A stretch of 64,000 bases of DNA from Stenotrophomonas sp. BIGb0135 (GTDB taxonomy: Bacteria > Pseudomonadota > Gammaproteobacteria > Xanthomonadales > Xanthomonadaceae): positions 62,001 to 126,000 of the forward strand of contig NZ_JANUDX010000003.1 of NCBI RefSeq assembly GCF_024810105.1. The letters are read 5' to 3'. This document shows, in pieces, positions 1-64,000 of the stretch. How positions within the stretch are numbered: the first letter of the stretch is position 1; the number at the start of each line of letters is the position of its first letter. The position numbers and the translations under genes were made by a program. The notes below the pieces were generated by a model, which was not told where the DNA came from, searched no databases, and was given only the letters and a program-made list of their open reading frames with translations.

Positions 1-519
1 CACCCCGGAGGTATGCGTGCGCAGCAGGCGGCCATCGCCGAAATAGAAGGTGTCGTGCATCGCGCGCGCCGGGTGGTGCGGCGGGAAATTCAGGGCTTCG
101 AAGTTGTGCCAGTCATCTTCGATTTCCGGGCCTTCGGAGAGCTCGTAACCGAGCCGCCCGAAGATCTCGGTGATGCGCTCCAGGGTACGGGTGACCGGGT
201 GCAGGCCAGCGCGATCGGCGCGACGCCCCGGCAGGGTGATGTCGATCGCTTCGGCGGCCAGGCGTGCGTCCAGGGCAGCGTCGTCCAGCACGGCCTTGCG
301 GTCGGCCAGCGCGGTGGTCAGCGCGTCGCGGGAGCGGTTGATGGCTTCGCCGGCGGCCTTGCGCTCATCGGCCGGCAATGCGCCGAGCTGCTTGAGCTGG
401 GCGGTGATGCTGCCGTTCTTGCCCAACAGGGCCACGCGCAGGGCTTCCAGCGCGTCGGGGCTGCTGGCGGCGGCCACGTCGGCCAGTGCCTGGGTGGTCA
501 GGGATTGGATGTCACTCAT
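1..519 (-). CDS. pheS: Phenylalanine--tRNA ligase alpha subunit, N-terminal part (partial)
   Basis: Catalytic alpha subunit of the cytoplasmic alpha2beta2 phenylalanyl-tRNA synthetase, which charges tRNA-Phe. The first 173 codons are present; the gene runs off the left edge. Visible are the N-terminal coiled-coil tRNA-binding arm (residues 1-90, [15 protein letters not shown]...) and the start of the class II core, with the family signature [16 protein letters not shown] followed by LLRTHTS near residues 148-172. It is the last visible gene of thrS-infC-rpmI-rplT-pheS, separated from rplT by about 195 nt that contain a strong hairpin/terminator, so its expression may be set by partial termination. 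The ATG at 517-519 has only a weak, distant GAGG upstream. pheT presumably follows outside the window. Confidence 0.96.
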
Positions 520-621
520 GGATAGCCGGAGCCTCGCGTCGGTATGCCATCGCGATGCGCGTCGGGCCGACCCCCGTCGCCACCGCTGTCGATCGATGGC
601 ACCGGGAGGGCCACCGCCAAC

Positions 622-659
622 ACAAAAAAGAATGGGGAAGGACTTGCGCCCTTCCCCAT
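622..659 (-). terminator. Hairpin plus U-run between rplT and pheS
   Basis: Read on the minus strand, ATGGGGAAGG pairs perfectly with CCTTCCCCAT (10 bp, 8-nt loop) and is followed by TCTTTTTTG. This is a canonical intrinsic terminator in the leader of pheS. It probably terminates part of the ribosomal-protein transcripts. I found no Phe-rich leader peptide like E. coli pheM between rplT and the hairpin, so classical Phe attenuation is not supported. Confidence 0.85.
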
Positions 660-714
660 GCATTTGCCTTACCCACAGCCGTTGCGCGTGAACGGCAACG
701 GCAGGGGAATGGAC

Positions 715-1074
715 TTATGCCGCCAGTGCGCCCTTGGCCTTCTCGGCCAGTGCAGCAAAACCAGCTGCGTCGTGCACGGCGATGTCAGCCAGAACCTTAC
801 GGTCCAGGGTGATGCCGGACTTGAGCAGGCCGTTCATGAAACGGCTGTAGCTCAGGCCGTTGATGCGGGCAGCCGCGTTGATGCGGGTGATCCACAGCGA
901 ACGGAAATTGCGCTTCTTCTGCTTACGACCGATGTAGGCGTACTGCTGCGCCTTGATCACGGCCTGCTTGGCAACGCGGAAGACCTTGCGGCGAGCGTTG
1001 TAATAACCCTTAGCCAGGGTCAGGATTTTCTTGTGGCGGCGACGCGCCTGTACGCCACGCTTTACTCGTGCCAT
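715..1074 (-). CDS. rplT: 50S ribosomal protein L20
   Basis: Early-assembly protein of the large ribosomal subunit that binds 23S rRNA; in other bacteria it also represses its own operon by binding leader mRNA. 119 residues, the usual length, starting [16 protein letters not shown], with a long basic N-terminal extension and the compact C-terminal RNA-binding domain (residues 60-119). It lies 10 nt downstream of rpmI in the order infC-rpmI-rplT that is standard in bacteria. The ATG at 1072-1074 needs no alternative. Confidence 0.98.
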
Positions 1075-1084
1075 GGGTCAGTCC

Positions 1085-1282
1085 TCAGAGGTAGGGAAGC
1101 ATACGGTTCAAACGGCCTGCGTCTTCTGCACGAACATGGTTCGTCTGACGCAGATTGCGCTTCCGCTTGGTCGACTTCTTCGTGAGGATGTGGCTACGGT
1201 TGGCATGGCCAGCCTTGAACTTGCCGGAGGCGGTCTTGCGGAAACGCTTGGCCGCCGCCCGGTTGGTCTTGATCTTGGGCAT
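1085..1282 (-). CDS. rpmI: 50S ribosomal protein L35
   Basis: Small basic protein of the large ribosomal subunit, 65 residues ([20 protein letters not shown]...), the normal family length. The start is supported by an AAGGA Shine-Dalgarno seven nt before the ATG. A 441-nt leader separates it from infC, and a nested hairpin lies just before the ribosome binding site. In enterobacteria L20 represses rpmI translation; the structured leader would fit a similar control, but that is inference. Co-transcribed with rplT. Confidence 0.98.
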
Positions 1283-1723
1283 TGCAATGTCCTTGATGAT
1301 GTTTTGTCACTGACCAGGGCGGTGGCATTGCCACACTTTCCGTCCGTGCCCTTGCCTGCTTGTAAGCCCGGGATCCCCGATGGGAACCAGGCCGGTCCTG
1401 TTGCCATTGAAACAGCGTGCCTTTATGGGGCGGGAAACCGTTCAAAACAGCACCCCCGCAAAACGGGGCCGCCCATTATGCCCGTGAAGCCGGGCAGTTG
1501 CAAACGCTTGATTGGGCGGCGGTTTGCCGGCGCCGGCAGGCGTGGAACGCCGACCGTACAGGCCGCAGGGGGAGTGCGACCACGGCAAACGGCAGCAGGC
1601 GCCTGAAAAGGCGCCCCTGCCTTGTGACGCGAATCTGAAGCACACGACGCCGGCGGCGCCGGCAGCCGGGCATGGCCCGGCGCTGCGCCCGCCCCGCCCG
1701 TTCGGGCCGGGGCCGAGGGTCGG
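1283..1723 (-). other. Long rpmI leader (441 nt) without a gene
   Basis: No plausible coding sequence on either strand. On the minus strand it holds several GC-rich hairpins: GCCGGGCCATGCCCGGC-like around 1662-1682, GGCGCC/GGCGCC near 1598-1614, and CCCCG/CGGGG near 1454-1468 with only a weak T-rich tail. Closest to rpmI is a nested structure at 1316-1352, in which AGGGC/GCCCT encloses GTGGC-AAT-GCCAC. It is probably an untranslated operon leader; no promoter was identified with confidence. Confidence 0.5.
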
Positions 1724-2248
1724 TTACTTCTTCTTCGGCGCGATCATCATCACCATCTGCCGGCCTTCGAGGCGCGGACGGGACTCGATCACGATGTCCT
1801 CGCCCAGATCACCCTCGATCCGGTTGGCCATCTCGCGACCCAGTTCCTGATGGCTCATTTCACGGCCACGGAAGCGGATGTTGACCTTGATCTTGTCGCC
1901 CTCTTCCAGGAAACCGCGCATCTTGCGCAGCTTGATCTGGTAGTCGCCTTCATCGGTGACCGGGCGGAACTTCACTTCCTTGATCTCGACCTGCTTGGTC
2001 TTCTTCTTGGCCTCGTTGGCCTTCTTCTGCGCTTCGAACTTGAACTTGCCGAAGTCCATGATCTTGCACACCGGCGGATCAGCCTGCGGCTGAATCTCGA
2101 CCAGGTCCAGACCTTCGTCTTCGGCCATCGACAGCGCTTCGTCACGCGTCAACACGCCAATCATTTCTCCGTCACTGCCGATCACGCGGACGCGCGGCAC
2201 CCGGATTTCCTGATTCTTGCGGTTCTGTTTGTTGTCAGGGGTACTGAT
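1724..2248 (-). CDS. infC: Translation initiation factor IF-3, probable AUC start
   Basis: IF-3 binds the 30S subunit, prevents subunit joining and checks the start codon and initiator tRNA. Domains: N-domain about residues 10-80 ([13 protein letters not shown]...), lysine-rich linker ([12 protein letters not shown]), C-domain about 90-174 ending [13 protein letters not shown]. No in-frame ATG precedes the conserved N-terminus. The best start is AUC at 2246-2248 (protein 174 aa beginning (M)[13 protein letters not shown]), with GGGAG about eight nt upstream; the only alternative is a TTG eight codons earlier. A non-AUG start (AUU in E. coli) is a known autoregulatory device of infC. It lies 63 nt downstream of thrS. 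Confidence 0.95.
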
Positions 2249-2311
2249 ATTGCAATCTCCCAGAGGAATCAAACCGGCCCAGAGCGGATCATCCGCAGGG
2301 CCGGGACTTTC

Positions 2312-4216
2312 TTACACGGACTGTTCTGCCTGCAACCGCTCGATGAAGGCCTGGACGGACATGCTGCCCAGATCTTCGCCCGAGCGCGTACGCACGGCCA
2401 CGGCGCCATTTTCCTTCTCACGGTCGCCGACCACCAGCAGGTACGGGACCCGCTGCAGCGTATGCTCGCGAATCTTATATCCGATCTTCTCGTTGCGCAA
2501 ATCGGCATTTACCCGGAAGCCTTGATCTGCAAGGGTTTTCCGGACTTCGTTCACGTATTCAGCCTGCGCATCGGTGATATTGGCCACCACCACCTGGGTC
2601 GGAGCCAGCCAGGACGGGAAGGACCCGGCGTGGTGCTCGATCAGGATGCCGATGAAACGCTCCATCGAGCCGACGATGGCCCGGTGCAGCATGACCGGGT
2701 GCTTCTTCTGGCTGTTTTCGTCCACGTACTCGGCGCCGAGGCGGCCGGGCATCATGAAGTCGACCTGCATCGTGCCCAGCTGCCAGGTACGGCCGATGGC
2801 GTCCTTGAGGTGGTACTCGATCTTCGGGCCATAGAAGGCGCCCTCGCCCGGCAGCTCCTGCCATTCCACGCCACAGCTGCCCAGCGCCGAGCGCAGCGCG
2901 CCCTCGGCCTTGTCCCAGGTGGCGTCATCGCCGAGGCGCTTTTCCGGGCGCAGCGCGATCTTGATCTGGATGTCCTCGAAGCCGAAGGTCGTGTAGACCG
3001 CCAGCGCCTGCTGGTGGAAAGCGGTCACTTCGGCCTCGATCTGCGACTCGGTGCAGAACACATGGCCGTCGTCCTGGGTGAAGCCGCGCACGCGCAGGAT
3101 GCCGTGCAGCGCGCCGGACGGCTCGTTGCGGTGGCACGAACCGAATTCGCCATAGCGGATCGGCAGATCGCGGTAGCTGTGCAGGCCCTGGTTGAACACC
3201 TGGATGTGGCCCGGGCAGTTCATCGGCTTGACCGCGTAGGTGCGCTTCTCCGACTCGGTGAAGAACATGTTTTCCTGGTAGTTGTCCCAGTGGCCGGACT
3301 TCTGCCACAGCGACACGTCCAGGATCTGCGGGCAGCGCACCTCGCCGTAACCGCTGTCACGGTAGACGCGGCGCATGTGCTGCTCGACCACCTGCCACAG
3401 CGCCCAGCCCTTCGGGTGCCAGAACACCAGGCCCGGGGCCTCTTCCTGCAGGTGGAACAGCTCCTGCTGCTTGCCGATGCGGCGGTGGTCGCGCATTTCG
3501 GCTTCTTCGATGCGCTTGATGTAGGCCTCGAGCTGCTTCTTGTCGGCCCAGGCGGTGCCGTAGATGCGCTGCAGCTGCTCGTTCTTGGCATCACCGCGCC
3601 AGTACGCGCCGGAAATGCGGGTCAGCTTGAAGGCCTTCAGGAAGCGCGTGTTGGGCACGTGCGGGCCGCGGCACATGTCCACGTATTCCTGGTGGTAATA
3701 CATGCCCATGGCCTGGATGTCCGGGGACATGTCCTCGATCAGGCGCAGCTTGTAGTCTTCGCCACGCGCCTTGAAGATCTCGATGACCTCCGCGCGCGGG
3801 GTGACCTTCTTGATGACGTCGTAGTCCTGCGCGATCAGCTCGCCCATGCGCTTCTCGATGGCGGCCATGTCCTCGGGCGTGAACGGACGCTCGGAGTAGA
3901 TGTCGTAGTAGAAGCCTTCGGCGATGACCGGGCCGATCACCATCTTGACGTCCGGGTACAGCTGCTTGACCGCATGGCCGACCAGGTGGGCGCTGGAGTG
4001 GCGGATGATCTCCACGCCCTCCTCGTCCTTGGCGGTGATGATGCGCAGGCGGGCATCACGGTCGATCACGTCGCTGGCATCGACCAGCACGCCATCCACC
4101 GAACCGGCGATGGTGGCCTTGGCCAGGCCGGCGCCGATCGACTGGGCGACGTCCATGACACTGACGGGGTGTTCGAATTCACGGCGGCTGCCGTCGGGGA
4201 GCGTGATCGCGATCAT
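2312..4216 (-). CDS. thrS: Threonine--tRNA ligase
   Basis: Class II synthetase that charges tRNA-Thr and edits Ser-tRNA-Thr. 634 aa, the usual size. In order: TGS domain (1-62, [15 protein letters not shown]), editing domain with [10 protein letters not shown] (about 75-85), catalytic core with the zinc ligand Cys in MNCPGH, class II motif 2 ([15 protein letters not shown]) and motif 3 ([13 protein letters not shown]), and C-terminal anticodon-binding domain (about 530-634). The ATG at 4214-4216 gives the conserved TGS N-terminus; the frame stays open upstream but that part is not protein-like. First gene of the translation operon, with a possible attenuator in its leader. Confidence 0.98.
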
Positions 4217-4302
4217 GACTGGGCTTTTTCTGGTGGGCCTGCAGCGCAGGCCGGGGAGACGAATGCGGGAAGGTGGGCAATGGCGACAGGCGGGCCGGCC
4301 AT

Positions 4303-4326
4303 AAAAAAAGCGCCACGAAGGCGCCT
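4303..4326 (-). terminator. Attenuator-like terminator in thrS leader
   Basis: Minus-strand reading gives AGGCGCC-TTCGT-GGCGCTT followed directly by seven T, an intrinsic terminator about 87 nt before the thrS start and about 20 nt after a short ORF with two Thr codons. A terminator inside a synthetase leader is most simply an attenuator. It could instead end a transcript from further upstream, but no gene on this strand lies there. Confidence 0.75.
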
Positions 4327-4347
4327 GCAAGGGGCCGTCGGGAGCGT

Positions 4348-4374
4348 TCAGCGGTGGGCGATGGTAGTGCTCAT
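4348..4374 (-). CDS. Candidate thrS leader peptide MSTTIAHR
   Basis: An eight-codon ORF (Met-Ser-Thr-Thr-Ile-Ala-His-Arg, then TGA) ends about 20 nt before the terminator hairpin in the thrS leader. Two consecutive Thr codons (ACT ACC) are what attenuation of threonyl-tRNA synthetase by charged tRNA-Thr would require. Against it: no clear Shine-Dalgarno sequence precedes the ATG, and I could not assign a convincing antiterminator, although GCGCC-rich segments near 4395-4415 could pair with the terminator arm. Regulatory role inferred only. Confidence 0.4.
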
Positions 4375-4613
4375 GTCGCACGCTGGACCGGCGCTGGGCG
4401 CGGGCCACCTTGTTGCCTGAAGGGTGTTGCCGTCGATCTTAAACCAAGCCCGGTTTTTTTGCTGCCATCGGCACGCCCGGCCTGCATCTGAACGGGGCCG
4501 TGTGGCAGACCAAAACCGCAATGATTACCATGCGCAGCACGCCGTGCGACGCCCGGCGGAGCTTTCTCCCAAGGACCTGCGATGGTTTCCGCCTTGCCTT
4601 CGATGTGCGCCCC

Positions 4614-4913
4614 GTGCTGAACGGCGCGACCCTGGCCCTGCTGTACTGCGGCGTCGCCGGCGCCGCGTCGGCGTTCTCGGCGCTGGCCTTCTATGCCGCC
4701 TCGCCCCATTGCCGCTGGCCGCGGCTGCGCCGTGCCGGGCGCCTGGGCCGGCAGATCGGGCTGGTCGCGGCGGCAACCTCGCTATGGCTGTGGATGGGCC
4801 AGCTCGGCCTGGCCACCGGGCTGTGCGTGACCCTCGCCGGGTGGATGCTGACCGCGCTGGTGCTGCCCTACCTGGCCGCCTGGACGCGCCCCGAACGTGA
4901 GGCGCGGCGCTGA
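4614..4913 (+). CDS. DUF3325-type small membrane protein (iron-uptake cluster)
   Basis: Small hydrophobic inner-membrane protein with three predicted membrane segments (LALLYCGVAGAASAFSALAF, IGLVAAATSLWLWMG, TGLCVTLAGWMLTALVLPYL). Its position before a DUF3649-like protein and a PepSY-TM protein matches clusters linked to siderophore receptors in gammaproteobacteria; no biochemical role is established. From the GTG at 4614 it is 99 aa, the usual family length. ATGs at 4521 and 4530 are in frame but would add an Arg-rich stretch unlike the family. The stop overlaps the next ATG (ATGA-type coupling). Divergent from thrS. Confidence 0.7.
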   Translation: MLNGATLALLYCGVAGAASAFSALAFYAASPHCRWPRLRRAGRLGRQIGLVAAATSLWLWMGQLGLATGLCVTLAGWMLTALVLPYLAAWTRPEREARR

Positions 4914-5176
4914 TGTGGGCACGTGCAATGGCCGGCCTGCTGGCCGGTTTCTTCCTCGCCGCGGCGGTCACCGGGCTGCTCGCCTGGCTGCCGCCGGGGC
5001 CATGGCAGTCGGCGATCGTGCCGAGCCTGATTGCCTTCATCCCGGCGTGGATGCTGGCCGCGCTCTGGGCCTTCGCCTTCCGTACCGGGCTGCGCGCCTG
5101 GACCTGGCTGGGCGGCAGTGCGCTGGCCGGCTTCGCGCTGCTGTGGCTGCTGCGCGCCAACCACTGGGTGCTGTGA
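4913..5176 (+). CDS. DUF3649-type small membrane protein
   Basis: 87-residue integral membrane protein with three hydrophobic segments (AMAGLLAGFFLAAAVTGLLAW; SAIVPSLIAFIPAWMLAALWAF; LGGSALAGFALLWLL). The start overlaps the stop of the preceding gene and the stop is 10 nt before the PepSY-TM gene, so the three are translationally linked. Such proteins occur with PepSY-TM proteins in siderophore/iron uptake loci and are presumed to help with reduction or passage of ferric siderophore at the inner membrane. Family assignment is by size, topology and context; function unproven. Confidence 0.75.
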   Translation: MWARAMAGLLAGFFLAAAVTGLLAWLPPGPWQSAIVPSLIAFIPAWMLAALWAFAFRTGLRAWTWLGGSALAGFALLWLLRANHWVL

Positions 5177-5186
5177 GGGTGTCCCG

Positions 5187-6770
5187 ATGAAGTTCAGTTC
5201 ACTCACCCTGCGTACGTTCACCACCCTGCACACCTGGGTCGGCCTGGTCGCCGGCTTCGCGTTGTTCGTGGCGTTCTATGCCGGTGCGATCACCGTCTTC
5301 CACCACGACCTGCCGCTGTGGCAATCGCCGCACGCGATGGAGCAGCCGGCACAGACCCTGGAGGATGCGCAGCGGCTGCTGGACGGCGTGCTGGAACGGC
5401 ACCCGGAGGCCCGCAGGCACATCGGCATGACCTTCCCCGGCGCCGAAACGCCGCAATCGGTGGCGTACTGGCAGGACGCCAGGGGCACCTGGCTGTTCGC
5501 CTGGGCCGACCAGTACGACGGCAGCCCCACCGCGCCGCAGGCCGGGTTGGCCGAACTGGTCAACGAACTGCATTACACCCTGGGCCTGCCGGTGGCCGGG
5601 ATCTACCTGATGGGCGTGGTCAGCCTGCTGTACGGACTGGCCTTGCTGTCCGGGCTGGTGATCCACCTGCCCAAGCTGCTGGGCGACCTGTTCGCGCTGC
5701 GGCCCGGCCGCAACCTCAAGCAGATGTGGCAGGACGCGCACAACGTGATCGGCGTGCTGAGCCTGCCCTTCCACCTGTTGTTCGCGGTGACCGGCGCGCT
5801 GTTGTGCCTGGTGTTCCTGCAGATGGCCGCGCTCAATCCGCTGATCTACGACGGCAAGCTGCTGGCCGCACTGCCTGCGGCGATGGACACCGCCCCGATC
5901 CGCGCCGCCGCCGGCCAACCGGTGCGCCCAGGCAGCCTGGCGATGCTGCATGCGCGGGCGATCGCGGTGGCCAACGACCAGGGCCAGGCGCGTTTCGAGC
6001 CGGCCTACCTGAAACTGGCCAATGCCGGCGATGCCAATGCCGTGATCGAGATCACCGGCGATGGCGGCGTCTCGCTGGGGCCGCTGGGTGCGGTGGCCAT
6101 GGATGCCAATACCGGGCAGGTGCTGCACACCCAGCTGCCGGGCCGGCGCGATGCCAACCACGCCACCCTCGCCGCGGCCTATGCACTGCATTTCGGCGAG
6201 TACGGCAACGGGCTGGTGCCCTGGCTGTACTTCGCGCTGGGGCTGGGCGGCGCGTTCCTGTTCTACTCGGGCAACCTGCTGTGGATCGAGTCGCGGCGCA
6301 AGCGTCGCCAGCAGGAGCAGGGACGCGCGCAGGTCAACATGGCGCGGGCCACCGTGGGGGTCTGCATCGGCCTGTGCGTGGCGGTGTCGGCGGCCTTCGT
6401 CAGCGTGCAGTTGCTGGAGCACCTGGCCCCGGCCCAGGCCGACGCCGGCATGCGCTGGACCTGTTTCCTGGTCTGGGGCGGCTGCGCCCTGTGGGCCGCG
6501 CTGCGTGCGCCGTGGCAGGCTGCACGCGAGCTGCTGTGGGCGGCGGCGATCGTCACCGCGCTGATCCCGCTGGTGCATGGGGGGATGAGCGGGCTGTGGC
6601 TGTGGACCAGCGCGCAGCGCGGCTACTGGCCGCTGTTCTGGGTGGACGGGGTCGCCCTGGCGATGGCGATCGGCTTCGCGGCGATGGCACGGGCCAGCAG
6701 CCGGCGCGCACTGCATGGCGAGCCGAACAGCGTGTGGTCGCGTCCGCGCCCCGGCAATGCCTTGTCCTGA
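5187..6770 (+). CDS. PepSY-associated transmembrane protein (putative ferric-siderophore reductase)
   Basis: 527-aa inner-membrane protein of the PepSY-TM family. The first helix follows a short N-terminus (TLHTWVGLVAGFALFVAFYAGAITVF) with a large periplasmic loop after it (about residues 45-135). A second helix pair lies at about 138-225 with the His-containing HNVIGVLSLPFHLLFAVTGAL, then a PepSY-like periplasmic region (about 225-350) with LHFGEYG, and further helices to the C-terminus. Conserved His in the helices suggest haem or metal binding. Third gene of the cluster with DUF3325 and DUF3649 proteins; the family is linked to iron release from siderophores. The ATG at 5187 follows GAGGGTGTCCCG. 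Confidence 0.9.
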   Translation: MKFSSLTLRTFTTLHTWVGLVAGFALFVAFYAGAITVFHHDLPLWQSPHAMEQPAQTLEDAQRLLDGVLERHPEARRHIGMTFPGAETPQSVAYWQDARGTWLFAWADQYDGSPTAPQAGLAELVNELHYTLGLPVAGIYLMGVVSLLYGLALLSGLVIHLPKLLGDLFALRPGRNLKQMWQDAHNVIGVLSLPFHLLFAVTGALLCLVFLQMAALNPLIYDGKLLAALPAAMDTAPIRAAAGQPVRPGSLAMLHARAIAVANDQGQARFEPAYLKLANAGDANAVIEITGDGGVSLGPLGAVAMDANTGQVLHTQLPGRRDANHATLAAAYALHFGEYGNGLVPWLYFALGLGGAFLFYSGNLLWIESRRKRRQQEQGRAQVNMARATVGVCIGLCVAVSAAFVSVQLLEHLAPAQADAGMRWTCFLVWGGCALWAALRAPWQAARELLWAAAIVTALIPLVHGGMSGLWLWTSAQRGYWPLFWVDGVALAMAIGFAAMARASSRRALHGEPNSVWSRPRPGNALS

Positions 6771-6855
6771 CAGGGCTTCAGAAACCTTCAGGCGTTCTTC
6801 CAGCACTTCAGCCGTGCCCATGGCCTAGTCGGGTTCCACCTCGAGGAGCCTGACC

Positions 6856-7932
6856 ATGCACACCCGTCCCCACCGCTGCGCCGCCCTGATCCTGTCATTG
6901 GCCGCCTGCCTGCCGCTGCCCGGCCGGGCAGCCCCCGCCACGCCCGACCCGGCCCGACTGGCCGCGCTGGAGGCGGCGATCGCCGGCAAGGACATCCAGG
7001 ACGTCACCAGCGTGCTGCTGATGGTGGACGGGCAGGTCGCCTACGAGCACTACTTCAACGGCGCCGGCCCCGAAACCCTGCATGACGTGCGCTCGGCCAG
7101 TAAAAGCGTCACCGCGATGCTGGTGGGCGCGGCCATCGGCGATGGCCACCTGCCCGGGGTGAAGGCCCGCGTTTACGACTACTTCCCCGCGTTCACCGCC
7201 ACCCACCCGGTCGACCCGCGCCTGCGCGCCACCACCCTCGAGGACCTGCTCACCATGAGCAGCCTGTGGGAGTGCGATGACGAGAATGCGTTCTCGGCCG
7301 GCAACGAAGAGCGCATGTACGTCACCGAACGCTGGCTGGACTTCGCCCTGGCGCTGCCGGTGAAGGGGTTCGCACCGTGGATGACGCGCCCGCAGGACAG
7401 CCCGCATGGCCGCGCCCATGCCTACTGCACCGCCAATGCGTTCGTGCTCGGCGCGGTGCTGGAGCGCGCCACCAGGATGCCCCTGGCCGACTACGCCGCA
7501 CAGGCGCTGGAGCGCCCGCTGGGGATCCGCGCCAGCCACTGGAACCGCTCCCCGGAAGGCATCGGCATGGGCGGTGGCGGCACGCGCTACCGCAGCCGCG
7601 ACCTGGCGCGTCTGGGTGAGCTGGTGTTGGCCGACGGCCGCTGGCAGGGCAAGGCACTGCTTCCGCCCGGCTACGTGGCGGCGATGGTCAGCGCGCAGGC
7701 CCGCGCCGGGGATGGCAGCGACTACGGGTACCAGTGGTGGGGCCTGAAGCTGCCGGTGGACGGTCGCGAAACCACGGTGTGGGCGATGTCCGGCAATGGC
7801 GGCAACTACGTGTTCGTGATCCCGGCGCGGAAGCTGGTGGCCGTGGTCACCAGCCGTGCGTACAACCGCAACTACGCCCATCCGCAGTCGCGGCGGATCC
7901 TCACCGAGTTCCTGTTGCCGGCCCTGCACTGA
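6856..7932 (+). CDS. Secreted serine hydrolase, beta-lactamase/class C PBP fold
   Basis: 358 aa. Signal peptide at residues 1-25 (hydrophobic AALILSLAACLPLP, likely cleavage after GRA), so periplasmic or exported. The catalytic SxxK is S80-A-S-K83 in RSASKSVTAML; a Tyr motif (AYCTANAFVLG) and a C-terminal SGNGGNYVF segment replace the KTG box, as in the 6-aminohexanoate-dimer hydrolase/esterase branch of the family. The substrate cannot be told from sequence. The ATG is preceded by GAGGAG about eight nt upstream. It converges on the regulator gene with a 32-nt overlap of their 3' ends. Confidence 0.88.
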   Translation: MHTRPHRCAALILSLAACLPLPGRAAPATPDPARLAALEAAIAGKDIQDVTSVLLMVDGQVAYEHYFNGAGPETLHDVRSASKSVTAMLVGAAIGDGHLPGVKARVYDYFPAFTATHPVDPRLRATTLEDLLTMSSLWECDDENAFSAGNEERMYVTERWLDFALALPVKGFAPWMTRPQDSPHGRAHAYCTANAFVLGAVLERATRMPLADYAAQALERPLGIRASHWNRSPEGIGMGGGGTRYRSRDLARLGELVLADGRWQGKALLPPGYVAAMVSAQARAGDGSDYGYQWWGLKLPVDGRETTVWAMSGNGGNYVFVIPARKLVAVVTSRAYNRNYAHPQSRRILTEFLLPALH

Positions 7933-9472
7933 GCCCGTCGAGATCGTCTGGCCGCCAGGCGGCGGCCAGCACCCGCGCCCGCTGCGCGGCCACGTCGGTC
8001 TCGATGCGAGCCAACAGCGGCGTCCACCCCGGCGCAGCGTGCAGCGCAGTGAACAAAGGCGTCGCCCGCAACCAGGCGGCGTCGCGGAAACCAGCGTCCA
8101 CGGCGCGCTGCAGGTCGTCCACGGCCGCATCGGCATCGCCCTGGGCCTGGTGCAACAGGGCGCGCTCGATGGCGGCGTCCGCCCAGCCATCGCCGGCCTC
8201 GCCCTGCAGCGCCGCCAGCCGCCCGGCCACCCAGTCGGGGGTCGCCGGCGCGTTGCCATACAGGCCCGCAAGGGTCTGCCCCAGCGTCTGCTGCGGACGC
8301 AGTTGCCGGCTCCGTTCAAACGCCTGCGCCGCCCCCGCCACATCCCCCTGCAGCAACCGCAGCTCGCCCTGCAGGCGGTACAACTGCGGGTGCGGGGTGC
8401 CGCGGGCCAGCGCCTGCTGCAGCGCCTCGTCTGCCCTGCCCGCCTCGCCCCTGAGCAGCAGGCTGCGCGGCCAGGCGATGTTGGCGAACACATTGTCGGG
8501 AAACAACTGGAAGCTGCGTTCGTGGCGATGTGCCGCAGCGTCGGTGAACCCGAGCAGTTCCAGTTCACGCGCGACCTGCACCTCACGGAAGCGCACGCGC
8601 TCGGGGGCGCGCAACGCCAGGTTGGCCTGCAGCGCCTGCACCAGCTGGCCCTGTTCCTGCTGCAGGTACGCCAACGAGGCGCGCGTGCGCTCATCGTCCG
8701 GGTCCAACGCGACTGCGCGCTGGTAATCGGCCATCGCGCGCGGCATCGATCCGAGGCAGTCATGGGCGTACCCCCGCGCGGCGAATGCGGCCGCATCGTC
8801 GGGTGCGGCACGCAGTACCCGGTCCGCTTCGAGCAATGCCTGCTGCGCCTGCTCGGCGGGGCCATTGAACAGGCAGGTATCGGCCGCGAGCGCACGCGCC
8901 AGCCCGCGTCGCGCGGCGGGCAGGTCCGGGTCGATCTGCAGGGCTTGCCGATACAGCGCGATGGCGCGCGTGTTGTTGCTGGCCTGGCCGATCCCGGCGT
9001 AGTGGTCGGCACGCTGCAGCAGCGGCTCCGCCGGCGAGCGCGGGCCGGCGCCGGGCCAGGCCATGACCGCCGTGACCACCACCACGACGGCGGCACTGGC
9101 GGCCGCGCCGACGGCCCACCAGCGCCTGCGCGGGACCGGATGGCCCGCTACGACGCGCGCGACCGGCTGCAACGGCGCGCACAACTGGTAGCCGCGGCCA
9201 CGCACCGAGCGGACGTAGCGCGGCTGGCGACTGTCATCGCCGAGGGCCTGGCGGAGCAGCTTCACCCGCTGGCTGATGGCGTCTTCGCCGACCACCGCCG
9301 GGGCCCAGACCTGCTCGGCGAGGGTATCGAAGGTCGCCACGTCGGTGCCGTGGGCCAGCAGGCAATCGAGCAGCCGCCAACTGAGGCCGCTGACCGGCAA
9401 CAGCGCATCGCCACGCCGCACCTCCTGCGCGGTGCGGTCGATGTCCAGGTCCAGCAGGCGCACGGTTTCCAT
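7901..9472 (-). CDS. Membrane-anchored winged-helix regulator with TPR domain (CadC/ToxR-like)
   Basis: 523 aa. An N-terminal OmpR/PhoB-type winged helix (residues 1-95, ending YVRSVRGRGYQL) is followed by one membrane segment (about 115-135, WWAVGAAASAAVVVVVTAVMAW). A periplasmic C-terminal half then carries repeated TPR-like helices (for example ALYRQALQIDPDLPAARRGLARAL). This is the ToxR/CadC layout: DNA binding without a phosphorelay and signal sensing outside the membrane. Start at METVRLLDLDI; an upstream in-frame Met (MLGR) is possible and neither has a strong RBS. Divergent from the VOC gene and convergent with the serine hydrolase; targets unknown. Confidence 0.88.
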   Translation of the reverse strand: METVRLLDLDIDRTAQEVRRGDALLPVSGLSWRLLDCLLAHGTDVATFDTLAEQVWAPAVVGEDAISQRVKLLRQALGDDSRQPRYVRSVRGRGYQLCAPLQPVARVVAGHPVPRRRWWAVGAAASAAVVVVVTAVMAWPGAGPRSPAEPLLQRADHYAGIGQASNNTRAIALYRQALQIDPDLPAARRGLARALAADTCLFNGPAEQAQQALLEADRVLRAAPDDAAAFAARGYAHDCLGSMPRAMADYQRAVALDPDDERTRASLAYLQQEQGQLVQALQANLALRAPERVRFREVQVARELELLGFTDAAAHRHERSFQLFPDNVFANIAWPRSLLLRGEAGRADEALQQALARGTPHPQLYRLQGELRLLQGDVAGAAQAFERSRQLRPQQTLGQTLAGLYGNAPATPDWVAGRLAALQGEAGDGWADAAIERALLHQAQGDADAAVDDLQRAVDAGFRDAAWLRATPLFTALHAAPGWTPLLARIETDVAAQRARVLAAAWRPDDLDGLSAGPATGTR

Positions 9473-9605
9473 GCGGCCAAGCATAGGGCACCGCCGACCC
9501 GCCACACAGGTGCCGTGGGTGTCCCGACAGGCAGCGTGCCATCGCTCACCGCGCGCTGGCGGCGGCGGGCGTAACGTACTGGTTTCCCTTGCACTGCGCA
9601 CGACC

Positions 9606-9998
9606 ATGACCGACCTGCACATCGACCGCCTCGACCACCTGGTTCTCACCGTCGCCGACATCGACGCCACGGCTGATTTCTACCAGCGCGTGCTGGGTAT
9701 GCAGGTGGAGACCTTCGGTGCCGGGCGCACCGCGCTGCGATTCGGCCTGCAGAAGATCAACCTGCATGCCGCGGGGCGGGAATTCGAGCCCAAGGCGCTG
9801 AACCCCACGCCGGGGTCGGCGGACCTGTGCCTGGTCACCTACGCGACCATGGACGAGATCCTGGCCCACCTGCGCGCGCAGGGCGTGGCGATCGAGGACG
9901 GCCCGGTGCAGCGCACGGGCGCCACCGGCCCGATCCTGTCGGTGTACTTCCGCGACCCAGACGCCAACCTGATCGAGGTCTCGCACTACCTGGATTAA
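9606..9998 (+). CDS. VOC family protein (glyoxalase/bleomycin resistance fold)
   Basis: 130-aa single vicinal-oxygen-chelate domain with two beta-alpha-beta-beta-beta modules. It begins IDRLDHLVLTVADIDATADFYQRVLGM, with the usual first-module His (H11), and ends DPDANLIEVSHY with the second-module Glu. Similar small proteins are annotated as glyoxalase/dioxygenase-like or virulence-associated, but the reaction is unknown. The 133-nt gap to the divergent regulator could hold promoters for both. Its stop codon overlaps the stop of the convergent chitinase-like gene. Confidence 0.9.
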   Translation: MTDLHIDRLDHLVLTVADIDATADFYQRVLGMQVETFGAGRTALRFGLQKINLHAAGREFEPKALNPTPGSADLCLVTYATMDEILAHLRAQGVAIEDGPVQRTGATGPILSVYFRDPDANLIEVSHYLD

Positions 9999-11170
9999 GG
10001 CTGGAACGGCCTGGCCATCGCGCGCAGCAGACTGCCCTCGGCATCGTCGCCGGTGAGCTCCCAGGTGAACACGCCCCGCAGCGCGGACGCCTTGGCAAAC
10101 TCGGCGCGCACGCCAATCGAGGCGGGGTCTTCATAGCTGATGAAAATCCGCTCGGCCGCGTTGTACAGCCACGGCGCCTGCGCCACCGGGTGCCAATGCC
10201 GCTGCCAGCCGGGCTGGTCGAGGAAGTCGCTGCGGATGCGTCGCCAGTCGCCGGCATCGAACGGAGCGCTGTAGGGTTGGTACAGGCCATCGGCCGCGTG
10301 GGTGGTGACACGGAAACCGCGCCCGTAGAACGGCACGCCGAGCACCAGCTTGTCGGCTGGCACGCCGTGCTGCCGGTAGTACTGCACCGCGCCGGCGACG
10401 TTGTTCCAGCGCCGCTGCGCCGGGTCCAGCGGATCGGCGGGCACCTCGCGCAGCGGCGCGTTGAAAGTGGACACGCTGGAGAAGCCGGTGCCCATGTCGT
10501 AGCTCATCAGGTTGATGAAATCGAGCGTGCGGCCCAGTTCCTCCAGCGCATAGCTGCGCGCCGGATCGTAGGGGCCATCGGTCTGCACGCGGCCGGCCGG
10601 CAGCGCGGCGGTCAGCAGCAGGTGGGCGTGGCGCGCCTTGCCGACCACGTCCAACTGACGGCGGAACTCCTGCACCAGCAGGGTCATGTTGCGGCGGTCC
10701 TGCGGGCGGTCGGTGATCCCGGTCGGGCCGCCGTACACCGGGAATTCCCAGTCGATGTCCACGCCATCGAAACTGCCGCGGTGCTGCTCGAAGAACAGCG
10801 TCACGCAGGAAGCCACGAAGCGTTGGCGACGCTCGGCGGTGAGCGCGGCATCGGAGAAGCCGCCGGCATTCCAGCCGCCGATCGAGATCAGCGTGTGCAG
10901 GCGCGGGTGTGTGCGCTTGAGCGCAGCCAGTGCCTGGAAGTGCCCGGCGGCCTGCGCATCCACGACGCAGCGCCCGTCGTCGATCGTGGCGAACGCGTAG
11001 AACAGGTGGGTCAGGGTGTCAGCGGGGATGCTGGCCACCGGGTAGCGTTCGGCCGAGCCACCCGGGTAGTAGGCGCCGATCACCCTGGGCAACGGTTCGG
11101 CGGCGGCCGCAACCCGCGGCATGAGGCCGGCCATCAACACGGCAAGCACGGTCACGACAGGACGGAACAT
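9995..11170 (-). CDS. Secreted GH18 chitinase-like glycosyl hydrolase
   Basis: 391 aa. Signal peptide at residues 1-24 (VVTVLAVLMAGLMPRVAAAA), then a single GH18 TIM barrel from residue 28. The SIGGW strand motif lies at about 96-100 and the catalytic DxxDxDxE is DGVDIDWE, with Glu142 as acid/base. The conserved Tyr/Met segment (NLMSYDMGTG) follows at about 215, and a C-terminal Trp (GVFTWELTGDD) closes the barrel. All catalytic residues are present, so it should hydrolyse chitin or a related beta-1,4-GlcNAc polymer. There is no separate chitin-binding module. The gene stands alone. Confidence 0.93.
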   Translation of the reverse strand: MFRPVVTVLAVLMAGLMPRVAAAAEPLPRVIGAYYPGGSAERYPVASIPADTLTHLFYAFATIDDGRCVVDAQAAGHFQALAALKRTHPRLHTLISIGGWNAGGFSDAALTAERRQRFVASCVTLFFEQHRGSFDGVDIDWEFPVYGGPTGITDRPQDRRNMTLLVQEFRRQLDVVGKARHAHLLLTAALPAGRVQTDGPYDPARSYALEELGRTLDFINLMSYDMGTGFSSVSTFNAPLREVPADPLDPAQRRWNNVAGAVQYYRQHGVPADKLVLGVPFYGRGFRVTTHAADGLYQPYSAPFDAGDWRRIRSDFLDQPGWQRHWHPVAQAPWLYNAAERIFISYEDPASIGVRAEFAKASALRGVFTWELTGDDAEGSLLRAMARPFQP

Positions 11171-11421
11171 GGCCTCTCCTCGTTCAACGACAAGGCCACG
11201 TTAGCAGCTGGATCGATGCGCGACGACCGTCGCGCGCGCCTTTGGGCACCCTGTCCTGCCATCCCGTCCAGCGGACACCCCCGCCCCTCCCGCATGCGAC
11301 ATCGCCGCATCCAGGGACGCCATCCCGAGTCATGCGCCGTGTCGGGCGATGTCCGCTTGCGACGCCGCTGACGGCGCCTGCAACGCGGTAAGGTAAGCGC
11401 AGTTCTTCCTGCCCAGCGTAC
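11171..11421. other. Intergenic region between divergent chitinase and TPR genes
   Basis: 251 nt that should contain the two divergent promoters. I see no convincing coding sequence, terminator or repeat unit; the short reading frames here lack family-like composition. No operator could be assigned. Confidence 0.4.
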
Positions 11422-12444
11422 ATGACCGCTCCGCATCACACACACGACATCGCCCCGGACAGCGACGCCCTCGCGGCCCTCGAAGCGCGCGCGTACGCCG
11501 CCTTCGACCAGGGCCAGCTGCAGCAGGCCAGCGCGCTGTTCGGCGAGCTGGCCGGGTACGCCCCGCACGTCGGCTACCTGCATTACATGCGCGGCCTGGC
11601 GCACAAGTACCTGCGCGATTGGCCAGCCTCGCTGCAGCACAACCTGCACGCGCAGGCGCTGCAGCCGCAGCTGGATGAGAGCGCGGCCTGGAACGCCGGC
11701 ATCGCCGCCACCGCGCTCGGCGACTGGGCCGAGGCGCGCCGGCAGTGGGCGCACTGCGGCATCACTCTTCCCGAGGGCGATGGCCCGGTGGAACGCGACT
11801 TCGGGATGATCGGCGTCCGGCTCAACCCGTGGGGCGACGGCGAGACGGTGTTCGCCCGCCGCATCGATGTGGTGCGTGCACGCCTGTTGAACGTCCCACT
11901 GCCCGAATCCGGCCATCGCCTGTTCGACATCGTGCTGCACGATGGGGCCAAGACCGGCGAACGCGCGCTCGATGACGGCGTGGTGCCGGTGTTCAACGCG
12001 CTGCAGATCCTCGAGCGCTCGGATCACCGCACGTTCGTGGCGTTCATCCGCTGCCCGTCGGCCGACGACCTCGATACGCTGCAGGCGGCAGAACTGCCTG
12101 GCATCGGTTACGTGGAGGACTGGACCGCCTCGATCGTCCATCTGTGCCTGCGTTGCAGCTACGGCGTTGGCCACGTGCACGGGGATGGCGACAGTGCGCA
12201 CGAGGACGATGCAGCCAGCAACGATGATTGGCAGATCGAACGCACGCTCGGCATCGGTGCACAGGGCAAGGCTGCGGTGGAGCGACTGCTCGCCGACTGG
12301 GTTGCCGCCGGGCCGGGGCGCGGCGTGGATGCGATCGAGTTCCCGGCCTGTGAGGAAACCGCGCCGGAAGACGGCACGGTGTGGTGGCGCGACGTTACCG
12401 ACGGCCAGGACGAGGACGCAGGCGCGGACGACGCCGGCGCATAG
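11422..12444 (+). CDS. TPR-containing protein of unknown function
   Basis: 340 aa, no signal peptide, probably cytoplasmic. The N-terminal third (residues 15-110) forms about three TPR-like helix pairs (LEARAYAAFDQGQLQQASALF, HYMRGLAHKYLRDWPASL, AWNAGIAATALGDWAEARRQW). The rest is an unfamiliar domain containing RLNPWGDGETVFARRID and an acidic C-terminus. The TPRs suggest a protein-interaction role; no enzymatic motif is visible. Monocistronic, and ends just before a bidirectional terminator shared with pnp. Confidence 0.8.
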   Translation: MTAPHHTHDIAPDSDALAALEARAYAAFDQGQLQQASALFGELAGYAPHVGYLHYMRGLAHKYLRDWPASLQHNLHAQALQPQLDESAAWNAGIAATALGDWAEARRQWAHCGITLPEGDGPVERDFGMIGVRLNPWGDGETVFARRIDVVRARLLNVPLPESGHRLFDIVLHDGAKTGERALDDGVVPVFNALQILERSDHRTFVAFIRCPSADDLDTLQAAELPGIGYVEDWTASIVHLCLRCSYGVGHVHGDGDSAHEDDAASNDDWQIERTLGIGAQGKAAVERLLADWVAAGPGRGVDAIEFPACEETAPEDGTVWWRDVTDGQDEDAGADDAGA

Positions 12445-12470
12445 CAGGCCAGGCGCCGGCAACCACGCAC

Positions 12471-12502
12471 AAAAAAAGCGGGCCGAAGCCCGCTTTTTTT
12501 TT
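12471..12502. terminator. Bidirectional terminator between TPR gene and pnp
   Basis: AAAAAAAGCGGGC-CGAA-GCCCGCTTTTTTTTT: a 6-bp GC stem with a GNRA-like loop, flanked by A- and T-runs on both sides, so it works on either strand. It ends the plus-strand TPR gene and the minus-strand rpsO-pnp operon. Confidence 0.92.
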
Positions 12503-12555
12503 CGAAAGCGTGAGGGCCCAGGGCCCCCAGCTACCGGATGATCAGCGTGCGCCGA

Positions 12556-14664
12556 TTACTCGGCAACAGCGCCTTCGCCTTCTTCGACGGCCTTCATGGA
12601 CAGGCGGATACGGCCCTGCTTGTCCACTTCCAGCACCTTGACCTTGACCACGTCGCCTTCCTTCAGCTTGTCGCCGACCTTCTCGACGCGCTCGCTGGAG
12701 ATCTGCGAGACGTGGACCAGACCGTCCTTGCCCGGCAGGATCGTGACGAACGCACCGAAGTCCATGATCTTGGCGACCTTGCCTTCGTAGATGCGGCCCG
12801 GCTCGACGTCCGAGGTGATCTGCTCGATGCGGGCCTTGGCCGCCTGCGCGGCGATGGCGTTGACCGAGGCGATGACGATGGTGCCGTCATCCTGGATGTC
12901 GATCTGGGTGCCGGTTTCCTTGGTGATGGCCTGGATGGTGGAACCACCCTTGCCGATCACTTCGCGGATCTTGTCCGGGTGGATCTTGATGGTCAGCAGG
13001 CGCGGCGCGTAGTCCGACAGCTCTTCGCGCGGGGCGGTCAGGCCGTGGGCCATTTCACCCAGGATGTGCAGACGGCCAGCCTTGGCCTGCTGCAGTGCCT
13101 GCTTCATGATCTCTTCGGTGATGCCTTCGATCTTGATGTCCATCTGCAGGGCGGAGATGCCCTCAGCGGTACCGGCGACCTTGAAGTCCATGTCGCCCAG
13201 GTGATCTTCGTCACCCAGGATGTCGGACAGGACGACGAAGCGCTCGCCTTCCTTGACCAGGCCCATGGCGATACCCGCCACCGGCGACTTGACCGGCACG
13301 CCGGCGTCCATCAGGGCCAGCGACGAACCGCAGACCGAGGCCATCGACGAGGAGCCGTTGGATTCGGTGATTTCCGAGACCACGCGGATGGTGTACGGGA
13401 AGGCTTCCAGCGACGGCATCACTGCCAGCACGCCGCGCTTGGCGAGGCGGCCGTGGCCGATTTCGCGACGCTTCGGGCCCATCATGCGGCCGGTCTCGCC
13501 CACCGAGTAGGGCGGGAAGTTGTAATGGAACAGGAAGTTGTCCTTGTACTCACCGGACACGGCGTCGATCACCTGACCATCGCGGGCGGTGCCCAGGGTG
13601 ATGGTCACGATGGCCTGCGTTTCACCGCGGGTGAACAGCGAGGAACCGTGGGTACGCGGCAGGATGCCGGTCTTCACGGCGATCGGGCGGACGGTGTCCA
13701 GCGCACGGCCGTCGATGCGGACCTTGGTGTCCAGCACCGAGTTGCGCATGGTGCTGTATTCCAGCTCGCCGAATTCCTTCGACAGCTCGGCCGGGTTCCA
13801 GCCTTCGGCGGCCACGCGGCCAGCCAGCGACTCGACCACGTCCTTCTTGATCGCCGAGATGGCGTCACGGCGCTGCAGCTTGTCGCGCACCTGGAAGGCT
13901 TCGCCCAGGCGCGGGCCGATGGCTTCCTGCAGGGCGCTGATCAGCGCTTCGTTCTTGGCCGGGGCTTCCCAGGTGGACGGCTTGGTGCCGGCTTCCACGG
14001 TCAGCTCGTTGATCGCGTTGATGACCTTCTGCATTTCGCGGTGACCGAAGGTCACGGCGCCCAGCATCACGTCTTCGGACAGCAGCGCGGCTTCGGATTC
14101 CACCATCAGCACGGCGTTGGCGGTACCGGCCACGACCAGTTCCAGCTCCGAATCCTTCAGTTCGGTCACGGTCGGGTTGAGGATGTACTCACCGTTCTTG
14201 TAACCCACCTTGGCGGCGGCGATCGGACCCTTGAACGGGGTACCGGCCAGCGACAGCGCGGCCGAGGCACCGATCAGGGCAGCGATGTCACCATCGATAT
14301 CCGGGTTCAGCGACATCACCGTGGCGATGATCTGCACTTCGTTCTTGTAGTCTTCCGGGAACAGCGGACGGATCGGGCGATCGATCAGGCGCGAAATCAG
14401 CGTCTCTTTTTCGGTCGCGCGGCCTTCGCGCTTGAAGAAGCCACCCGGGATACGGCCACCGGCGTAGAACTTCTCCTGGTAGTCACAGGTCAGGGGGAAG
14501 AAGTCCTGGCCCTCACGCGCGCTCTTGGCAGCCACGGCGGAGACCAGCAGCACGGTGTCGTCGAACTTGACGATGACGGCGCCACCGGCCTGACGGGCGA
14601 TTTCGCCGGTTTCAAGCGTGACGGTGTGCTTGCCGTACTGGAAGGTTTTGGTGATTTTTGCCAC
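12556..14664 (-). CDS. pnp: Polyribonucleotide nucleotidyltransferase (PNPase)
   Basis: 3'-5' phosphorolytic exoribonuclease and degradosome component. 702 aa, normal length. Two RNase PH domains (about 10-225 and 310-540) flank an alpha-helical linker; the second contains [22 protein letters not shown] domain ([20 protein letters not shown], about 560-610) and an S1 domain ([20 protein letters not shown], about 620-690) follow. GTG start at 14662-14664, with AAGGA nine nt upstream and the conserved N-terminus (M)[10 protein letters not shown]. Downstream of rpsO after a strong hairpin, as in E. coli, where RNase III and PNPase autoregulate from this spacer. Confidence 0.98.
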
Positions 14665-14768
14665 GGGGGATGTCCTTGGGATGATGCTTTCTTCGAATGG
14701 ACCGCGGGCGACCCTTGCCGCCGACGGGTGACCGGTTGTCCGGCCCAGGCGTTTGATGCGGTACGACC

Positions 14769-14801
14769 AAAACAAAACCGCGGCGCATTCCTGCGCCGCG
14801 G
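14769..14801 (-). terminator. rpsO-pnp intercistronic hairpin/terminator
   Basis: On the minus strand CCGCGGCGCA-GGAA-TGCGCCGCGG (10 bp, GGAA loop) is followed by TTTTGTTTT, 14 nt after the rpsO stop. It corresponds in position to the partial terminator after rpsO in E. coli: it probably protects rpsO mRNA while letting some transcripts read into pnp. Confidence 0.85.
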
Positions 14802-14814
14802 TGGGGGTTCGTGC

Positions 14815-15075
14815 TTAGCGACGCAGGCCGAGCTTTTCGATCAGGGCCTTGTAACGCGGAGCGTCTTTCTTCTTCAGGTAGTCGAGCAGGCTGCGGCGGC
14901 GGTTGACCATCTGCAGCAGACCGCGGCGGCTGTGGTGATCCTTCTTGTGGGTCTTGAAGTGGCCGGTCAGCAGTTCGATGCGGGCGGTCAGCAGGGCGAC
15001 CTGGACTTCCGGGGAGCCGGTGTCAGCCGCGCTGCGCTTGTTGTCTTCAATGACCTTCTGGGTGTCGATCGACAT
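14815..15075 (-). CDS. rpsO: 30S ribosomal protein S15
   Basis: Primary 16S rRNA-binding protein of the small-subunit platform. 86 aa ([18 protein letters not shown]...), one residue off the common 88-89, with the four-helix fold and the [22 protein letters not shown]-binding segment. ATG at 15073-15075. Sits between truB and pnp, in the same order as in E. coli. Known relatives repress their own translation through a leader pseudoknot; that was not examined here. Confidence 0.98.
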
Positions 15076-15249
15076 TTCTATTTTCTCTTGGATGCGTGGC
15101 CCGCAGAAACGTCCCATTGACGTACCGCGCGACTCGCCGTGAACGAAAGGATGAACCCGCAGAACGCGGGGAGCCTGAAAAGGCCGCGAAATTGTAACGG
15201 TAGCGGCCGTCCGGGACAAGGACCGATGCCCCGGACAGCGGAGGCGCGG

Positions 15250-16161
15250 TCAGAAGTTGAAGCGGCGTTGCGGGGCCAGCAGGCCGGTCTCGTCAACCTG
15301 CCCCAGCCCCTGGATGGCCTCGTCCGGGCCATAGACCGCGACCACGCCCTGCGCCCAGTCAGCATTGCGCAGGCGCTGGCCCACGCAGAAGCGGCGTGCC
15401 TGTTCATCGTCCAGGGTGACCCGCGGATAGTCCGCCAGGCCCGCGCCCAGCGGCAACAGCAGGGCCTCCATGCCGGCCTCGTCGCCCTGGTCGGCCAGGG
15501 CGCGCAGGGTGTCCAGGGTCACCATCGGGGCGTCGCGGAACGGGTCGACCCACAACCGGCGCAGCCCGGCGATATGCGCACCGCACCCCAGGGTCTCGCC
15601 CAAGTCGCGGGCCAGGCTGCGGATGTACGTGCCTGAACCGCAGGTCACGCGCAGGCTCAGGCGACCCGGCTGCTGGTCCAGCACCTCGATGGCATGCACG
15701 TGCACCTCGCGCTCGGGCGCCTCGATGACATCCCCGCGTCGGGCCTTCACATACAGCGGTTCGCCGCCCTGCTTCAGCGCGGAGTAGATCGGTGCGCGCT
15801 GCAGGATGCGCCCCTTCAGCGGCGCCAACGCCGCCTCCAGCTCGGCCGCGCTGATCGCCGGGACCGGCCGCTCGCGCAGCACCGTGCCGTCCGAATCGTC
15901 GGTGTCGGTGGTCTGCCCCAGCACCACCTCGGCGTCATATGCCTTGGCCGAGCCCAGCAGCAGCCCGGCGATCTTGGTCGCCTCGCCGAAGCACAGGGGC
16001 AGCAGGCCGGTGGCGAGGGGGTCCAGGCTGCCGGTATGGCCGCCCTTCTCGGCGCGGTAAAGCCGCCGGGCGATCTGCAGCGCGGCGTTGGAGCTCATGC
16101 CGGTCGGCTTGTCGAGCAGCAGGATGCCGTCCAGGCGACGGAAATTGATTCGGGATGCCAT
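15250..16161 (-). CDS. truB: tRNA pseudouridine(55) synthase
   Basis: Makes pseudouridine 55 in the T loop of elongator tRNAs. 303 aa. The catalytic Asp is D47 in [16 protein letters not shown], preceded by the conserved [12 protein letters not shown]. The C-terminal extension (about 250-303) resembles the small PUA-like domain. ATG at 16159-16161, from which the protein begins [12 protein letters not shown]; the frame continues upstream without family similarity. Located between rbfA (119-nt gap) and rpsO in the conserved processing/translation operon. Confidence 0.97.
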
Positions 16162-16280
16162 GCCATGATTTCGATCGGCGCCATGTGGCGCTGCCGGCGT
16201 TCCCGGCGTTCGGCGATGCGGTCGCTTGTGGACCCGGGCATCGCCCCATAAGACAACAGCCCTTGCGGGCTGTTGGTCCA

Positions 16281-16703
16281 TCAATCGGCGTTCTTTTCGC
16301 TCTCGTCCGCGTCGCCGTCCCCACCCTCGTCGGCCTGGCGGCTTTTCTCGGCCGCCACCGTATCGGGCAGGTCGCGCAGGATGTTGTCGATGCGCTCGCC
16401 GCGGTCCACCGAATCATCGTAGTGGAAGTGCAACTCGGGCACGTGGCGCAGCTTCATCGCCCGCGCCAGTTCCATGCGCAGGCCCCAGGCCAGTTCCTTC
16501 AGGCCCTTCATGGCTTCCACCGAACGCTCGGGCATCAGTGCCGTGACGAAGATCTTGGCATGGGCCATGTCACGGGTGATTTCCACGTCGGAGACGCTCA
16601 CCGAAGGCAAGCCGTGTTCACGCACCGCGTTGTGCACGAGCGTTCCCAGTTCACGGCGGATCTGGGCGGAAACACGGTCGGTTCGATGGAAGGTCTTTGG
16701 CAC
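16281..16703 (-). CDS. rbfA: Ribosome-binding factor A
   Basis: 30S maturation and cold-adaptation factor that binds free 30S subunits near helix 1 of 16S rRNA. 140 aa with the KH-like fold: basic N-terminus ([19 protein letters not shown]), [15 protein letters not shown] strand region, and [22 protein letters not shown]. The C-terminal 20 residues are acidic and low-complexity ([16 protein letters not shown]), a common variable tail. Lies 78 nt after infB and before truB. Confidence 0.97.
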
Positions 16704-16781
16704 GGTAGGCAGACTCGTCTTGAAAGATGATGCGGATAAGCGGAAAGAGCCGGACCGCGCGCGGCGGTCCGGCCTGGAACA

Positions 16782-19421
16782 TTACAGCGTGCGCGGCACT
16801 TCGATACGCTCGAAGCACTCGATCTGGTCGCCCGGCTTGACGTCGTTGTAAGCCTTCACGCCGATACCGCATTCGGTACCGTTGCGGACTTCCTCGACGT
16901 TCTCCTTGAAGCGACGCAGCGATTCCAGCTCGCCTTCGAACACCACCACGCTGTCGCGCAGGACGCGGATCGGCTTGCTGCGCTTGACCGTACCTTCGAT
17001 GATCATGCAGCCAGCGACCGCACCGAACTTCGAGCTGCGGAACACGTCGCGAACCTGCGCGATACCGATGATCTCTTCGCGGATTTCCACGCCGAGCAGA
17101 CCGGACGCCACCTGCTTCACCTGGTCGATCACGTCATAGATGATCGAGAAGTAACGCAGGTCCACGCCGTTGGATTCAATGATGCGACGGGCCGAGGCAT
17201 CCGCACGCACGTTGAAGCCGATCACGGTGGCCTTGGAGGCAACCGCCGAATTGGCGTCCGACTCGGTGATGCCGCCCACGCCGGAGTGGATCACGTTGAT
17301 GCGGATGTCTTCGTTGGACAGCGCGACCAGGGCCTGGCTCAGTGCCTGCACCGAACCCTGCACGTCGGCCTTGATCACCAGGTTCAGCACCTGCTGGCCG
17401 TCGCCCTTGCCCAGGGTCGCCATGATGTCTTCCATGCGGCTGCCGGCCGACTGCACCAGGCGCGATTCGCGGCGCTTGGTTTCGCGCTGCTGCGCGACGT
17501 CCTTGGCCAGGCGCTCGTCTTCCACCACCACGAAGTCATCGCCGGCATCCGGCACGCCGGACAGACCCAGCACCTGCACCGGAATCGACGGGCCAGCCTG
17601 GTCGGGCTGCTTGCCGGTTTCGTCGAACAGGGCGCGCACGCGGCCGTACTGGATGCCGCAGACCAGGTAATCGCCCTTCTTCAGCGAACCCTGCTGCACC
17701 AGCACGGTGGCGATCGGGCCACGGCCCTTGTCCAGCGAGGATTCGATGACCACGCCGCTGGCGCGGCCGTCGGCCACGGCCTTCAGCTCGAGCAGTTCGG
17801 CCTGGATGGAAATCGCATCCAGCAGGTCGTCGATGCCCAGGCCAGCCTTGGCCGAGATCTCGACCATCTGGGTGTCGCCACCGAAGTCTTCGGACACGAC
17901 CTGCTCGGTGAGCAGTTCGTTCTTGACCCGCATCGGATCGGCGCCGGACTTGTCGATCTTGTTGATCGCCACGATCAGCGGCACACCCGCCGAACGGGCG
18001 TGCTGGATGGCTTCCTTGGTCTGCGGCATGACGCCGTCATCGGCTGCCACCACCAGCACCACGATGTCGGTCAGCTTGGCACCGCGGGCACGCATGGACG
18101 TAAACGCCGCGTGGCCCGGGGTATCCAGGAAGCTGATCACGCCCTTCGGCGTTTCAACGTGGTACGCACCGATGTGCTGGGTGATGCCACCGGCTTCGCC
18201 CGTGGCGACCTTGGTGCGGCGGATGTAATCCAGCAGCGAGGTCTTGCCGTGGTCGACGTGGCCCATGATGGTGACCACCGGCGGACGTGCCACCGGCTCG
18301 CCCTGGTTGCCACCGGCCAGCGCCAGCAGCGCGTCTTCGGCGTCGTTGGTGTTGGCACGGATCACGTTGTGGCCGAGTTCTTCGGTCACCAGCGCGGCGG
18401 TGTCGTGGTCGATGGTCTGGGTGATGGTCGCCATGACGCCCATCTTGAACAGCGCCTTGACCACATCGCCGCCCTTGACGGCCAGCTTCTGGGCCAGATC
18501 GGCGACGGTGATGGTGTCGCCGATGGTGACGTCACGCACGATCGGTGCGACCGGACGTTCGAAGCCATGGGCACCACCGCCACTGCGCGACTGGTTGCTG
18601 TCACGGCGGCTGCCGTGCTGCACGCGCCCGGTCGGACGACCGCGCGAGTTGCTGTTGTTGCCGCGACGGGCGCGATCGGCGGCCGACAGGTGCAGCTGAC
18701 CGGCGAAGCGGTTGCCACCCTCGTCGTCGCGCTTGGCGCCCGGACGGTTGTTGTTGTTGTTCGCGCTGCGGTCATCCGAACGCGGCGCCGGACGGGCCGA
18801 CGACGGCGCCGGCGGACGCGCGGCACGGGCCGGGGCGTCTGCGGCAGCGGCCGGCTTGGCGGCGACCGGGGCCGGCGGCGCATTGCGGGCGGCTTCGGCG
18901 GCGGCCTCGGCAGCCTTGCGCTCGGCTTCGGCACGCTCCTTGGCGTCTACCTCTTCCTGGCGCTTGCGTGCGATTTCCTCGTCACGCGCACGGTCCTTCT
19001 CGGCCAGTGCGCGCTGCTCGTCCAGATTGCGCTGGCGGGATTCCTCCAGCTTGCGCAGGATGTCGGCGCGCTCCTCATCCGCGGTCATCGGCTTGCCGCT
19101 GGCGTCCTTCATGTAGGTACGCTTCTGGCGCACTTCCACGTTGACGGTGGTCTTGCTGCGGCCGGCGCTGACGGTCACTTCCTGCAACTTGCGACGGTTG
19201 AGGGTGATCTTCTTGGCGGCCTCGTCGGTGCTCTCGGCGGGCTGCTCGGTCTTGCCGTGCGAGCGACGGAGGAAGCCCAGGAGCTTCACCTTCTCGGTAC
19301 TGGTCACGACCTGGTCGGGACCGCTGAACTTCATGCCGGCTTCGGCAAGTTGTACGAGCAGTTTATCGACCGGCGTATTGACCAGTTCGGCAAGCTTGCG
19401 GATGGTGGTTTGCTGCGACAT
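16782..19421 (-). CDS. infB: Translation initiation factor IF-2
   Basis: GTPase that brings fMet-tRNA to the 30S subunit and promotes subunit joining. 879 aa. IF2_N domain (residues 1-55), a long charged and Ala/Pro/Asn-rich linker (about 60-285, with [17 protein letters not shown] and an [18 protein letters not shown] segment), a second IF2_N domain, then the G domain with G1 GHVDHGKTS (about residues 388-396), DTPGH, and NKID. Domains II-IV follow and end [12 protein letters not shown]. The linker is less conserved, as expected. Sits between nusA and rbfA in the classical operon. Confidence 0.98.
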
Positions 19422-19516
19422 TCGGATCCTATGATCTGGTTGGCGCTCCCTCGAAACGTGCGAAGGCAGCGCGGAGTCTAAGCCCTGAGCGGGTCAGGGC
19501 ACTGTTCATCGCTGGC

Positions 19517-21028
19517 TCATTCGCCGCGCTCCAGGCGGGCGATCTCCTCGGCTCGGGCGGCAAGGATCAGGGCGGCGGCGCGCTCCTGGTCCATGTCCTC
19601 GATGCCGAACTCGAGGATCTCGTCGGCGGCCAGGTCCGACAGGTCCTCACTGGTACGCACGCCGTGACCGGCCAGGGCGTAGGCAGTTGCCTCGTCCATG
19701 CCTTCCAGGGCGAGCAGGTCTTCCGACGGCGAGCCGTCTTCCAGACCTTCTTCCACCGCCAGCGCTTCGTTCAGCAGCGCATCGCGGGCACGGGCACGCA
19801 GCTCTTCGACGATGTCTTCGTCGAAGCCTTCCACGGCCAGCAGTTCGCCGACCGGGACGTAGGCGATTTCTTCCACGGTGTTGAAGCCTTCGGTCACCAG
19901 GATGGCGGCGATTTCTTCATCCACTTCCAGCTTGTCCATGAACAGCTGGCGGGCCACGCCCTGCTCTGCCTCGGACTTGGCGGTCACCTGGTCCTGGGTC
20001 ATCACATTGAGCTGCCACCCGGTCAGACGGCTGGCCAGGCGCACATTCTGGCCGCCCTTGCCGATCGCCTGGGCCAGGCGCTCTTCAGCGACGGCCAGGT
20101 CCATGGAGTGCTTTTCCTCGTCGACGATGATCGACTGCACTTCTGCAGGCGCCATGGCGTTGATGACGAAGTTGGCGGGGTTTTCGTTCCACAGCACGAT
20201 GTCCACGCGCTCGCCATTGAGCTCGTTGGACACGGCCTGCACGCGCGAACCGCGCATGCCGATGCAGGCACCGATCGGATCGGTACGCGCGTCGTGGGCC
20301 AGCACGGCGATCTTGGCGCGGTCGCCGGGATCACGTGCGCAGGCCTTGATCTCGACCAGGCCCTGGCCGACTTCCGGCACTTCGAGCTTGAACAGTTCGA
20401 TCATGAATTCCGGGGCGGCGCGGCTGATGAACAGCTGCGGACCACGCGGTTCCGAACGGACTTCGGCCAGGTAACCGCGGACGCGGTCGCCGGCGCGCAG
20501 GACATCGCGCGGGATGCCCTTGTCCTTCGGGATGAAGGCTTCGGCGTTGCCGCCGAGGTCGACATAGATGTTGCCGCGCTCGGCACGCTTGACCACGCCG
20601 GTGACCAGTTCGCCGACGCGATCCTTCCACGCATCGACCACCTGCTGGCGCTCGGCCTCGCGCACGCGCTGGACGATGACCTGCTTGGCGGCCTGGGCGG
20701 CGATGCGGCCGAAGTCCGGGTTTTCGATCTGTTCTTCGATGTAGTCGCCGACTTCCACGCCTTCGGCTTCGTCGATGGCGTCCATCAGACGGATCTGGCG
20801 GTCGGGCGATTCCATCACCACGTCATCGGCCACCACTTCCCAGCGGCGGAAGGTTTCGTAGTTGCCGTCCTTGTGGTCGATCGACACACGGGCCAGCACT
20901 TCTTCATCGGGGTAGCGCTTCTTCGCGGCCGACGCCAGTGCTGCCTCGATGGCCTCGAAGATCACTTCACGCGGAACGCCCTTTTCATTGGCGACCGCAT
21001 CCACTACCAGCAAAAGTTCCTTGCTCAT
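19517..21028 (-). CDS. nusA: Transcription termination/antitermination factor NusA
   Basis: RNA polymerase-binding elongation factor controlling pausing, termination and antitermination. 503 aa. N-terminal RNAP-binding domain (1-125), S1 domain (about 135-200, VTGVVKRAERGNIYVDLGG), KH1/KH2 (about 230-345, GACIGMRGSRVQAVSNELNG and AIGKGGQNVRLASRLTGW), and two C-terminal acidic AR repeats (about 360-500), as in E. coli-type NusA. ATG at 21026-21028, four nt after the rimP stop. First large gene of the nusA-infB operon. Confidence 0.98.
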   Translation of the reverse strand: MSKELLLVVDAVANEKGVPREVIFEAIEAALASAAKKRYPDEEVLARVSIDHKDGNYETFRRWEVVADDVVMESPDRQIRLMDAIDEAEGVEVGDYIEEQIENPDFGRIAAQAAKQVIVQRVREAERQQVVDAWKDRVGELVTGVVKRAERGNIYVDLGGNAEAFIPKDKGIPRDVLRAGDRVRGYLAEVRSEPRGPQLFISRAAPEFMIELFKLEVPEVGQGLVEIKACARDPGDRAKIAVLAHDARTDPIGACIGMRGSRVQAVSNELNGERVDIVLWNENPANFVINAMAPAEVQSIIVDEEKHSMDLAVAEERLAQAIGKGGQNVRLASRLTGWQLNVMTQDQVTAKSEAEQGVARQLFMDKLEVDEEIAAILVTEGFNTVEEIAYVPVGELLAVEGFDEDIVEELRARARDALLNEALAVEEGLEDGSPSEDLLALEGMDEATAYALAGHGVRTSEDLSDLAADEILEFGIEDMDQERAAALILAARAEEIARLERGE

Positions 21029-21032
21029 TGGC

Positions 21033-21623
21033 TCACTCCGCGCGCGGCTTCTTGGCCGCCGGCTCGTTGGATGGTTTCTTGTTCGCCTTGCCACCCTGCT
21101 TGGGTGCCGGGCCAGTCGGTTTGGTCGGAGCCAGGCCGAGGGCGGCCCAGTCCGGCATGATGCGTGCCTTGTCGATATTCTCGACATCGGCGGTGAACGG
21201 AGAGTTGTCGACCTTGAAGGTGACGTTGCCCTGTTCGATATCGACCGCGAGGATCTCGCCCTGCAGACGACGGCGACCATCCTGCGGCAGCTTCAGCGTG
21301 ACCTTGGCGGATTCGCCGATGGCGCGCTCGAACTGTTCGGCGGTGAACAGCGGCCGATCTACGCCGGGGGAAGAAACTTCCAGCGTGTAATTGGCGCTGA
21401 TCGGGTCTTCGACGTCCAGCTGTGCGGACACTTCGCGGCTGACGCGTTCGCAGTCGTCGATATTGACGATACGCTCGGGCTGTTCGGCCAGCGGCACGTC
21501 GATGTAAAGGCGCAGCGTCGCACCCCCTGGGGCAGTCAGGTACTCCACGCCCAGCAGCTCGAGACCCAGCGACTGAACGGTGGGGGCGAGCAGATTCGCG
21601 ATTTCGGTTGCCTTGTCGCTCAC
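21033..21623 (-). CDS. rimP: Ribosome maturation factor RimP
   Basis: 30S assembly factor. 196 aa: N-terminal alpha/beta domain (1-80, [22 protein letters not shown]), C-terminal SH3-like domain (about 85-155, with [11 protein letters not shown] at the junction), and a Lys/Pro/Ala-rich tail ([20 protein letters not shown]) that extends beyond typical 150-aa homologues. GTG start at 21621-21623, preceded by an AAGGCAG element. First gene of the rimP-nusA-infB-rbfA-truB-rpsO-pnp series, with a terminator-like hairpin 75 nt upstream. Confidence 0.96.
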
Positions 21624-21698
21624 AGTCTGCCTTGTTCGTTGAAAGAGATACGGGTTGGCCAGTCGCGCTGGCCGGGCTCTACTGGACATGCCCCGGAA

Positions 21699-21724
21699 AC
21701 AACAAAGGGCCCGCTGGGCCCCTT
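21699..21724 (-). terminator. Terminator-like hairpin in rimP-nusA leader
   Basis: Minus-strand AAGGGGCCC-AGC-GGGCCCTTT followed by GTTGTTT: nine pairs including one G-U, three-nt loop, T-rich tail. It stands about 75 nt before rimP, so it may end read-through from the initiator tRNA or attenuate the nusA operon. Position and form are seen; the regulatory role is inferred. Confidence 0.65.
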
Positions 21725-22078
21725 GTCCGGTACAACTCCGGTCATGCTGGATTCCGGTAGCGGGAACACACGCGGCGTGCGTTCCTGCGAGCCCAGTCTT
21801 CCGAGGGGGTCACGGCGGCCTGGGTACAGGTTGCCGTTCCTGGAAGCCGGTTGCGGGCCCATTCACATCCATTGACAGGATACGCATGGACAGTCCGCTA
21901 AGCCGCTGATGATAGCCGTTGCACCGCGCTGGTGCAATGGTTGGGGTGGGTTGTCGCGAAAGCTGAACAGGCGGGGTGGGTGGCGGAAGCGGGGCCCGAG
22001 CGGAGCAGGAGCCGCAGCCAGAGCCAGAGCCAGCACCGACGCGGAGCGGGAGCGCCTCTTTGGCTGGTCTGGTCGCGG

Positions 22079-22186
22079 GTGACGGGAGGGGCGGGAGGGC
22101 GGGACACGCCGTGAACCCATCCATGGGGGCTCGATTTGCGCCATCCATGGCGCAAAACGGTCCCGCCCTCCCACCCCTCCCGCCAC
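22079..22186. repeat. Large hairpin element, copy A
   Basis: Outer arms of 27 nt (22079-22105 and 22160-22186) pair with only two non-Watson-Crick positions. Inside lie a small hairpin CCCAT-CC-ATGGG and a conserved palindrome TTTGCGCCAT-CC-ATGGCGCAAA. The inner part ACGCCGTGAACCC...GGCTCG is shared with the other copies; the outer stem sequence is not. It has no coding capacity and is intergenic. Confidence 0.85.
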
Positions 22187-22267
22187 CTGGACAGATCAAC
22201 GGTCAGTCGTTGAGGTCAACAGCCGTGGGCGGTGGCTGACAGCACACCAGCCCCGCCCCACCCCACC

Positions 22268-22377
22268 TACCAACCAATCAATCAACCAATCAACCAATCA
22301 ACCAATCAATCAATCAATCATCCAACCAACCATCCACCAATCCACCCAATCCACCAATCCACCCAATCCACCAATCC
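22268..22377 (+). repeat. CAAT/CAAC simple-sequence tract
   Basis: About 110 nt built of CAAT and CAAC tetramers (22268-22320), then a degenerate 17-nt period CCACCAATCCACCCAAT repeated about 2.5 times. G is almost absent from the plus strand, a strong strand asymmetry for this GC-rich genome. Non-coding. Confidence 0.9.
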
Positions 22378-22468
22378 CCCACAGCCAGCCACCCACCGCC
22401 AAGCAATGACTGCCCCAGGAACGTGATCAGATGCAGCCCGCATCCCCAGGCCACCGACCATCCACGCA

Positions 22469-22579
22469 GGTGCTGGCATGGGTGGGACTGCGGGGCCGAT
22501 TTTGCGCCATGGATGGCGCAAAACGAGCCTACATGGACGTACTTGCGGCGTGCCCCGCAGTCCCGCCCATGCCAGCGCC
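22469..22579. repeat. Large hairpin element, copy B (inverted relative to A)
   Basis: Outer arms 22469-22496 and 22552-22579 pair over 28 bp with two G-U wobbles. The interior, read on the minus strand, is ACGCCG...TACGT-CC-ATGTA...GGCTCG, then the core palindrome TTTTGCGCCAT-CC-ATGGCGCAAAA. The small hairpin differs from copy A but remains paired (CCCAT/ATGGG versus TACGT/ATGTA). The outer stem differs completely from A. Confidence 0.85.
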
Positions 22580-22612
22580 CTCCCACATGCACGCGAACAG
22601 GTTCCTGCCTTC

Positions 22613-22682
22613 GCTTTGCGCTTTGCGCTTTGCGCTTTGCGCTCTGCGCTCTGCGCTCTGCGCTCTGCGCTCTGCGCTCTGC
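22613..22682 (+). repeat. Heptanucleotide microsatellite (GCTTTGC)4(GCTCTGC)6
   Basis: Ten perfect 7-nt units: four GCTTTGC followed by six GCTCTGC. The two homogeneous sub-blocks differ by one base, a pattern typical of slippage expansion. It lies between large hairpin copy B and the terminator of the first initiator tRNA gene. Non-coding. Confidence 0.95.
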
Positions 22683-22707
22683 GCAATGAAAAACCAAACC
22701 CCCACAA

Positions 22708-22737
22708 CGAAAAAAGCGACCTCGTCGCCGAGATCGC
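22708..22737 (-). terminator. Terminator of tRNA-fMet copy 1
   Basis: Minus-strand GCGATCTCG-GCGA-CGAGGTCGC (nine pairs with one T-G) followed by TTTTTTCG, about 36 nt downstream of the tRNA 3' end. Near-identical to the terminator of copy 2. Confidence 0.92.
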
Positions 22738-22773
22738 CTTTTCGTCTACTGCATCTGCACTGCAGATTTTCTG

Positions 22774-22850
22774 TGGTAGCGGGGGCAGGATTTGAACCTG
22801 CGACCTTCGGGTTATGAGCCCGACGAGCTGCCAGACTGCTCCACCCCGCA
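22774..22850 (-). tRNA. Initiator tRNA-Met (CAT), copy 1
   Basis: 77-nt tRNA with encoded CCA. Anticodon CAT in loop CTCATAA; the anticodon stem ends in three G-C pairs (GGG/CCC), the hallmark of bacterial initiator tRNA. Positions 1 and 72 (T and T) cannot pair, the other initiator feature needed for formylation and IF-2 use. T-arm GCAGG-TTCAAAT-CCTGC. It corresponds by position to metY upstream of rimP-nusA in E. coli. Confidence 0.97.
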
Positions 22851-22861
22851 GCAGAAGCGGA

Positions 22862-22890
22862 ATTGTAAGGGGGTTTTCACCCCCGCGCAA
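22862..22890 (-). promoter_or_regulatory. Sigma70-type promoter for tRNA-fMet copy 1
   Basis: Minus-strand -35 TTGCGC (22885-22890), 17-bp spacer, -10 TACAAT (22862-22867). The start would fall about 5-7 nt before the tRNA. The spacer is itself palindromic, GGGGGTGAAAACCCCC, which is unusual and might shape promoter geometry or bind a regulator. Confidence 0.75.
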
Positions 22891-22998
22891 CCCCCTGTTG
22901 AAACATGACCGAATTGATCCGTATGAGCGGATCCGAAGCCAGAGGCAAGGCCAAAGCAAAAGCCAGCCGATCATGGATCGGCTCTACCCAGCCCTCGA

Positions 22999-23262
22999 CC
23001 GCGTCGGCGTCGGCATCGGCATCGGCATCGGCATCGGCATCGGCATCGGCATCGGCATCGGCATCGGCACCGGCACCGGCATCGGCATCGGCATCGGCAT
23101 CGGCATCGGCACCGGCATCTGCAGCGGCGTCGGCAGCGGCGTCGGCAGCGGCATGGGCGTGGGCACCTGCACCTGCACCTGCACCTGCACCTGCACCTGC
23201 ACCTGCACCTGCACCTGCACCTGCACCTGCACCTGCACCTGCACCTGCACCTGCACCTGCAC
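22999..23262 (+). repeat. Hexanucleotide microsatellite (CGGCAT)n then (CTGCAC)16
   Basis: 264 nt in uninterrupted 6-nt phase: 18 units of mostly CGGCAT (some CGGCAC) at 23011-23118, about eight mixed units (CTGCAG, CGGCGT, CGGCAG, GGGCGT), then 16 perfect CTGCAC units at 23167-23262. Several frames remain open across it on both strands and would encode Gly-Ile, Ala-Ser or Cys-Thr dipeptide repeats, which I regard as artefacts. It lies between the two initiator tRNA genes. Confidence 0.95.
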
Positions 23263-23273
23263 TGGGCAGACAA

Positions 23274-23303
23274 CGAAAAAAGCGACCCCGTCGCCGGGAT
23301 CGC
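23274..23303 (-). terminator. Terminator of tRNA-fMet copy 2
   Basis: Minus-strand GCGATCCCG-GCGA-CGGGGTCGC followed by TTTTTTCG. It differs from the copy 1 terminator by compensating changes in the stem (CTCG/CGAG to CCCG/CGGG), so the tRNA duplication included the terminator. Confidence 0.92.
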
Positions 23304-23342
23304 TTGATTCGTCCACTGCCTCCGGCTTGCACCGGAGCTATA

Positions 23343-23419
23343 TGGTAGCGGGGGCAGGATTTGAACCTGCGACCTTCGGGTTATGAGCCCGACGAGCTGC
23401 CAGACTGCTCCACCCCGCA
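23343..23419 (-). tRNA. Initiator tRNA-Met (CAT), copy 2
   Basis: Identical in sequence to copy 1 over all 77 nt, including the encoded CCA, the three G-C anticodon-stem pairs and the 1-72 mismatch; the 10-12 nt upstream (GCTTCTGC) are also shared. No promoter as good as that of copy 1 is visible. The gene is 121 nt downstream of nuoN on the same strand with no terminator between them, so part of its supply could come from the nuo transcript. Confidence 0.97.
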
Positions 23420-23540
23420 GCAGAAGCGGATGAGTGCGGAAGACCCAAAGGACTTCCAAGCAACGATGTTCTGGCGAAACCGCTGCATCAACAACTCAGG
23501 AGATGAATATTACACGAGTTGCGCACGTTTGTATCGTTTT

Positions 23541-25004
23541 TTATGAAATATGTGCAAATGCCTGCTGGCACCACACCATGATCGGGTTCCACGACAGGCC
23601 CAGGGCCAGCAGCGCCAAGGCATTCACGCCCAGCACCACGCCCAGCACCCTATCGTTGTTGGCCGGCAGCGGCTCGCCCACCGGCTCGTCGAAGTACATC
23701 ACCTTGATCACGCGCAGGTAGTAGAAGCAGCCTACCACCGCGCACAGCACGCCCAGGATCGCCAACCACAGCATGCCGCCGTTGATCACCGCGCCCAGCA
23801 CTGCCAGCTTGGTCCAGAAGCCCAGGAACGGCGGAATACCGGCCATCGACGCCATGATGCACAGCACCAGGCCAGCCATCCACGGATTGCGAGCGTTCAA
23901 GCCCTTGAGGTCGTCGATGTTCTCCGCCTCAAAGCCGTTGCGCGACAGCGCGATGATCGCGCCGAAGCCGGCCGTCGACATGATCGCGTAGCTCAGCGCG
24001 TAGAACAGCGCCGCCGCATAGCCTTGCTCGCCGCCGCCGGCGATGCCCAGCAGCAGGAAGCCGATGTGCGACACCGTCGAGTAGGCCAGCATGCGCTTCA
24101 GGTTGGTCTGCGCGATCGCCATCAGGTTGCCGACCACCAGCGACAAGGCCGCCAGCCCGCCGATCAGATACTTCCACTCGTCCGACAGCGGGCCCACGCC
24201 CACTTCCAGCAGGCGGTAGGCCATGCCGAACGCGGCCAGCTTCGGCGCCGAGCTGATGAACAATGCTATCGGTGCCGGGGCACCCTGGTACACGTCCGGC
24301 AGCCACATGTGGAACGGCGCCGCGCCAAGCTTGAAGGCCACGCCGGCAATCATGAACACCGCGCCGGTCAGCAGCAGCACCTTCTCTTCCGAATGCGGGA
24401 TCGCCGCATGGATCACGTCCAGGTGCAGCGAACCGGTGGCGCCGTAGATCAGCGACATGCCGTACAGCAGCAGGCCCGAGGCCAGCGAGCCCAGCACGAT
24501 GTACTTCATCGCCGCCTCGGACGCCAGGCCGTTCTCACGGTTGCTGGCCACCAGCGCGTAGGAGCACAGCGCCAGCAGTTCCAGGCCCAGGTACACCATC
24601 AGCAGGCTGCCGGCCGAGACCAGGATCATCATGCCGGCGGTGCCGAACAGGATCAGCACCGGGATCTCGCCCTGGTACAGCTTGCGCTCACGCAGGTAGC
24701 TCCAGCCATAGACCAGGGTCAGGCCGCTGCACAGCACGATCACGGTCTTCATCACATCCGCCGCGGTATCGCGGACGAACATGCCGTGGAACACATCGCC
24801 CTGCCCGCCCACTCCCGTGGCGAGCATGAACAGCACCCCGGCCAGTGCGGCGACCGAGAGCAGATGGGTCCAGATCTTGTTCTTCTCACTGATGAACAGA
24901 TCGAGGATCAACAGGGCGAACGCGCTGCCGATCAGCACCAGCTCGGGTGCGAGCGGCGGCAGGTCGGCGGCGGTCAGTGGCAACAGCGGCGAGGTGGTCA
25001 TCAT
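23541..25004 (-). CDS. nuoN: NADH-quinone oxidoreductase subunit N
   Basis: Antiporter-like proton-pumping membrane subunit of complex I. 487 aa with about 14 hydrophobic segments. It has the conserved VAFKLGAAPFHMWLPDVYQGAP, carrying the key Lys of the proton channel, and SYALVASNREN/LKGLNARNPW regions. The start is the first ATG of an ATGATG pair preceded by AGGA; the second ATG (25001) has the better spacing. Last gene of the nuoA-N operon, 33 nt after nuoM. Confidence 0.97.
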   Translation of the reverse strand: MMTTSPLLPLTAADLPPLAPELVLIGSAFALLILDLFISEKNKIWTHLLSVAALAGVLFMLATGVGGQGDVFHGMFVRDTAADVMKTVIVLCSGLTLVYGWSYLRERKLYQGEIPVLILFGTAGMMILVSAGSLLMVYLGLELLALCSYALVASNRENGLASEAAMKYIVLGSLASGLLLYGMSLIYGATGSLHLDVIHAAIPHSEEKVLLLTGAVFMIAGVAFKLGAAPFHMWLPDVYQGAPAPIALFISSAPKLAAFGMAYRLLEVGVGPLSDEWKYLIGGLAALSLVVGNLMAIAQTNLKRMLAYSTVSHIGFLLLGIAGGGEQGYAAALFYALSYAIMSTAGFGAIIALSRNGFEAENIDDLKGLNARNPWMAGLVLCIMASMAGIPPFLGFWTKLAVLGAVINGGMLWLAILGVLCAVVGCFYYLRVIKVMYFDEPVGEPLPANNDRVLGVVLGVNALALLALGLSWNPIMVWCQQAFAHIS

Positions 25005-25037
25005 CAAATCCTGGAATCAATACTCTCGACGGCCCGA

Positions 25038-26546
25038 TTACAGCAGCTTGCTGGATGCGATCTGCATCGCCAGCTTCGCGATCGAGGGCTCCATCAGGTC
25101 GGTCAGCGGCTTGGGGTACAGGCCCAGGGCAAGGGTGCCCACAGCAAATACACCCAGCACCAGCCATTCGCGACCGTTGATGTCCTTCAGCTCGGCGACA
25201 TGGGCATTGGCCACCTCACCGAAGAACACGCGCTTGTACAGCCACAACGTATAGGCCGCCGTGATCACCAGGGTGCTCGCCGCGCCCAGCGCGAGCGCCG
25301 GATGACGCTGGAAGCTGGCCATGATGATCATGAACTCACCGACGAAACCGCTGGTGCCCGGCAGGCCGGCATTGGCCATGAAGAACAGCATGGCAAAGGT
25401 GGCGAACCACGGCATCACATTGACCACGCCGCCGTAATCGGCGATGCGGCGGCTGTGCATGCGGTCGTACAGCACGCCCACGCAGGAGAACATGGCACCG
25501 GAGACGAAACCGTGCGAGACCATCTGCACCATGGCACCCTGCAGGCCCAGGCGGGCCGCGTCCGGGCTGCCGGCGTCACGCACCAGCCACATGGCGATGA
25601 AGGTGCCCAGGGTCACGAAGCCCATGTGCGCGATCGACGAATAGGCGATCAGCTTCTTCATGTCGTCCTGGACCAGCGCGACCAAGCCGACGTAGATCAC
25701 TGCGATCAGCGACAGCGTGATCACCAGCCAGGCCCATTCCTGCGATGCGTCCGGGACGATCGGCAGGTTGAAGCGCAGGAAACCGTAACCACCGATCTTC
25801 AGCGCGATCGCGGCCAGGATCACCGAACCGGCCGTCGGTGCTTCCACGTGCGCGTCGGGCAGCCAGGTGTGGACCGGGAACATCGGCACCTTGACCGCGA
25901 ACGCGATCAGGAACGCGAAGAAGATCCAGGTCTGTTCCTTGCCCGACAGCTGCAGCTGGTACAGGTCGGCCAGCTGGAAGCTGCCGCCCTTCAGGTACAG
26001 GTAGATCAGGGCCACCAGCATCAGCACCGAGCCGAGGAAGGTGTACAGGAAGAACTTCAGCGCGGCGTAGATGCGGCGCGGGCCGCCCCAGACACCGATG
26101 ATCAGGAACATCGGGATCAGCATCGCTTCGAAGAACACGTAGAACAGCATCGCGTCCGTCGCGGCGAAGATGCCGACCGTGACGCCTTCCAGAATCAGGA
26201 AGGCGGCCACGTACTGGTTGACGCGCTTGTCGATCGCGCTCCAGGCACCGATCAGGGCCAGCACCGAGACCAGCGTGGTCAGCAGGATCAGCGCGATCGC
26301 GATGCCATCCACGCCCAGGTTGTAGCCGATGTCGTAGGCGGGGATCCAGGCGCGGGTCTCGACGAACTGCAGCGCGTCGTTCCCCACGTCGTAGCCGCTG
26401 AGCAGCGACAGGCTGGCCACGAAGGTCAGCACCGCTACGCCCAGTGACGCCCAGCGGGCGGTTTGGGCGTCACGGATGGCAAGGATCAAGGCACCGCCGA
26501 GGATCGGCAGCCAGATGAGAACACTGAGTAGAGGCCAGTTCGACAC
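25038..26546 (-). CDS. nuoM: NADH-quinone oxidoreductase subunit M
   Basis: Antiporter-like membrane subunit, 502 aa, about 14 helices. It contains FAVKVPMFPVHTWLPDAHVEAPTAG with the conserved channel Lys/His, and a Glu in FYVFFEAMLIPMFLIIG. GTG start at 26544-26546 with an AAGAAG element upstream. 23 nt after nuoL. All features expected of a functional proton pump are present. Confidence 0.97.
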   Translation of the reverse strand: MSNWPLLSVLIWLPILGGALILAIRDAQTARWASLGVAVLTFVASLSLLSGYDVGNDALQFVETRAWIPAYDIGYNLGVDGIAIALILLTTLVSVLALIGAWSAIDKRVNQYVAAFLILEGVTVGIFAATDAMLFYVFFEAMLIPMFLIIGVWGGPRRIYAALKFFLYTFLGSVLMLVALIYLYLKGGSFQLADLYQLQLSGKEQTWIFFAFLIAFAVKVPMFPVHTWLPDAHVEAPTAGSVILAAIALKIGGYGFLRFNLPIVPDASQEWAWLVITLSLIAVIYVGLVALVQDDMKKLIAYSSIAHMGFVTLGTFIAMWLVRDAGSPDAARLGLQGAMVQMVSHGFVSGAMFSCVGVLYDRMHSRRIADYGGVVNVMPWFATFAMLFFMANAGLPGTSGFVGEFMIIMASFQRHPALALGAASTLVITAAYTLWLYKRVFFGEVANAHVAELKDINGREWLVLGVFAVGTLALGLYPKPLTDLMEPSIAKLAMQIASSKLL

Positions 26547-26569
26547 GTCTTCTTATTCCGTACAGGTCA

Positions 26570-28753
26570 TCAACGCAGGTAATGCATCAGGACGCCCAGG
26601 AGGGCAATCAGGCCGATGATCATCGCGAAGGCGTAGTGATAGAGGAAACCGGATTGGGTGCGACGCAGCAGGTTGGCCGCCAGATCGATCAGGCGAGCCG
26701 AACCGTTGACCACCACACCATCGACCACGTTCGTGTCGATCGCGCGCGAAACCTTGCCCAGCTTGATGCCGCCACCGGCGAAACCGCCGATCCAGAGCTT
26801 GTCGAAGCCGTACTTGTTCTCCAGCACCGACACCAGCGGCGCGAAGGTCTTGCGGGCCTTGCCTGCCAGTTCCGGCTTCCACAGGTAGAACAGCACGGCC
26901 AGCAGGAAGCCTGCCACGGTGAGGAAGAAGGCCGGGGCCATCATCCCGTGCAGCGCGAACGCGACCGGGCCGTGGAACTCTTCGGCCAGCGCACCAATGG
27001 TGTTGCGCGCCGGGTCGTAGAAATCGACGATGCCGGTGAAGAACGAGTGCACCTGGCCCGGGATCGCATGCTCGGCATGGTGCCCCGCCCAGTCCGTGCC
27101 GTACAGCATCGGACCGATGCTGAAGAAACCGATCACGATCGAGGGGATCGCCAGCAGGATCAGCGGCAGGGTGACCACCCACGGAGTCTCGTGCGGCTCA
27201 TGCGGACCGTGGCCATGGCCGTGGTCGTCATGGTGCGCGTCACCGTGGTGGGCGTCGGCGGCATGGTGGTCGTCATGGCCGTGGCCATGGTCGTCATGCG
27301 CATCGCGGAAGCGTTCCTTGCCATGGAAGGTCAGGAACAGCAGGCGGAAGCTGTAGAAGCTGGTCACGATCACGCCACCCAGCACCGCCCAGTAGCCATA
27401 CGTAGCGACCCAGCTGTCGGACACGTGCGCGTGGTGCTGCGCCGCCTCGATGATGGTGTCCTTGGAATAGAAGCCGGAGAAGAACGGCGTCCCCACCAGG
27501 GCCAGCGTACCGATCCACATGGTGATGAAGGTGATCGGCATGTACTTGCGCAGGCCGCCCATCTTGCGCATGTCCTGCTCGTGGTGCATCGCGATGATGA
27601 CCGAGCCGGCACCCAGGAACAGCAGCGCCTTGAAGAAGGCGTGGGTCATCAGGTGGAACACGGCGGCGGAGTACGCCGACACACCCAGCGCCACGGTCAT
27701 GTAGCCCAGCTGGGACAGCGTGGAGTACGCGACGACGCGCTTGATGTCGTTCTGCACGATGCCGATCAGGCCGGTGAAGAACGCGGTGGTGGCACCGATG
27801 AACAGCACGAAGTTCAGCGCGGTCTGCGACAGCTCGAACAGCGGCGACATGCGGGTGACCATGAAGATGCCCGCAGTGACCATGGTCGCCGCGTGGATCA
27901 GTGCCGAGATCGGGGTCGGGCCTTCCATCGAGTCCGGCAGCCAGACGTGCAGCGGCACCTGGGCCGACTTGCCCATCGCGCCGATGAACAGGCAGATGCA
28001 GATGATGGTGGCCACCGACCAGATGACCGGTGCATCGGTCATCTGGATCGAGCTGCCGAACAGGCTGATCGCGCCGGACCAGACCTGCAGATGCGAGTTC
28101 TGGCCGTTGACCAGCATGTCCGACGCGTTGGCGAACACGGTGGCGTAGTCCAGCGAGCCGAACACCCACAGCACGCCGGCGATACCCAGGATGAAGCCGA
28201 AGTCGCCGACGCGGTTGACCAGGAACGCCTTCATGTTGGCGAAGATCGCGGTCGGGCGCTTGAACCAGAAACCGATCAGCAGGTACGACACCAGGCCCAC
28301 CGCTTCCCAGCCGAAGAACAGCTGCAGGAAGTTGTTGCTCATCACCAGGGTGAGCATGGAGAAGGTGAACAGCGAGATGTAGCTGAAGAACCGCTGGTAG
28401 CCCGGGTCATCCTGCATGTAGCCGATGGTGTACACGTGCACCAGGAACGACACGAAGGTGACCACGACCATCATCATCGCGGTGAGCTTGTCGACCATGA
28501 AACCGACGTGCGCCGAATACTGGCCCACCTCGAAGAACGTGTAGACGTTCGCGTTGTACGGCTGTGCCCCGCCCCACAACAGCATGTACAGCACGTAGCT
28601 GGACATGATGCAGCTGGCGGCGACGCCCAGGATGGTGACCGTCTGTGCGCCGATGCGACCGACCTGCCGACCGAACAGGCCGGCGATGATGCTGCCGATC
28701 AGCGGTGCGAGCACCACTGCGATCAACAGACTCTTGGAGAGAGTGATTTCCAT
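26570..28753 (-). CDS. nuoL: NADH-quinone oxidoreductase subunit L with His-rich insert
   Basis: Distal antiporter-like subunit, whose long amphipathic C-terminal helix ties the pump subunits together. 727 aa, longer than the roughly 610 aa of E. coli NuoL. It has the conserved GKSAQVPLHVWLPDSMEGPTP and HAATMVTAGIFM. Around residues 480-520 a soluble loop carries about 15 His in 38 residues (HDDHGHGHDD..., DAHHGDAHHDDHGHG), a likely metal-binding or low-complexity insertion. Starts ATG at 28751-28753, eight nt after nuoK. Confidence 0.97.
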   Translation of the reverse strand: MEITLSKSLLIAVVLAPLIGSIIAGLFGRQVGRIGAQTVTILGVAASCIMSSYVLYMLLWGGAQPYNANVYTFFEVGQYSAHVGFMVDKLTAMMMVVVTFVSFLVHVYTIGYMQDDPGYQRFFSYISLFTFSMLTLVMSNNFLQLFFGWEAVGLVSYLLIGFWFKRPTAIFANMKAFLVNRVGDFGFILGIAGVLWVFGSLDYATVFANASDMLVNGQNSHLQVWSGAISLFGSSIQMTDAPVIWSVATIICICLFIGAMGKSAQVPLHVWLPDSMEGPTPISALIHAATMVTAGIFMVTRMSPLFELSQTALNFVLFIGATTAFFTGLIGIVQNDIKRVVAYSTLSQLGYMTVALGVSAYSAAVFHLMTHAFFKALLFLGAGSVIIAMHHEQDMRKMGGLRKYMPITFITMWIGTLALVGTPFFSGFYSKDTIIEAAQHHAHVSDSWVATYGYWAVLGGVIVTSFYSFRLLFLTFHGKERFRDAHDDHGHGHDDHHAADAHHGDAHHDDHGHGHGPHEPHETPWVVTLPLILLAIPSIVIGFFSIGPMLYGTDWAGHHAEHAIPGQVHSFFTGIVDFYDPARNTIGALAEEFHGPVAFALHGMMAPAFFLTVAGFLLAVLFYLWKPELAGKARKTFAPLVSVLENKYGFDKLWIGGFAGGGIKLGKVSRAIDTNVVDGVVVNGSARLIDLAANLLRRTQSGFLYHYAFAMIIGLIALLGVLMHYLR

Positions 28754-28760
28754 CTACGGA

Positions 28761-29066
28761 TCAGCCCTTCAGCGAATCGACTTCGCCGACATTGATGGTG
28801 CGGCGGTTACGGAACAGGGTTACCAGGATCGCGAGGCCGATGGCGGCCTCGGCCGCGGCCACGGTCAGGATGAAGAAGACGAACAGCTGTCCGGCCGTAT
28901 CACCCAGTTCACGCGAGAACCCGACGAAATTGATGTTGACCGACAGCAGCATCAACTCGACCGACATCAGCAGCACGATGATGTTCTTGCGGTTGAGGAA
29001 GATGCCGGCGAGGCTGATGCAGAACAGCAGCGCGCCCAGCGCCAGGATATGGCCGAGGGTGATCAT
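28761..29066 (-). CDS. nuoK: NADH-quinone oxidoreductase subunit K
   Basis: Small three-helix membrane subunit (101 aa), MrpC-like. It carries the buried Glu residues of helices 2 and 3 ([16 protein letters not shown] and [13 protein letters not shown]) that form part of the proton path. The ATG overlaps the nuoJ stop by four nt (ATGA), indicating translational coupling. Confidence 0.97.
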
Positions 29067-29719
29067 GGCGTTGCCTCCTCGTCGCTGGACGGCCGGGTGT
29101 TGGTGTGGATCACCGGCTTTTCGGCGTCCATCTTGACCACGCGCAGGCGATCGCTGCCCTTGACCATGGTCTGCTCGGTCGGGTTCTGCGTCTTCAGGCC
29201 GGTACGGCGGCGCAGGGTCAGCATCACCGCGGCGACGACGGCCACGGTCAGGATGACGGCGGCGAACTCGAACGGCAGCAGGTACTCGGTGAACAGGCTG
29301 CGCGCCAGCCAGGTGATGTTGGAGCTGTCAGCGGCGAGCGCGGCGGCATTGTCGGCCGGGAACGGATTGACCGCCCTGCCCTTCACCCCGATCAGCACCA
29401 GCATCTGCACCAGCATGGTGATGGCGACCAGCAGGCCGATCGGCAGGTAGCGGACCCAGCCCTCGCGCAGGTTGCTGGCGTCGATGTCCAGCATCATCAC
29501 CACGAACAGGAACAGCACCATGACCGCGCCGACATACACCAGCACCAGCGCCACGCCGAGGAACTCGGCGCCGACCAGGATCCAGATGCAGGCCACGGAG
29601 AAGAAGGTCAGGATCAGGCACAACACGGCATAGACCGGATTGCGCACGCTGATCACCGCCGCGGCGGAGATGCCCGCCACGATGGAGAAGACCCAGAAAC
29701 TGATATTTACCCAATCCAT
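29063..29719 (-). CDS. nuoJ: NADH-quinone oxidoreductase subunit J
   Basis: Membrane subunit with five helices, 218 aa. It has the conserved pi-bulge helix region [21 protein letters not shown], and a hydrophilic C-terminal tail after about residue 180. Two consecutive ATGs exist (29722 and 29719); GAGG sits seven nt before the second, so that is chosen. Overlaps nuoK by four nt and follows nuoI by nine nt. Confidence 0.96.
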
Positions 29720-29728
29720 CATTCGACC

Positions 29729-30217
29729 TCAGCGGAAAGCGGCATCGGCGGCGCGACGCTCGGCGATCTCGGCTTCAAGCCGATCACCGATGGCCAGCAG
29801 CTGCGGCTTGGTAACGATGTTCTCGCCACGGTTCTCGAAGTGGTACTCGAGAATGTGGGTCTCGACGATCGAGTCCACCGGGCAGCTTTCTTCGCAGAAG
29901 CCGCAGAAGATGCACTTGAACAGATCGATGTCGTAACGGGTGGTACGACGGCTGCCGTCCTCGCGCTTGGCCGAATCGATGGTGATGGCCAGTGCCGGGC
30001 ACACCGCTTCGCACAGCTTGCAGGCGATGCAGCGCTCTTCCCCGTTGGGGTAGCGGCGCAGCGCATGCAGGCCACGGAAACGCGGCGACTGCGGGAACTT
30101 TTCCATCGGGTACATCAGCGTGTACTTGGGCTTGAAGGCGTACTTCAGGGTCAGCCACAGACCGCCGAGCAGCTCAAGCAGCAGCAGGCTTTTGAAGTAA
30201 TGGGTAATTCTGTTCAT
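29729..30217 (-). CDS. nuoI: NADH-quinone oxidoreductase subunit I (2x[4Fe-4S])
   Basis: Peripheral-arm ferredoxin-like subunit carrying clusters N6a and N6b. 162 aa with two CxxCxxCxxxCP motifs, [12 protein letters not shown] and [12 protein letters not shown], and an N-terminal amphipathic helix anchoring it to the membrane. ATG at 30215-30217; the GTG immediately before it is less likely. It begins just after nuoH ends, in the NuoA-N order. Confidence 0.97.
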
Positions 30218-30220
30218 CAC

Positions 30221-31312
30221 TTAGACGCCCTTCTGGATCACGCCGTAGAACACCATCAACGCCGTCACTGCAATCCACGCGATGGTGAGCGGGATGAAGA
30301 CCTTCCAGCCCAGACGCATGATCTGGTCGTAACGGAAGCGCGGGAAGCTGGCACGGAACCAGATGTAGGCGCTGGCGAAGAAGAACACCTTCAGCAGCAG
30401 CCACGGCCAACCGCCCTTCCAGATCCAGTCGATCCACGGGGAGATGTCCGCGGTGACCCAGCCCTGGATCGGGCTCAGCCAGCCGCCGAGGAAGAAGATC
30501 GAGATCAGGAAGCTGATCAGGATCATGTTGGCGTATTCGGCCAGGAAGAACAGCGCGAACGCACCACCGGAGTACTCGACCATGTGGCCGGCGACAATTT
30601 CCGATTCGCCTTCCACCACGTCGAACGGCGCGCGGTTGGTTTCGGCCACGCCGGACACCCAGTACACGATGAACAGCGGGAACAGCGGCAGCAGGAACCA
30701 GTCGAAGAAACCGGAGCTGCCGGCCTGCGCCATCACGATGCTGCTCAGGTTCAAGCTGCCCGAGGCGATCATCACGCCGACCAGGGCGAAGCCCATGGCG
30801 ATTTCGTAGCTGATCATCTGCGCCGAGGCGCGCATCGCACCCAGGAACGCGTACTTGGAGTTGGAGGCCCAACCGGCCAGGATGATGCCGTACACGCCCA
30901 GCGAGGTCATCGCCAGCAGGTACAGCAGGCCGGCGTTGGCGTTGGACAGCACGATTCTGGCGTCGAAGGGAATCACCGACCAGGCCGCGAAGGCCGGGGC
31001 CAGCGTGATCAACGGCGCAAGGATGAACATCGCCTTGTGCGAGCTGGCCGGCTGGATGATTTCCTTGAACAGCAGCTTGAAGACGTCGGCGAAGGCCTGG
31101 AAGATGCCCATGCCCACGTACATCGGGCCGTGGCGGACGTGCATCCAGCCGATCAGCTTGCGCTCCCAGACCACGAAGAAGGCCACCGAGATGATCACCG
31201 GCATGGCGATCACCAGGATCTTCAGGATGATCCAGAGCAGCGCGCCGATCTCGCCCAGCGACAGCAGCCACTGGTGCAGCGGGTCGACCGCGTTCAACAG
31301 CATTTCGTTCAT
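30221..31312 (-). CDS. nuoH: NADH-quinone oxidoreductase subunit H
   Basis: Membrane subunit forming the quinone chamber with NuoB and NuoD. 363 aa with eight helices. It has the conserved [18 protein letters not shown] near the N-terminus and the acidic loop segment [20 protein letters not shown]. The start overlaps the 3' end of nuoG by four nt. Confidence 0.97.
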
Positions 31313-33543
31313 GCAGCCACCACCGTTACGCGTGCGGCACCCAGCGGCGCGGTTGCACCGTGGCCCGATTCAATCCAGACCGCACCCGCGGCGACGCGGG
31401 CGTCGACCACCACCGGCAGCGTGGCGCGGCCGGCATCGGTGCCGACCTTGGCCATCTGCCCTTCCGCCAACTGCAGGCGGGCGGCATCGGCGGCATTGAG
31501 CACGATGCGCGGGGCGTTGTTGAGCGGATGCGACTGCAGCGCCTGGGCGCGACGGACCACCGCATCGGTGCGGTAGATCGCGGCCGTCGAGGCCACTTCC
31601 AGGCCCTCGCCCGCCACCGGCGTTGCCGCCGACGCCGCAACGCTGACGCTGACCGGGGCCAGGCTGGCACGCAGGCCGGCCAGGTCGGTGAACTCGAAAC
31701 CGGCCAGGGCCAGTTCGCCGCCCAGTGCGCGCAGCACGCGCCAGCCTTCACGCGCCTCGCCCGGCAGCTTGCCGCCGGCGCGGGCCGACTGCTCGCGACC
31801 ATCGAGGTTGGTCAGGGTGGCATCCACTTCCGGCAGCGCGCCGATCGGCAGGATCACGTCGGCCACGTCGCGGGTGGAGGCGCAGGCGAACTGGCTGAAG
31901 GCCACCACCTGGGCACCGGCCAGTGCCTTGCGGGCAGCGGCGGCGTCGGCGAAGTCCAGGCCCGGCTCGATGCCGTAGATGGCATAGGCCTTGCGCGGCT
32001 GGGCCAGCATGGCGTTGACGTCCTTGCCGGCCGGCAGCACGCCGGCACGGGACAGGCCGATCGCGTTGGCGCCCTGCGGGATGCGGCACAGCTTGGCGCC
32101 GGTGGCGGCGGCGAAATCACGCGCGGCGGCGCGGATCGCGGCGGCCTGCGGGTGGTTTTCGGCGATCGCACCGACGATCAGCACGGCGTTGTTGGCGCCC
32201 TTGACCGCATCGCGCAGGTCGGCGTTGCCGAGCGCGTCGATGAAGGCCGACGGGGCGACGATCTGCTTGCTGGCCAGCTTGAACGCGAAATCGAAGTCCA
32301 CCGGGTTGACCGCGTGGATCTTCGCGTTGCGCGTGGTCTGCGCCTTGCGCAGGCGGGCGTGCAGCAGCGGCAGCTCATGGCGGATGTTGCTGCCCAGCAC
32401 CACGATGCTGTCGGCGCCTTCGATGTCGGCCAGCGGCAGGCCAAAGGCCTCGGCGGTGGCGGCGTCGGAGAAGTCGCGGTTGTTGATGCGGTGGTCGATG
32501 TTGCTCGAGCCCAGGCCGGTGGCCAGGCGGGCCAGCAGCGCGCCTTCCTCGTTGGAGGTGGACGGATGCACCAGCACGCCGAGGTGGTCGCCCTGGTTGG
32601 CCTTGAGGATCTCGGTGGCCGCAGCCAGGCCTTCGGCCCAGCTCACTTCCTTCCACTCGCCGTTGACCTTGCGCAGCGGCTTGACCGCACGGTCTTCGCT
32701 GTACAGGCCCTGGTGCGAGTAGCGGTCGCGATCGGACAGCCAGCATTCGTTGACCGACTCGTTGTCGCGCGGCACCGCGCGCAGCACTTCGCCGCGACGC
32801 ACGTGCAGGAACAGGTTCGAGCCCATCGCGTCGTGGTAGCCCAGCGATTCGCGCGCGGTCAGTTCCCACGGACGGGCGCGGAACTGGAAGACCTTGTTGG
32901 TCAGCGCACCGACCGGGCACACGTCGACGACGTTGCCGGACAGTTCGGTGGTCAGCGGCTTGCCGTCGTAGGTGCCGATCTGCAGGTTTTCACCGCGGTA
33001 CATGCCACCCAGCTCGTAGGTACCGGCAACGTCGGCGGTGAAGCGGACGCAGCGGGTGCACTGGATGCAGCGGGTCATCTCGGTGGCGACCAGCGGACCG
33101 ATGTCCTCGTCGGGCACCACGCGCTTGCGCTCGTTGAAGCGGCTGACCGAACGGCCATAGCCCAGCGAAACGTCCTGCAGTTCGCACTCGCCGCCCTGGT
33201 CGCAGATCGGGCAATCCAGCGGGTGGTTGATCAGCAGGAATTCCATCACCGAGCGCTGGAACTTGAGCGCCTTTTCACTGCGGGTGGCGACCTTCATGCC
33301 ATCCATCACCGGCGTGGCGCAGGCCGGCGCCGGCTTGGGCGACTTTTCCACGTCGACCAGGCACATGCGGCAATTGGCCGCGATCGGCAGCTTCTCGTGG
33401 TAGCAGAAGCGCGGGATCGGGATGCCGGCCTTGTCGGCGGCCTGGATGATCATCGAGCCCTTGGGCACGACCAGCGACTGGCCGTCGATCTCGACGGTCA
33501 CGTGGTCCGGTGGCACGCTCGGATTTACGGGTTGCGCGCTCAT
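31309..33543 (-). CDS. nuoG: NADH-quinone oxidoreductase subunit G
   Basis: Largest peripheral subunit, 744 aa, shorter than the 900-residue enterobacterial form. N-terminal [2Fe-2S] domain ([20 protein letters not shown]), His-Cys cluster motif ([18 protein letters not shown]), [4Fe-4S] motif ([12 protein letters not shown]), then a molybdopterin-oxidoreductase-like domain that is catalytically inactive in complex I. The C-terminal part is Ala-rich. Overlaps nuoF and nuoH by four nt at its two ends. Confidence 0.97.
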
Positions 33544-34880
33544 GCAGCGGCTGCCTCCACCTTCTTGCCGTCAACCATCGAATGACCGTTGACGATGTAA
33601 TACTCGAATTCGTCCCAGAACTGGCGCAGGAAGCCCTGGATGGGCCATGCCGCCGCTTCACCGAACGCGCAGATGGTGTGGCCTTCGATCTGGCCGGCCA
33701 CTGCCTTCAACTGGTGCAGGTCTTCCATCGTGGCCTTGCCGGCGACGATGCGCTCGAGCACGCGGTGCATCCAGCCGGTGCCTTCGCGGCACGGGGTGCA
33801 CTGGCCACAGGATTCCTTGTGGAAGAACTGGCTGATGCGGCAGGCGAACTTGACGCAGCAGACGCTGTCGTCCAGCACCACGATCGCACCCGACCCCAAC
33901 CCGGTGCCGAGGGCACGCAGGGTGTCGTAGTCCATCTGCAGGCCCTTGAGCTCGTCGGCCTTCAGCACCGGCATCGAGACGCCGCCCGGGACCGCGCCCT
34001 TGAGGGTGCGGCCCGGCTTCAGGCCACCGGCCATTTCCAGCAGGTCGTCGAAGGTGGTGCCGAGCGGCACTTCGAAGTTGCCGCCCTTCTGCACGCAACC
34101 GGAGACCGAGAAGATCTTCGGACCGCCGTTCTTGGTCAGGCTCAGGCCCTGGAACCACTCCGGACCGTTGCGGATGATTGCCGGCACCGAGGCATAGGTC
34201 TCGGTGTTGTTGATCGTCGACGGCTTGCCGTACAGGCCGAAGTTGGCCGGGAACGGCGGCTTGTAGCGCGGCTGGCCCTTCTTGCCTTCCAGCGACTCCA
34301 TCAGCGCGGTTTCTTCGCCGCAGATGTAGGCGCCGGCGCCGAGCGCACCGTAGATGTCGATGTCCACGCCGCTGCCGAGGATATCCTTGCCCAGCCAGCC
34401 GTTCGCGTACGCGTCGGCCAGGGCCTGCTCGAAGTTCTCGAAGGGCTCGTGGTGGAACTCACCGCGCAGGTAGTTGTAGCCCACGGTCGAGCCGGTGGCG
34501 TAGCAGGCGATCGCCATGCCTTCCACGACCGAATGCGGGTTGTAGCGCAGGATGTCGCGGTCCTTGCAGGTGCCCGGCTCGGATTCATCCGAGTTGCAGA
34601 GGATGTACTTCTGCATCGTGCCCTTGGGCATGAAGGACCACTTCAGGCCGGTCGGGAAGCCCGCGCCGCCACGGCCGCGCAGGTTGGACTGCTTGACCAT
34701 CTCGATGACCTGCTCCGGCGAGATCTTCTCTTCGAGGATCTTGCGCAGCGCGGCGTAACCGCCGGTCTTGAGGTAGCTCTCATACGACCACGGGGTGTCG
34801 TAATGCAGGGTGGTGTAGACCACCTGGTGCGGCAACGGTGCGGGACCGACCGGACCACTGGGTGCGTGATGATGTGCCAT
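33540..34880 (-). CDS. nuoF: NADH-quinone oxidoreductase subunit F (FMN, NADH site)
   Basis: NADH-oxidising subunit with FMN and cluster N3. 446 aa. NAD/FMN-binding [16 protein letters not shown] and [21 protein letters not shown] domain, and the C-terminal [4Fe-4S] motif [11 protein letters not shown]. Starts ATG at 34878-34880, three nt after nuoE, and overlaps nuoG by four nt. Confidence 0.98.
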
Positions 34881-34883
34881 GTC

Positions 34884-35411
34884 TTACTCCAACCCGTCCA
34901 GCAGCTCGTCGACTTTCTCGACGGTCAGGCGCTCGTGGTAATGGCCATTGATGACCATCATCGGCGCACCGGCGCAACCGGCCAGGCATTCTTCTTCACG
35001 CTTGAGGTAGATGCGGCCGTCGGCGGTGGACTGGCCGGTCTTGCAGCCGAGCTTCTTCTCGGCGTGCGCGACCAGGTCCTCGGCACCGTTCAACCAGCAG
35101 CTGATGTTGGTGCAGAAGGCGACGTTGTGGCGGCCGACCTTCTCCAGCTCGAACATCGAGTAGAAGCTGGCCACTTCGTAGGCCCATACCGGCGGCAGGT
35201 CCAGGTACTTGGCGACGCCGGCGATCAACTCGTCGGTCAGCCAGCCTGCGTTCTGTTCCTGTGCGGCGTGCAGGCCCTGCAGGACAGCCGAGCGCTTGCG
35301 ATCCGGCGGGAACTTGGCCAGCCAATGATCGATGTGCGCACGGGTCTTGTCGTTCAAGACCACCATCGGGTCGACGTCGCGCGCCGCCTCGAAATTACCT
35401 GTCGCCTTCAT
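34884..35411 (-). CDS. nuoE: NADH-quinone oxidoreductase subunit E ([2Fe-2S])
   Basis: Thioredoxin-like [2Fe-2S] subunit (cluster N1a), 175 aa. The four Cys ligands occur in FCTNISC and ECLAGCAGAP. The N-terminal helical bundle (about 25-80, FPPDRKRSAVLQGLHAAQEQ) precedes the ferredoxin fold. About 94 nt separate it from nuoD, the widest gap in the operon; a GCCGGC-AACA-GCCGGC hairpin lies there. Confidence 0.97.
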   Translation of the reverse strand: MKATGNFEAARDVDPMVVLNDKTRAHIDHWLAKFPPDRKRSAVLQGLHAAQEQNAGWLTDELIAGVAKYLDLPPVWAYEVASFYSMFELEKVGRHNVAFCTNISCWLNGAEDLVAHAEKKLGCKTGQSTADGRIYLKREEECLAGCAGAPMMVINGHYHERLTVEKVDELLDGLE

Positions 35412-35505
35412 CGGCCGACCTCAGCGAATACGAAATCGTTAAAAACCAGAACCTGCAGCGCCGGCAACAGCCGGCGGGTGTCAGGCATCGTGCATGCGGG
35501 CCGGA

Positions 35506-36828
35506 TCACCGGTCGACCTCGCCGAACACCAGATCGTAGGTGCCGATCATGGCCACCACGTCGGCGAGCATGTGCCCGCGCACGATCGAGTCGATCGAGG
35601 ACAGATGGGCAAAGCCCGGCGCGCGCAGGTGCACGCGGAACGGCTTGTTGGCGCCATCGGACATCAGGTAGCAGCCGAACTCGCCCTTGGGCGCTTCGAC
35701 GGCGGCGTAGGTTTCGCCGACCGGGACGCAGTAGCCTTCACTGAACAGCTTGAAGTGATGGATCAGCGCTTCCATGTCGTCCTTCATGTCCTCGCGGCTG
35801 GGCGGAGCGACCTTGAAGTTCTTGACCATGACCGGGCCGGGGTTGGCCTTGAGCCAGGTGACGCACTGCTTGATGATGCGGTTGGATTCGCGCATCTCGG
35901 CCACGCGGACCAGGTAACGATCGTAGCAGTCGCCTTCCTTGCCGAGCGGAATGTCGAAATCGACCGCGTCGTACTTGGCGTACGGCTGCTTCTTGCGCAG
36001 GTCCCAGGCAACGCCCGAGCCGCGCAGCATCACGCCGGTCATGCCCCAGGCATGGGCCAGTTCCGGGGTGACCACGCCGATGCCGACGGTACGTTGCTTC
36101 CAGATGCGGTTGTCGGTGAGCAGGGTTTCGTACTCGTCGACACGCTTGGGGAACTCGACGGTGAAGTTCTCCAGGAAGTCCAGCAGCGAACCTTCGCGCG
36201 AGGCGTTGAGGTTCTTCAGGGCATTACCCTTGTGCCAGCGCGATTCCTTGTACTTGGGCATGCGGTCCGGCAGGTCGCGGTAGACGCCGCCCGGACGGTA
36301 GTACGCCGCGTGCATGCGTGCGCCGGAGACCGCTTCATAGCAGTCCATCAGCTCTTCGCGCTCGCGGAAGGCATACAGCATGACCGCCATCGCACCCAGA
36401 TCGAGCGCGTTGGACCCGAGCCACATCAGGTGGTTCAGGATGCGGGTGATTTCGTCGAACATGGTGCGGATGTACTGCGCACGCTCCGGCGCCTCGATCC
36501 CCATCAGGGTTTCGATCGCGCGCACGTAGGCGTGCTCGTTGCACATCATCGACACGTAATCCAGGCGATCCATGTAACCGATCGACTGGTTGAACGGCTT
36601 GGATTCGGCCAGCTTCTCGGTACCCCGGTGCAGCAGGCCCACGTGGGGGTCGGCACGCACGATGGTTTCGCCGTCCATTTCCAGGATCAGGCGCAGCACA
36701 CCGTGCGCGGCCGGATGCTGCGGGCCGAAGTTCATGGTGTAGTTGCGGATTTCCTGGCGCAGTTCGGCCGGGTTGCTCGCAAAGGCCTGGTGGGCCTGGG
36801 GTTCACGCTTGCTCAGATCAGCACTCAC
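35506..36828 (-). CDS. nuoD: NADH-quinone oxidoreductase subunit D
   Basis: 49-kDa quinone-site subunit related to NiFe hydrogenase large subunits. 440 aa with [14 protein letters not shown] (quinone-site His) and [12 protein letters not shown] near the N-terminus, ending FGEVDR. It is separate from nuoC, unlike the fused nuoCD of E. coli. GTG start, overlapping the nuoC stop (GTGA). Confidence 0.97.
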
Positions 36829-37577
36829 TTTACTGCCTCCGACTGCGCGCTTTCGCCGGCAGCGGTCTGGAAACGGGCATCGTCACGGATCACGCGCGGC
36901 ACGCCGACACGCGGCTCCACCGAGGTGACCGGCTCGTAGATCACGCGCTTCTTCTCTTCGTCGTAGCGCACTTCGACGTTGCCGATCAGCGGGAAATCCT
37001 TGCGGAACGGGTGGCCGACGAAGCCGTAATCGGTGAGGATCCGGCGCAGGTCCGGATGGCCTTCGAAGATCACGCCATACAGGTCGAACGCCTCGCGCTC
37101 GAACCAGTTCAGGCCCGGCCACACGTCGGTCAGCGAGGCGACCACCGGCAGTTCCTCGTTCGGCGCGAAGCAGCGGATGCGCATGGTGAGGTTGTGCTGG
37201 TAGGAACGCAGCTGGGCGACCACGGCGAAACGCTGCAGCGGGATCGGCTGCGGCTGGGCGCCGTCGCTGGTTTCACGGGTGGGGAACTCGCCCCACGCGA
37301 AACGGCCGACGGACTTGCCCTCGACGCCACGGCTGAAGCCCTGGGACGACACATCGGCCGTGTCCCATTCGTCGCTGCCGTAACCGAGGTAGTCCAGGCC
37401 ACAGAGGTCCACGGCCTGCTCGAAACCGAATTCGTCGCGCAGCGCCACAGCGGTGGCATGCCAGTCAGCGGCGGGCACTTCCAGCGTCACTTCGCCGCGG
37501 GGTTCGACCACGAAGACCTGCGCACCAGCAAAACGTGCGGAGAGTCGGTCGATGAAGGAAGGTGCTTGCTCTGCCAT
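36825..37577 (-). CDS. nuoC: NADH-quinone oxidoreductase subunit C
   Basis: 30-kDa peripheral subunit, 250 aa. The family signature [21 protein letters not shown] is followed by [10 protein letters not shown]. Acidic C-terminal extension after residue 225. Overlaps nuoD by four nt and starts 32 nt after nuoB. Confidence 0.97.
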
Positions 37578-37609
37578 GGGGGCTTGGCGTGCTCTAGTCA
37601 GGAGGGAGG

Positions 37610-38164
37610 TCAGCGGGCGATGGTCTGCGTACGCCAGATCTTCTTCTGCAACTGCAGGATCCCGTACACCAGCGCTTCGGCGGTTGGCGGGCAGCCCGGG
37701 ACGTAAACGTCCACCGGCACCACGCGGTCACAGCCACGAACCACTGCATAGGAGTAGTGGTAGTAGCCGCCACCGTTGGCGCAGCTGCCCATGGAGATGA
37801 CCCACTTCGGGTCCGGCATCTGGTCGTAGACCTTGCGCAGCGCCGGGGCCATCTTGTTGACCAGGGTGCCGGCCACGATCATCACGTCGGACTGACGCGG
37901 CGACGGGCGGAACACCACGCCGTAGCGGTCAAGGTCCAGGCGCGCGGCACCGGCATGCATCATTTCGACGGCGCAGCAGGCCAGGCCGAAGGTCATCGGC
38001 CACATCGACCCGGTACGCGCCCAGTTCAGCAGGGCGTCGACGCTGGTGGTCAGGTAACCCTTTTCCAGCAGCGGGTTGTCGCCCTCGGGGCGCAGGATGT
38101 CGTCGACCCGCCCTTCCGGGACCGGGTTGTTCATCAGGCCGTCGAGCGTCTGAATCACTCCCAT
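37610..38164 (-). CDS. nuoB: NADH-quinone oxidoreductase subunit B (N2 cluster)
   Basis: Subunit carrying cluster N2, the electron donor to quinone. 184 aa with the adjacent Cys pair in [13 protein letters not shown], plus [15 protein letters not shown] and [12 protein letters not shown]. The start [11 protein letters not shown] (38162-38164) overlaps the nuoA 3' end by 10 nt. Confidence 0.98.
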
Positions 38165-38511
38165 TCCAGCGCTCCCTTCTTCCAGACGTAAATGAAACCG
38201 AGGAAAAGCATGCCTACGAAGAGGCCCATCGTGACCAGCGAACGTGCGCCCAGTTCCATGAAGACCTGGGTCCACGGCACGATGAAGATGATTTCCAAGT
38301 CAAATACGATGAACTGGATCGCGATCAGGTAGTAGCGCACATCGAACTTCATGCGCGCGTCCTCGAAAGCCTCGAAGCCGCATTCGTACGGCGAGAGCTT
38401 TTTCAGATCAGGACGTCGTGGACCGAGGAATCGGCCGACCAGCATCAGCGATACGCCGATACCGGTGGCAACGATCAGAAACAGCAGAGACGGCAAATAT
38501 TCGGCCAGCAC
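38155..38511 (-). CDS. nuoA: NADH-quinone oxidoreductase subunit A
   Basis: Three-helix membrane subunit, 118 aa, with the conserved loop [24 protein letters not shown] between helices 1 and 2. GTG start at 38509-38511 with a GAGAG element upstream; the open frame further upstream runs into the tRNA-Leu gene and is not protein. First gene of the nuo operon, 113 nt downstream of tRNA-Leu. Confidence 0.96.
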
Positions 38512-38624
38512 AGCGATTCTCTCTTGCCTCTGCCGCTGCGCCTGCAGGCGCTTTGGCATGGGGGAGTGGACGGATACCGCTACCTGGCGCTTTGCGCGCC
38601 AGACGAACCCGCTTACAAACAAAA

Positions 38625-38709
38625 TGGTGCCCAAGAGGGGACTCGAACCCCTACGACTCTCGTCGCTACCACCTCAAGGTAGTGCGTCTACCAATTCCGC
38701 CACCTGGGC
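38625..38709 (-). tRNA. tRNA-Leu (GAG)
   Basis: 85-nt class II tRNA with a long variable arm (GCGACGAGAGTCGT), encoded CCA, acceptor GCCCAGG/CTTGGGC, anticodon stem CTACC/GGTAG with loop TTGAGGT, giving anticodon GAG (reads CTC and CTT). It matches leuU, which follows secG in E. coli. Located between secG and nuoA, so probably co-transcribed with them. Confidence 0.97.
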
Positions 38710-38772
38710 TTACGTTCGCAGCAAGGGGGTTCCTATCGGATTCCCTCAGTGCGCCGCATATTGTAACCGTCT

Positions 38773-39213
38773 TCAGCGAGTCTGGGTGCCTTCCGAAGGC
38801 TTTTCTTCACCAGATTTCGGAGTTTCCGCCTGAGCCGGCACAGTTGCCGGCGGAACCGGCTGCTGGACAGCGGTTTCCGGGGCCTTTGGCACGGCCGGCA
38901 GCTCACCTGCCGGGGCGGCCGGCGCGGATGCGGCCGGAGCCGACATCAGGCCGAGGTCCTGGCCGCTGGCCGGACGCGAACCATGGCTGGCGTACCAGGC
39001 CATGAAGAGGCTGATGCCGAAGAACACCACGGCCAGCCACTTGGTCGACTTGGACAGGAAGTTGGACGCGCCACGCGCGCCGAACACGGTCCCCGAGGCG
39101 CCGGCGCCGAAACCCGACCCTGCGGCCGCACCGGAACCACGCTGCATCAGGATGAGCGCGATCATGGCGACCGCCACCAGCACGTAGACCACATTGAGGA
39201 TCAACATCAGCAT
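38773..39213 (-). CDS. secG: Protein translocase subunit SecG
   Basis: Auxiliary subunit of the SecYEG protein export channel. 146 aa: helix 1 (ILNVVYVLVAVAMIALILMQ), conserved GSGAAAGSGFGAGASGTVFG loop, helix 2 (WLAVVFFGISLFMAWYA). A Pro/Ala-rich C-terminal tail of about 70 residues is longer than in E. coli (110 aa) but common in this family of bacteria. The chosen ATG (39211-39213) follows GAGGA; an ATG at 39234 is possible. 54 nt after tpiA. Confidence 0.95.
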   Translation of the reverse strand: MLMLILNVVYVLVAVAMIALILMQRGSGAAAGSGFGAGASGTVFGARGASNFLSKSTKWLAVVFFGISLFMAWYASHGSRPASGQDLGLMSAPAASAPAAPAGELPAVPKAPETAVQQPVPPATVPAQAETPKSGEEKPSEGTQTR

Positions 39214-39267
39214 TTCGAATCCGTCCTCGGACATGTCGTGCCGGCGGTCAGCCGGCAACATTACGAA

Positions 39268-40023
39268 TCAGCGCCCGGCCGCCGCATCGACGATGGCCAG
39301 GAAGTCCGCGGCTACCAACGAGGCGCCGCCCACCAGCCCACCATCGACATCGGGCTGCGCGAACAGTTCCCCTGCGTTGTCGGGCTTCACGCTGCCGCCG
39401 TACAGGATCGGCAACGAATCAGCGATTCTAGCATCGAGCTTGGCCACTTCGCCACGGATGAACGCATGGACCTGCTGGGCCTGCTCCTTGGAGGCGGTGC
39501 GACCGGTGCCGATCGCCCAGACCGGCTCATAGGCGACAACCGCATGCTGGAAGCCGGCCGGGCCGACCAGATCGAGGACCGGAGCGAGCTGGCCGGCGAT
39601 GACCTGCTCGGTCTGGCCCGCCTCGCGCTGCTCGAGGGTCTCACCCACGCACAGGACCGGCACCAGCCCGGCATGCAGGGCGGCGGCGAACTTGCGGGCG
39701 ACCAGCTCACTGCTTTCAGCGTGGTACTGGCGACGTTCGGAGTGCCCGACCAGGCCATAGCGGGCGCCGACTTCGGCCAGCATCGCGGCGGAGACTTCGC
39801 CGGTGTAGGCGCCCTTTTCATTGGAGCTGACGTCCTGCGAGCCGAAAGCGATGGCGCGGCCCTCGAAGGCCTCGACCAGCTCGCCCAGGTAGGGCAACGG
39901 GGGCAGGATCACCACGTCGACGCCGTCACACGGGAGGCTGGCAACCAGGTCGCTGACCAGGTCCGTGGCGAATTGGCGGCTGCCGTGCAGCTTCCAGTTA
40001 CCGGCGACGATCTTGCGGCGCAT
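39268..40023 (-). CDS. tpiA: Triosephosphate isomerase
   Basis: Interconverts dihydroxyacetone phosphate and glyceraldehyde 3-phosphate in glycolysis and gluconeogenesis. 251 aa TIM barrel with NWKLHGS at the start (substrate Asn/Lys), the catalytic His in VGHSERRQ, catalytic Glu in AYEPVWAIGTG, and the phosphate loop YGGSVKPDNAG. Upstream of secG-tRNA-Leu-nuo on the same strand, probably their first gene. Confidence 0.98.
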   Translation of the reverse strand: MRRKIVAGNWKLHGSRQFATDLVSDLVASLPCDGVDVVILPPLPYLGELVEAFEGRAIAFGSQDVSSNEKGAYTGEVSAAMLAEVGARYGLVGHSERRQYHAESSELVARKFAAALHAGLVPVLCVGETLEQREAGQTEQVIAGQLAPVLDLVGPAGFQHAVVAYEPVWAIGTGRTASKEQAQQVHAFIRGEVAKLDARIADSLPILYGGSVKPDNAGELFAQPDVDGGLVGGASLVAADFLAIVDAAAGR

Positions 40024-40175
40024 GGCGGTGCTCCATTGGTATCAGCCGCCCATGATAACGGATGAAACGAAATGGCGTTGGTGGGAAAACGCTTACATTT
40101 CAATTGGATATTTATTTTTCGCTGCGGGCTCGAGTCAAAAGCAACGGCAACGGCAGCAGGGGACGTCCCCGGGCT

Positions 40176-40362
40176 GGGCGAGCATGGGTGGGTTGGCGGG
40201 ACACGCCGTGAACCCCGCTCCGCGGCCCGGCCCAGCCGCTGGCGGCTGTGCGTTCGAACGCATGCGAGCCAGTGCCTCGCAAGCAATGCGCTCTCACCCA
40301 TGGGGCTCGTTATGCGCCATCCATGGCGCATAACGGCCCCGCCAACCCACCCACGCCCGCCC
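40176..40362. repeat. Large hairpin element, copy C with insertion
   Basis: Outer arms 40176-40200 and 40338-40362 pair over 25 bp with two mismatches. ACGCCGTGAACCC follows the 5' arm as in copy A; then comes about 67 nt of extra GC-rich sequence, then CCCATGGGGCTCG and the core palindrome TTATGCGCCAT-CC-ATGGCGCATAA. Compared with A and B, one core pair is changed on both sides (T-A to A-T), a compensatory change. Confidence 0.85.
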
Positions 40363-40451
40363 TCTGACAATGTGTCGGCCTGCATGGGACGGCGACGAAG
40401 CAGCGGGGCGGCACTGAATCTGCCCTGCCCTCCGCCGAGGCAATCTGCCGG

Positions 40452-40562
40452 GGGCGAGCGCTGCGATGACAGGCGGGACCGTCGGGCGCCAAGGATGGCG
40501 CCCGTCGAGCCACCAGGGACGGATTTACGGCGCGTCCCGGCTGGGCATGGCAGTGCTCGCCC
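40452..40562. repeat. Large hairpin element, copy D (divergent, inverted)
   Basis: Outer arms 40452-40479 and 40534-40562 pair imperfectly over about 28 nt. The core is GGGCGCCA-AGGA-TGGCGCCC, followed by GTCGAGCCACC and GGATTTACGGCG, recognisably the inverted order of copy A. Closing pairs of the core have changed to G-C on both arms. The inner small hairpin is degenerate. Most diverged of the four copies. Confidence 0.7.
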
Positions 40563-40648
40563 TGCACGGGGCAGCGAATAGCCGAATGCAGCCAGGGCAG
40601 CAGTGCCTGGAGCCAGCCAGAAGCCGGCACGGCGCGGAATGAAGAAGG

Positions 40649-40666
40649 CCGCCTTGCGGCGGCCCT
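40649..40666 (-). terminator. Terminator of the 2OG-Fe(II) oxygenase gene
   Basis: Minus-strand GGCCGCC-GCAA-GGCGGCC followed by TTCTTCATT, starting about 20 nt after the stop codon. The tail is only moderately T-rich. Confidence 0.65.
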
Positions 40667-40688
40667 CTCGTTTGTCCCGACGGATCGC

Positions 40689-41624
40689 TTACTTCAGCTT
40701 GATCTCGCGCAGGCGCTCTTCCAGGAAACCGTGGGCCGTGATCGGCTCCGGGTAGCGGCTCGGGTTTTCCGGGGTGATGCAGGTCGGCAGCACGTCGATC
40801 AGATAATCCGGGTTCGGGTGCAGGAAGAACGGCACCGAATAGCGCGGCTGGCGCGCCTGCTCACCCGGGGGGTTGACCACGCGGTGGATGGTCGACGGGT
40901 ACACATGGTTGGTCAGGCGCTGCAGCATGTCGCCGATGTTGACCACGATCGTGTCCGCGTCCGACGTGAACGGCACCCACTTGCCATCGTGCGCCTGCAC
41001 TTCCAGCCCGGCCGCGCTCGCCCCCACCAGCAGCGTGATGAAGTTGATGTCCCCATGCGCGCCGGCGCGCACGTTCGGGATGTTCTCCGCGGTGATCGGC
41101 GGGTAGTGGATCGGGCGCAGGATCGAATTGCCGTTGTTGGTCTTGTCGGCGAAGAAGTCTTCCGGCAGGCCGATGTGAAGGGCCAATGCCGACAGCACCC
41201 GCGAGCCCAACTGGTCCAGCGCCTGGTACAGGCCGTAGCCGCGCTCACGGAAGCCCGGGACCTCGCTCGGCCACAGGTTCGGCGCCATCACGTCCCGGTA
41301 CTTGGAGTCATCCGGGATCTCGCGACCGATGTGCCAGAACTCCTTCAGGTCGAAGTGCTGCGAGCCCTTGGCCGTCTCCACCCCGAATGCCGTGTAGCCG
41401 CGCGCACCGCCACTGCCCGGCACGTGATACTTGCGCTTGGTCTCCTCCGGCAGCGCGAAGAAGGCCTTGAAGACCTCGTAGGCGGCGTCGATGTCGGCCT
41501 GCGGGATGCCGTGGTTGCGGATGCCCGCGAATCCCCATTCGCGGTAGGCCGCGCCCAGTTCGGCGACGAACGCGTCGCGGTCACTATCGAAACGGGTGAT
41601 ATCGAGGGTCGGGATCTGGCTCAC
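40689..41624 (-). CDS. 2-oxoglutarate/Fe(II)-dependent oxygenase, isopenicillin N synthase-like
   Basis: 311-aa cytoplasmic non-haem iron oxygenase. N-terminal DIOX_N region (IPTLDITRF to residue 120, with FGFAGIRNHGIP-like WGFAGIRNHGIP) and C-terminal jelly roll. Iron ligands His190 and Asp192 (AHGDINF) and His247 (STIHRVVNPP); 2-oxoglutarate is bound by R261-x-S263 (PRYSVPFF). All active-site residues are intact. Relatives include plant-like hormone, flavonoid and antibiotic biosynthesis enzymes; many proteobacterial members have no known substrate. Monocistronic, divergent from the glycosyltransferase. Confidence 0.92.
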   Translation of the reverse strand: MSQIPTLDITRFDSDRDAFVAELGAAYREWGFAGIRNHGIPQADIDAAYEVFKAFFALPEETKRKYHVPGSGGARGYTAFGVETAKGSQHFDLKEFWHIGREIPDDSKYRDVMAPNLWPSEVPGFRERGYGLYQALDQLGSRVLSALALHIGLPEDFFADKTNNGNSILRPIHYPPITAENIPNVRAGAHGDINFITLLVGASAAGLEVQAHDGKWVPFTSDADTIVVNIGDMLQRLTNHVYPSTIHRVVNPPGEQARQPRYSVPFFLHPNPDYLIDVLPTCITPENPSRYPEPITAHGFLEERLREIKLK

Positions 41625-41710
41625 AGCGGTTCCTGGCTAGTTCGGATGGGTCGCGGGCCACCACTGTGGCCCGGCTGAACATTGTGCCAGATCCGACCAC
41701 CGGCACTGCC

Positions 41711-41735
41711 GATACAAAGATACAAACCGATACAA
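41711..41735. promoter_or_regulatory. Three direct GATACAA repeats upstream of oxygenase and glycosyltransferase
   Basis: GATACAA occurs at 41711, 41719 and 41729 (spacing 8 and 10 nt) in the 193-nt region between the divergent genes. It is AT-rich against a GC-rich background. A regulator site for either gene is plausible, but no factor can be named. Confidence 0.4.
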
Positions 41736-41817
41736 TGCGCCGCCCGCCTCGATTGGACGGGTCGCCGACGCAGCCGCCGCCACGTCCCCTGCCCTCCTGC
41801 GCCACCCGAGCCGCTCC

Positions 41818-43110
41818 ATGGATGCTTTCCACCCCAGCGTTCCCGCCCCTTCCCTGTCCCCGAACCACGCGCTCACGGCGCATGGCACGGTGACCGCCGC
41901 GCCCGTACCCCGGCGCGCCACGCCGGTCCTGGACAGGTCAGCGGTGAATGCCCCGGCGGCGTTCGCGCCGCTGAAGATCCTGCACACCGAGGCCGCCAAG
42001 GGATTCGGCGGCCAGGAGATCTATATCTATCGCCACATGCTGGCCATGCGCGACCGCGGTCACGACGTGTCCCTGCTGTGCCAGCCCGGGGCCCGCCTGG
42101 GCGAGACCGCGCGCGAAGCCGGCTTCACCGTGCATTACCTGAAAATGGGCGGGTTGCTGCGGCTGGTGCGGGGCATCTGGTCGGTCAAACAGCTGGTGGC
42201 CCGCCATGGATTCGACGTGGTCAACACCACCAGCCGCCGCGACAGCCTGATCGCCGCCGCGGGTGCACGCCTGGGGGGCGCGCGCCTGGTCGTGCGCTCG
42301 CGCCACTTGATGAGCCCCATCAATTCGCTGCTCACCTACACCGGCCTGCCGCACCGGGTGATGACCGTCAGCAGCTACGTCAAGCAGTTGCTGGTGTCGC
42401 GCGGGGTGGACGATGGCCGCATCGGCATCGTGCCGCCGATCGCGGTGCCGCCGCAGTGGTCGCAGATCGACGCCGAGGATCCCTGGCAATGCGTGCAGGA
42501 CACCCGCGCGGAGGTGCGCCGCGAGCTCGGTTTTGATGCGGCGCAGATCGTGGTCGGCTGCGTGGCGGTGTTGCGCGAGCCCAAGGGCCATATCGACCTG
42601 CTGCACGCGATCGCCCCGCTCTGCCGCCAGCACTCCAACCTGCAGCTGGTGATCGTGGGCGATGGCCAGCCGATGATGGACAGGCTGGTGGCGTTGCGCC
42701 GCGAGCTCGGCCTGGAAGCGCAGGTGCACCTGCTCGGCTTCCGCCTGGGCGCGTGCCGGTTGATGGCCGCGTTCGATATCTTCGCGCTGGCCACGCACAA
42801 GGAAGCGGCCGGCACGGTGTTCCTGGAAGCGGCCCACGTGGGCGTGCCGATCGTGGCCACGCGCGTGGGCGGGGTACCGGAGATGGTGCTCGAAGGCAGC
42901 AATGCTATGCTCGCCCCGCTCGGCGATCGGGACGCGCTCAGCCACGCACTGCAGACCCTGGTCGAGAACCCCGAGCAGCGCCAGCGCATGGGCCGTGCCG
43001 GCTGGGAATGGATGCGCACCGCCCAACGCTTCACCCCGTCGGGGCATACCGAAGCGACCGAACACTACTACCACCAGTGGTTGAAGGAACTGGGCCATGG
43101 CCAACGCTAG
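41818..43110 (+). CDS. Glycosyltransferase family 4
   Basis: 430-aa GT-B fold enzyme using a nucleotide-sugar donor, probably in cell-surface polysaccharide or lipopolysaccharide synthesis. An N-terminal extension of about 50 residues is Pro/Ala-rich and variable. The acceptor domain starts LKILHTEAAKGFGGQEIYIYRHM. The donor domain has VVGCVAVLREPKGHIDLLHAI and the EX7E-type motif KEAAGTVFLEAAHVGVPIVAT. No membrane helix. Its last 14 nt overlap the polysaccharide deacetylase gene, so the two probably act in one pathway. Confidence 0.9.
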   Translation: MDAFHPSVPAPSLSPNHALTAHGTVTAAPVPRRATPVLDRSAVNAPAAFAPLKILHTEAAKGFGGQEIYIYRHMLAMRDRGHDVSLLCQPGARLGETAREAGFTVHYLKMGGLLRLVRGIWSVKQLVARHGFDVVNTTSRRDSLIAAAGARLGGARLVVRSRHLMSPINSLLTYTGLPHRVMTVSSYVKQLLVSRGVDDGRIGIVPPIAVPPQWSQIDAEDPWQCVQDTRAEVRRELGFDAAQIVVGCVAVLREPKGHIDLLHAIAPLCRQHSNLQLVIVGDGQPMMDRLVALRRELGLEAQVHLLGFRLGACRLMAAFDIFALATHKEAAGTVFLEAAHVGVPIVATRVGGVPEMVLEGSNAMLAPLGDRDALSHALQTLVENPEQRQRMGRAGWEWMRTAQRFTPSGHTEATEHYYHQWLKELGHGQR

Positions 43111-43951
43111 ATCCGTGCCGGTATTGATGCACCACCACGTCAGCCCCTCGCCGGGCATGATCACGGTGTCGCCGGAGAATTTCGAGAGCCAGATCGCGTG
43201 GCTGGCCCGCAACGGCTGGACCTCGCTGACCCTGGCGCAGTACGCCGACTTCCTGGCCGGCAAGCCGGTACCGCGCAGGTCGATCGTGATCACCTTCGAT
43301 GACGGCTACCTGGACAACTGGGTGTACGCGCATCCGATCCTGCAGAAATACGGCATGCATGCGGTGGTGTTCGTGGTGACCGGCTGGATGGGCGAAGGCC
43401 CCGCGCGGCCGCATGCCGGCCAGGCCGGTGCCACCCTGCCGGAAACGCCGGACCACCGCGGCTGCGAGGCGGCGATCCTGCGCGAGGGCCGCGCCGATGA
43501 TGTGATGATGCGCTGGAGCGAAGCGCGCGAGATGATCGCCGCCGGCACGTTCGAAGTGCATTGCCACACGCACACGCATACGCGCTGGATGAAGCAGGAC
43601 ATCAGCCGCGAGCAGAAGCGCGAGGGCATTACCCGCGATCTGTCGATGGCGCGCCTGATACTGCAGCAGCAGCTGGGCGAGGTCTCGGACACGCTGTGCT
43701 GGCCCTACGGCGATTTCGACGAGGATTATCTGCCGGTCGCGCGCGCGCAGGGCTTCCGCTACCTGCATACGACGCATCCGTTCGGGCGCAACGTGGTGGG
43801 CGGCGATCCGGAACACATCTATCGTTTCGCCATCCGCAACCGTCCGGCCAGCTGGCTGCGCAAGCGCATCGCCTGGAGCTACCACCCGCTGATCGGGCCG
43901 CTGTTCAATCGCTTCAAGGCCAGGCAGAAGAAGATGGTGCCGGGGCCGTAG
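43097..43951 (+). CDS. Polysaccharide deacetylase (NodB homology, CE4)
   Basis: 284-aa metal-dependent deacetylase. Motif 1 is TFDDGYLDNW (catalytic and metal Asp, about residue 66), motif 2 is HCHTHTHTRW (metal His), and motif 3 is WPYGDFDEDY. The N-terminal VPVLMHHHV is typical of the branch that works on surface polysaccharides or LPS-linked sugars. No signal peptide. The C-terminus is basic (FNRFKARQKKMVPGP). Translationally coupled to the preceding glycosyltransferase. Confidence 0.9.
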   Translation: MANARSVPVLMHHHVSPSPGMITVSPENFESQIAWLARNGWTSLTLAQYADFLAGKPVPRRSIVITFDDGYLDNWVYAHPILQKYGMHAVVFVVTGWMGEGPARPHAGQAGATLPETPDHRGCEAAILREGRADDVMMRWSEAREMIAAGTFEVHCHTHTHTRWMKQDISREQKREGITRDLSMARLILQQQLGEVSDTLCWPYGDFDEDYLPVARAQGFRYLHTTHPFGRNVVGGDPEHIYRFAIRNRPASWLRKRIAWSYHPLIGPLFNRFKARQKKMVPGP

Positions 43952-43993
43952 GCCGGCAACGCCGGCGTCTCCATGCGCGCCAGCCCGCAACAG

Positions 43994-44021
43994 AAAACGC
44001 CCCGGAAACCCGGGGCGTTTT
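43994..44021. terminator. Bidirectional terminator between deacetylase and glmM
   Basis: AAAACGCCCCGG-AAAC-CCGGGGCGTTTT: 12-bp stem with A and T runs on both sides, serving both converging transcripts. Confidence 0.92.
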
Positions 44022-44058
44022 CGTTGGTCGGTACACCGACCGTCATGCCGGACGCGCG

Positions 44059-45425
44059 TCAGGCGGCAGCGGCTGCCTTGACCGCGCTGGACAGATTGTC
44101 CAGCGTGGACTGCATCAGCTCGGCCGTGTCGGCTTCAACGGTGACACGCACCACCGGCTCGGTCCCGGACGGGCGCAGGAACGCGCGGCCGCGGCCCTGC
44201 ACGGCCTGCTGGGCGGCAACCAGCGCCGCCTGCACCGTCTCCGCCTGCACCGTGGCCTTGGCCGACACATCGCCGAGGCGCACGTTGACCGTCTTCTGCG
44301 GCACCTTGTGCAGGCCTTGCAGCGACTGGCGCAGGCTGTGGCCCTCACGGCGCAGCACTTCCAGCACCTGCAGCGCGCTCACGATGGCATCGCCCGTGGT
44401 GGCGCGGTCCAGGCACAGCAGGTGGCCGGAGGCTTCGCCACCGAGCACGCCGCCACCTTCGACCAGCGCCTGGTGCACGTAGCGGTCGCCGACGTTGCTG
44501 CGCACGAACGGCAGGCCGATGCGCTCCAGCGCCTGTTCCAGGCCGAAGTTGGTCATCAGCGTGCCCACCACCGGGCCGCGCAGGCGGCCATTGCGCTGCC
44601 AGGACGAGGCCAGCACGTACAGCAGGTCGTCGCCGTCGACCGGATTGCCCTGGTCGTCGGCCATCAGCACGCGGTCGCCGTCGCCGTCGAAGGCGATGCC
44701 CAGGTCTGCCCCCACCTCGCGCACCTTCGCGGCGAGGTTGTCGATGTGCATCGAGCCGACGCCATCGTTGATGTTGACGCCGTTGGGTTCGGCGCCGATG
44801 GTGACCACCTCCGCCCCCAGCTCGCGGAACAGCAGCGGTGCGATGTGGTAGGTGGCCCCGTGCGCGCAGTCCAGCACGATCTTCAGCCCACGCAGGTCGA
44901 AGGCGCGCGGCACGCTGGCCTTGCAGAACTCGATGTAGCGGCCGACGGCATCGCGCGCGCGCATCGCCTTGCCGAGCCGGTCGGACTCGGCGGTGGTGAA
45001 CGCCCCGTCCAGCGCCGCTTCCAGCGCCAGCTCGGTGGCATCGTCGAGCTTCTCGCCATCGGCGGAGAAGAACTTGATGCCGTTGTCGTAGTGCGGGTTG
45101 TGCGAGGCGCTGATGACGATGCCGGCGTCGGCACCGAGGGTGCGGGTGAGGAACGCCACGGCCGGGGTCGGCATCGGGCCGAGCAGCTGCACGTCCACGC
45201 CGCCGGCAACCAGGCCGGCCTCCAGCGCGGCTTCGAACATGTAACCGGAAATGCGCGTGTCCTTGCCGATCACCACCACCGGGCGGTGCCCGGGACGGTG
45301 GCCGTTGCGTTCGGTCAGCACGCGGCCGAGCGCATTGCCCAGGCGCAGCACGAAGTCAGCCGAGATCACGCCCTGCCCGACCCGACCGCGGATGCCGTCG
45401 GTGCCGAAGTACTTGCGCCCCCCCA

Positions 45426-45426
<1 letters not shown>
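44059..45426 (-). CDS. glmM: Phosphoglucosamine mutase
   Basis: Converts glucosamine-6-phosphate to glucosamine-1-phosphate on the way to UDP-GlcNAc, peptidoglycan and LPS. 455 aa. Four-domain hexose-phosphate mutase with [11 protein letters not shown] at the N-terminus, catalytic phosphoserine S108 in [12 protein letters not shown], metal loop DGDGDR (about residue 245), sugar loop GGEASGH, and phosphate loop [11 protein letters not shown]. Its ATG overlaps the accD stop by one nt. Linked to secG/tRNA-Leu by position, as in E. coli. Confidence 0.98.
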
Positions 45427-46310
<884 letters not shown>

Positions 46311-46389
46311 GCGGGATGCTACTTCCGTTCAGGGCGGCCCGGGGGCCGCAAAGGCGGACAGTCTAGCTCACCGTTTCCATGCTCGGGCA

Positions 46390-46411
46390 CCCCCCGGCGG
46401 TTGCCGGGGGG
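46390..46411 (-). other. Strong GC hairpin between trpA and accD
   Basis: CCCCCCGGC-GGTT-GCCGGGGGG: a nine-pair all-GC stem in the 138-nt gap. No U-run follows on the minus strand, so it is not a standard intrinsic terminator; it could stabilise or process the mRNA between trpA and accD. Confidence 0.6.
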
Positions 46412-46448
46412 CTGGCGCAAACCATTCTGGTACGTACGTTTGGGTGAT

Positions 46449-47261
46449 TCAGGCGGCGTCGAGCGCGTGTCGCAGTGGCGTGAGGAAACCCGCCGCGATC
46501 CGCGCGGCATCGGCAGCATCGGTGGCCTCGCCCAGGGCCGCCACCAGCGCGCTGCCGACCACCACGCCATCGGCCTCGACCGCCATCGCCGCGGCACTGG
46601 CCGCGTCTTTGATGCCGAAACCGGCTACCACCGGCACCGTCGAGCGGCGGCGCAGGTCACGCAGGCGCGTGCTGGCCGCGCCACTGTCCAGGCGCTCGGA
46701 GGCACCGGTCACGCCGGCGAAGCTGACGTAGTAGAGGTAGCCCTGGGCCATCGTCGACAGGGTGTCCAGGCGCGCATCGGCGGTCGTCGGCGAGGCCAGC
46801 AGGATCAGCGCCAGCCCCGCGGCGGTGAAGATATCGCGGGTTTCGGCGGCTTCCTCGGGCGGCAGGTCGACCAGCAGCACCCCGTCCAAGCCGGCGGCGA
46901 TGGCCGCCTCGGCGAAGCGCGCGGTGCCGTGGATCTCGACCGGGTTCAGGTAGCCCATCAGCACGACCGGGGTGGTGGCATCGTCGCGGCGGAACGCGGC
47001 CACCGTTTCCAAGACGTAGCGCAGCCCTGCCCCGCGCGCCAACGCGCGCTCGGAGCTGCGCTGGATGGTGGGGCCATCGGCCATCGGGTCGGAGAACGGC
47101 ACGCCGAGTTCGATCACGTCGGCACCGGCCGCCGCCAGCGCATGCATCACCGGCACGGTCGCATCCAGGCCCGGATCGCCGGCGGTGATGAAGGGAATCA
47201 GCGCCTTGCGCCGGGAAGCGCGCAGGCGGGCAAAACAGGCATCGATACGGTCCACTGACAT
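46449..47261 (-). CDS. trpA: Tryptophan synthase alpha subunit
   Basis: Cleaves indole-3-glycerol phosphate to indole for TrpB. 270 aa TIM barrel with the catalytic Glu51 and Asp62 in ELGVPFSDPMADGP (E49/D60 of Salmonella), and the phosphate loop GFGIKD. Start at MSVDRIDACF with AAGGA about 10 nt upstream; a TTG six codons earlier is less likely. One nt after the lipoprotein gene, in the order trpB-lipoprotein-trpA. Confidence 0.97.
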   Translation of the reverse strand: MSVDRIDACFARLRASRRKALIPFITAGDPGLDATVPVMHALAAAGADVIELGVPFSDPMADGPTIQRSSERALARGAGLRYVLETVAAFRRDDATTPVVLMGYLNPVEIHGTARFAEAAIAAGLDGVLLVDLPPEEAAETRDIFTAAGLALILLASPTTADARLDTLSTMAQGYLYYVSFAGVTGASERLDSGAASTRLRDLRRRSTVPVVAGFGIKDAASAAAMAVEADGVVVGSALVAALGEATDAADAARIAAGFLTPLRHALDAA

Positions 47262-47262
47262 T

Positions 47263-47951
47263 TCAGGCACATCCTTCAATCAATTCAACGGCGCCACTGG
47301 CGCCCCAGTACAACATCGACACCTTGCCCTCGAAGATCTCCAGCCGGATCGCCAGATCCGAGCCGGGGTCCTGCCAGGTGAGGTACTCGCCCGTTTCCGG
47401 ATCGTACGCGTGCGGTTTGTGGGTGCTGCCCCTGGGCAGGCGCTTGAGCGCCTCGGCGCGCGACATGCCCAGGCGCAGTCCGAACGGGCCGGCCTGGGTG
47501 ATGGTTTCGTCCGAACCGTCCAGCAGGCTCAGGTCGAAGCGCTGCACGTGGTCGTCGTCGACCATCATCGAGATGCCCTCGGGCAGGCTGCCGCGCTCGT
47601 AATACTCGCAGCCGCCCAGCTGCCCCCCTTCGCTCAGGCCGGCCGAATGCCAGTTCGCATCGGCGTCGGCGGCGGTGAAGCGCTGCCCGACCACCATGTC
47701 ACCGGCATGATCCAGCGCGACCGAGACCACGGCGGGGCCAGGTTCATCGGTGCCCTCCTTTGCCGGTACCGGCTCAGGATCGTCCTGGATGGGACGATTG
47801 GCGATGTCATCGTCGTTGCTCGCCGGCACCCGCGCCGGGGCGATCGCCGCCGGTGTCGAAGGTGCGGCCGCGAGCACCGGCGGATCCGGCGCGGTGCAGC
47901 CACTCAGGCCGACCACGATCAGCAGCGCACTTCCCTGGCGCAGCAGTGGAT

Positions 47952-47955
<4 letters not shown>
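47263..47955 (-). CDS. Predicted lipoprotein between trpB and trpA
   Basis: 230 aa. Type II signal peptide ([17 protein letters not shown]) with lipobox LSGC, Cys20. Next is an Ala/Pro/Asp-rich linker (20-70), then a folded domain (about 75-230) containing two Cys and [32 protein letters not shown] and [19 protein letters not shown]. The GTG start overlaps the trpB stop (GTGA) and its stop is one nt from trpA, so it is inside the trp operon. No known function; a role in tryptophan synthesis is not implied by the sequence, since it should sit in the envelope. Confidence 0.8.
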
Positions 47956-49169
<1,214 letters not shown>

Positions 49170-49211
49170 GGCGCGACAGCCGGTTGAGACAGGCTGACAA
49201 TTTAACGCACA

Positions 49212-49235
49212 TGTCATGACAGCAATATCGATATT
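49212..49235. promoter_or_regulatory. Two palindromes in the trpB/LysR divergent promoter region
   Basis: Perfect palindromes TGTCATGACA (49212-49221) and AATATCGATATT (49224-49235) lie two nt apart in the 95-nt region between the divergent trpB and LysR genes. Such an arrangement is typical for a LysR-type activator that controls its own gene and the neighbour, as TrpI does for trpBA in pseudomonads. Assignment inferred. Confidence 0.6.
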
Positions 49236-49264
49236 ATCTGCGACAACCCGTCAGGAAAACTCAC

Positions 49265-50158
49265 ATGAGCACCCCACCCCTGCCGCCCCTGAACGCCCTG
49301 CGCAGTTTCGAGGCGACCGCCCGCCTGGGCGGGGTGGGCCGTGCGGCTGCGTCCCTGCACGTGACCCACGGGGCGATCAGCCGCCAGCTGCGCGTGCTGG
49401 AGGAGCATCTGGGCGTGGCGCTGTTCGAGCGCGATGGCCGCGGGCTGCGCCCGACCGCGGCCGGCGAGGCCCTGCAGCAGGCCTGCGCCGGCGCGTTCGG
49501 GCAGATCCGTGAGGCGGTCGCCGCCCTGCAACGCCGCCAGCGCGCCGACGCGCTGGTGCTGGGCTGCAGTGGCAGCATCCTGGCGCGCTGGATGATTCCG
49601 CGGCTGCAGGTGCTGCAGGCCGACCTGCCGCAGGTGCCGCTGCACTGGTCCGCGCAGGACGGCAGCTTCACCGAGGCACAGCAATCGCTGGACGCGGTGC
49701 TGCTGCTGGCCCAGCCGCCGTGGCCGCCAGGCTGGCAGGTGCGCGAACTGGCGCCGGAGCGGGTGGGCGTGGTGGTGAGCCCGCAGCATCCGGCCGCGGC
49801 GCGGCTGCGCCAGCGCCCGCCGTCGACCCTGCTCGGCGAGCCACTGCTGCACACCACCTCGCGCCCCCAAGCCTGGCCGGCCTGGGCGCTGGCACACGGC
49901 CTGGACCCGGCGCGGTTGCAGCTCGGCAACGGCTTCGAGCACCTGTACTACCTGCTGGAGGCGGCGGTGGCCGGGCTGGGCGTGGCGATCGCACCGGAGC
50001 CGCTGGTGGCCGACGAACTGGCCGCCGGGCGACTGCTGGCCCCGTGGGGCTTTGCCGCCACCGGCGGATTCTGGGTGCTGGCGACGCCGGAGGGCGCGAG
50101 CGATCCACGGGTGGATGCGCTGGCCGGGTGGCTGGCCGCGCAACTGGCGCGCGCCTGA
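49265..50158 (+). CDS. LysR-family regulator, TrpI/GcvA-like
   Basis: 297 aa. N-terminal winged helix (residues 8-67, LPPLNALRSFEATARLGGVG and HVTHGAISRQLRVLEEHLG) and a periplasmic-binding-like effector domain (90-290). Divergent from trpB with a 95-nt shared promoter region, the geometry of trpI-trpBA in Pseudomonas, where indoleglycerol phosphate is the co-inducer. The sequence also fits the wider GcvA/AmpR subgroup, so the trp role is inferred from context. After its 3' end the REP-rich region begins. Confidence 0.88.
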   Translation: MSTPPLPPLNALRSFEATARLGGVGRAAASLHVTHGAISRQLRVLEEHLGVALFERDGRGLRPTAAGEALQQACAGAFGQIREAVAALQRRQRADALVLGCSGSILARWMIPRLQVLQADLPQVPLHWSAQDGSFTEAQQSLDAVLLLAQPPWPPGWQVRELAPERVGVVVSPQHPAAARLRQRPPSTLLGEPLLHTTSRPQAWPAWALAHGLDPARLQLGNGFEHLYYLLEAAVAGLGVAIAPEPLVADELAAGRLLAPWGFAATGGFWVLATPEGASDPRVDALAGWLAAQLARA

Positions 50159-50267
50159 CCGGGCCTCGCAGTTGCGCGTGGGTCTGGGCGTGGGCGGACA
50201 ACCGGCGATCCCGGATCTGGGGTCCACGCCCTGGGGAATATTGGTTCAGGCCGGAGGAGGCGCGAGC

Positions 50268-50410
50268 GTGGGGATCCACGATGGCGTGGATGTTGGAATG
50301 GGCCGGACGATCCGCGATCGTGGGGATCCACGATGGCGTGGATGCTGGAATGGGCCGAACGATCCACGATCGTGGGGATCCACACCGGCGTGGGCCGAAC
50401 GAACCGTGAT
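50268..50410 (+). repeat. 52-bp tandem repeats before the REP array
   Basis: Units begin at 50268, 50320 and 50372 (the third incomplete). Each contains GTGGGGATCCACGATGGCG, then TGGAATGGGCCG and ACGATCC. The half-palindromes GATCCACGATGGCGTGGAT resemble the REP core of the neighbouring array, so this may be a degraded or precursor repeat. Non-coding. Confidence 0.85.
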
Positions 50411-50413
50411 CGC

Positions 50414-51096
50414 GCAGATCCACGCCATGCGTGGATGCCGCGCGGCGCGTTTTCGATGACGTTTCATGGTGGCGGTACGGAGAGCATCCACGCATGGCGT
50501 GGATCTACGATGCTCCGTGGTGGGATGGACCGGGCCGCGCGAGTCGACATCCCGTAGATCCACGCCATGCGTGGATGCCGCGCAAGGCGCGGCGCGTTTC
50601 CGGTGACGGTTCATGGTGGCGGAACGGAGAGCATCCACGCGTGGCGTGGATCTACGATGGTCGGTGGTGGGATGGACCGGGCCACGCGATTCGACATCCC
50701 GTAGATCCACGCCATGCGTGGATGCCGCGCCACGCGCGGCGCGTTTTCGGTCACGGTTCATGGTGGCGGAACGAAGAGCATCCACGCGTGGCGTGGATCT
50801 ATGATGGTCGGTGGCGGGATGTTCCGGGCCGCGCGATCCGGCATCCCGTAGATCCACGCCATGCGTGGATGCCGCGCGACGCGCGGCGCGTTTTCGGTGA
50901 CGGTTCATGGTGGCGGAACGGAGAGCATCCACGCATGGCGTGGATCTACGATGGTCGGTGGCGGGATGTTCCGGGCCGCGCGATTCGACATCCCGTAGAT
51001 CCACGCCATGCGTGGATGCCGCGCGACGCGCTGCGCGTTTTCGGTGACGGTGCATGGTGGCGGGACGGAGAGCATCCACGCATGGCGTGGATCTAC
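50414..51096 (+). repeat. Left part of 147-bp periodic REP array (10 REP elements)
   Basis: Paired 25-nt REPs in opposite orientations. The direct form GTAGATCCACGCC-ATGCGTGGATG starts at 50414 (degenerate head), 50554, 50701, 50848 and 50995. The inverted form starts at 50484, 50631, 50778, 50925 and 51072. Except for a 7-nt deletion in the first unit, spacing is exactly 147 bp: 25-nt REP, 52-nt spacer, 25-nt inverted REP, 45-nt spacer. The GTAG head and imperfect palindrome match SMAG-type REPs of Stenotrophomonas. Confidence 0.93.
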
Positions 51097-51539
51097 GGCC
51101 ATCGACTCCAGGCGTGGGGGTACTCGCCGATCGCGCTGCTCAGGCCGGCGCGGATCGGATTGGTCATGACGTAGCGGGCGGCGTGGACAAGCGACTCGTC
51201 ATCACGCAGGGCGTGGTCGTGATAGCCATGCTGCCAGAGCTGCCCCTGCCTGCCCAACCTCAGATTGAGCAGCCTGGCGCTGCGCGATTTCAACAGGCCC
51301 ATGCAACTGGCCAGCGAGCCTCTCCGCAGTTCCATCAACCAATGGACATGGTCAGGCATCACCACCCAGGCGGTGCTGCGGCTGTAACCGTTGCGTTCGG
51401 CGTATCGAAGCGATTCCACCACCAGCGCCACGTTGCCGGGATCCAGGAACAGGCGACAGCGCCCGGCCACGACCAGCGTCAACAGATACGTGCTTCCGGG
51501 TTGCGATTGACGACCGTAGCGAAGGCGAGGACTGGCCAT
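51093..51539 (-). CDS. REP-associated tyrosine transposase (RAYT)
   Basis: 148-aa HUH/Y1 single-strand endonuclease of the IS200/IS605-like RAYT group, thought to mobilise REP hairpins. HUH motif H64-V-H66 in WVVMPDHVHWL, conserved WQHGYHDHALR (102-112), and the presumed catalytic Tyr123 in ARYVMTNPIRAGL. Intact. The start MASPRLRYGRQSQPG matches the family N-terminus; an earlier in-frame start adds 14 residues. It is embedded in the REP array, and its stop codon TAG is supplied by the GTAG head of the adjacent REP (51072-51096). Confidence 0.92.
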   Translation of the reverse strand: MASPRLRYGRQSQPGSTYLLTLVVAGRCRLFLDPGNVALVVESLRYAERNGYSRSTAWVVMPDHVHWLMELRRGSLASCMGLLKSRSARLLNLRLGRQGQLWQHGYHDHALRDDESLVHAARYVMTNPIRAGLSSAIGEYPHAWSRWP

Positions 51540-51627
51540 AAGCAAAGGGTGCGTGCGGGCTTGTCGGCCTTGTATCGCCACCCCGCTCCTTCAGGCGTCG
51601 GCGAACTATGCAGCGTCGGGTGGGAGA

Positions 51628-52163
51628 GCATCCACGCATGGCGTGGATCTACGGGGCTCGGTGGTGGGATGTTCCGGGCCGCGCGATCTGGCATCCCGTA
51701 GATCCACGCCATGCGTGGATGCCGCGCAAGGCGCGGCGCGTTTTCGGTGACGGTTCATGGTGGCGGTACGGAGAGCATCCACGCATGGCGTGGAACTACG
51801 ATGGTTGGTGGAGGGATGGATCTGGCCGCGCGATCTGGCATCCCGTAGATCCACGCCATGCGTGGATGCCGCGCAAGGCGCGGCGCGTTTCCGGTGACGG
51901 TTCATGGTGGCGGGACGGAGAGCATCCACGCGTGGCGTGGATCTACGGTGCTCGGTGGTGGGATGGACCGGGCCGCTCGATCCGGCGTCCCGTAGATCCA
52001 CGCCATGCGTGGATGCCGCGCCACGCGCGGCGCGTTTTCGGTCACGGATCATGATGGCGGGACGGAGAGCATCCACGCATGGCGTGGATCTACGATGGTT
52101 GGTGGAGGGATGGATCTGGCCGCTCGATCCGGCATCCCGTAGATCCACGCCATGCGTGGATGC
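51628..52163 (+). repeat. Right part of 147-bp periodic REP array (8 REP elements)
   Basis: Inverted REPs start at 51628, 51775, 51922 and 52069; direct REPs start at 51698, 51845, 51992 and 52139, all with exactly 147-bp spacing. Unit sequences are over 90 percent alike by eye to the left part, with scattered substitutions but no indels. The array ends about 50 nt before the telA stop codon. Confidence 0.93.
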
Positions 52164-52216
52164 CGCGCGGCGCGCGGCGCGCTTGCCGGTGGATCCGATG
52201 GCTGCGTGGCGTGGGG

Positions 52217-53317
52217 TTACGTGGTCGGGGCGGCCAGGCGCTGCTGCACGTCGTCGCGCAGACGTGCCAGTTCGACTTCGGCCTGCTGGCGCTGCTGCAT
52301 GCCCTCGCGGTGGACGGTGCGCACTTCCTCGACGGTGGCGATCAGCTGCTCATGCACGTGGCGCAGGGTGGCTACGTCGATCACCGCACGCTGGTTGGCC
52401 TTGGCCGTTTCCACGGTGGTCTGGCGCAGCAGGTCGGCATTGCGGCGCATCATCTCGTTGGTGGCGTCGTCGATGGCGTTGGACAGCGCGACCGCGTTCT
52501 TCTGCTCGCCCAACGACAACTGGATGGCGAACTGGCGCTTCCACGACGGAATGGTGATGTCGCGGACGGTGTTGAATTTCTCGACCAGCAGGATCGCGTT
52601 GGCCTGGATCAGGCGGATCATGGGCAGCGACTGGTCGGCCGCGTGCTGCATGACCACCAGGTCGCCGACGCGCTTGTCGATCAGGCGGATCGCGTTGTCC
52701 AGCTCGCCTTGGCGGATGCGCTGCTGCGGATCATCCTGGCCCTGCCCGGCCAGCTGTTCGCCACGCAGCGCGGCGAGCCGGCGCTTGCCGGCGGCGATGT
52801 GCAGGCCCAGGCCGTGGCGCTCCTCGCGGACGATCTCGTGCATGCGGTCGAACTCGACCACGCGCTGGCCCATCAGGGCCTGCTGGCTGCCGACGTCCCC
52901 CATGAGCTGTTCGATCTGGCGGTTGGTGTCGCTGAACTTCTGCACCAGCTCGCCCTTGGATGCCCGCAGCTTGTCGATCAAGCCGCCGATCACCGGTACC
53001 TTCGAACGCTCGGCTAGGCCGTCGAGTTTGAGCGAGCGTGCGATGCGCACCACCTCGCCCAGCTTGTCGCCACTGGCGTCAAGATCGCGGTTGCGCACCT
53101 GGTCCAGCAGCTGGCTGGAGAACGCCGCCGTCTTGGCGGCGGCGTCGCGGCCGAATACCTGCAGGTTGCCGGGCCGGATGTCATCCAACCCACGCCCGAT
53201 CTCCTCGATCTTCGGCAGGTCGTCCTGGCCAAGGCCAAGTGCCTGCAGCGCCGCGTCGTCCAGCACGTCGGCCGTGGTCACGGGCAGGGTCGAAGTGGCC
53301 TGCGGGTCCTGGGTCAT
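52217..53317 (-). CDS. TelA-family protein (toxic anion resistance)
   Basis: 366 aa, mostly helical, no membrane segment, TelA family. Core features: VPVIGGLIDKLRASKGELVQKFSD, then long helices with DITIPSWKRQFAIQLSLGEQKNAVALSNAIDDATNEMMRRNADLL. ATG at 53315-53317 with GGAG eight nt upstream. Family members are linked to tellurite and cell-envelope stress, but the molecular role is unknown. Last gene of the YqiJ-YqiK-ATPase-TelA-like-TelA operon, whose composition suggests a membrane-stress assembly rather than tellurite detoxification alone. Confidence 0.9.
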   Translation of the reverse strand: MTQDPQATSTLPVTTADVLDDAALQALGLGQDDLPKIEEIGRGLDDIRPGNLQVFGRDAAAKTAAFSSQLLDQVRNRDLDASGDKLGEVVRIARSLKLDGLAERSKVPVIGGLIDKLRASKGELVQKFSDTNRQIEQLMGDVGSQQALMGQRVVEFDRMHEIVREERHGLGLHIAAGKRRLAALRGEQLAGQGQDDPQQRIRQGELDNAIRLIDKRVGDLVVMQHAADQSLPMIRLIQANAILLVEKFNTVRDITIPSWKRQFAIQLSLGEQKNAVALSNAIDDATNEMMRRNADLLRQTTVETAKANQRAVIDVATLRHVHEQLIATVEEVRTVHREGMQQRQQAEVELARLRDDVQQRLAAPTT

Positions 53318-53375
53318 CGGTGGATCTCCATGCTGTTGGGCGGCCGACGGCGGCGCACCGGTAGGGGCAGTGTCT

Positions 53376-54098
53376 TCATCGCAGTCTAGCCTGCGCCGAG
53401 GCAACCTCGGCGGCGATCTCGGCCTGTAGGTGCGCGGCGCGCTGGCTCCGCTGGGCCTGGTCCTTTACGTGCCGCGCCAGCGTGGCCTGTTTCCAGGCCG
53501 GCAACAGGATGTCGGCGATGCGGCGGAAGCGCGCCAGCAACGCCTCGTCCTGCGCCAGCAGCAGCTGCCACTGGGCCGCTTCGCTGCGCTGCAGGGCGGC
53601 CAGGCGGCGCAGGTGATCCAGGCGCTGGGCCAGCACCCCCTGCAGCGCGCTGCCATCGCCGCCCGGCAAGCCGGGCAGCGCCTGGCTGCCGGCATCGACC
53701 CACTGCTGCAGCGCGGCGGCTGCCTGCTCGCTGGTGGCGACCGCTGCCTGCCGCTGCGCCGCGGCGGCCTGCACCCGCGCCGCGCACGCCTCGGCCTGCA
53801 GCAGCAGCACGCCCAGTTGCGGCTGCAACGCGTCGGCATCGCGCTGGCGCTCGACGTCGCGGCCGAGCAGGCGCCCCCACCAGCCGGCCTGGCGGCGCAG
53901 CGACGCCGGATCGGCCGCCTGCAACGCCAGTGCGAGTCGTGCCAGCGCATCGATCAGACCCGCCGCGCCACCGTCGTGCAGCGCGCCCTGCGCATCCGCC
54001 CGGCGTGCAATCGCCCGCAGCAACGGATCGCCATACGACGCGAGCGTCGCCGCCTGCGGCGTGTCGACGGCGACCGGCGCGGGCAGCGTGGTGTTCAT
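53376..54098 (-). CDS. Helical protein resembling a truncated TelA
   Basis: 240 aa, Ala/Leu/Gln/Arg-rich, almost entirely helical with likely coiled coils (about 85-200). Near the C-terminus FRRIADILLPAWKQATLARHVKDQAQ resembles the TelA segment DITIPSWKRQFAIQL, suggesting a diverged TelA-like fold without the N-terminal part. The ATG overlaps the stop of the large ATPase by four nt, and telA follows after 58 nt. Function unknown; perhaps a partner of TelA or of the ATPase. Confidence 0.8.
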   Translation of the reverse strand: MNTTLPAPVAVDTPQAATLASYGDPLLRAIARRADAQGALHDGGAAGLIDALARLALALQAADPASLRRQAGWWGRLLGRDVERQRDADALQPQLGVLLLQAEACAARVQAAAAQRQAAVATSEQAAAALQQWVDAGSQALPGLPGGDGSALQGVLAQRLDHLRRLAALQRSEAAQWQLLLAQDEALLARFRRIADILLPAWKQATLARHVKDQAQRSQRAAHLQAEIAAEVASAQARLR

Positions 54099-57000
54099 GC
54101 GTGGGCGTCGTCGCCGGCGACATCATCCAGACGCGGCGGACGGGCCGACTCGCCGTAGAAATGCCGCATCAACGCCTCATCCAGCGCCCGCTCCTCCGGC
54201 GTGGTCGCGCGCCGCGGTCGCACGCGCTGCCGCGCCGCGGGCTCGGCGTCCATCTGCTGGCGCACCCAGCCGGCCAGCAGTGCCAGCGTCTCGCCGGTGC
54301 GCACCTGCTGCTGGTGGGACTGCCCCAGCAACTGCAGCAACGGCGCCAGCCCCGCCTGCAGGCCATCGGCCAACGGCTCGGCGAGCGCCGGCGCGGGGCT
54401 GGCGGGCGGCGCGACGACCGGTTCGTCACGCGCCGCCGACAGCCGCTCCAACGCCGACAGCAACGCCGACCACGGCGCCGGTTCCTGCTCGGCCGCCGCG
54501 GCCGGCGGCGGCACCTGCAGCGCGCTGGCGATGTCGGCCAGCTGCGCCACCATGCGCCCGCCGACGTCGCTGTCGTCGGCGCCCATGGCCTTGTTGCGCA
54601 GGAAGTCGCGCTTGATCTGCTGCCAGCGTTCCAGCTCGGCGCCCTGCAGCAGGCCACGCAGTTCGGCCAGCTTGAGCAGGTTTTCCTCGGCCCCGGTGGT
54701 GAGCAGCTGCGCCTCGCCCTGGTAATGGTCGGAGACCAGCTGCTGCAGCTCGGCCTCGTTCATCACCGGCGAGATCTTCTCCGACAGCTTGTTCATGTTG
54801 CGGTAGCTGCCCTGCAACCGGAACGGCGGCTCGGTGCGGTAGCGATCATCCTGCGCGGCACTGGCGATGTACTGCTGGTTGACCCGGTAGACCACGTCGC
54901 GCACGCGCAGCATGCGCTGCAGCGTGGCCACGATCTCGTTGATCTCCGCGCCGCTGTAGGCATGGCTGAGCGCGTTGGTGGAGACCTCCTTGCCCATCGC
55001 GCGTTCGACCAGCAGGTACAGGTCGGCCATGTCGCGGGTGGCCAGGGGCGCCAGGACCGGATTGGAGGTGAGGCTGTTCTCGATGTAGCTCAGGGTGAAC
55101 GCATCTTCCATGCCGCCCAGCACGTCGCCGAGGTTGTAGATGTCGGCGCGGTTGGCCAGCATGTCCGGAATCTTGAAGACCTCGCCGGACTCGGTGTACG
55201 GGTTGCCGGCCATCACCACGCAGAACTTCTTGCCGCGCATGTCGTAGGTGCGGGTGCGCCCGCGCCACACGCCCTCGATGCGACGGGTGCCATCGCACAG
55301 CGAGATGAACTTCTGCAGGAACTCCGGGTGGGTGTGCTGGATGTCATCGACATACAACATGGTGTTGTTGCCCATCTCCAACGCCAGGTTGAGCTTCTCC
55401 AGCTCCTGCCGCGAGGTGGCATCCGGCGCCTGCGCGGGGTCCAGCGAGCGCACCTCGTGGCCCAGCGCCGGACCATTGATCTTCATGAAGACCAGGCCCA
55501 GCCGGTGCGCCACGTACTCCATCAACGTGGTTTTGCCGTAGCCGGGCGGGGAAATCATCATCAGCAGGCCCATCAGGTCGCTGCGCTTGTTCTCCCCGAC
55601 CGTGCCCATCTGCTTGGCCAGGTTGTCGCCGATCACGCCGAGGTAGACGTCGTTGATGAGCTTGTTGCGGACGAACGAGGACAACGGCCGCGCCTTGAAC
55701 TCGGACAGGCGCAGGCTGTCGCGCTCGCGCGCGACGATGCGCTGGCGCACCGCCTGGTAGGCGTGGAAGGCAGGCACGAAGACGCCGCCGTGGTGATGCA
55801 GGCGCGCCAGGAAGTCATCCAGCGACAGGACCAGGCGGCCCTGTTGCAGGCGCGGGTGTTCGCCGAGCAGGCCTTCCACGGTGACCTGCAGGACGGTATC
55901 GCTGGCGCGGGTGCGCAGCGCACGCTGGACCAGCAGCAGCGCGGCGGCCTCGTCGACGTAGCCCGCGTGGTCGGCCAGCGCCGGGGTCCGGCACAGCCCG
56001 CGCAGCCACTGCCCTGCCAGCGCCCAGCGCGCGGCCAGGCCGTCCTGCTCGCGCTGCAGCGCGCGCTCCAGGCTGTCACGCTGGCCAGCCGCCTGCAGCT
56101 GCTGGCCCAGGGCCTCGACCAGGGCGGCGGCGTAGCGGCTGCTGGCGAACACCGGCTCGCCCCGCGACAACTCATCGGCCAGATAGGCCGCCGCGGCCAC
56201 ATGGTCGGCGGCGGTGAACGGCAGGCCGTGCTCCTCGTTGAACGTCGCCAGCGCCAACGCCATCTCCGCGCGCAGGGCCAGCTGGCCTTCGTCGGAACCA
56301 AACAGCCGTGCGATCGCATCCGCACCGGCCTGGCGTGCCGGCCACTGCACGACATCCTCGCGGCGCTGGTGGGCGGCCCAGAACAGCATGGCCAACGCAC
56401 GCACGCGCGGCGCGTGCAGCAAGGTACCCGCGGCCTGCTGCAATGGCAGCAGCGCGCGCAGGATCAGGCTGGCGTCGTGGTCGTGGATGCCGCGCTCGTA
56501 GCCTTCCCGATAGCGCGGGGCGGCGAAATCGCGCACCACCCGATCCAGCGTCGCGGGCACGGCCGCGTCATGCTGCAGAGTAGCCAGGTCCAGGCCATCA
56601 CGGTTCTCCATCGCGGCGCGCAGCACGCTCCCGGCCAGGTACTCGCCACGGTAGAGCGCGTCCGATTCCGAATCCAGGCTGAGCTGCCAGTACGGCTTGA
56701 GCGCGGCCAGTTCGGGGTCGTGCAGGGTTTCGAGGAAATCGGTGCCGGTGAGGTGGATGGCCAGCTCGTCACCGCGCGGCAGGATGGTCAGGTCCAGTGC
56801 CTGGGTGTTGACGCTGAAGCGGTGGCGCGGGCCCAGCCGCACCACATTGCCGCCGGCCTCGAACAGGTCACTGCGGTCGCGCAGCGCACGCACGGCCTGG
56901 TCGCGCACGCCCTTCAGGCGCGACTCGATGTCGTCAGCCTTGACGCTGTCCCGCAGGCTGCGCAGGCGCTCGGCCAGTTCACGCAATTTGAGGATCAGCG

Positions 57001-59452
57001 GATCGCCGGCGAAGAACGCGTTGAGTTCGTCGGCACTGGCGAAGCGCTCGGTACGCTTGGCCAGGCCGTCCAGGATGCGATTGGCCGCGTCCAGCACCGA
57101 GCGCGCCTTGCGCTGGCGCTCATCCAGCAGCGCCTGCTTGTGTGCCTCGAAGGCATCGATCAGTTCTTCGCGCTTGGCCAGGATGTCGCCGAGGAACTGC
57201 TCGTGCTCGCCGAACTGACTCTCCAGTTCCTCCAGCTGCACCAGCAGCCGTGACATCTGTTCGTCGGCGCGTTCGGGGTCGGTGGCCATCGCCAGCGCGC
57301 TGGTGATGGCCTGCGAGAACAGCGCGAACTGCGCGGCGAACTGGGCCACCGCTTCGGCCGAGCCGAGCGTGCGCCGACGGTGTTCGGCGCGGGCACGGGT
57401 CTGGTTGAGGCGCGCATAGATGGCCGAGATGGCCTCGACCACACGGGTGCGTGCGGTGGCATCGTCGACGTTCAGCCCGGCCATCAGTTCGGAGAGCATG
57501 TCCAGGTCGGCCGACATCGCGCGCAGCCCGGCCAGCTGCTCGTCGAGCACGCGCGCGCTCCCGGCCTGCTGGGCGGCGTCGTCCAGTGCCTGCAGGCGTT
57601 CGCCCAGCGGGGCCAGGGCGGCATCGCCGGCCAGGAACGCGCCGGTCGCCGCGCCGATGCGCTGATGCGCCTCCTGCAACGCGGCGGTCATCGCATCGAT
57701 CATGTCGGTGTCGATGTAGCGGTAATCGCGGATAGTGAGCAGGTGGCCACGCTGGGTCGAGATCGCGTTGAGCGCCTCGACGAAGGACTGCACCTCGGTC
57801 CAGTTTTCCGGCTGCAGGCGGGCCAGCAGGGTCTTCTGCGTGGCCTGCGCCTGGGCCATCGCCTGCGCCGACTGGGCGCGGATCGACTGGACCTTCTCGT
57901 ACTCGTCCAGCACCGACTCGCCGGTGCCGCTGATCTCGCGCAGCAGGCTGACCGCGCCGCCACACTCGGCATCGTCCAGCCAATGGTGGGCATCGAACAG
58001 GCGGCGGGTGTCCTGCACCAGGCGCTGGTACCGCTGCACCGAGACGTCATCGCCTTCGATGGTGCGTGCCAGGTCGAGCAGGTTGGAAATGCCACGGACC
58101 AGCTCGGCATTGCCGATGCGGCCCATGAAGGTGTTGCCGGGGGGCCGGCTGGCCGCGAATTCGTCGCTGCTGAACGGGGTCTGCCAGACCTGCATAGCGT
58201 GGATCCGCGTCGGCTCGTCGCCCTCGGCATGGAACAGCACCATGCGCCCGTCATGCATGAAAGCGTAGCCGTGGCCGAACACCGGGTTCTGTAGCACGCG
58301 CTGGATGGTGTTGTAGACGAACAGCGCCGAGCGCCCGCCCTCGCGCTCGTAGAAGATGTAGAGCACGTCCTCGCCGTTGGGCGAGCGGATGGCGCGCTTG
58401 AACTGCATGCCGTCCATGGCCGCATCGAAGGCCTTGTGCTCGCCGCTCTGCAGGTAATACCCGCCGGGGAAGATGATGCCGTGGTCCTCGGGCAGCTGCA
58501 CGCAGGCCTGGACGATCGCATCGTTGCGGATGATGTTGCCGGTGAGGGTGTTGTAGATCAGCCCGCGCCAGACGGTTTCGCGGTAAGGCAGCACCTTGAG
58601 CAGGATCAGCGAGCCGACCCGGGCGAAATCGAACTGGGCATCGTCCAGCGACTGGGTGCTGTCATCCACCGGTTCGCTGTACACGCCCTGCCCGCTCTCG
58701 GTGTTGTTTTCGACCTTGATGGTCAGGTCGCCGCCGGTGGTCTCCACGAACAGGGTGTCGAGGATGTTCAGGTGGGCATGGCGACCGGTCACGGCCATGT
58801 CGCGGGTGGCGCGAGTCCACTCGAAATCGAACGGCGGCGGCAGTGCGATGTCGCGCTCGCCACGTGCGTCCAGGTAGGTGAGCTCGCCATCGCTGGCCAG
58901 TGCCCAGCGGAACACGCGCACGTCGCTGCTGCGTTCGCCGATCTGGAAGGCCGCCAGCAGCTTGTCGCCGATCACGATCAGCTGCAGCAGCCGGGCGTGC
59001 TTGTAGTAGGCATACAACTCGCCGAAGTCATGCACGAAGCCGGGCTGGGCCAGGAAGCTGCCCTTGGCGTCGACCGGCACCACGTCGTAGCCATCGTTGG
59101 CCTGGACCAGGCGGTACAGGCCGAACACGTCCTCGACCCGGGTCTGGGTCTTGAGGCCGATGAAGACGTTGTAGCCGAACAGCAGCAGCTCGGGGCCGAC
59201 CTGCACGATATCGCGGCCGACGCAGTTGTTTTCGCTGCGGATGCGGAAGCGTCCGGTGACCTCCAGCCGGCTGTCGCCGAACTCGGCCAGGCGCTGCCGG
59301 TTCAGGGCATCGGCGACCGTGCGCAGGCGGCTGCCCTGCTCGCCGAGGCGGCGGCGCAGGACCTCATAGGCGCCGCCCTGGGCGACCGCCTGGTCGACGC
59401 TGGCGGTGGCTTCCGGCACGGACGGCACGGGACGGTTGGCGGTATCGGACAT
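54095..59452 (-). CDS. Very large AAA+ ATPase (DUF3686 / DNA-repair-ATPase family)
   Basis: 1,785 aa, no signal or membrane segment. An N-terminal beta-rich region (residues 60-480, for example IVQVGPELLLFGYNVFIGLKTQTR, VENNTESGQGVYSEP) carries the annotated DUF3686 family. A long helical/coiled-coil middle follows (480-900, AQAMAQAQATQKTLLARLQ, EQMSRLLVQLEELESQFGEHEQF). The AAA+ module (about 1280-1530) has Walker A SPPGYGKTT, Walker B MLYVDDI and sensor-1 MAGNPYTESGE. The C-terminal tail is low-complexity Ala/Pro. Family named for DNA repair, but evidence is thin. Overlaps the downstream gene by four nt; AAGGAAG precedes the ATG. Confidence 0.9.
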   Translation of the reverse strand: MSDTANRPVPSVPEATASVDQAVAQGGAYEVLRRRLGEQGSRLRTVADALNRQRLAEFGDSRLEVTGRFRIRSENNCVGRDIVQVGPELLLFGYNVFIGLKTQTRVEDVFGLYRLVQANDGYDVVPVDAKGSFLAQPGFVHDFGELYAYYKHARLLQLIVIGDKLLAAFQIGERSSDVRVFRWALASDGELTYLDARGERDIALPPPFDFEWTRATRDMAVTGRHAHLNILDTLFVETTGGDLTIKVENNTESGQGVYSEPVDDSTQSLDDAQFDFARVGSLILLKVLPYRETVWRGLIYNTLTGNIIRNDAIVQACVQLPEDHGIIFPGGYYLQSGEHKAFDAAMDGMQFKRAIRSPNGEDVLYIFYEREGGRSALFVYNTIQRVLQNPVFGHGYAFMHDGRMVLFHAEGDEPTRIHAMQVWQTPFSSDEFAASRPPGNTFMGRIGNAELVRGISNLLDLARTIEGDDVSVQRYQRLVQDTRRLFDAHHWLDDAECGGAVSLLREISGTGESVLDEYEKVQSIRAQSAQAMAQAQATQKTLLARLQPENWTEVQSFVEALNAISTQRGHLLTIRDYRYIDTDMIDAMTAALQEAHQRIGAATGAFLAGDAALAPLGERLQALDDAAQQAGSARVLDEQLAGLRAMSADLDMLSELMAGLNVDDATARTRVVEAISAIYARLNQTRARAEHRRRTLGSAEAVAQFAAQFALFSQAITSALAMATDPERADEQMSRLLVQLEELESQFGEHEQFLGDILAKREELIDAFEAHKQALLDERQRKARSVLDAANRILDGLAKRTERFASADELNAFFAGDPLILKLRELAERLRSLRDSVKADDIESRLKGVRDQAVRALRDRSDLFEAGGNVVRLGPRHRFSVNTQALDLTILPRGDELAIHLTGTDFLETLHDPELAALKPYWQLSLDSESDALYRGEYLAGSVLRAAMENRDGLDLATLQHDAAVPATLDRVVRDFAAPRYREGYERGIHDHDASLILRALLPLQQAAGTLLHAPRVRALAMLFWAAHQRREDVVQWPARQAGADAIARLFGSDEGQLALRAEMALALATFNEEHGLPFTAADHVAAAAYLADELSRGEPVFASSRYAAALVEALGQQLQAAGQRDSLERALQREQDGLAARWALAGQWLRGLCRTPALADHAGYVDEAAALLLVQRALRTRASDTVLQVTVEGLLGEHPRLQQGRLVLSLDDFLARLHHHGGVFVPAFHAYQAVRQRIVARERDSLRLSEFKARPLSSFVRNKLINDVYLGVIGDNLAKQMGTVGENKRSDLMGLLMMISPPGYGKTTLMEYVAHRLGLVFMKINGPALGHEVRSLDPAQAPDATSRQELEKLNLALEMGNNTMLYVDDIQHTHPEFLQKFISLCDGTRRIEGVWRGRTRTYDMRGKKFCVVMAGNPYTESGEVFKIPDMLANRADIYNLGDVLGGMEDAFTLSYIENSLTSNPVLAPLATRDMADLYLLVERAMGKEVSTNALSHAYSGAEINEIVATLQRMLRVRDVVYRVNQQYIASAAQDDRYRTEPPFRLQGSYRNMNKLSEKISPVMNEAELQQLVSDHYQGEAQLLTTGAEENLLKLAELRGLLQGAELERWQQIKRDFLRNKAMGADDSDVGGRMVAQLADIASALQVPPPAAAAEQEPAPWSALLSALERLSAARDEPVVAPPASPAPALAEPLADGLQAGLAPLLQLLGQSHQQQVRTGETLALLAGWVRQQMDAEPAARQRVRPRRATTPEERALDEALMRHFYGESARPPRLDDVAGDDAHA

Positions 59453-59477
59453 CGGCTTCCTTCCGGCTCACTTGCAA

Positions 59478-59498
59478 CCGGCCGGGCAAACCGGCCGG
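59478..59498 (-). other. Hairpin between flotillin and ATPase genes
   Basis: CCGGCCGG-GCAAA-CCGGCCGG in the 120-nt gap, the largest within the operon apart from its promoter region. No T-run follows, so it may slow decay or limit read-through rather than terminate. Nothing else is visible in this gap besides the RBS of the ATPase. Confidence 0.55.
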
Positions 59499-59572
59499 GA
59501 TAGGCGTGGCGATGGCCACACGGCCACCGCCACGGTCGAGCGCGCCACGCGGGCGGCGCTCGGTTGGGGGTC

Positions 59573-61591
59573 TCAGCGGGTTTCGACCACCGCGGCGGTC
59601 ACGGTGGTCACCGTGTCCGTGGTGTCTTCGCTGATCTGGCGCTGGGCGTCCTGGCGCGGGCTCACGCCCAGGTAGCGCTGCATCAGGTCCTGCACGATCG
59701 GGCTCTTGTCGGCCAGGCCTTCGATCGACTTGCCCAGCGACACCGCCTTGATGAGGTTCTCGAACATGCCGCCGTCGCCACCGACCAGGTCGATGTCGGC
59801 ATTGCGCAGCGCGCTGGCGATGACCCCGGCGTTCTCGCGCGAGACTTCCTTGCCGGCTTCGATCGAGGCCAGGGCCTGCTTGAGGCTGTTGTCGAGCATC
59901 ATGCGGAACTCCTCGTGGCCACGCGCGGTGTCGCTGAGCGAGGCGATCGCCTCGAACTTGCGCACCAGGCCCTCGGCTTCGGCGAGCAGCTTCTTCTGCA
60001 CCACGCCGGCCTCGGCGCCGCCGACCGACTCGGTCGCGGTGGCGCGGGCGCGGCCCATCTGTTCTTCGCCCTGCGCCTGCGCCTGCAGGTTTTCAGCCAG
60101 CACGCGGGCTTCGTTGGTGCCCTGCTTGAGGTTGGCGTCGGCCTTGGCCTCGATCACCCGGGCCTCGGCGATGCCGACCTTCTCGATGGCCAGCGCGGAG
60201 GCTTCGCGCACCTGCGCCTCGGCCAGGCCGGGCGCGGCCTGCTCGGCGCGGGTGCCGTCGGCGAGCAGGCGCTTGGCGTCGGCCTGCTTGCCGGCCGCCT
60301 CGTGCTCGGCCTGGGCCAGGGTGGTGATCTCCACCGCGCGGTGCTTGGCCGCGGTCTCGCCGGCCTGCGCTTCCTTGACCTGGCGCACCAGCTGTTCCTG
60401 CGCCCGGGCTTCGGCTTCGAGGATCAGCACCTGCTTCTGGCGGTCGGCCTCGGAGACCTCACGCACTTCCTTGATGCGCTCTTCTTCCTGCGCCACGGTC
60501 TTGTCGATGGCGATGCGCTCGCGGGTGATGTTGGCCACGTCCATCTTGCCGGACTCGACCACCTTGTCGCGCTCCACGCCCTGCAGCTGCACTTCGCGCT
60601 GGGTGGTGACCTGCTCCAGCTGACGTGCACGCTCGACCCGCTCGGCTTCGATCGCCACCGCACGCTGGCGGTTCTGCTCGGCCACTTCGACTTCGCGCAT
60701 GCGGTTCTGCTCGCGGATCTCGATCACTTCCTGCGCTTCGATGCGGGCCTGCTCGGAGAGCTGGCGCTGTTCTTCCTGGACCTTGGCGGTCTCGGCCTCC
60801 TCGCGCGCGCGGATGGTGTCGATCTCGCGCTTCTGGCGGGCTTCGGCTTCGGCCTGCTGGCGTTCGAGGGCCAGCAGCGCTTCGCGCGCTTCGACGTTCT
60901 TCTTGGTGATGGCCAGCTTTTCGTTCTGCTCCAGCTCGTTGGTCACCACGTTGTGGGTGGCGGTGAGCTCGGTGATCTTGCGGATGCCCTGCGCGTCGAG
61001 GATGTTGTTCTGGTCCAGCAGCAGCTTGGGGGTCTGCTCCAGGTAATCGATGGCCACGTCTTCCAGCGCGTAGCCGTTGAGGTCGTTGCCGATCACCGCG
61101 ATGATCTCGTCGCGGAATTCCTGGCGCTTCTCGAACAGTTCGGTGAACTCGAACTTCTTGCCGACCGTCTTCAGCGCTTCGGAGAACTTGGCGTTGAACA
61201 GCTCATCCACCGCATGCTTGTCCGAGGCGCGATCGGCGCCGATCGCCTTGGCCACGCGCAGCACGTCGGCCTGGGTTTCATTGACGCGCAGGTAGAAGGC
61301 CACGGCGATGTCGGCACGCATGTTGTCGCGGCAGATCAGGCCTTCCTTGCCGCGGCGGTCGATCTGCAGGGTGATCAGGCTGATCCGCATCAGCTCGGCG
61401 CGGTACAGCACCGGGATGATCAACGCGCCGGTGAAGTGCACCTTCGGCTGGGAGCTCATGTCGTTGACGATCAGGGCCACGCCCTGGTCCACCTTGCGGT
61501 AGAAGGCCTTGAACAGGCCAGCGAGGCCGAGCAGAAGGACCAGCAGGATGCCTACCCCGATCACGAACGGGGCCAAGGTCGCAAAACTCAT
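59573..61591 (-). CDS. yqiK: Flotillin family protein, YqiK-like
   Basis: 672 aa. One N-terminal membrane helix (VIGVGILLVLLLGLAGLFKAF, 10-30), an SPFH/band-7 domain (about 30-210, VHFTGALIIPVLYRAELMRISL), then a very long Glu/Ala/Arg/Gln coiled coil (220-520) and a C-terminal oligomerisation region. Expected to form membrane microdomain scaffolds. AAGGAG eight nt before the ATG, and a four-nt overlap with the yqiJ-like gene. The yqiJ-yqiK pair is conserved in E. coli; here it heads a larger operon with an ATPase and TelA proteins. Confidence 0.93.
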   Translation of the reverse strand: MSFATLAPFVIGVGILLVLLLGLAGLFKAFYRKVDQGVALIVNDMSSQPKVHFTGALIIPVLYRAELMRISLITLQIDRRGKEGLICRDNMRADIAVAFYLRVNETQADVLRVAKAIGADRASDKHAVDELFNAKFSEALKTVGKKFEFTELFEKRQEFRDEIIAVIGNDLNGYALEDVAIDYLEQTPKLLLDQNNILDAQGIRKITELTATHNVVTNELEQNEKLAITKKNVEAREALLALERQQAEAEARQKREIDTIRAREEAETAKVQEEQRQLSEQARIEAQEVIEIREQNRMREVEVAEQNRQRAVAIEAERVERARQLEQVTTQREVQLQGVERDKVVESGKMDVANITRERIAIDKTVAQEEERIKEVREVSEADRQKQVLILEAEARAQEQLVRQVKEAQAGETAAKHRAVEITTLAQAEHEAAGKQADAKRLLADGTRAEQAAPGLAEAQVREASALAIEKVGIAEARVIEAKADANLKQGTNEARVLAENLQAQAQGEEQMGRARATATESVGGAEAGVVQKKLLAEAEGLVRKFEAIASLSDTARGHEEFRMMLDNSLKQALASIEAGKEVSRENAGVIASALRNADIDLVGGDGGMFENLIKAVSLGKSIEGLADKSPIVQDLMQRYLGVSPRQDAQRQISEDTTDTVTTVTAAVVETR

Positions 61592-62268
61592 CGATGGATC
61601 TCCTTATCGCCCGGAATCAGGCTGTCTTGGATGGAAAGCGCGGGGTGGTCGGTTTCACGCGCCACCAGGTAATGGTTGTGTTCGGCCACGTAGTCCAGCA
61701 GGACCACGCGCTCGCCGCGCGTCAGGATCACGCCTTCGCGCGTGCGCACCTGCAGGATCAGCCCGGCGCCGCCGTCATCGACGGTGGCGTAGCCGCTGCT
61801 GGCGCTGACCTGGGGCGAGGCGACCACGCCCACCCGGCCCAACAGCGAGGCCTGCTCGACCGGGCGCAGGCGCAACAACAGCCGCCGGATCGGGCGCAGC
61901 ACGATCACGCTCAGCGGCACGGCGGGAATCAGCGCGAGTACGGCGGTGACGCTGCCGGCCAGCCACCGCACCGGCGTCGGCAATGACTGCAGCAGGAACA
62001 GATGCACGAAATAGGTGGCGGTCCAGCCGAAGAAGGCCAGCAGCGCGATCACCAGCATCACCGGTGCGCCGCCCAGGCCGAGCCGCGAGAACATGCCGGA
62101 AATGCCGTGCAGACCGTCATCGCCCAGATGCAGGTCCATGCCGTCGTGGGCCATGCCGTCATCGACCACGCCGCAGGCGGCCAGCATCCAGTACAGCACG
62201 GCAAACGCCAGCACGACGCTGTAAGGCAGCGTGGGAAACGTCAACGCGACGTTGAGGAACTCGTTCAT
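61588..62268 (-). CDS. yqiJ: OB-fold membrane protein, YqiJ-like
   Basis: 226 aa. Four hydrophobic segments (PYSVVLAFAVLYWMLAACGVV; VMLVIALLAFFGWTATYFVHLFLL; WLAGSVTAVLALIPAVPLSVIVL), an Asp/His/Met-rich loop (DDGMAHDGMDLHLGDDGLHG), then a C-terminal OB-like beta domain (about 150-226, ASLLGRVGVVASPQVSASSGYATV). NfeD-type OB domains of this kind partner flotillins/stomatins, consistent with the downstream yqiK-like gene, which it overlaps by four nt. First gene of the five-gene operon. Confidence 0.88.
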   Translation of the reverse strand: MNEFLNVALTFPTLPYSVVLAFAVLYWMLAACGVVDDGMAHDGMDLHLGDDGLHGISGMFSRLGLGGAPVMLVIALLAFFGWTATYFVHLFLLQSLPTPVRWLAGSVTAVLALIPAVPLSVIVLRPIRRLLLRLRPVEQASLLGRVGVVASPQVSASSGYATVDDGGAGLILQVRTREGVILTRGERVVLLDYVAEHNHYLVARETDHPALSIQDSLIPGDKEIHR

Positions 62269-62319
62269 TCCGTGTCTTCCCTGCGATGGCGGCCGACCTT
62301 TCCCCCGGCTGCCTCCTGT

Positions 62320-62341
62320 GGGCACGCGCTCCGGCGTGCCC
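62320..62341. other. Hairpin in the yqiJ upstream region
   Basis: GGGCACGC-GCTCCG-GCGTGCCC (8 bp) about 50 nt upstream of the yqiJ-like gene. The 222-nt gap between trpF and this operon should contain its promoter; a second hairpin GGCCCCC-TGC-GGGGGCC (62466-62482) lies just after the trpF stop, without a U-run. No operator is recognised. Confidence 0.45.
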
Positions 62342-62490
62342 CGACTACGCGCCGTGCCGGCCGCGCCATGTCCTGTCGATGCTACGTGAAATTTGCGGCT
62401 ACGCCCATAGCGGCGCTGCCGCGCCAGGCGAGGCGGGCATCGAGGGTGTCGGCAATGGTCGGCCCGGCCCCCTGCGGGGGCCGCCGTCGA

Positions 62491-63147
62491 TCAATCGGCC
62501 TCGTGGCAGTCGGCGCGGCGCACTTCTTCGACGAACTTGCGCATCTTGTAGCCGTCCTTGATGCCCGGCTCGGACTCGATCCCGCTGGACACGTCCACGC
62601 CCCAAGGCAACGTGGCCACGATCGCGTCGAACACATTGTCCGGGGTAATCCCACCGGCGAGCAGGAACGGCCGGTGCAGCCCGGTCGGCAGGCGGGTCCA
62701 GTCGAACGCCACGCCGGTGCCGCCACCGCCGCCCGGGGCGTGGCTGTCGAACAGGAAGCCGGCCGCGCTGGGGAAGCGCAGCTGCAGTTGGCGGGCATTG
62801 ACGTCGTCACGCCCGCCCATCGCCACGGCCTTCAGGTACGGCATGTTGAAGCTGCGGCAGAACGCCTCGTCCTCGTCGCCGTGGAACTGCAGCAGGGTCG
62901 GCCGCACGGTGCGCAGCACCTCGCGCACTTCTTCCTTGCTGTTGTCGCGGAACAGCGCCACCACGTCGACCATCGGTGCGATCGCCTGGCGCATCGCACG
63001 CGCCTCGGCCGGCGCGACCCGGCGCTTGCTCTCGCGGGCGAAGATGAAGCCCACCGCGTCCACCCCCAGTTCCCCCGCCAGGCGTACGTCGCCGGCGCGG
63101 GTCATGCCGCAGAACTTGATTCGGGTGCGATAGAAAGAGCGGCTCAT
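62491..63147 (-). CDS. trpF: Phosphoribosylanthranilate isomerase
   Basis: Third step of tryptophan synthesis from anthranilate. 218 aa TIM barrel, with the catalytic Cys in [11 protein letters not shown], the catalytic Asp in [11 protein letters not shown], and [11 protein letters not shown] at the phosphate site. Start MSRSFYRTR at 63145-63147 overlaps the truA stop by four nt (ATGA). Separated from trpB-trpA by about 13 kb, including the REP array and the YqiJK-TelA operon. Confidence 0.97.
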
Positions 63148-63917
63148 AAAGTGACCTCGGCGGGCAGGTGCCAGTTGTCGGGGTACAAGGGTCCAACGAA
63201 CACCAATCCCTGTGGCGGTGCGGTCGGTCCGGCCACGGTGCGGTCCTGGCCGGCCAGCAGCTCGGCCATCCACGACACCGGTTTGTCCCCGGATCCAACC
63301 AGGATCAGTGAACCGACGATATTGCGCACCATGTGATGAAGGAATGCATTGGCCTGAACGCAGACCTCCACCACCTCACCGTCGCGGCGCACGCTGATGG
63401 CCTGCAGCTCGCGACGGGCATGCAGGGCTTCGCACTGGATGCTGCGGAAGGCGCTGAAGTCGTTTTCGCCCAGCAGCGCCTGCGCCGCCGCGTGCATCCG
63501 CCCCGCATCGAGCGGGCGCCGCTCCCAGCTCAGGGTCTGGCGCTCCAGCGCGGGCCGCACCTGGCGGTTGAGCAGGCGGTAGCGGTAGCGCCGGGCCCGG
63601 GCCGAGAACCGCGCATGGAAGTCGTCGGCCACCGGTGCGCACCAGCGCACTGCGATCGACCGCGGCAACCGGGTGGTGGTCCCCAGGGTCCAGCCGCGCG
63701 GATCGCGGACCACCTCGGTGTCGAAGTGGACCACCTGGCATTGGCCGTGCACGCCGGCATCGGTGCGCCCGGCGCAGGTGACGTGGATGGGCGCATCGGC
63801 CACCGAGGACAGCGCCTCCTGCAGGCTGGCCTGCACGCTGGGGCAGCCACTTTCGCCCAGTTGCTGCCAGCCCTTGTAGTCGCTGCCGTCGTATTCCACG
63901 CCCAGTGCGTAGCGCAT
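63144..63917 (-). CDS. truA: tRNA pseudouridine(38-40) synthase
   Basis: Modifies U38-U40 of the anticodon arm of many tRNAs. 257 aa. The catalytic Asp53 lies in [19 protein letters not shown], with conserved YRYRLLNR and [16 protein letters not shown] at 63915-63917 with AGAGG six nt upstream. Translationally coupled to trpF, a pairing common in proteobacteria. Confidence 0.98.
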
Positions 63918-64000
63918 GGTCAACCTCTGTAAGTCGGGGGAAACCGGCCAGGGCCGGCCAGGGGGTCAGGCCGGGTCGCGTTCGGACCACACCGCCAGTT

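What the first reader, a model, noticed from the sequence alone, without database searches (positions are those of the whole stretch)
50414..52163. Eighteen REPs in an exact 147-bp tandem array surrounding a RAYT
Nine direct and nine inverted GTAG-headed REPs alternate with fixed 52- and 45-nt spacers; apart from one 7-nt deletion the period is exactly 147 bp across substitutions in every unit. Ordinary REPs and BIMEs are scattered or in short, looser arrays. Strict length conservation with sequence drift suggests selection on spacing (about 14 helical turns) or amplification of whole units. A transcript or the DNA itself would fold into a regular chain of hairpins.
Basis: seen in the sequence. 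Interest (0 to 1): 0.8.

Follow-up and report, generated by a model that had tools for sequence, protein, structure and literature searches.

The report
Tandem REP array around its transposase
A Stenotrophomonas genome carries 18 small DNA palindromes in a very regular array around the transposase gene thought to move them; it is an unusually large and tidy example of a known kind of structure, and its exact spacing looks like the result of whole-unit copying rather than a sign of a special function.

Summary
Eighteen GTAG-type REPs (9 direct, 9 inverted) lie at 50414-52162 around an intact RAYT gene (51093-51581, minus strand), with period exactly 147 bp apart from one 7-nt deletion. It is a modular BIME / tandem REPIN array of the published REP class SM4/S_sp1 around its probable cognate RAYT. 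Tandem REP arrays and arrays beside RAYTs are both in print (PMC2817692, PMC3116915, PMC2613905).

Selection on spacing is not supported. Of 18 other REP-rich loci fetched from this genome, 17 hold tandem arrays, with periods of 36-226 bp, 0-2% indels in 16 of 17 and no common helical phase. REPs are conserved (4 of 48 columns variable) while spacers drift (29 of 99). One indel against at least 36 substitutions is unremarkable unless indels normally exceed about 0.1 per substitution.

RAYT and array are absent from the same gap in 20 of 20 relatives fetched; one has a single REP pair there. Whole-unit amplification of a REP pair plus flanking DNA explains the array. All nine minus-strand REPs, and no plus-strand one, have within 7 nt the CT that a related enzyme cuts, so RAYT-driven copying is plausible but unproven.

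The parts
50414..50437 (+). REP 1 (head mutated, GCAG)
50485..50508 (-). REP 2, CT within 7 nt of its 3' end
50554..50577 (+). REP 3
50632..50655 (-). REP 4, CT in tail
50701..50724 (+). REP 5
50779..50802 (-). REP 6 (head ATAG), CT in tail
50848..50871 (+). REP 7
50926..50949 (-). REP 8, CT in tail
50995..51018 (+). REP 9
51073..51096 (-). REP 10, CT in tail; TAG of its GTAG head is the RAYT stop codon (51093-51095)
51093..51581 (-). RAYT (REP-associated tyrosine transposase); listed ORF 162 aa; probable start ATG ending at 51539 gives 148 aa
   Evidence: PF01797, 34.5 bits, cut-off 23; 4er8 TnpArep, E 3.5e-7
51629..51652 (-). REP 11, 5' REP of the RAYT, CT in tail
51698..51721 (+). REP 12
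51776..51799 (-). REP 13, CT in tail
51845..51868 (+). REP 14
51923..51946 (-). REP 15, CT in tail
51992..52015 (+). REP 16
52070..52093 (-). REP 17, CT in tail
52139..52162 (+). REP 18
50439..51097 (.). left 147-bp tandem array, 4.5 copies by TRF
51623..52181 (.). right 147-bp tandem array, 3.8 copies by TRF; 51623-52191 also scored as a 294-bp repeat (paired units)
51720..51738 (+). example of the GC hairpin followed by TTTT inside the 54-nt spacer (terminator-like); the same at 50723, 50870 and 52014, a weaker one at 51020
   Evidence: 10 rows (overlapping rows describe the same hairpins) against 1.6 expected in 49200-53400
50249..50383 (.). degenerate 52-bp array of related REPs, homologous to the right half of the 45-nt spacer plus REP
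   Evidence: score 26; 0 of 4000 random stretches as high
52196..52218 (-). possible degraded 19th REP next to the telA-family stop codon; doubtful
   Evidence: 1.2% of random stretches as high; limits set by eye
49265..50158 (+). LysR-family regulator, left convergent neighbour
52217..53404 (-). TelA-family protein gene, right convergent neighbour

Best explanation
It is a modular BIME, that is, a tandem REPIN array, built around its probable cognate RAYT. SHOWN: the 147-bp unit is a tail-to-tail REP pair (102 bp, of a family seen elsewhere) plus a 45-bp spacer that no listed match from another genus genome spans; the same gap in a relative holds one such pair; RAYT and array are absent from that gap in 20 of 20 relatives fetched; this genome has many other exact REP arrays; of the four Y1 transposase loci found in it, only the window's has SM4 REPs around it. 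INFERRED: a single REP pair in the lysR-telA gap was copied together with flanking DNA into tandem units. Whole-unit copying and loss keep the period exact while substitutions accumulate, so spacing needs no selection. The RAYT lies in the chain as one long module between two same-facing REPs. INFERRED, less sure: copying was started by the RAYT cutting single-stranded DNA at the CT after each minus-strand REP, which recurs every 147 nt; ordinary recombination or replication slippage then reshaped the array. A likely side effect is transcription termination between the two convergent genes.
For: Anatomy. REP class equals S_sp1/SM4 of PMC2817692 and PMC3686654 (tables read). Cognate pairing: the window RAYT locus has 18 SM4 REPs in 3.5 kb, the other three Y1 loci of the genome 0. 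Unit specificity: 147-bp query over 91 genus genomes including the own one; the listed full-length matches are all in the own genome (list sorted by E-value and capped). Locus history: lysR-telA adjacency in 20 of 20 relatives fetched (the first 20), no RAYT hit, gaps of 29-462 bp; G074 (L092) has one REP pair of this family there. Own-genome arrays: 17 of 18 REP-rich non-RAYT loci give TRF arrays (loci chosen for REP hits). Array plus RAYT elsewhere: 12 of 83 RAYT loci have arrays within 400 bp on both sides and 24 of 83 a direct repeat of 80 bp or more across the gene (window included in both); G089 has a RAYT between 5.4 and 1.8 copies of a 100-bp module. Paired-unit 294-bp repeat. Cut site: CT within 7 nt after 9 of 9 minus REPs and 0 of 9 plus REPs; TnpAREP of S. 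maltophilia cuts at CT in vitro (PMC8266576, passages).
Against: A RAYT role in amplification is not shown. SM5-class REPs also form exact arrays in this genome (107 places with up to 1 mismatch) although none of its four Y1 loci has SM5 REPs within about 1.5 kb. The CT asymmetry is not a general rule: 18 of 38 dimers in 12 other genomes have exactly one CT, expected 18.8. The origin of the spacer from the array's edges is weakly supported: the right half against the left flank scores no better than 9.8% of random stretches in local alignment, though 16 of 24 identical bases occur at only 20 of 123790 places in an ungapped scan; the left half against the telA end 1.3%. The published SMAG arrays show size sub-variants within a copy-number class as well as whole-unit changes. 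No other strain of this species was available.
Confidence: 0.85

Rival explanations
1. The 147-bp spacing itself is selected, for example to put REPs on one face of the helix for IHF, gyrase or RAYT binding.
For: 147 is 14.0 turns at 10.5 bp per turn; only one indel against at least 36 substitutions, which would be unusual (probability 0.03) if indels run at 0.15 per substitution.
Against: 17 other arrays of this genome have periods of 36-226 bp with no common phase (Rayleigh p 0.21-0.32, mean cosine -0.07 to -0.28) and similarly few indels. At assumed ratios of 0.03, 0.05 and 0.1 one indel or fewer has probability 0.71, 0.46 and 0.13. Sequence variation falls in spacers (29 of 99 columns), not REPs (4 of 48; Fisher p 0.005), though this concerns sequence, not length.
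Confidence: 0.06
2. RAYT plays no part: the array grew by RecA-dependent unequal exchange or replication slippage between REP hairpins, and the RAYT later moved into it.
For: Exact arrays of SM5 REPs exist while no Y1 locus of this genome has SM5 REPs near it; arrays lie at many sites without a RAYT; the 294-bp paired-unit structure suits multi-unit exchange; published SMAG arrays vary in unit number among isolates (PMC2613905, Results part 1).
Against: Arrays crowd at RAYTs (all 3 RAYT loci of this genome tested; one third of RAYTs adjoin BIMEs in PMC2817692); CT after every minus-strand REP only.
Confidence: 0.35
3. Assembly artefact: wrong number or order of units.
For: Other REP arrays sit at contig ends in this 21-contig assembly: C1 begins inside a 126-bp array, and C8 ends with REP pairs at 127-bp spacing.
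Against: Units differ at 33 of 147 columns, so this array is not a collapse of identical copies, and it is assembled through with unique flanks.
Confidence: 0.08

Closest known systems
Tandem REPIN clusters beside RAYT genes, Pseudomonas fluorescens SBW25 (Bertels and Rainey 2011, PMC3116915; passages seen)
   Same: Tandem repeats of nearly identical REP pairs including flanking sequence; a cluster lies next to each of three RAYTs; higher-order sets of up to twelve REPs are mentioned.
   Different: Largest ordered REPIN cluster named there is four REPINs plus one REP, over 700 bp; here 18 REPs over 1.75 kb on both sides of the RAYT.
Modular BIMEs of Stenotrophomonas and rayt-BIME association (Nunvar 2010, PMC2817692; Results part 1, Relationship section and Discussion read)
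   Same: REP class S_sp1 is this REP; modules of inverted REPs with two intervening segments joined head to tail; one third of RAYTs adjoin a BIME; E. coli rayt has BIME-2 on both sides; a rolling-circle model is proposed.
   Different: The S_sp1 RAYT of strain SKA14 is listed without BIME association; the window RAYT has arrays on both sides.
SMAG arrays used for strain typing in S. maltophilia (Roscetto 2008, PMC2613905; Results part 1 of 2 read)
   Same: REP monomers or dimers plus flanking DNA in tandem, units of e.g. 50 and 103 bp, copy number varying among 38 strains.
   Different: Another REP class; no RAYT inside the arrays is described in the part read.
TnpAREP REPtron Sm (PMC8266576; passages seen)
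   Same: REP of 23 nt with GTAG, 8-bp perfect stem and 3-nt loop; enzyme cuts at CT in vitro.
   Different: Different REP sequence; activity of the window's RAYT untested.

Membership tests
Modular BIME / tandem REPIN array | REPs in alternating orientation separated by two recurring spacers, modules head to tail | tested here: met
Modular BIME / tandem REPIN array | Copy number varies by whole modules between strains | not testable with these tools
   one genome per species held; no second strain
RAYT (IS200/IS605-like Y1 transposase of REPs) | Y1_Tnp domain with HUH motif and catalytic tyrosine | tested here: met
   PF01797 over cut-off; aligned to 4er8 TnpArep through its His-x-His and Tyr regions; the roles of these residues are recalled, not from a call
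RAYT (IS200/IS605-like Y1 transposase of REPs) | Gene flanked by abundant REPs in inverted orientation | tested here: met
   REPs on both sides; the two nearest face the same way, the inverted partner comes next. L015, L033, L035 and L050 show the same order by the scan
RAYT (IS200/IS605-like Y1 transposase of REPs) | Cuts its cognate REP in single strand | not testable with these tools
   needs purified enzyme
REP class SM4 / S_sp1 | GTrGATCCACGCCATGCGTGGAT, many copies per genome | tested here: met
   195 matches up to 2 mismatches, 0 for the reversed pattern; class sequence
RAYT at the site shared by its closest relatives (probably orthogroup II of PMC3686654; that equation is my inference) | Shared chromosomal site | tested here: not met
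   14 of 29 related RAYT loci share one site, the window's does not; the own genome lacks a RAYT there. Tree placement with that group is weak (84/62)

The most novel reading that the evidence does not exclude
The array is a processed chain: nine same-strand REPs, each with a CT cut site, mark modules of 147 nt and one of 556 nt that carries the RAYT gene itself, so the RAYT is one exchangeable module of its own BIME. RAYT cuts at successive CT sites would release single-stranded circles of exactly one or more modules, and copying of such circles would write arrays of exact period and carry the RAYT to a new site, here the lysR-telA gap.
Probability: 0.25. Interest if true: 0.55.

Novelty: new member of a known kind. 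Interest (0 to 1): 0.27.

Why it matters
How REP arrays grow, and whether RAYTs make them, is open: Nunvar 2010 offers a rolling-circle model and calls for experiments. This locus is a clean test case: a large array with one candidate cut site per module, the transposase inside it, and an empty or single-pair site in relatives. It also warns that an exact period in a REP array can simply be the outcome of whole-unit copying and should not be read by itself as selection on length.

Tried and rejected
Helical phasing: tested over 17 other arrays, no common phase. Indel depletion: significant only at the highest assumed ratio (0.15), not at 0.03-0.1. A general rule 'each REP pair has exactly one CT-tailed REP' looked strong in this genome's array loci (30 of 36 unique dimers, expected 17.5, both-CT 0), but these share ancestry, and it failed in 12 other genomes (18 of 38, expected 18.8, p 0.75; 22 of 38, p 0.09, with a 5-nt tail) and in relatives' loci (29 of 50, expected 24.2, p 0.15). 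An earlier mixed set gave 49 of 69 (6 of 20000 permutations), falling to 24 of 35 with one per locus and class pair (p 0.034), with the TC control raised as much. A smaller SM8 set gave 9 of 14. Exceptions exist even in this genome: L118, L119 and L128 have no CT in either orientation. Kept only as a fact about this array and its siblings. Array older than RAYT insertion: units on one side are somewhat more alike than across the RAYT (11.0 against 13.6 differences, 1 of 35 groupings as extreme), yet U2 and U7, on opposite sides, are among the closest pairs; order of events unresolved.

Limits of the counts: one search's REP finder missed some window REPs (13 of the 18), so its spacings are used only beside. 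The substitution counts use seven units and two part units; the last, part unit (from 52139) was left out. The 20 own-genome loci were picked for REP hits (18) or a RAYT (2). The 20 relatives are the first 20, not all. One search left out 4 rows with a stop inside (L015, L055, L056, L137). RAYT loci L009-L088 are the best 80 of 240 confirmed. One search used 29 of these 80. Lists are capped; their totals are whole.

Full report
OBSERVATION. Eighteen REPs (9 plus, 9 minus) with gaps of 45 and 54 nt run from 50414 to 52162, and TRF finds period 147 with 0% indels on both sides of a RAYT. The one exception is a 7-nt deletion in the first unit; even there the minus-strand REPs stay in step (50485 to 50632 = 147). 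The order is plus-minus five times, RAYT, then minus-plus four times. Seen along the minus-strand REPs, the chain is nine REPs with seven steps of 147 and one of 556 that holds the RAYT. The RAYT stop codon TAG is the TAG of the adjacent REP head; such stop-codon supply by GTAG REPs is in print (PMC3733652, section on genome distribution).

WHAT IT IS. The REP equals class S_sp1 of Nunvar 2010 and SM4 of Nunvar 2013. The gene is a Y1 transposase (PF01797, 34.5 bits against a cut-off of 23); the only solved structure found by sequence is TnpArep, 4er8. The genome has three Pfam-detected Y1 loci and a fourth, weak one (29% identity, E 3e-4). In about 3.5 kb around each, SM4 REPs number 18 at the window locus and 0 at the other three, which supports the pairing. 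The unit divides into REP+ (24), a 54-nt spacer, REP- (24) and a 45-nt spacer. The REP-54-REP pair belongs to a family: stretches 77-81% identical occur at C2:207 kb of the own genome and in G074. Of 91 genus genomes (own included), 65 match some part of the unit; the listed full-length matches are all in the own genome, and no listed match from another genome spans the 45-nt spacer, though one in G019 reaches into it (capped list sorted by E-value). The 54-nt spacer carries a GC hairpin followed by TTTT; one search lists 10 terminator-like rows in 49200-53400 against 1.6 expected, several of them overlapping readings of the same hairpins.

SURROUNDINGS AND HISTORY. The array fills the gap between convergent genes of the LysR and TelA families. 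In the 20 relatives fetched, 20 have the same adjacency with gaps of 29 to 462 bp and no RAYT hit (window gap 2058 bp). By eye those gaps hold different REP classes, and in L104 and L109-L111 a long palindrome ending in T-runs instead. G074 (L092) has one REP pair of the window's family in the same orientation. Of 29 related RAYT loci, 14 share one other site, probably orthogroup II of PMC3686654. In the own genome that site has no RAYT but four SM5-like REPs in a 91-bp array. So the window's RAYT sits elsewhere than these kin. A tree puts it near that group only weakly (84/62, long branch), so relocation, duplication with loss, and transfer cannot be told apart. PMC3686654 already reports RAYTs at novel sites in some strains (passage).

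IS THE SPACING SPECIAL? Not by these tests. I fetched 18 REP-rich loci of this genome that lack a RAYT; 17 give TRF arrays, with main periods of 36 to 226 bp (for L118 the 207-bp row was used; a 266-bp row is also scored) and 0-2% indels in 16 of 17 (9% in L125). SM5-class REPs show further regular arrays, for instance steps of about 82, 88 and 89 bp. The periods share no helical phase. At least 36 substitutions and 1 indel separate the units; the chance of so few indels is 0.71, 0.46, 0.13 or 0.03 for assumed indel:substitution ratios of 0.03, 0.05, 0.1 or 0.15, so only the highest ratio would call for an explanation. REP columns vary less than spacer columns (4 of 48 against 29 of 99, p 0.005): the REPs are what is kept.

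ARRAYS AND RAYTS. Of 83 RAYT loci (80, two more of this genome, and the window), 12 have arrays within 400 bp on both sides and 24 have a direct repeat of 80 bp or more across the gene. Twelve of the 83 have less than 1 kb of flank on a side. The window has the longest such repeat (562 bp). G089 repeats the design with a 100-bp module (5.4 and 1.8 copies) at another gap. The three RAYTs of this genome tested have arrays on both sides.

MECHANISM. Copying of whole modules, pair plus flank, explains exact period, drift, 294-bp paired units and the degenerate 52-bp array beside it, which repeats the right half of the spacer plus a REP (0 of 4000 random stretches score as high). What drives copying is open. 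The S. maltophilia TnpAREP cuts at CT next to its REP in vitro (PMC8266576, passages). Here CT lies within 7 nt after 9 of 9 minus-strand REPs and 0 of 9 plus-strand REPs, so candidate cut sites recur every 147 nt on one strand and also bound the RAYT. Among 74 unique SM4 tails from this genome CT stands at offset 1 in 35% and offset 3 in 28%, against 4.4% background. That fits the rolling-circle model of Nunvar 2010. But the one-CT pattern is not general, and exact SM5 arrays exist here although none of the four Y1 loci has SM5 REPs near it. I put RAYT-started copying at somewhat better than even and plain recombination or slippage at about one in three. Either way the array is the same known kind of thing.

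FOLDING. A single unit folds far better than shuffles as DNA (z -5.66 and -6.32), with REP+ paired to REP- in one long hairpin; 594 nt of the right array as RNA give z -13.76. This follows from the inverted repeats and does not show a transcript.

LITERATURE. Searches covered REPs of Stenotrophomonas, SMAG, REP-BIME and TnpAREP, REPIN with RAYT and tandem, and TnpA cleavage. Tandem REP arrays, their place beside RAYTs, copy-number variation and the CT cut site are all in print in the parts I saw. I saw no description of this particular array, but those searches cover only open-licence papers, and I read sections or passages of five of them, not whole texts.

VERDICT. Real, large and tidy, but a new member of a known kind; spacing selection is not supported. 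Interest 0.27.

Noticed in passing
L092-L111 (lysR-telA gap in 20 relatives): One convergent gap holds different REP classes in different species. The lysR stop is the TAG of a palindrome-bearing GTAG in 5 of 20 by script (L094, L099, L101, L102, L108; for L108 the script's start lay past the first such stop), and by eye also in L105 and L106, where the alignment ran past the stop. L104 and L109-L111 have a long palindrome ending in T-runs instead: REPs seem to take the place of a two-way terminator.
   Followed up: partly
G000 contigs C1, C2, C6, C8 and others: SM5-class REPs (GTAGAGCCACCCCATGGGTGGCT, 107 places with up to 1 mismatch) form exact arrays, yet none of the four Y1 transposase loci found in this genome has SM5 REPs near it: perhaps arrays that outlived their transposase.
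   Followed up: partly
L134 3218-3577: The site where 14 related RAYT loci lie has no RAYT in the window's genome and holds four SM5-like REPs in a 91-bp array (TRF 2.5 copies).
   Followed up: yes
L139 2015-3310: G089 RAYT lies between 100-bp REP modules (5.4 and 1.8 copies) at another gap, beside a gene that reads like a DNA ligase: an independent copy of the window's design.
   Followed up: partly
22265-22684 and 23004-23262: Several short tandem repeats (units of 4-8, 7, 6 and 6 bp; one GCACCT run of 16.7 perfect copies) lie beside two near-identical stretches that look by eye like tRNA genes; possible hypervariable markers.
   Followed up: no
G000 C1:1-894 and C8:209445-209714: Two contig ends lie in REP-pair arrays of 126-127 bp spacing with like tails, so REP arrays probably broke this assembly and these ends may belong together.
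   Followed up: no
L243 (G000:C5:198281-198706): A fourth, distant Y1-like match (29% identity, E 3e-4) without SM4 or SM5 REPs around it; its own repeats were not looked for.
   Followed up: no
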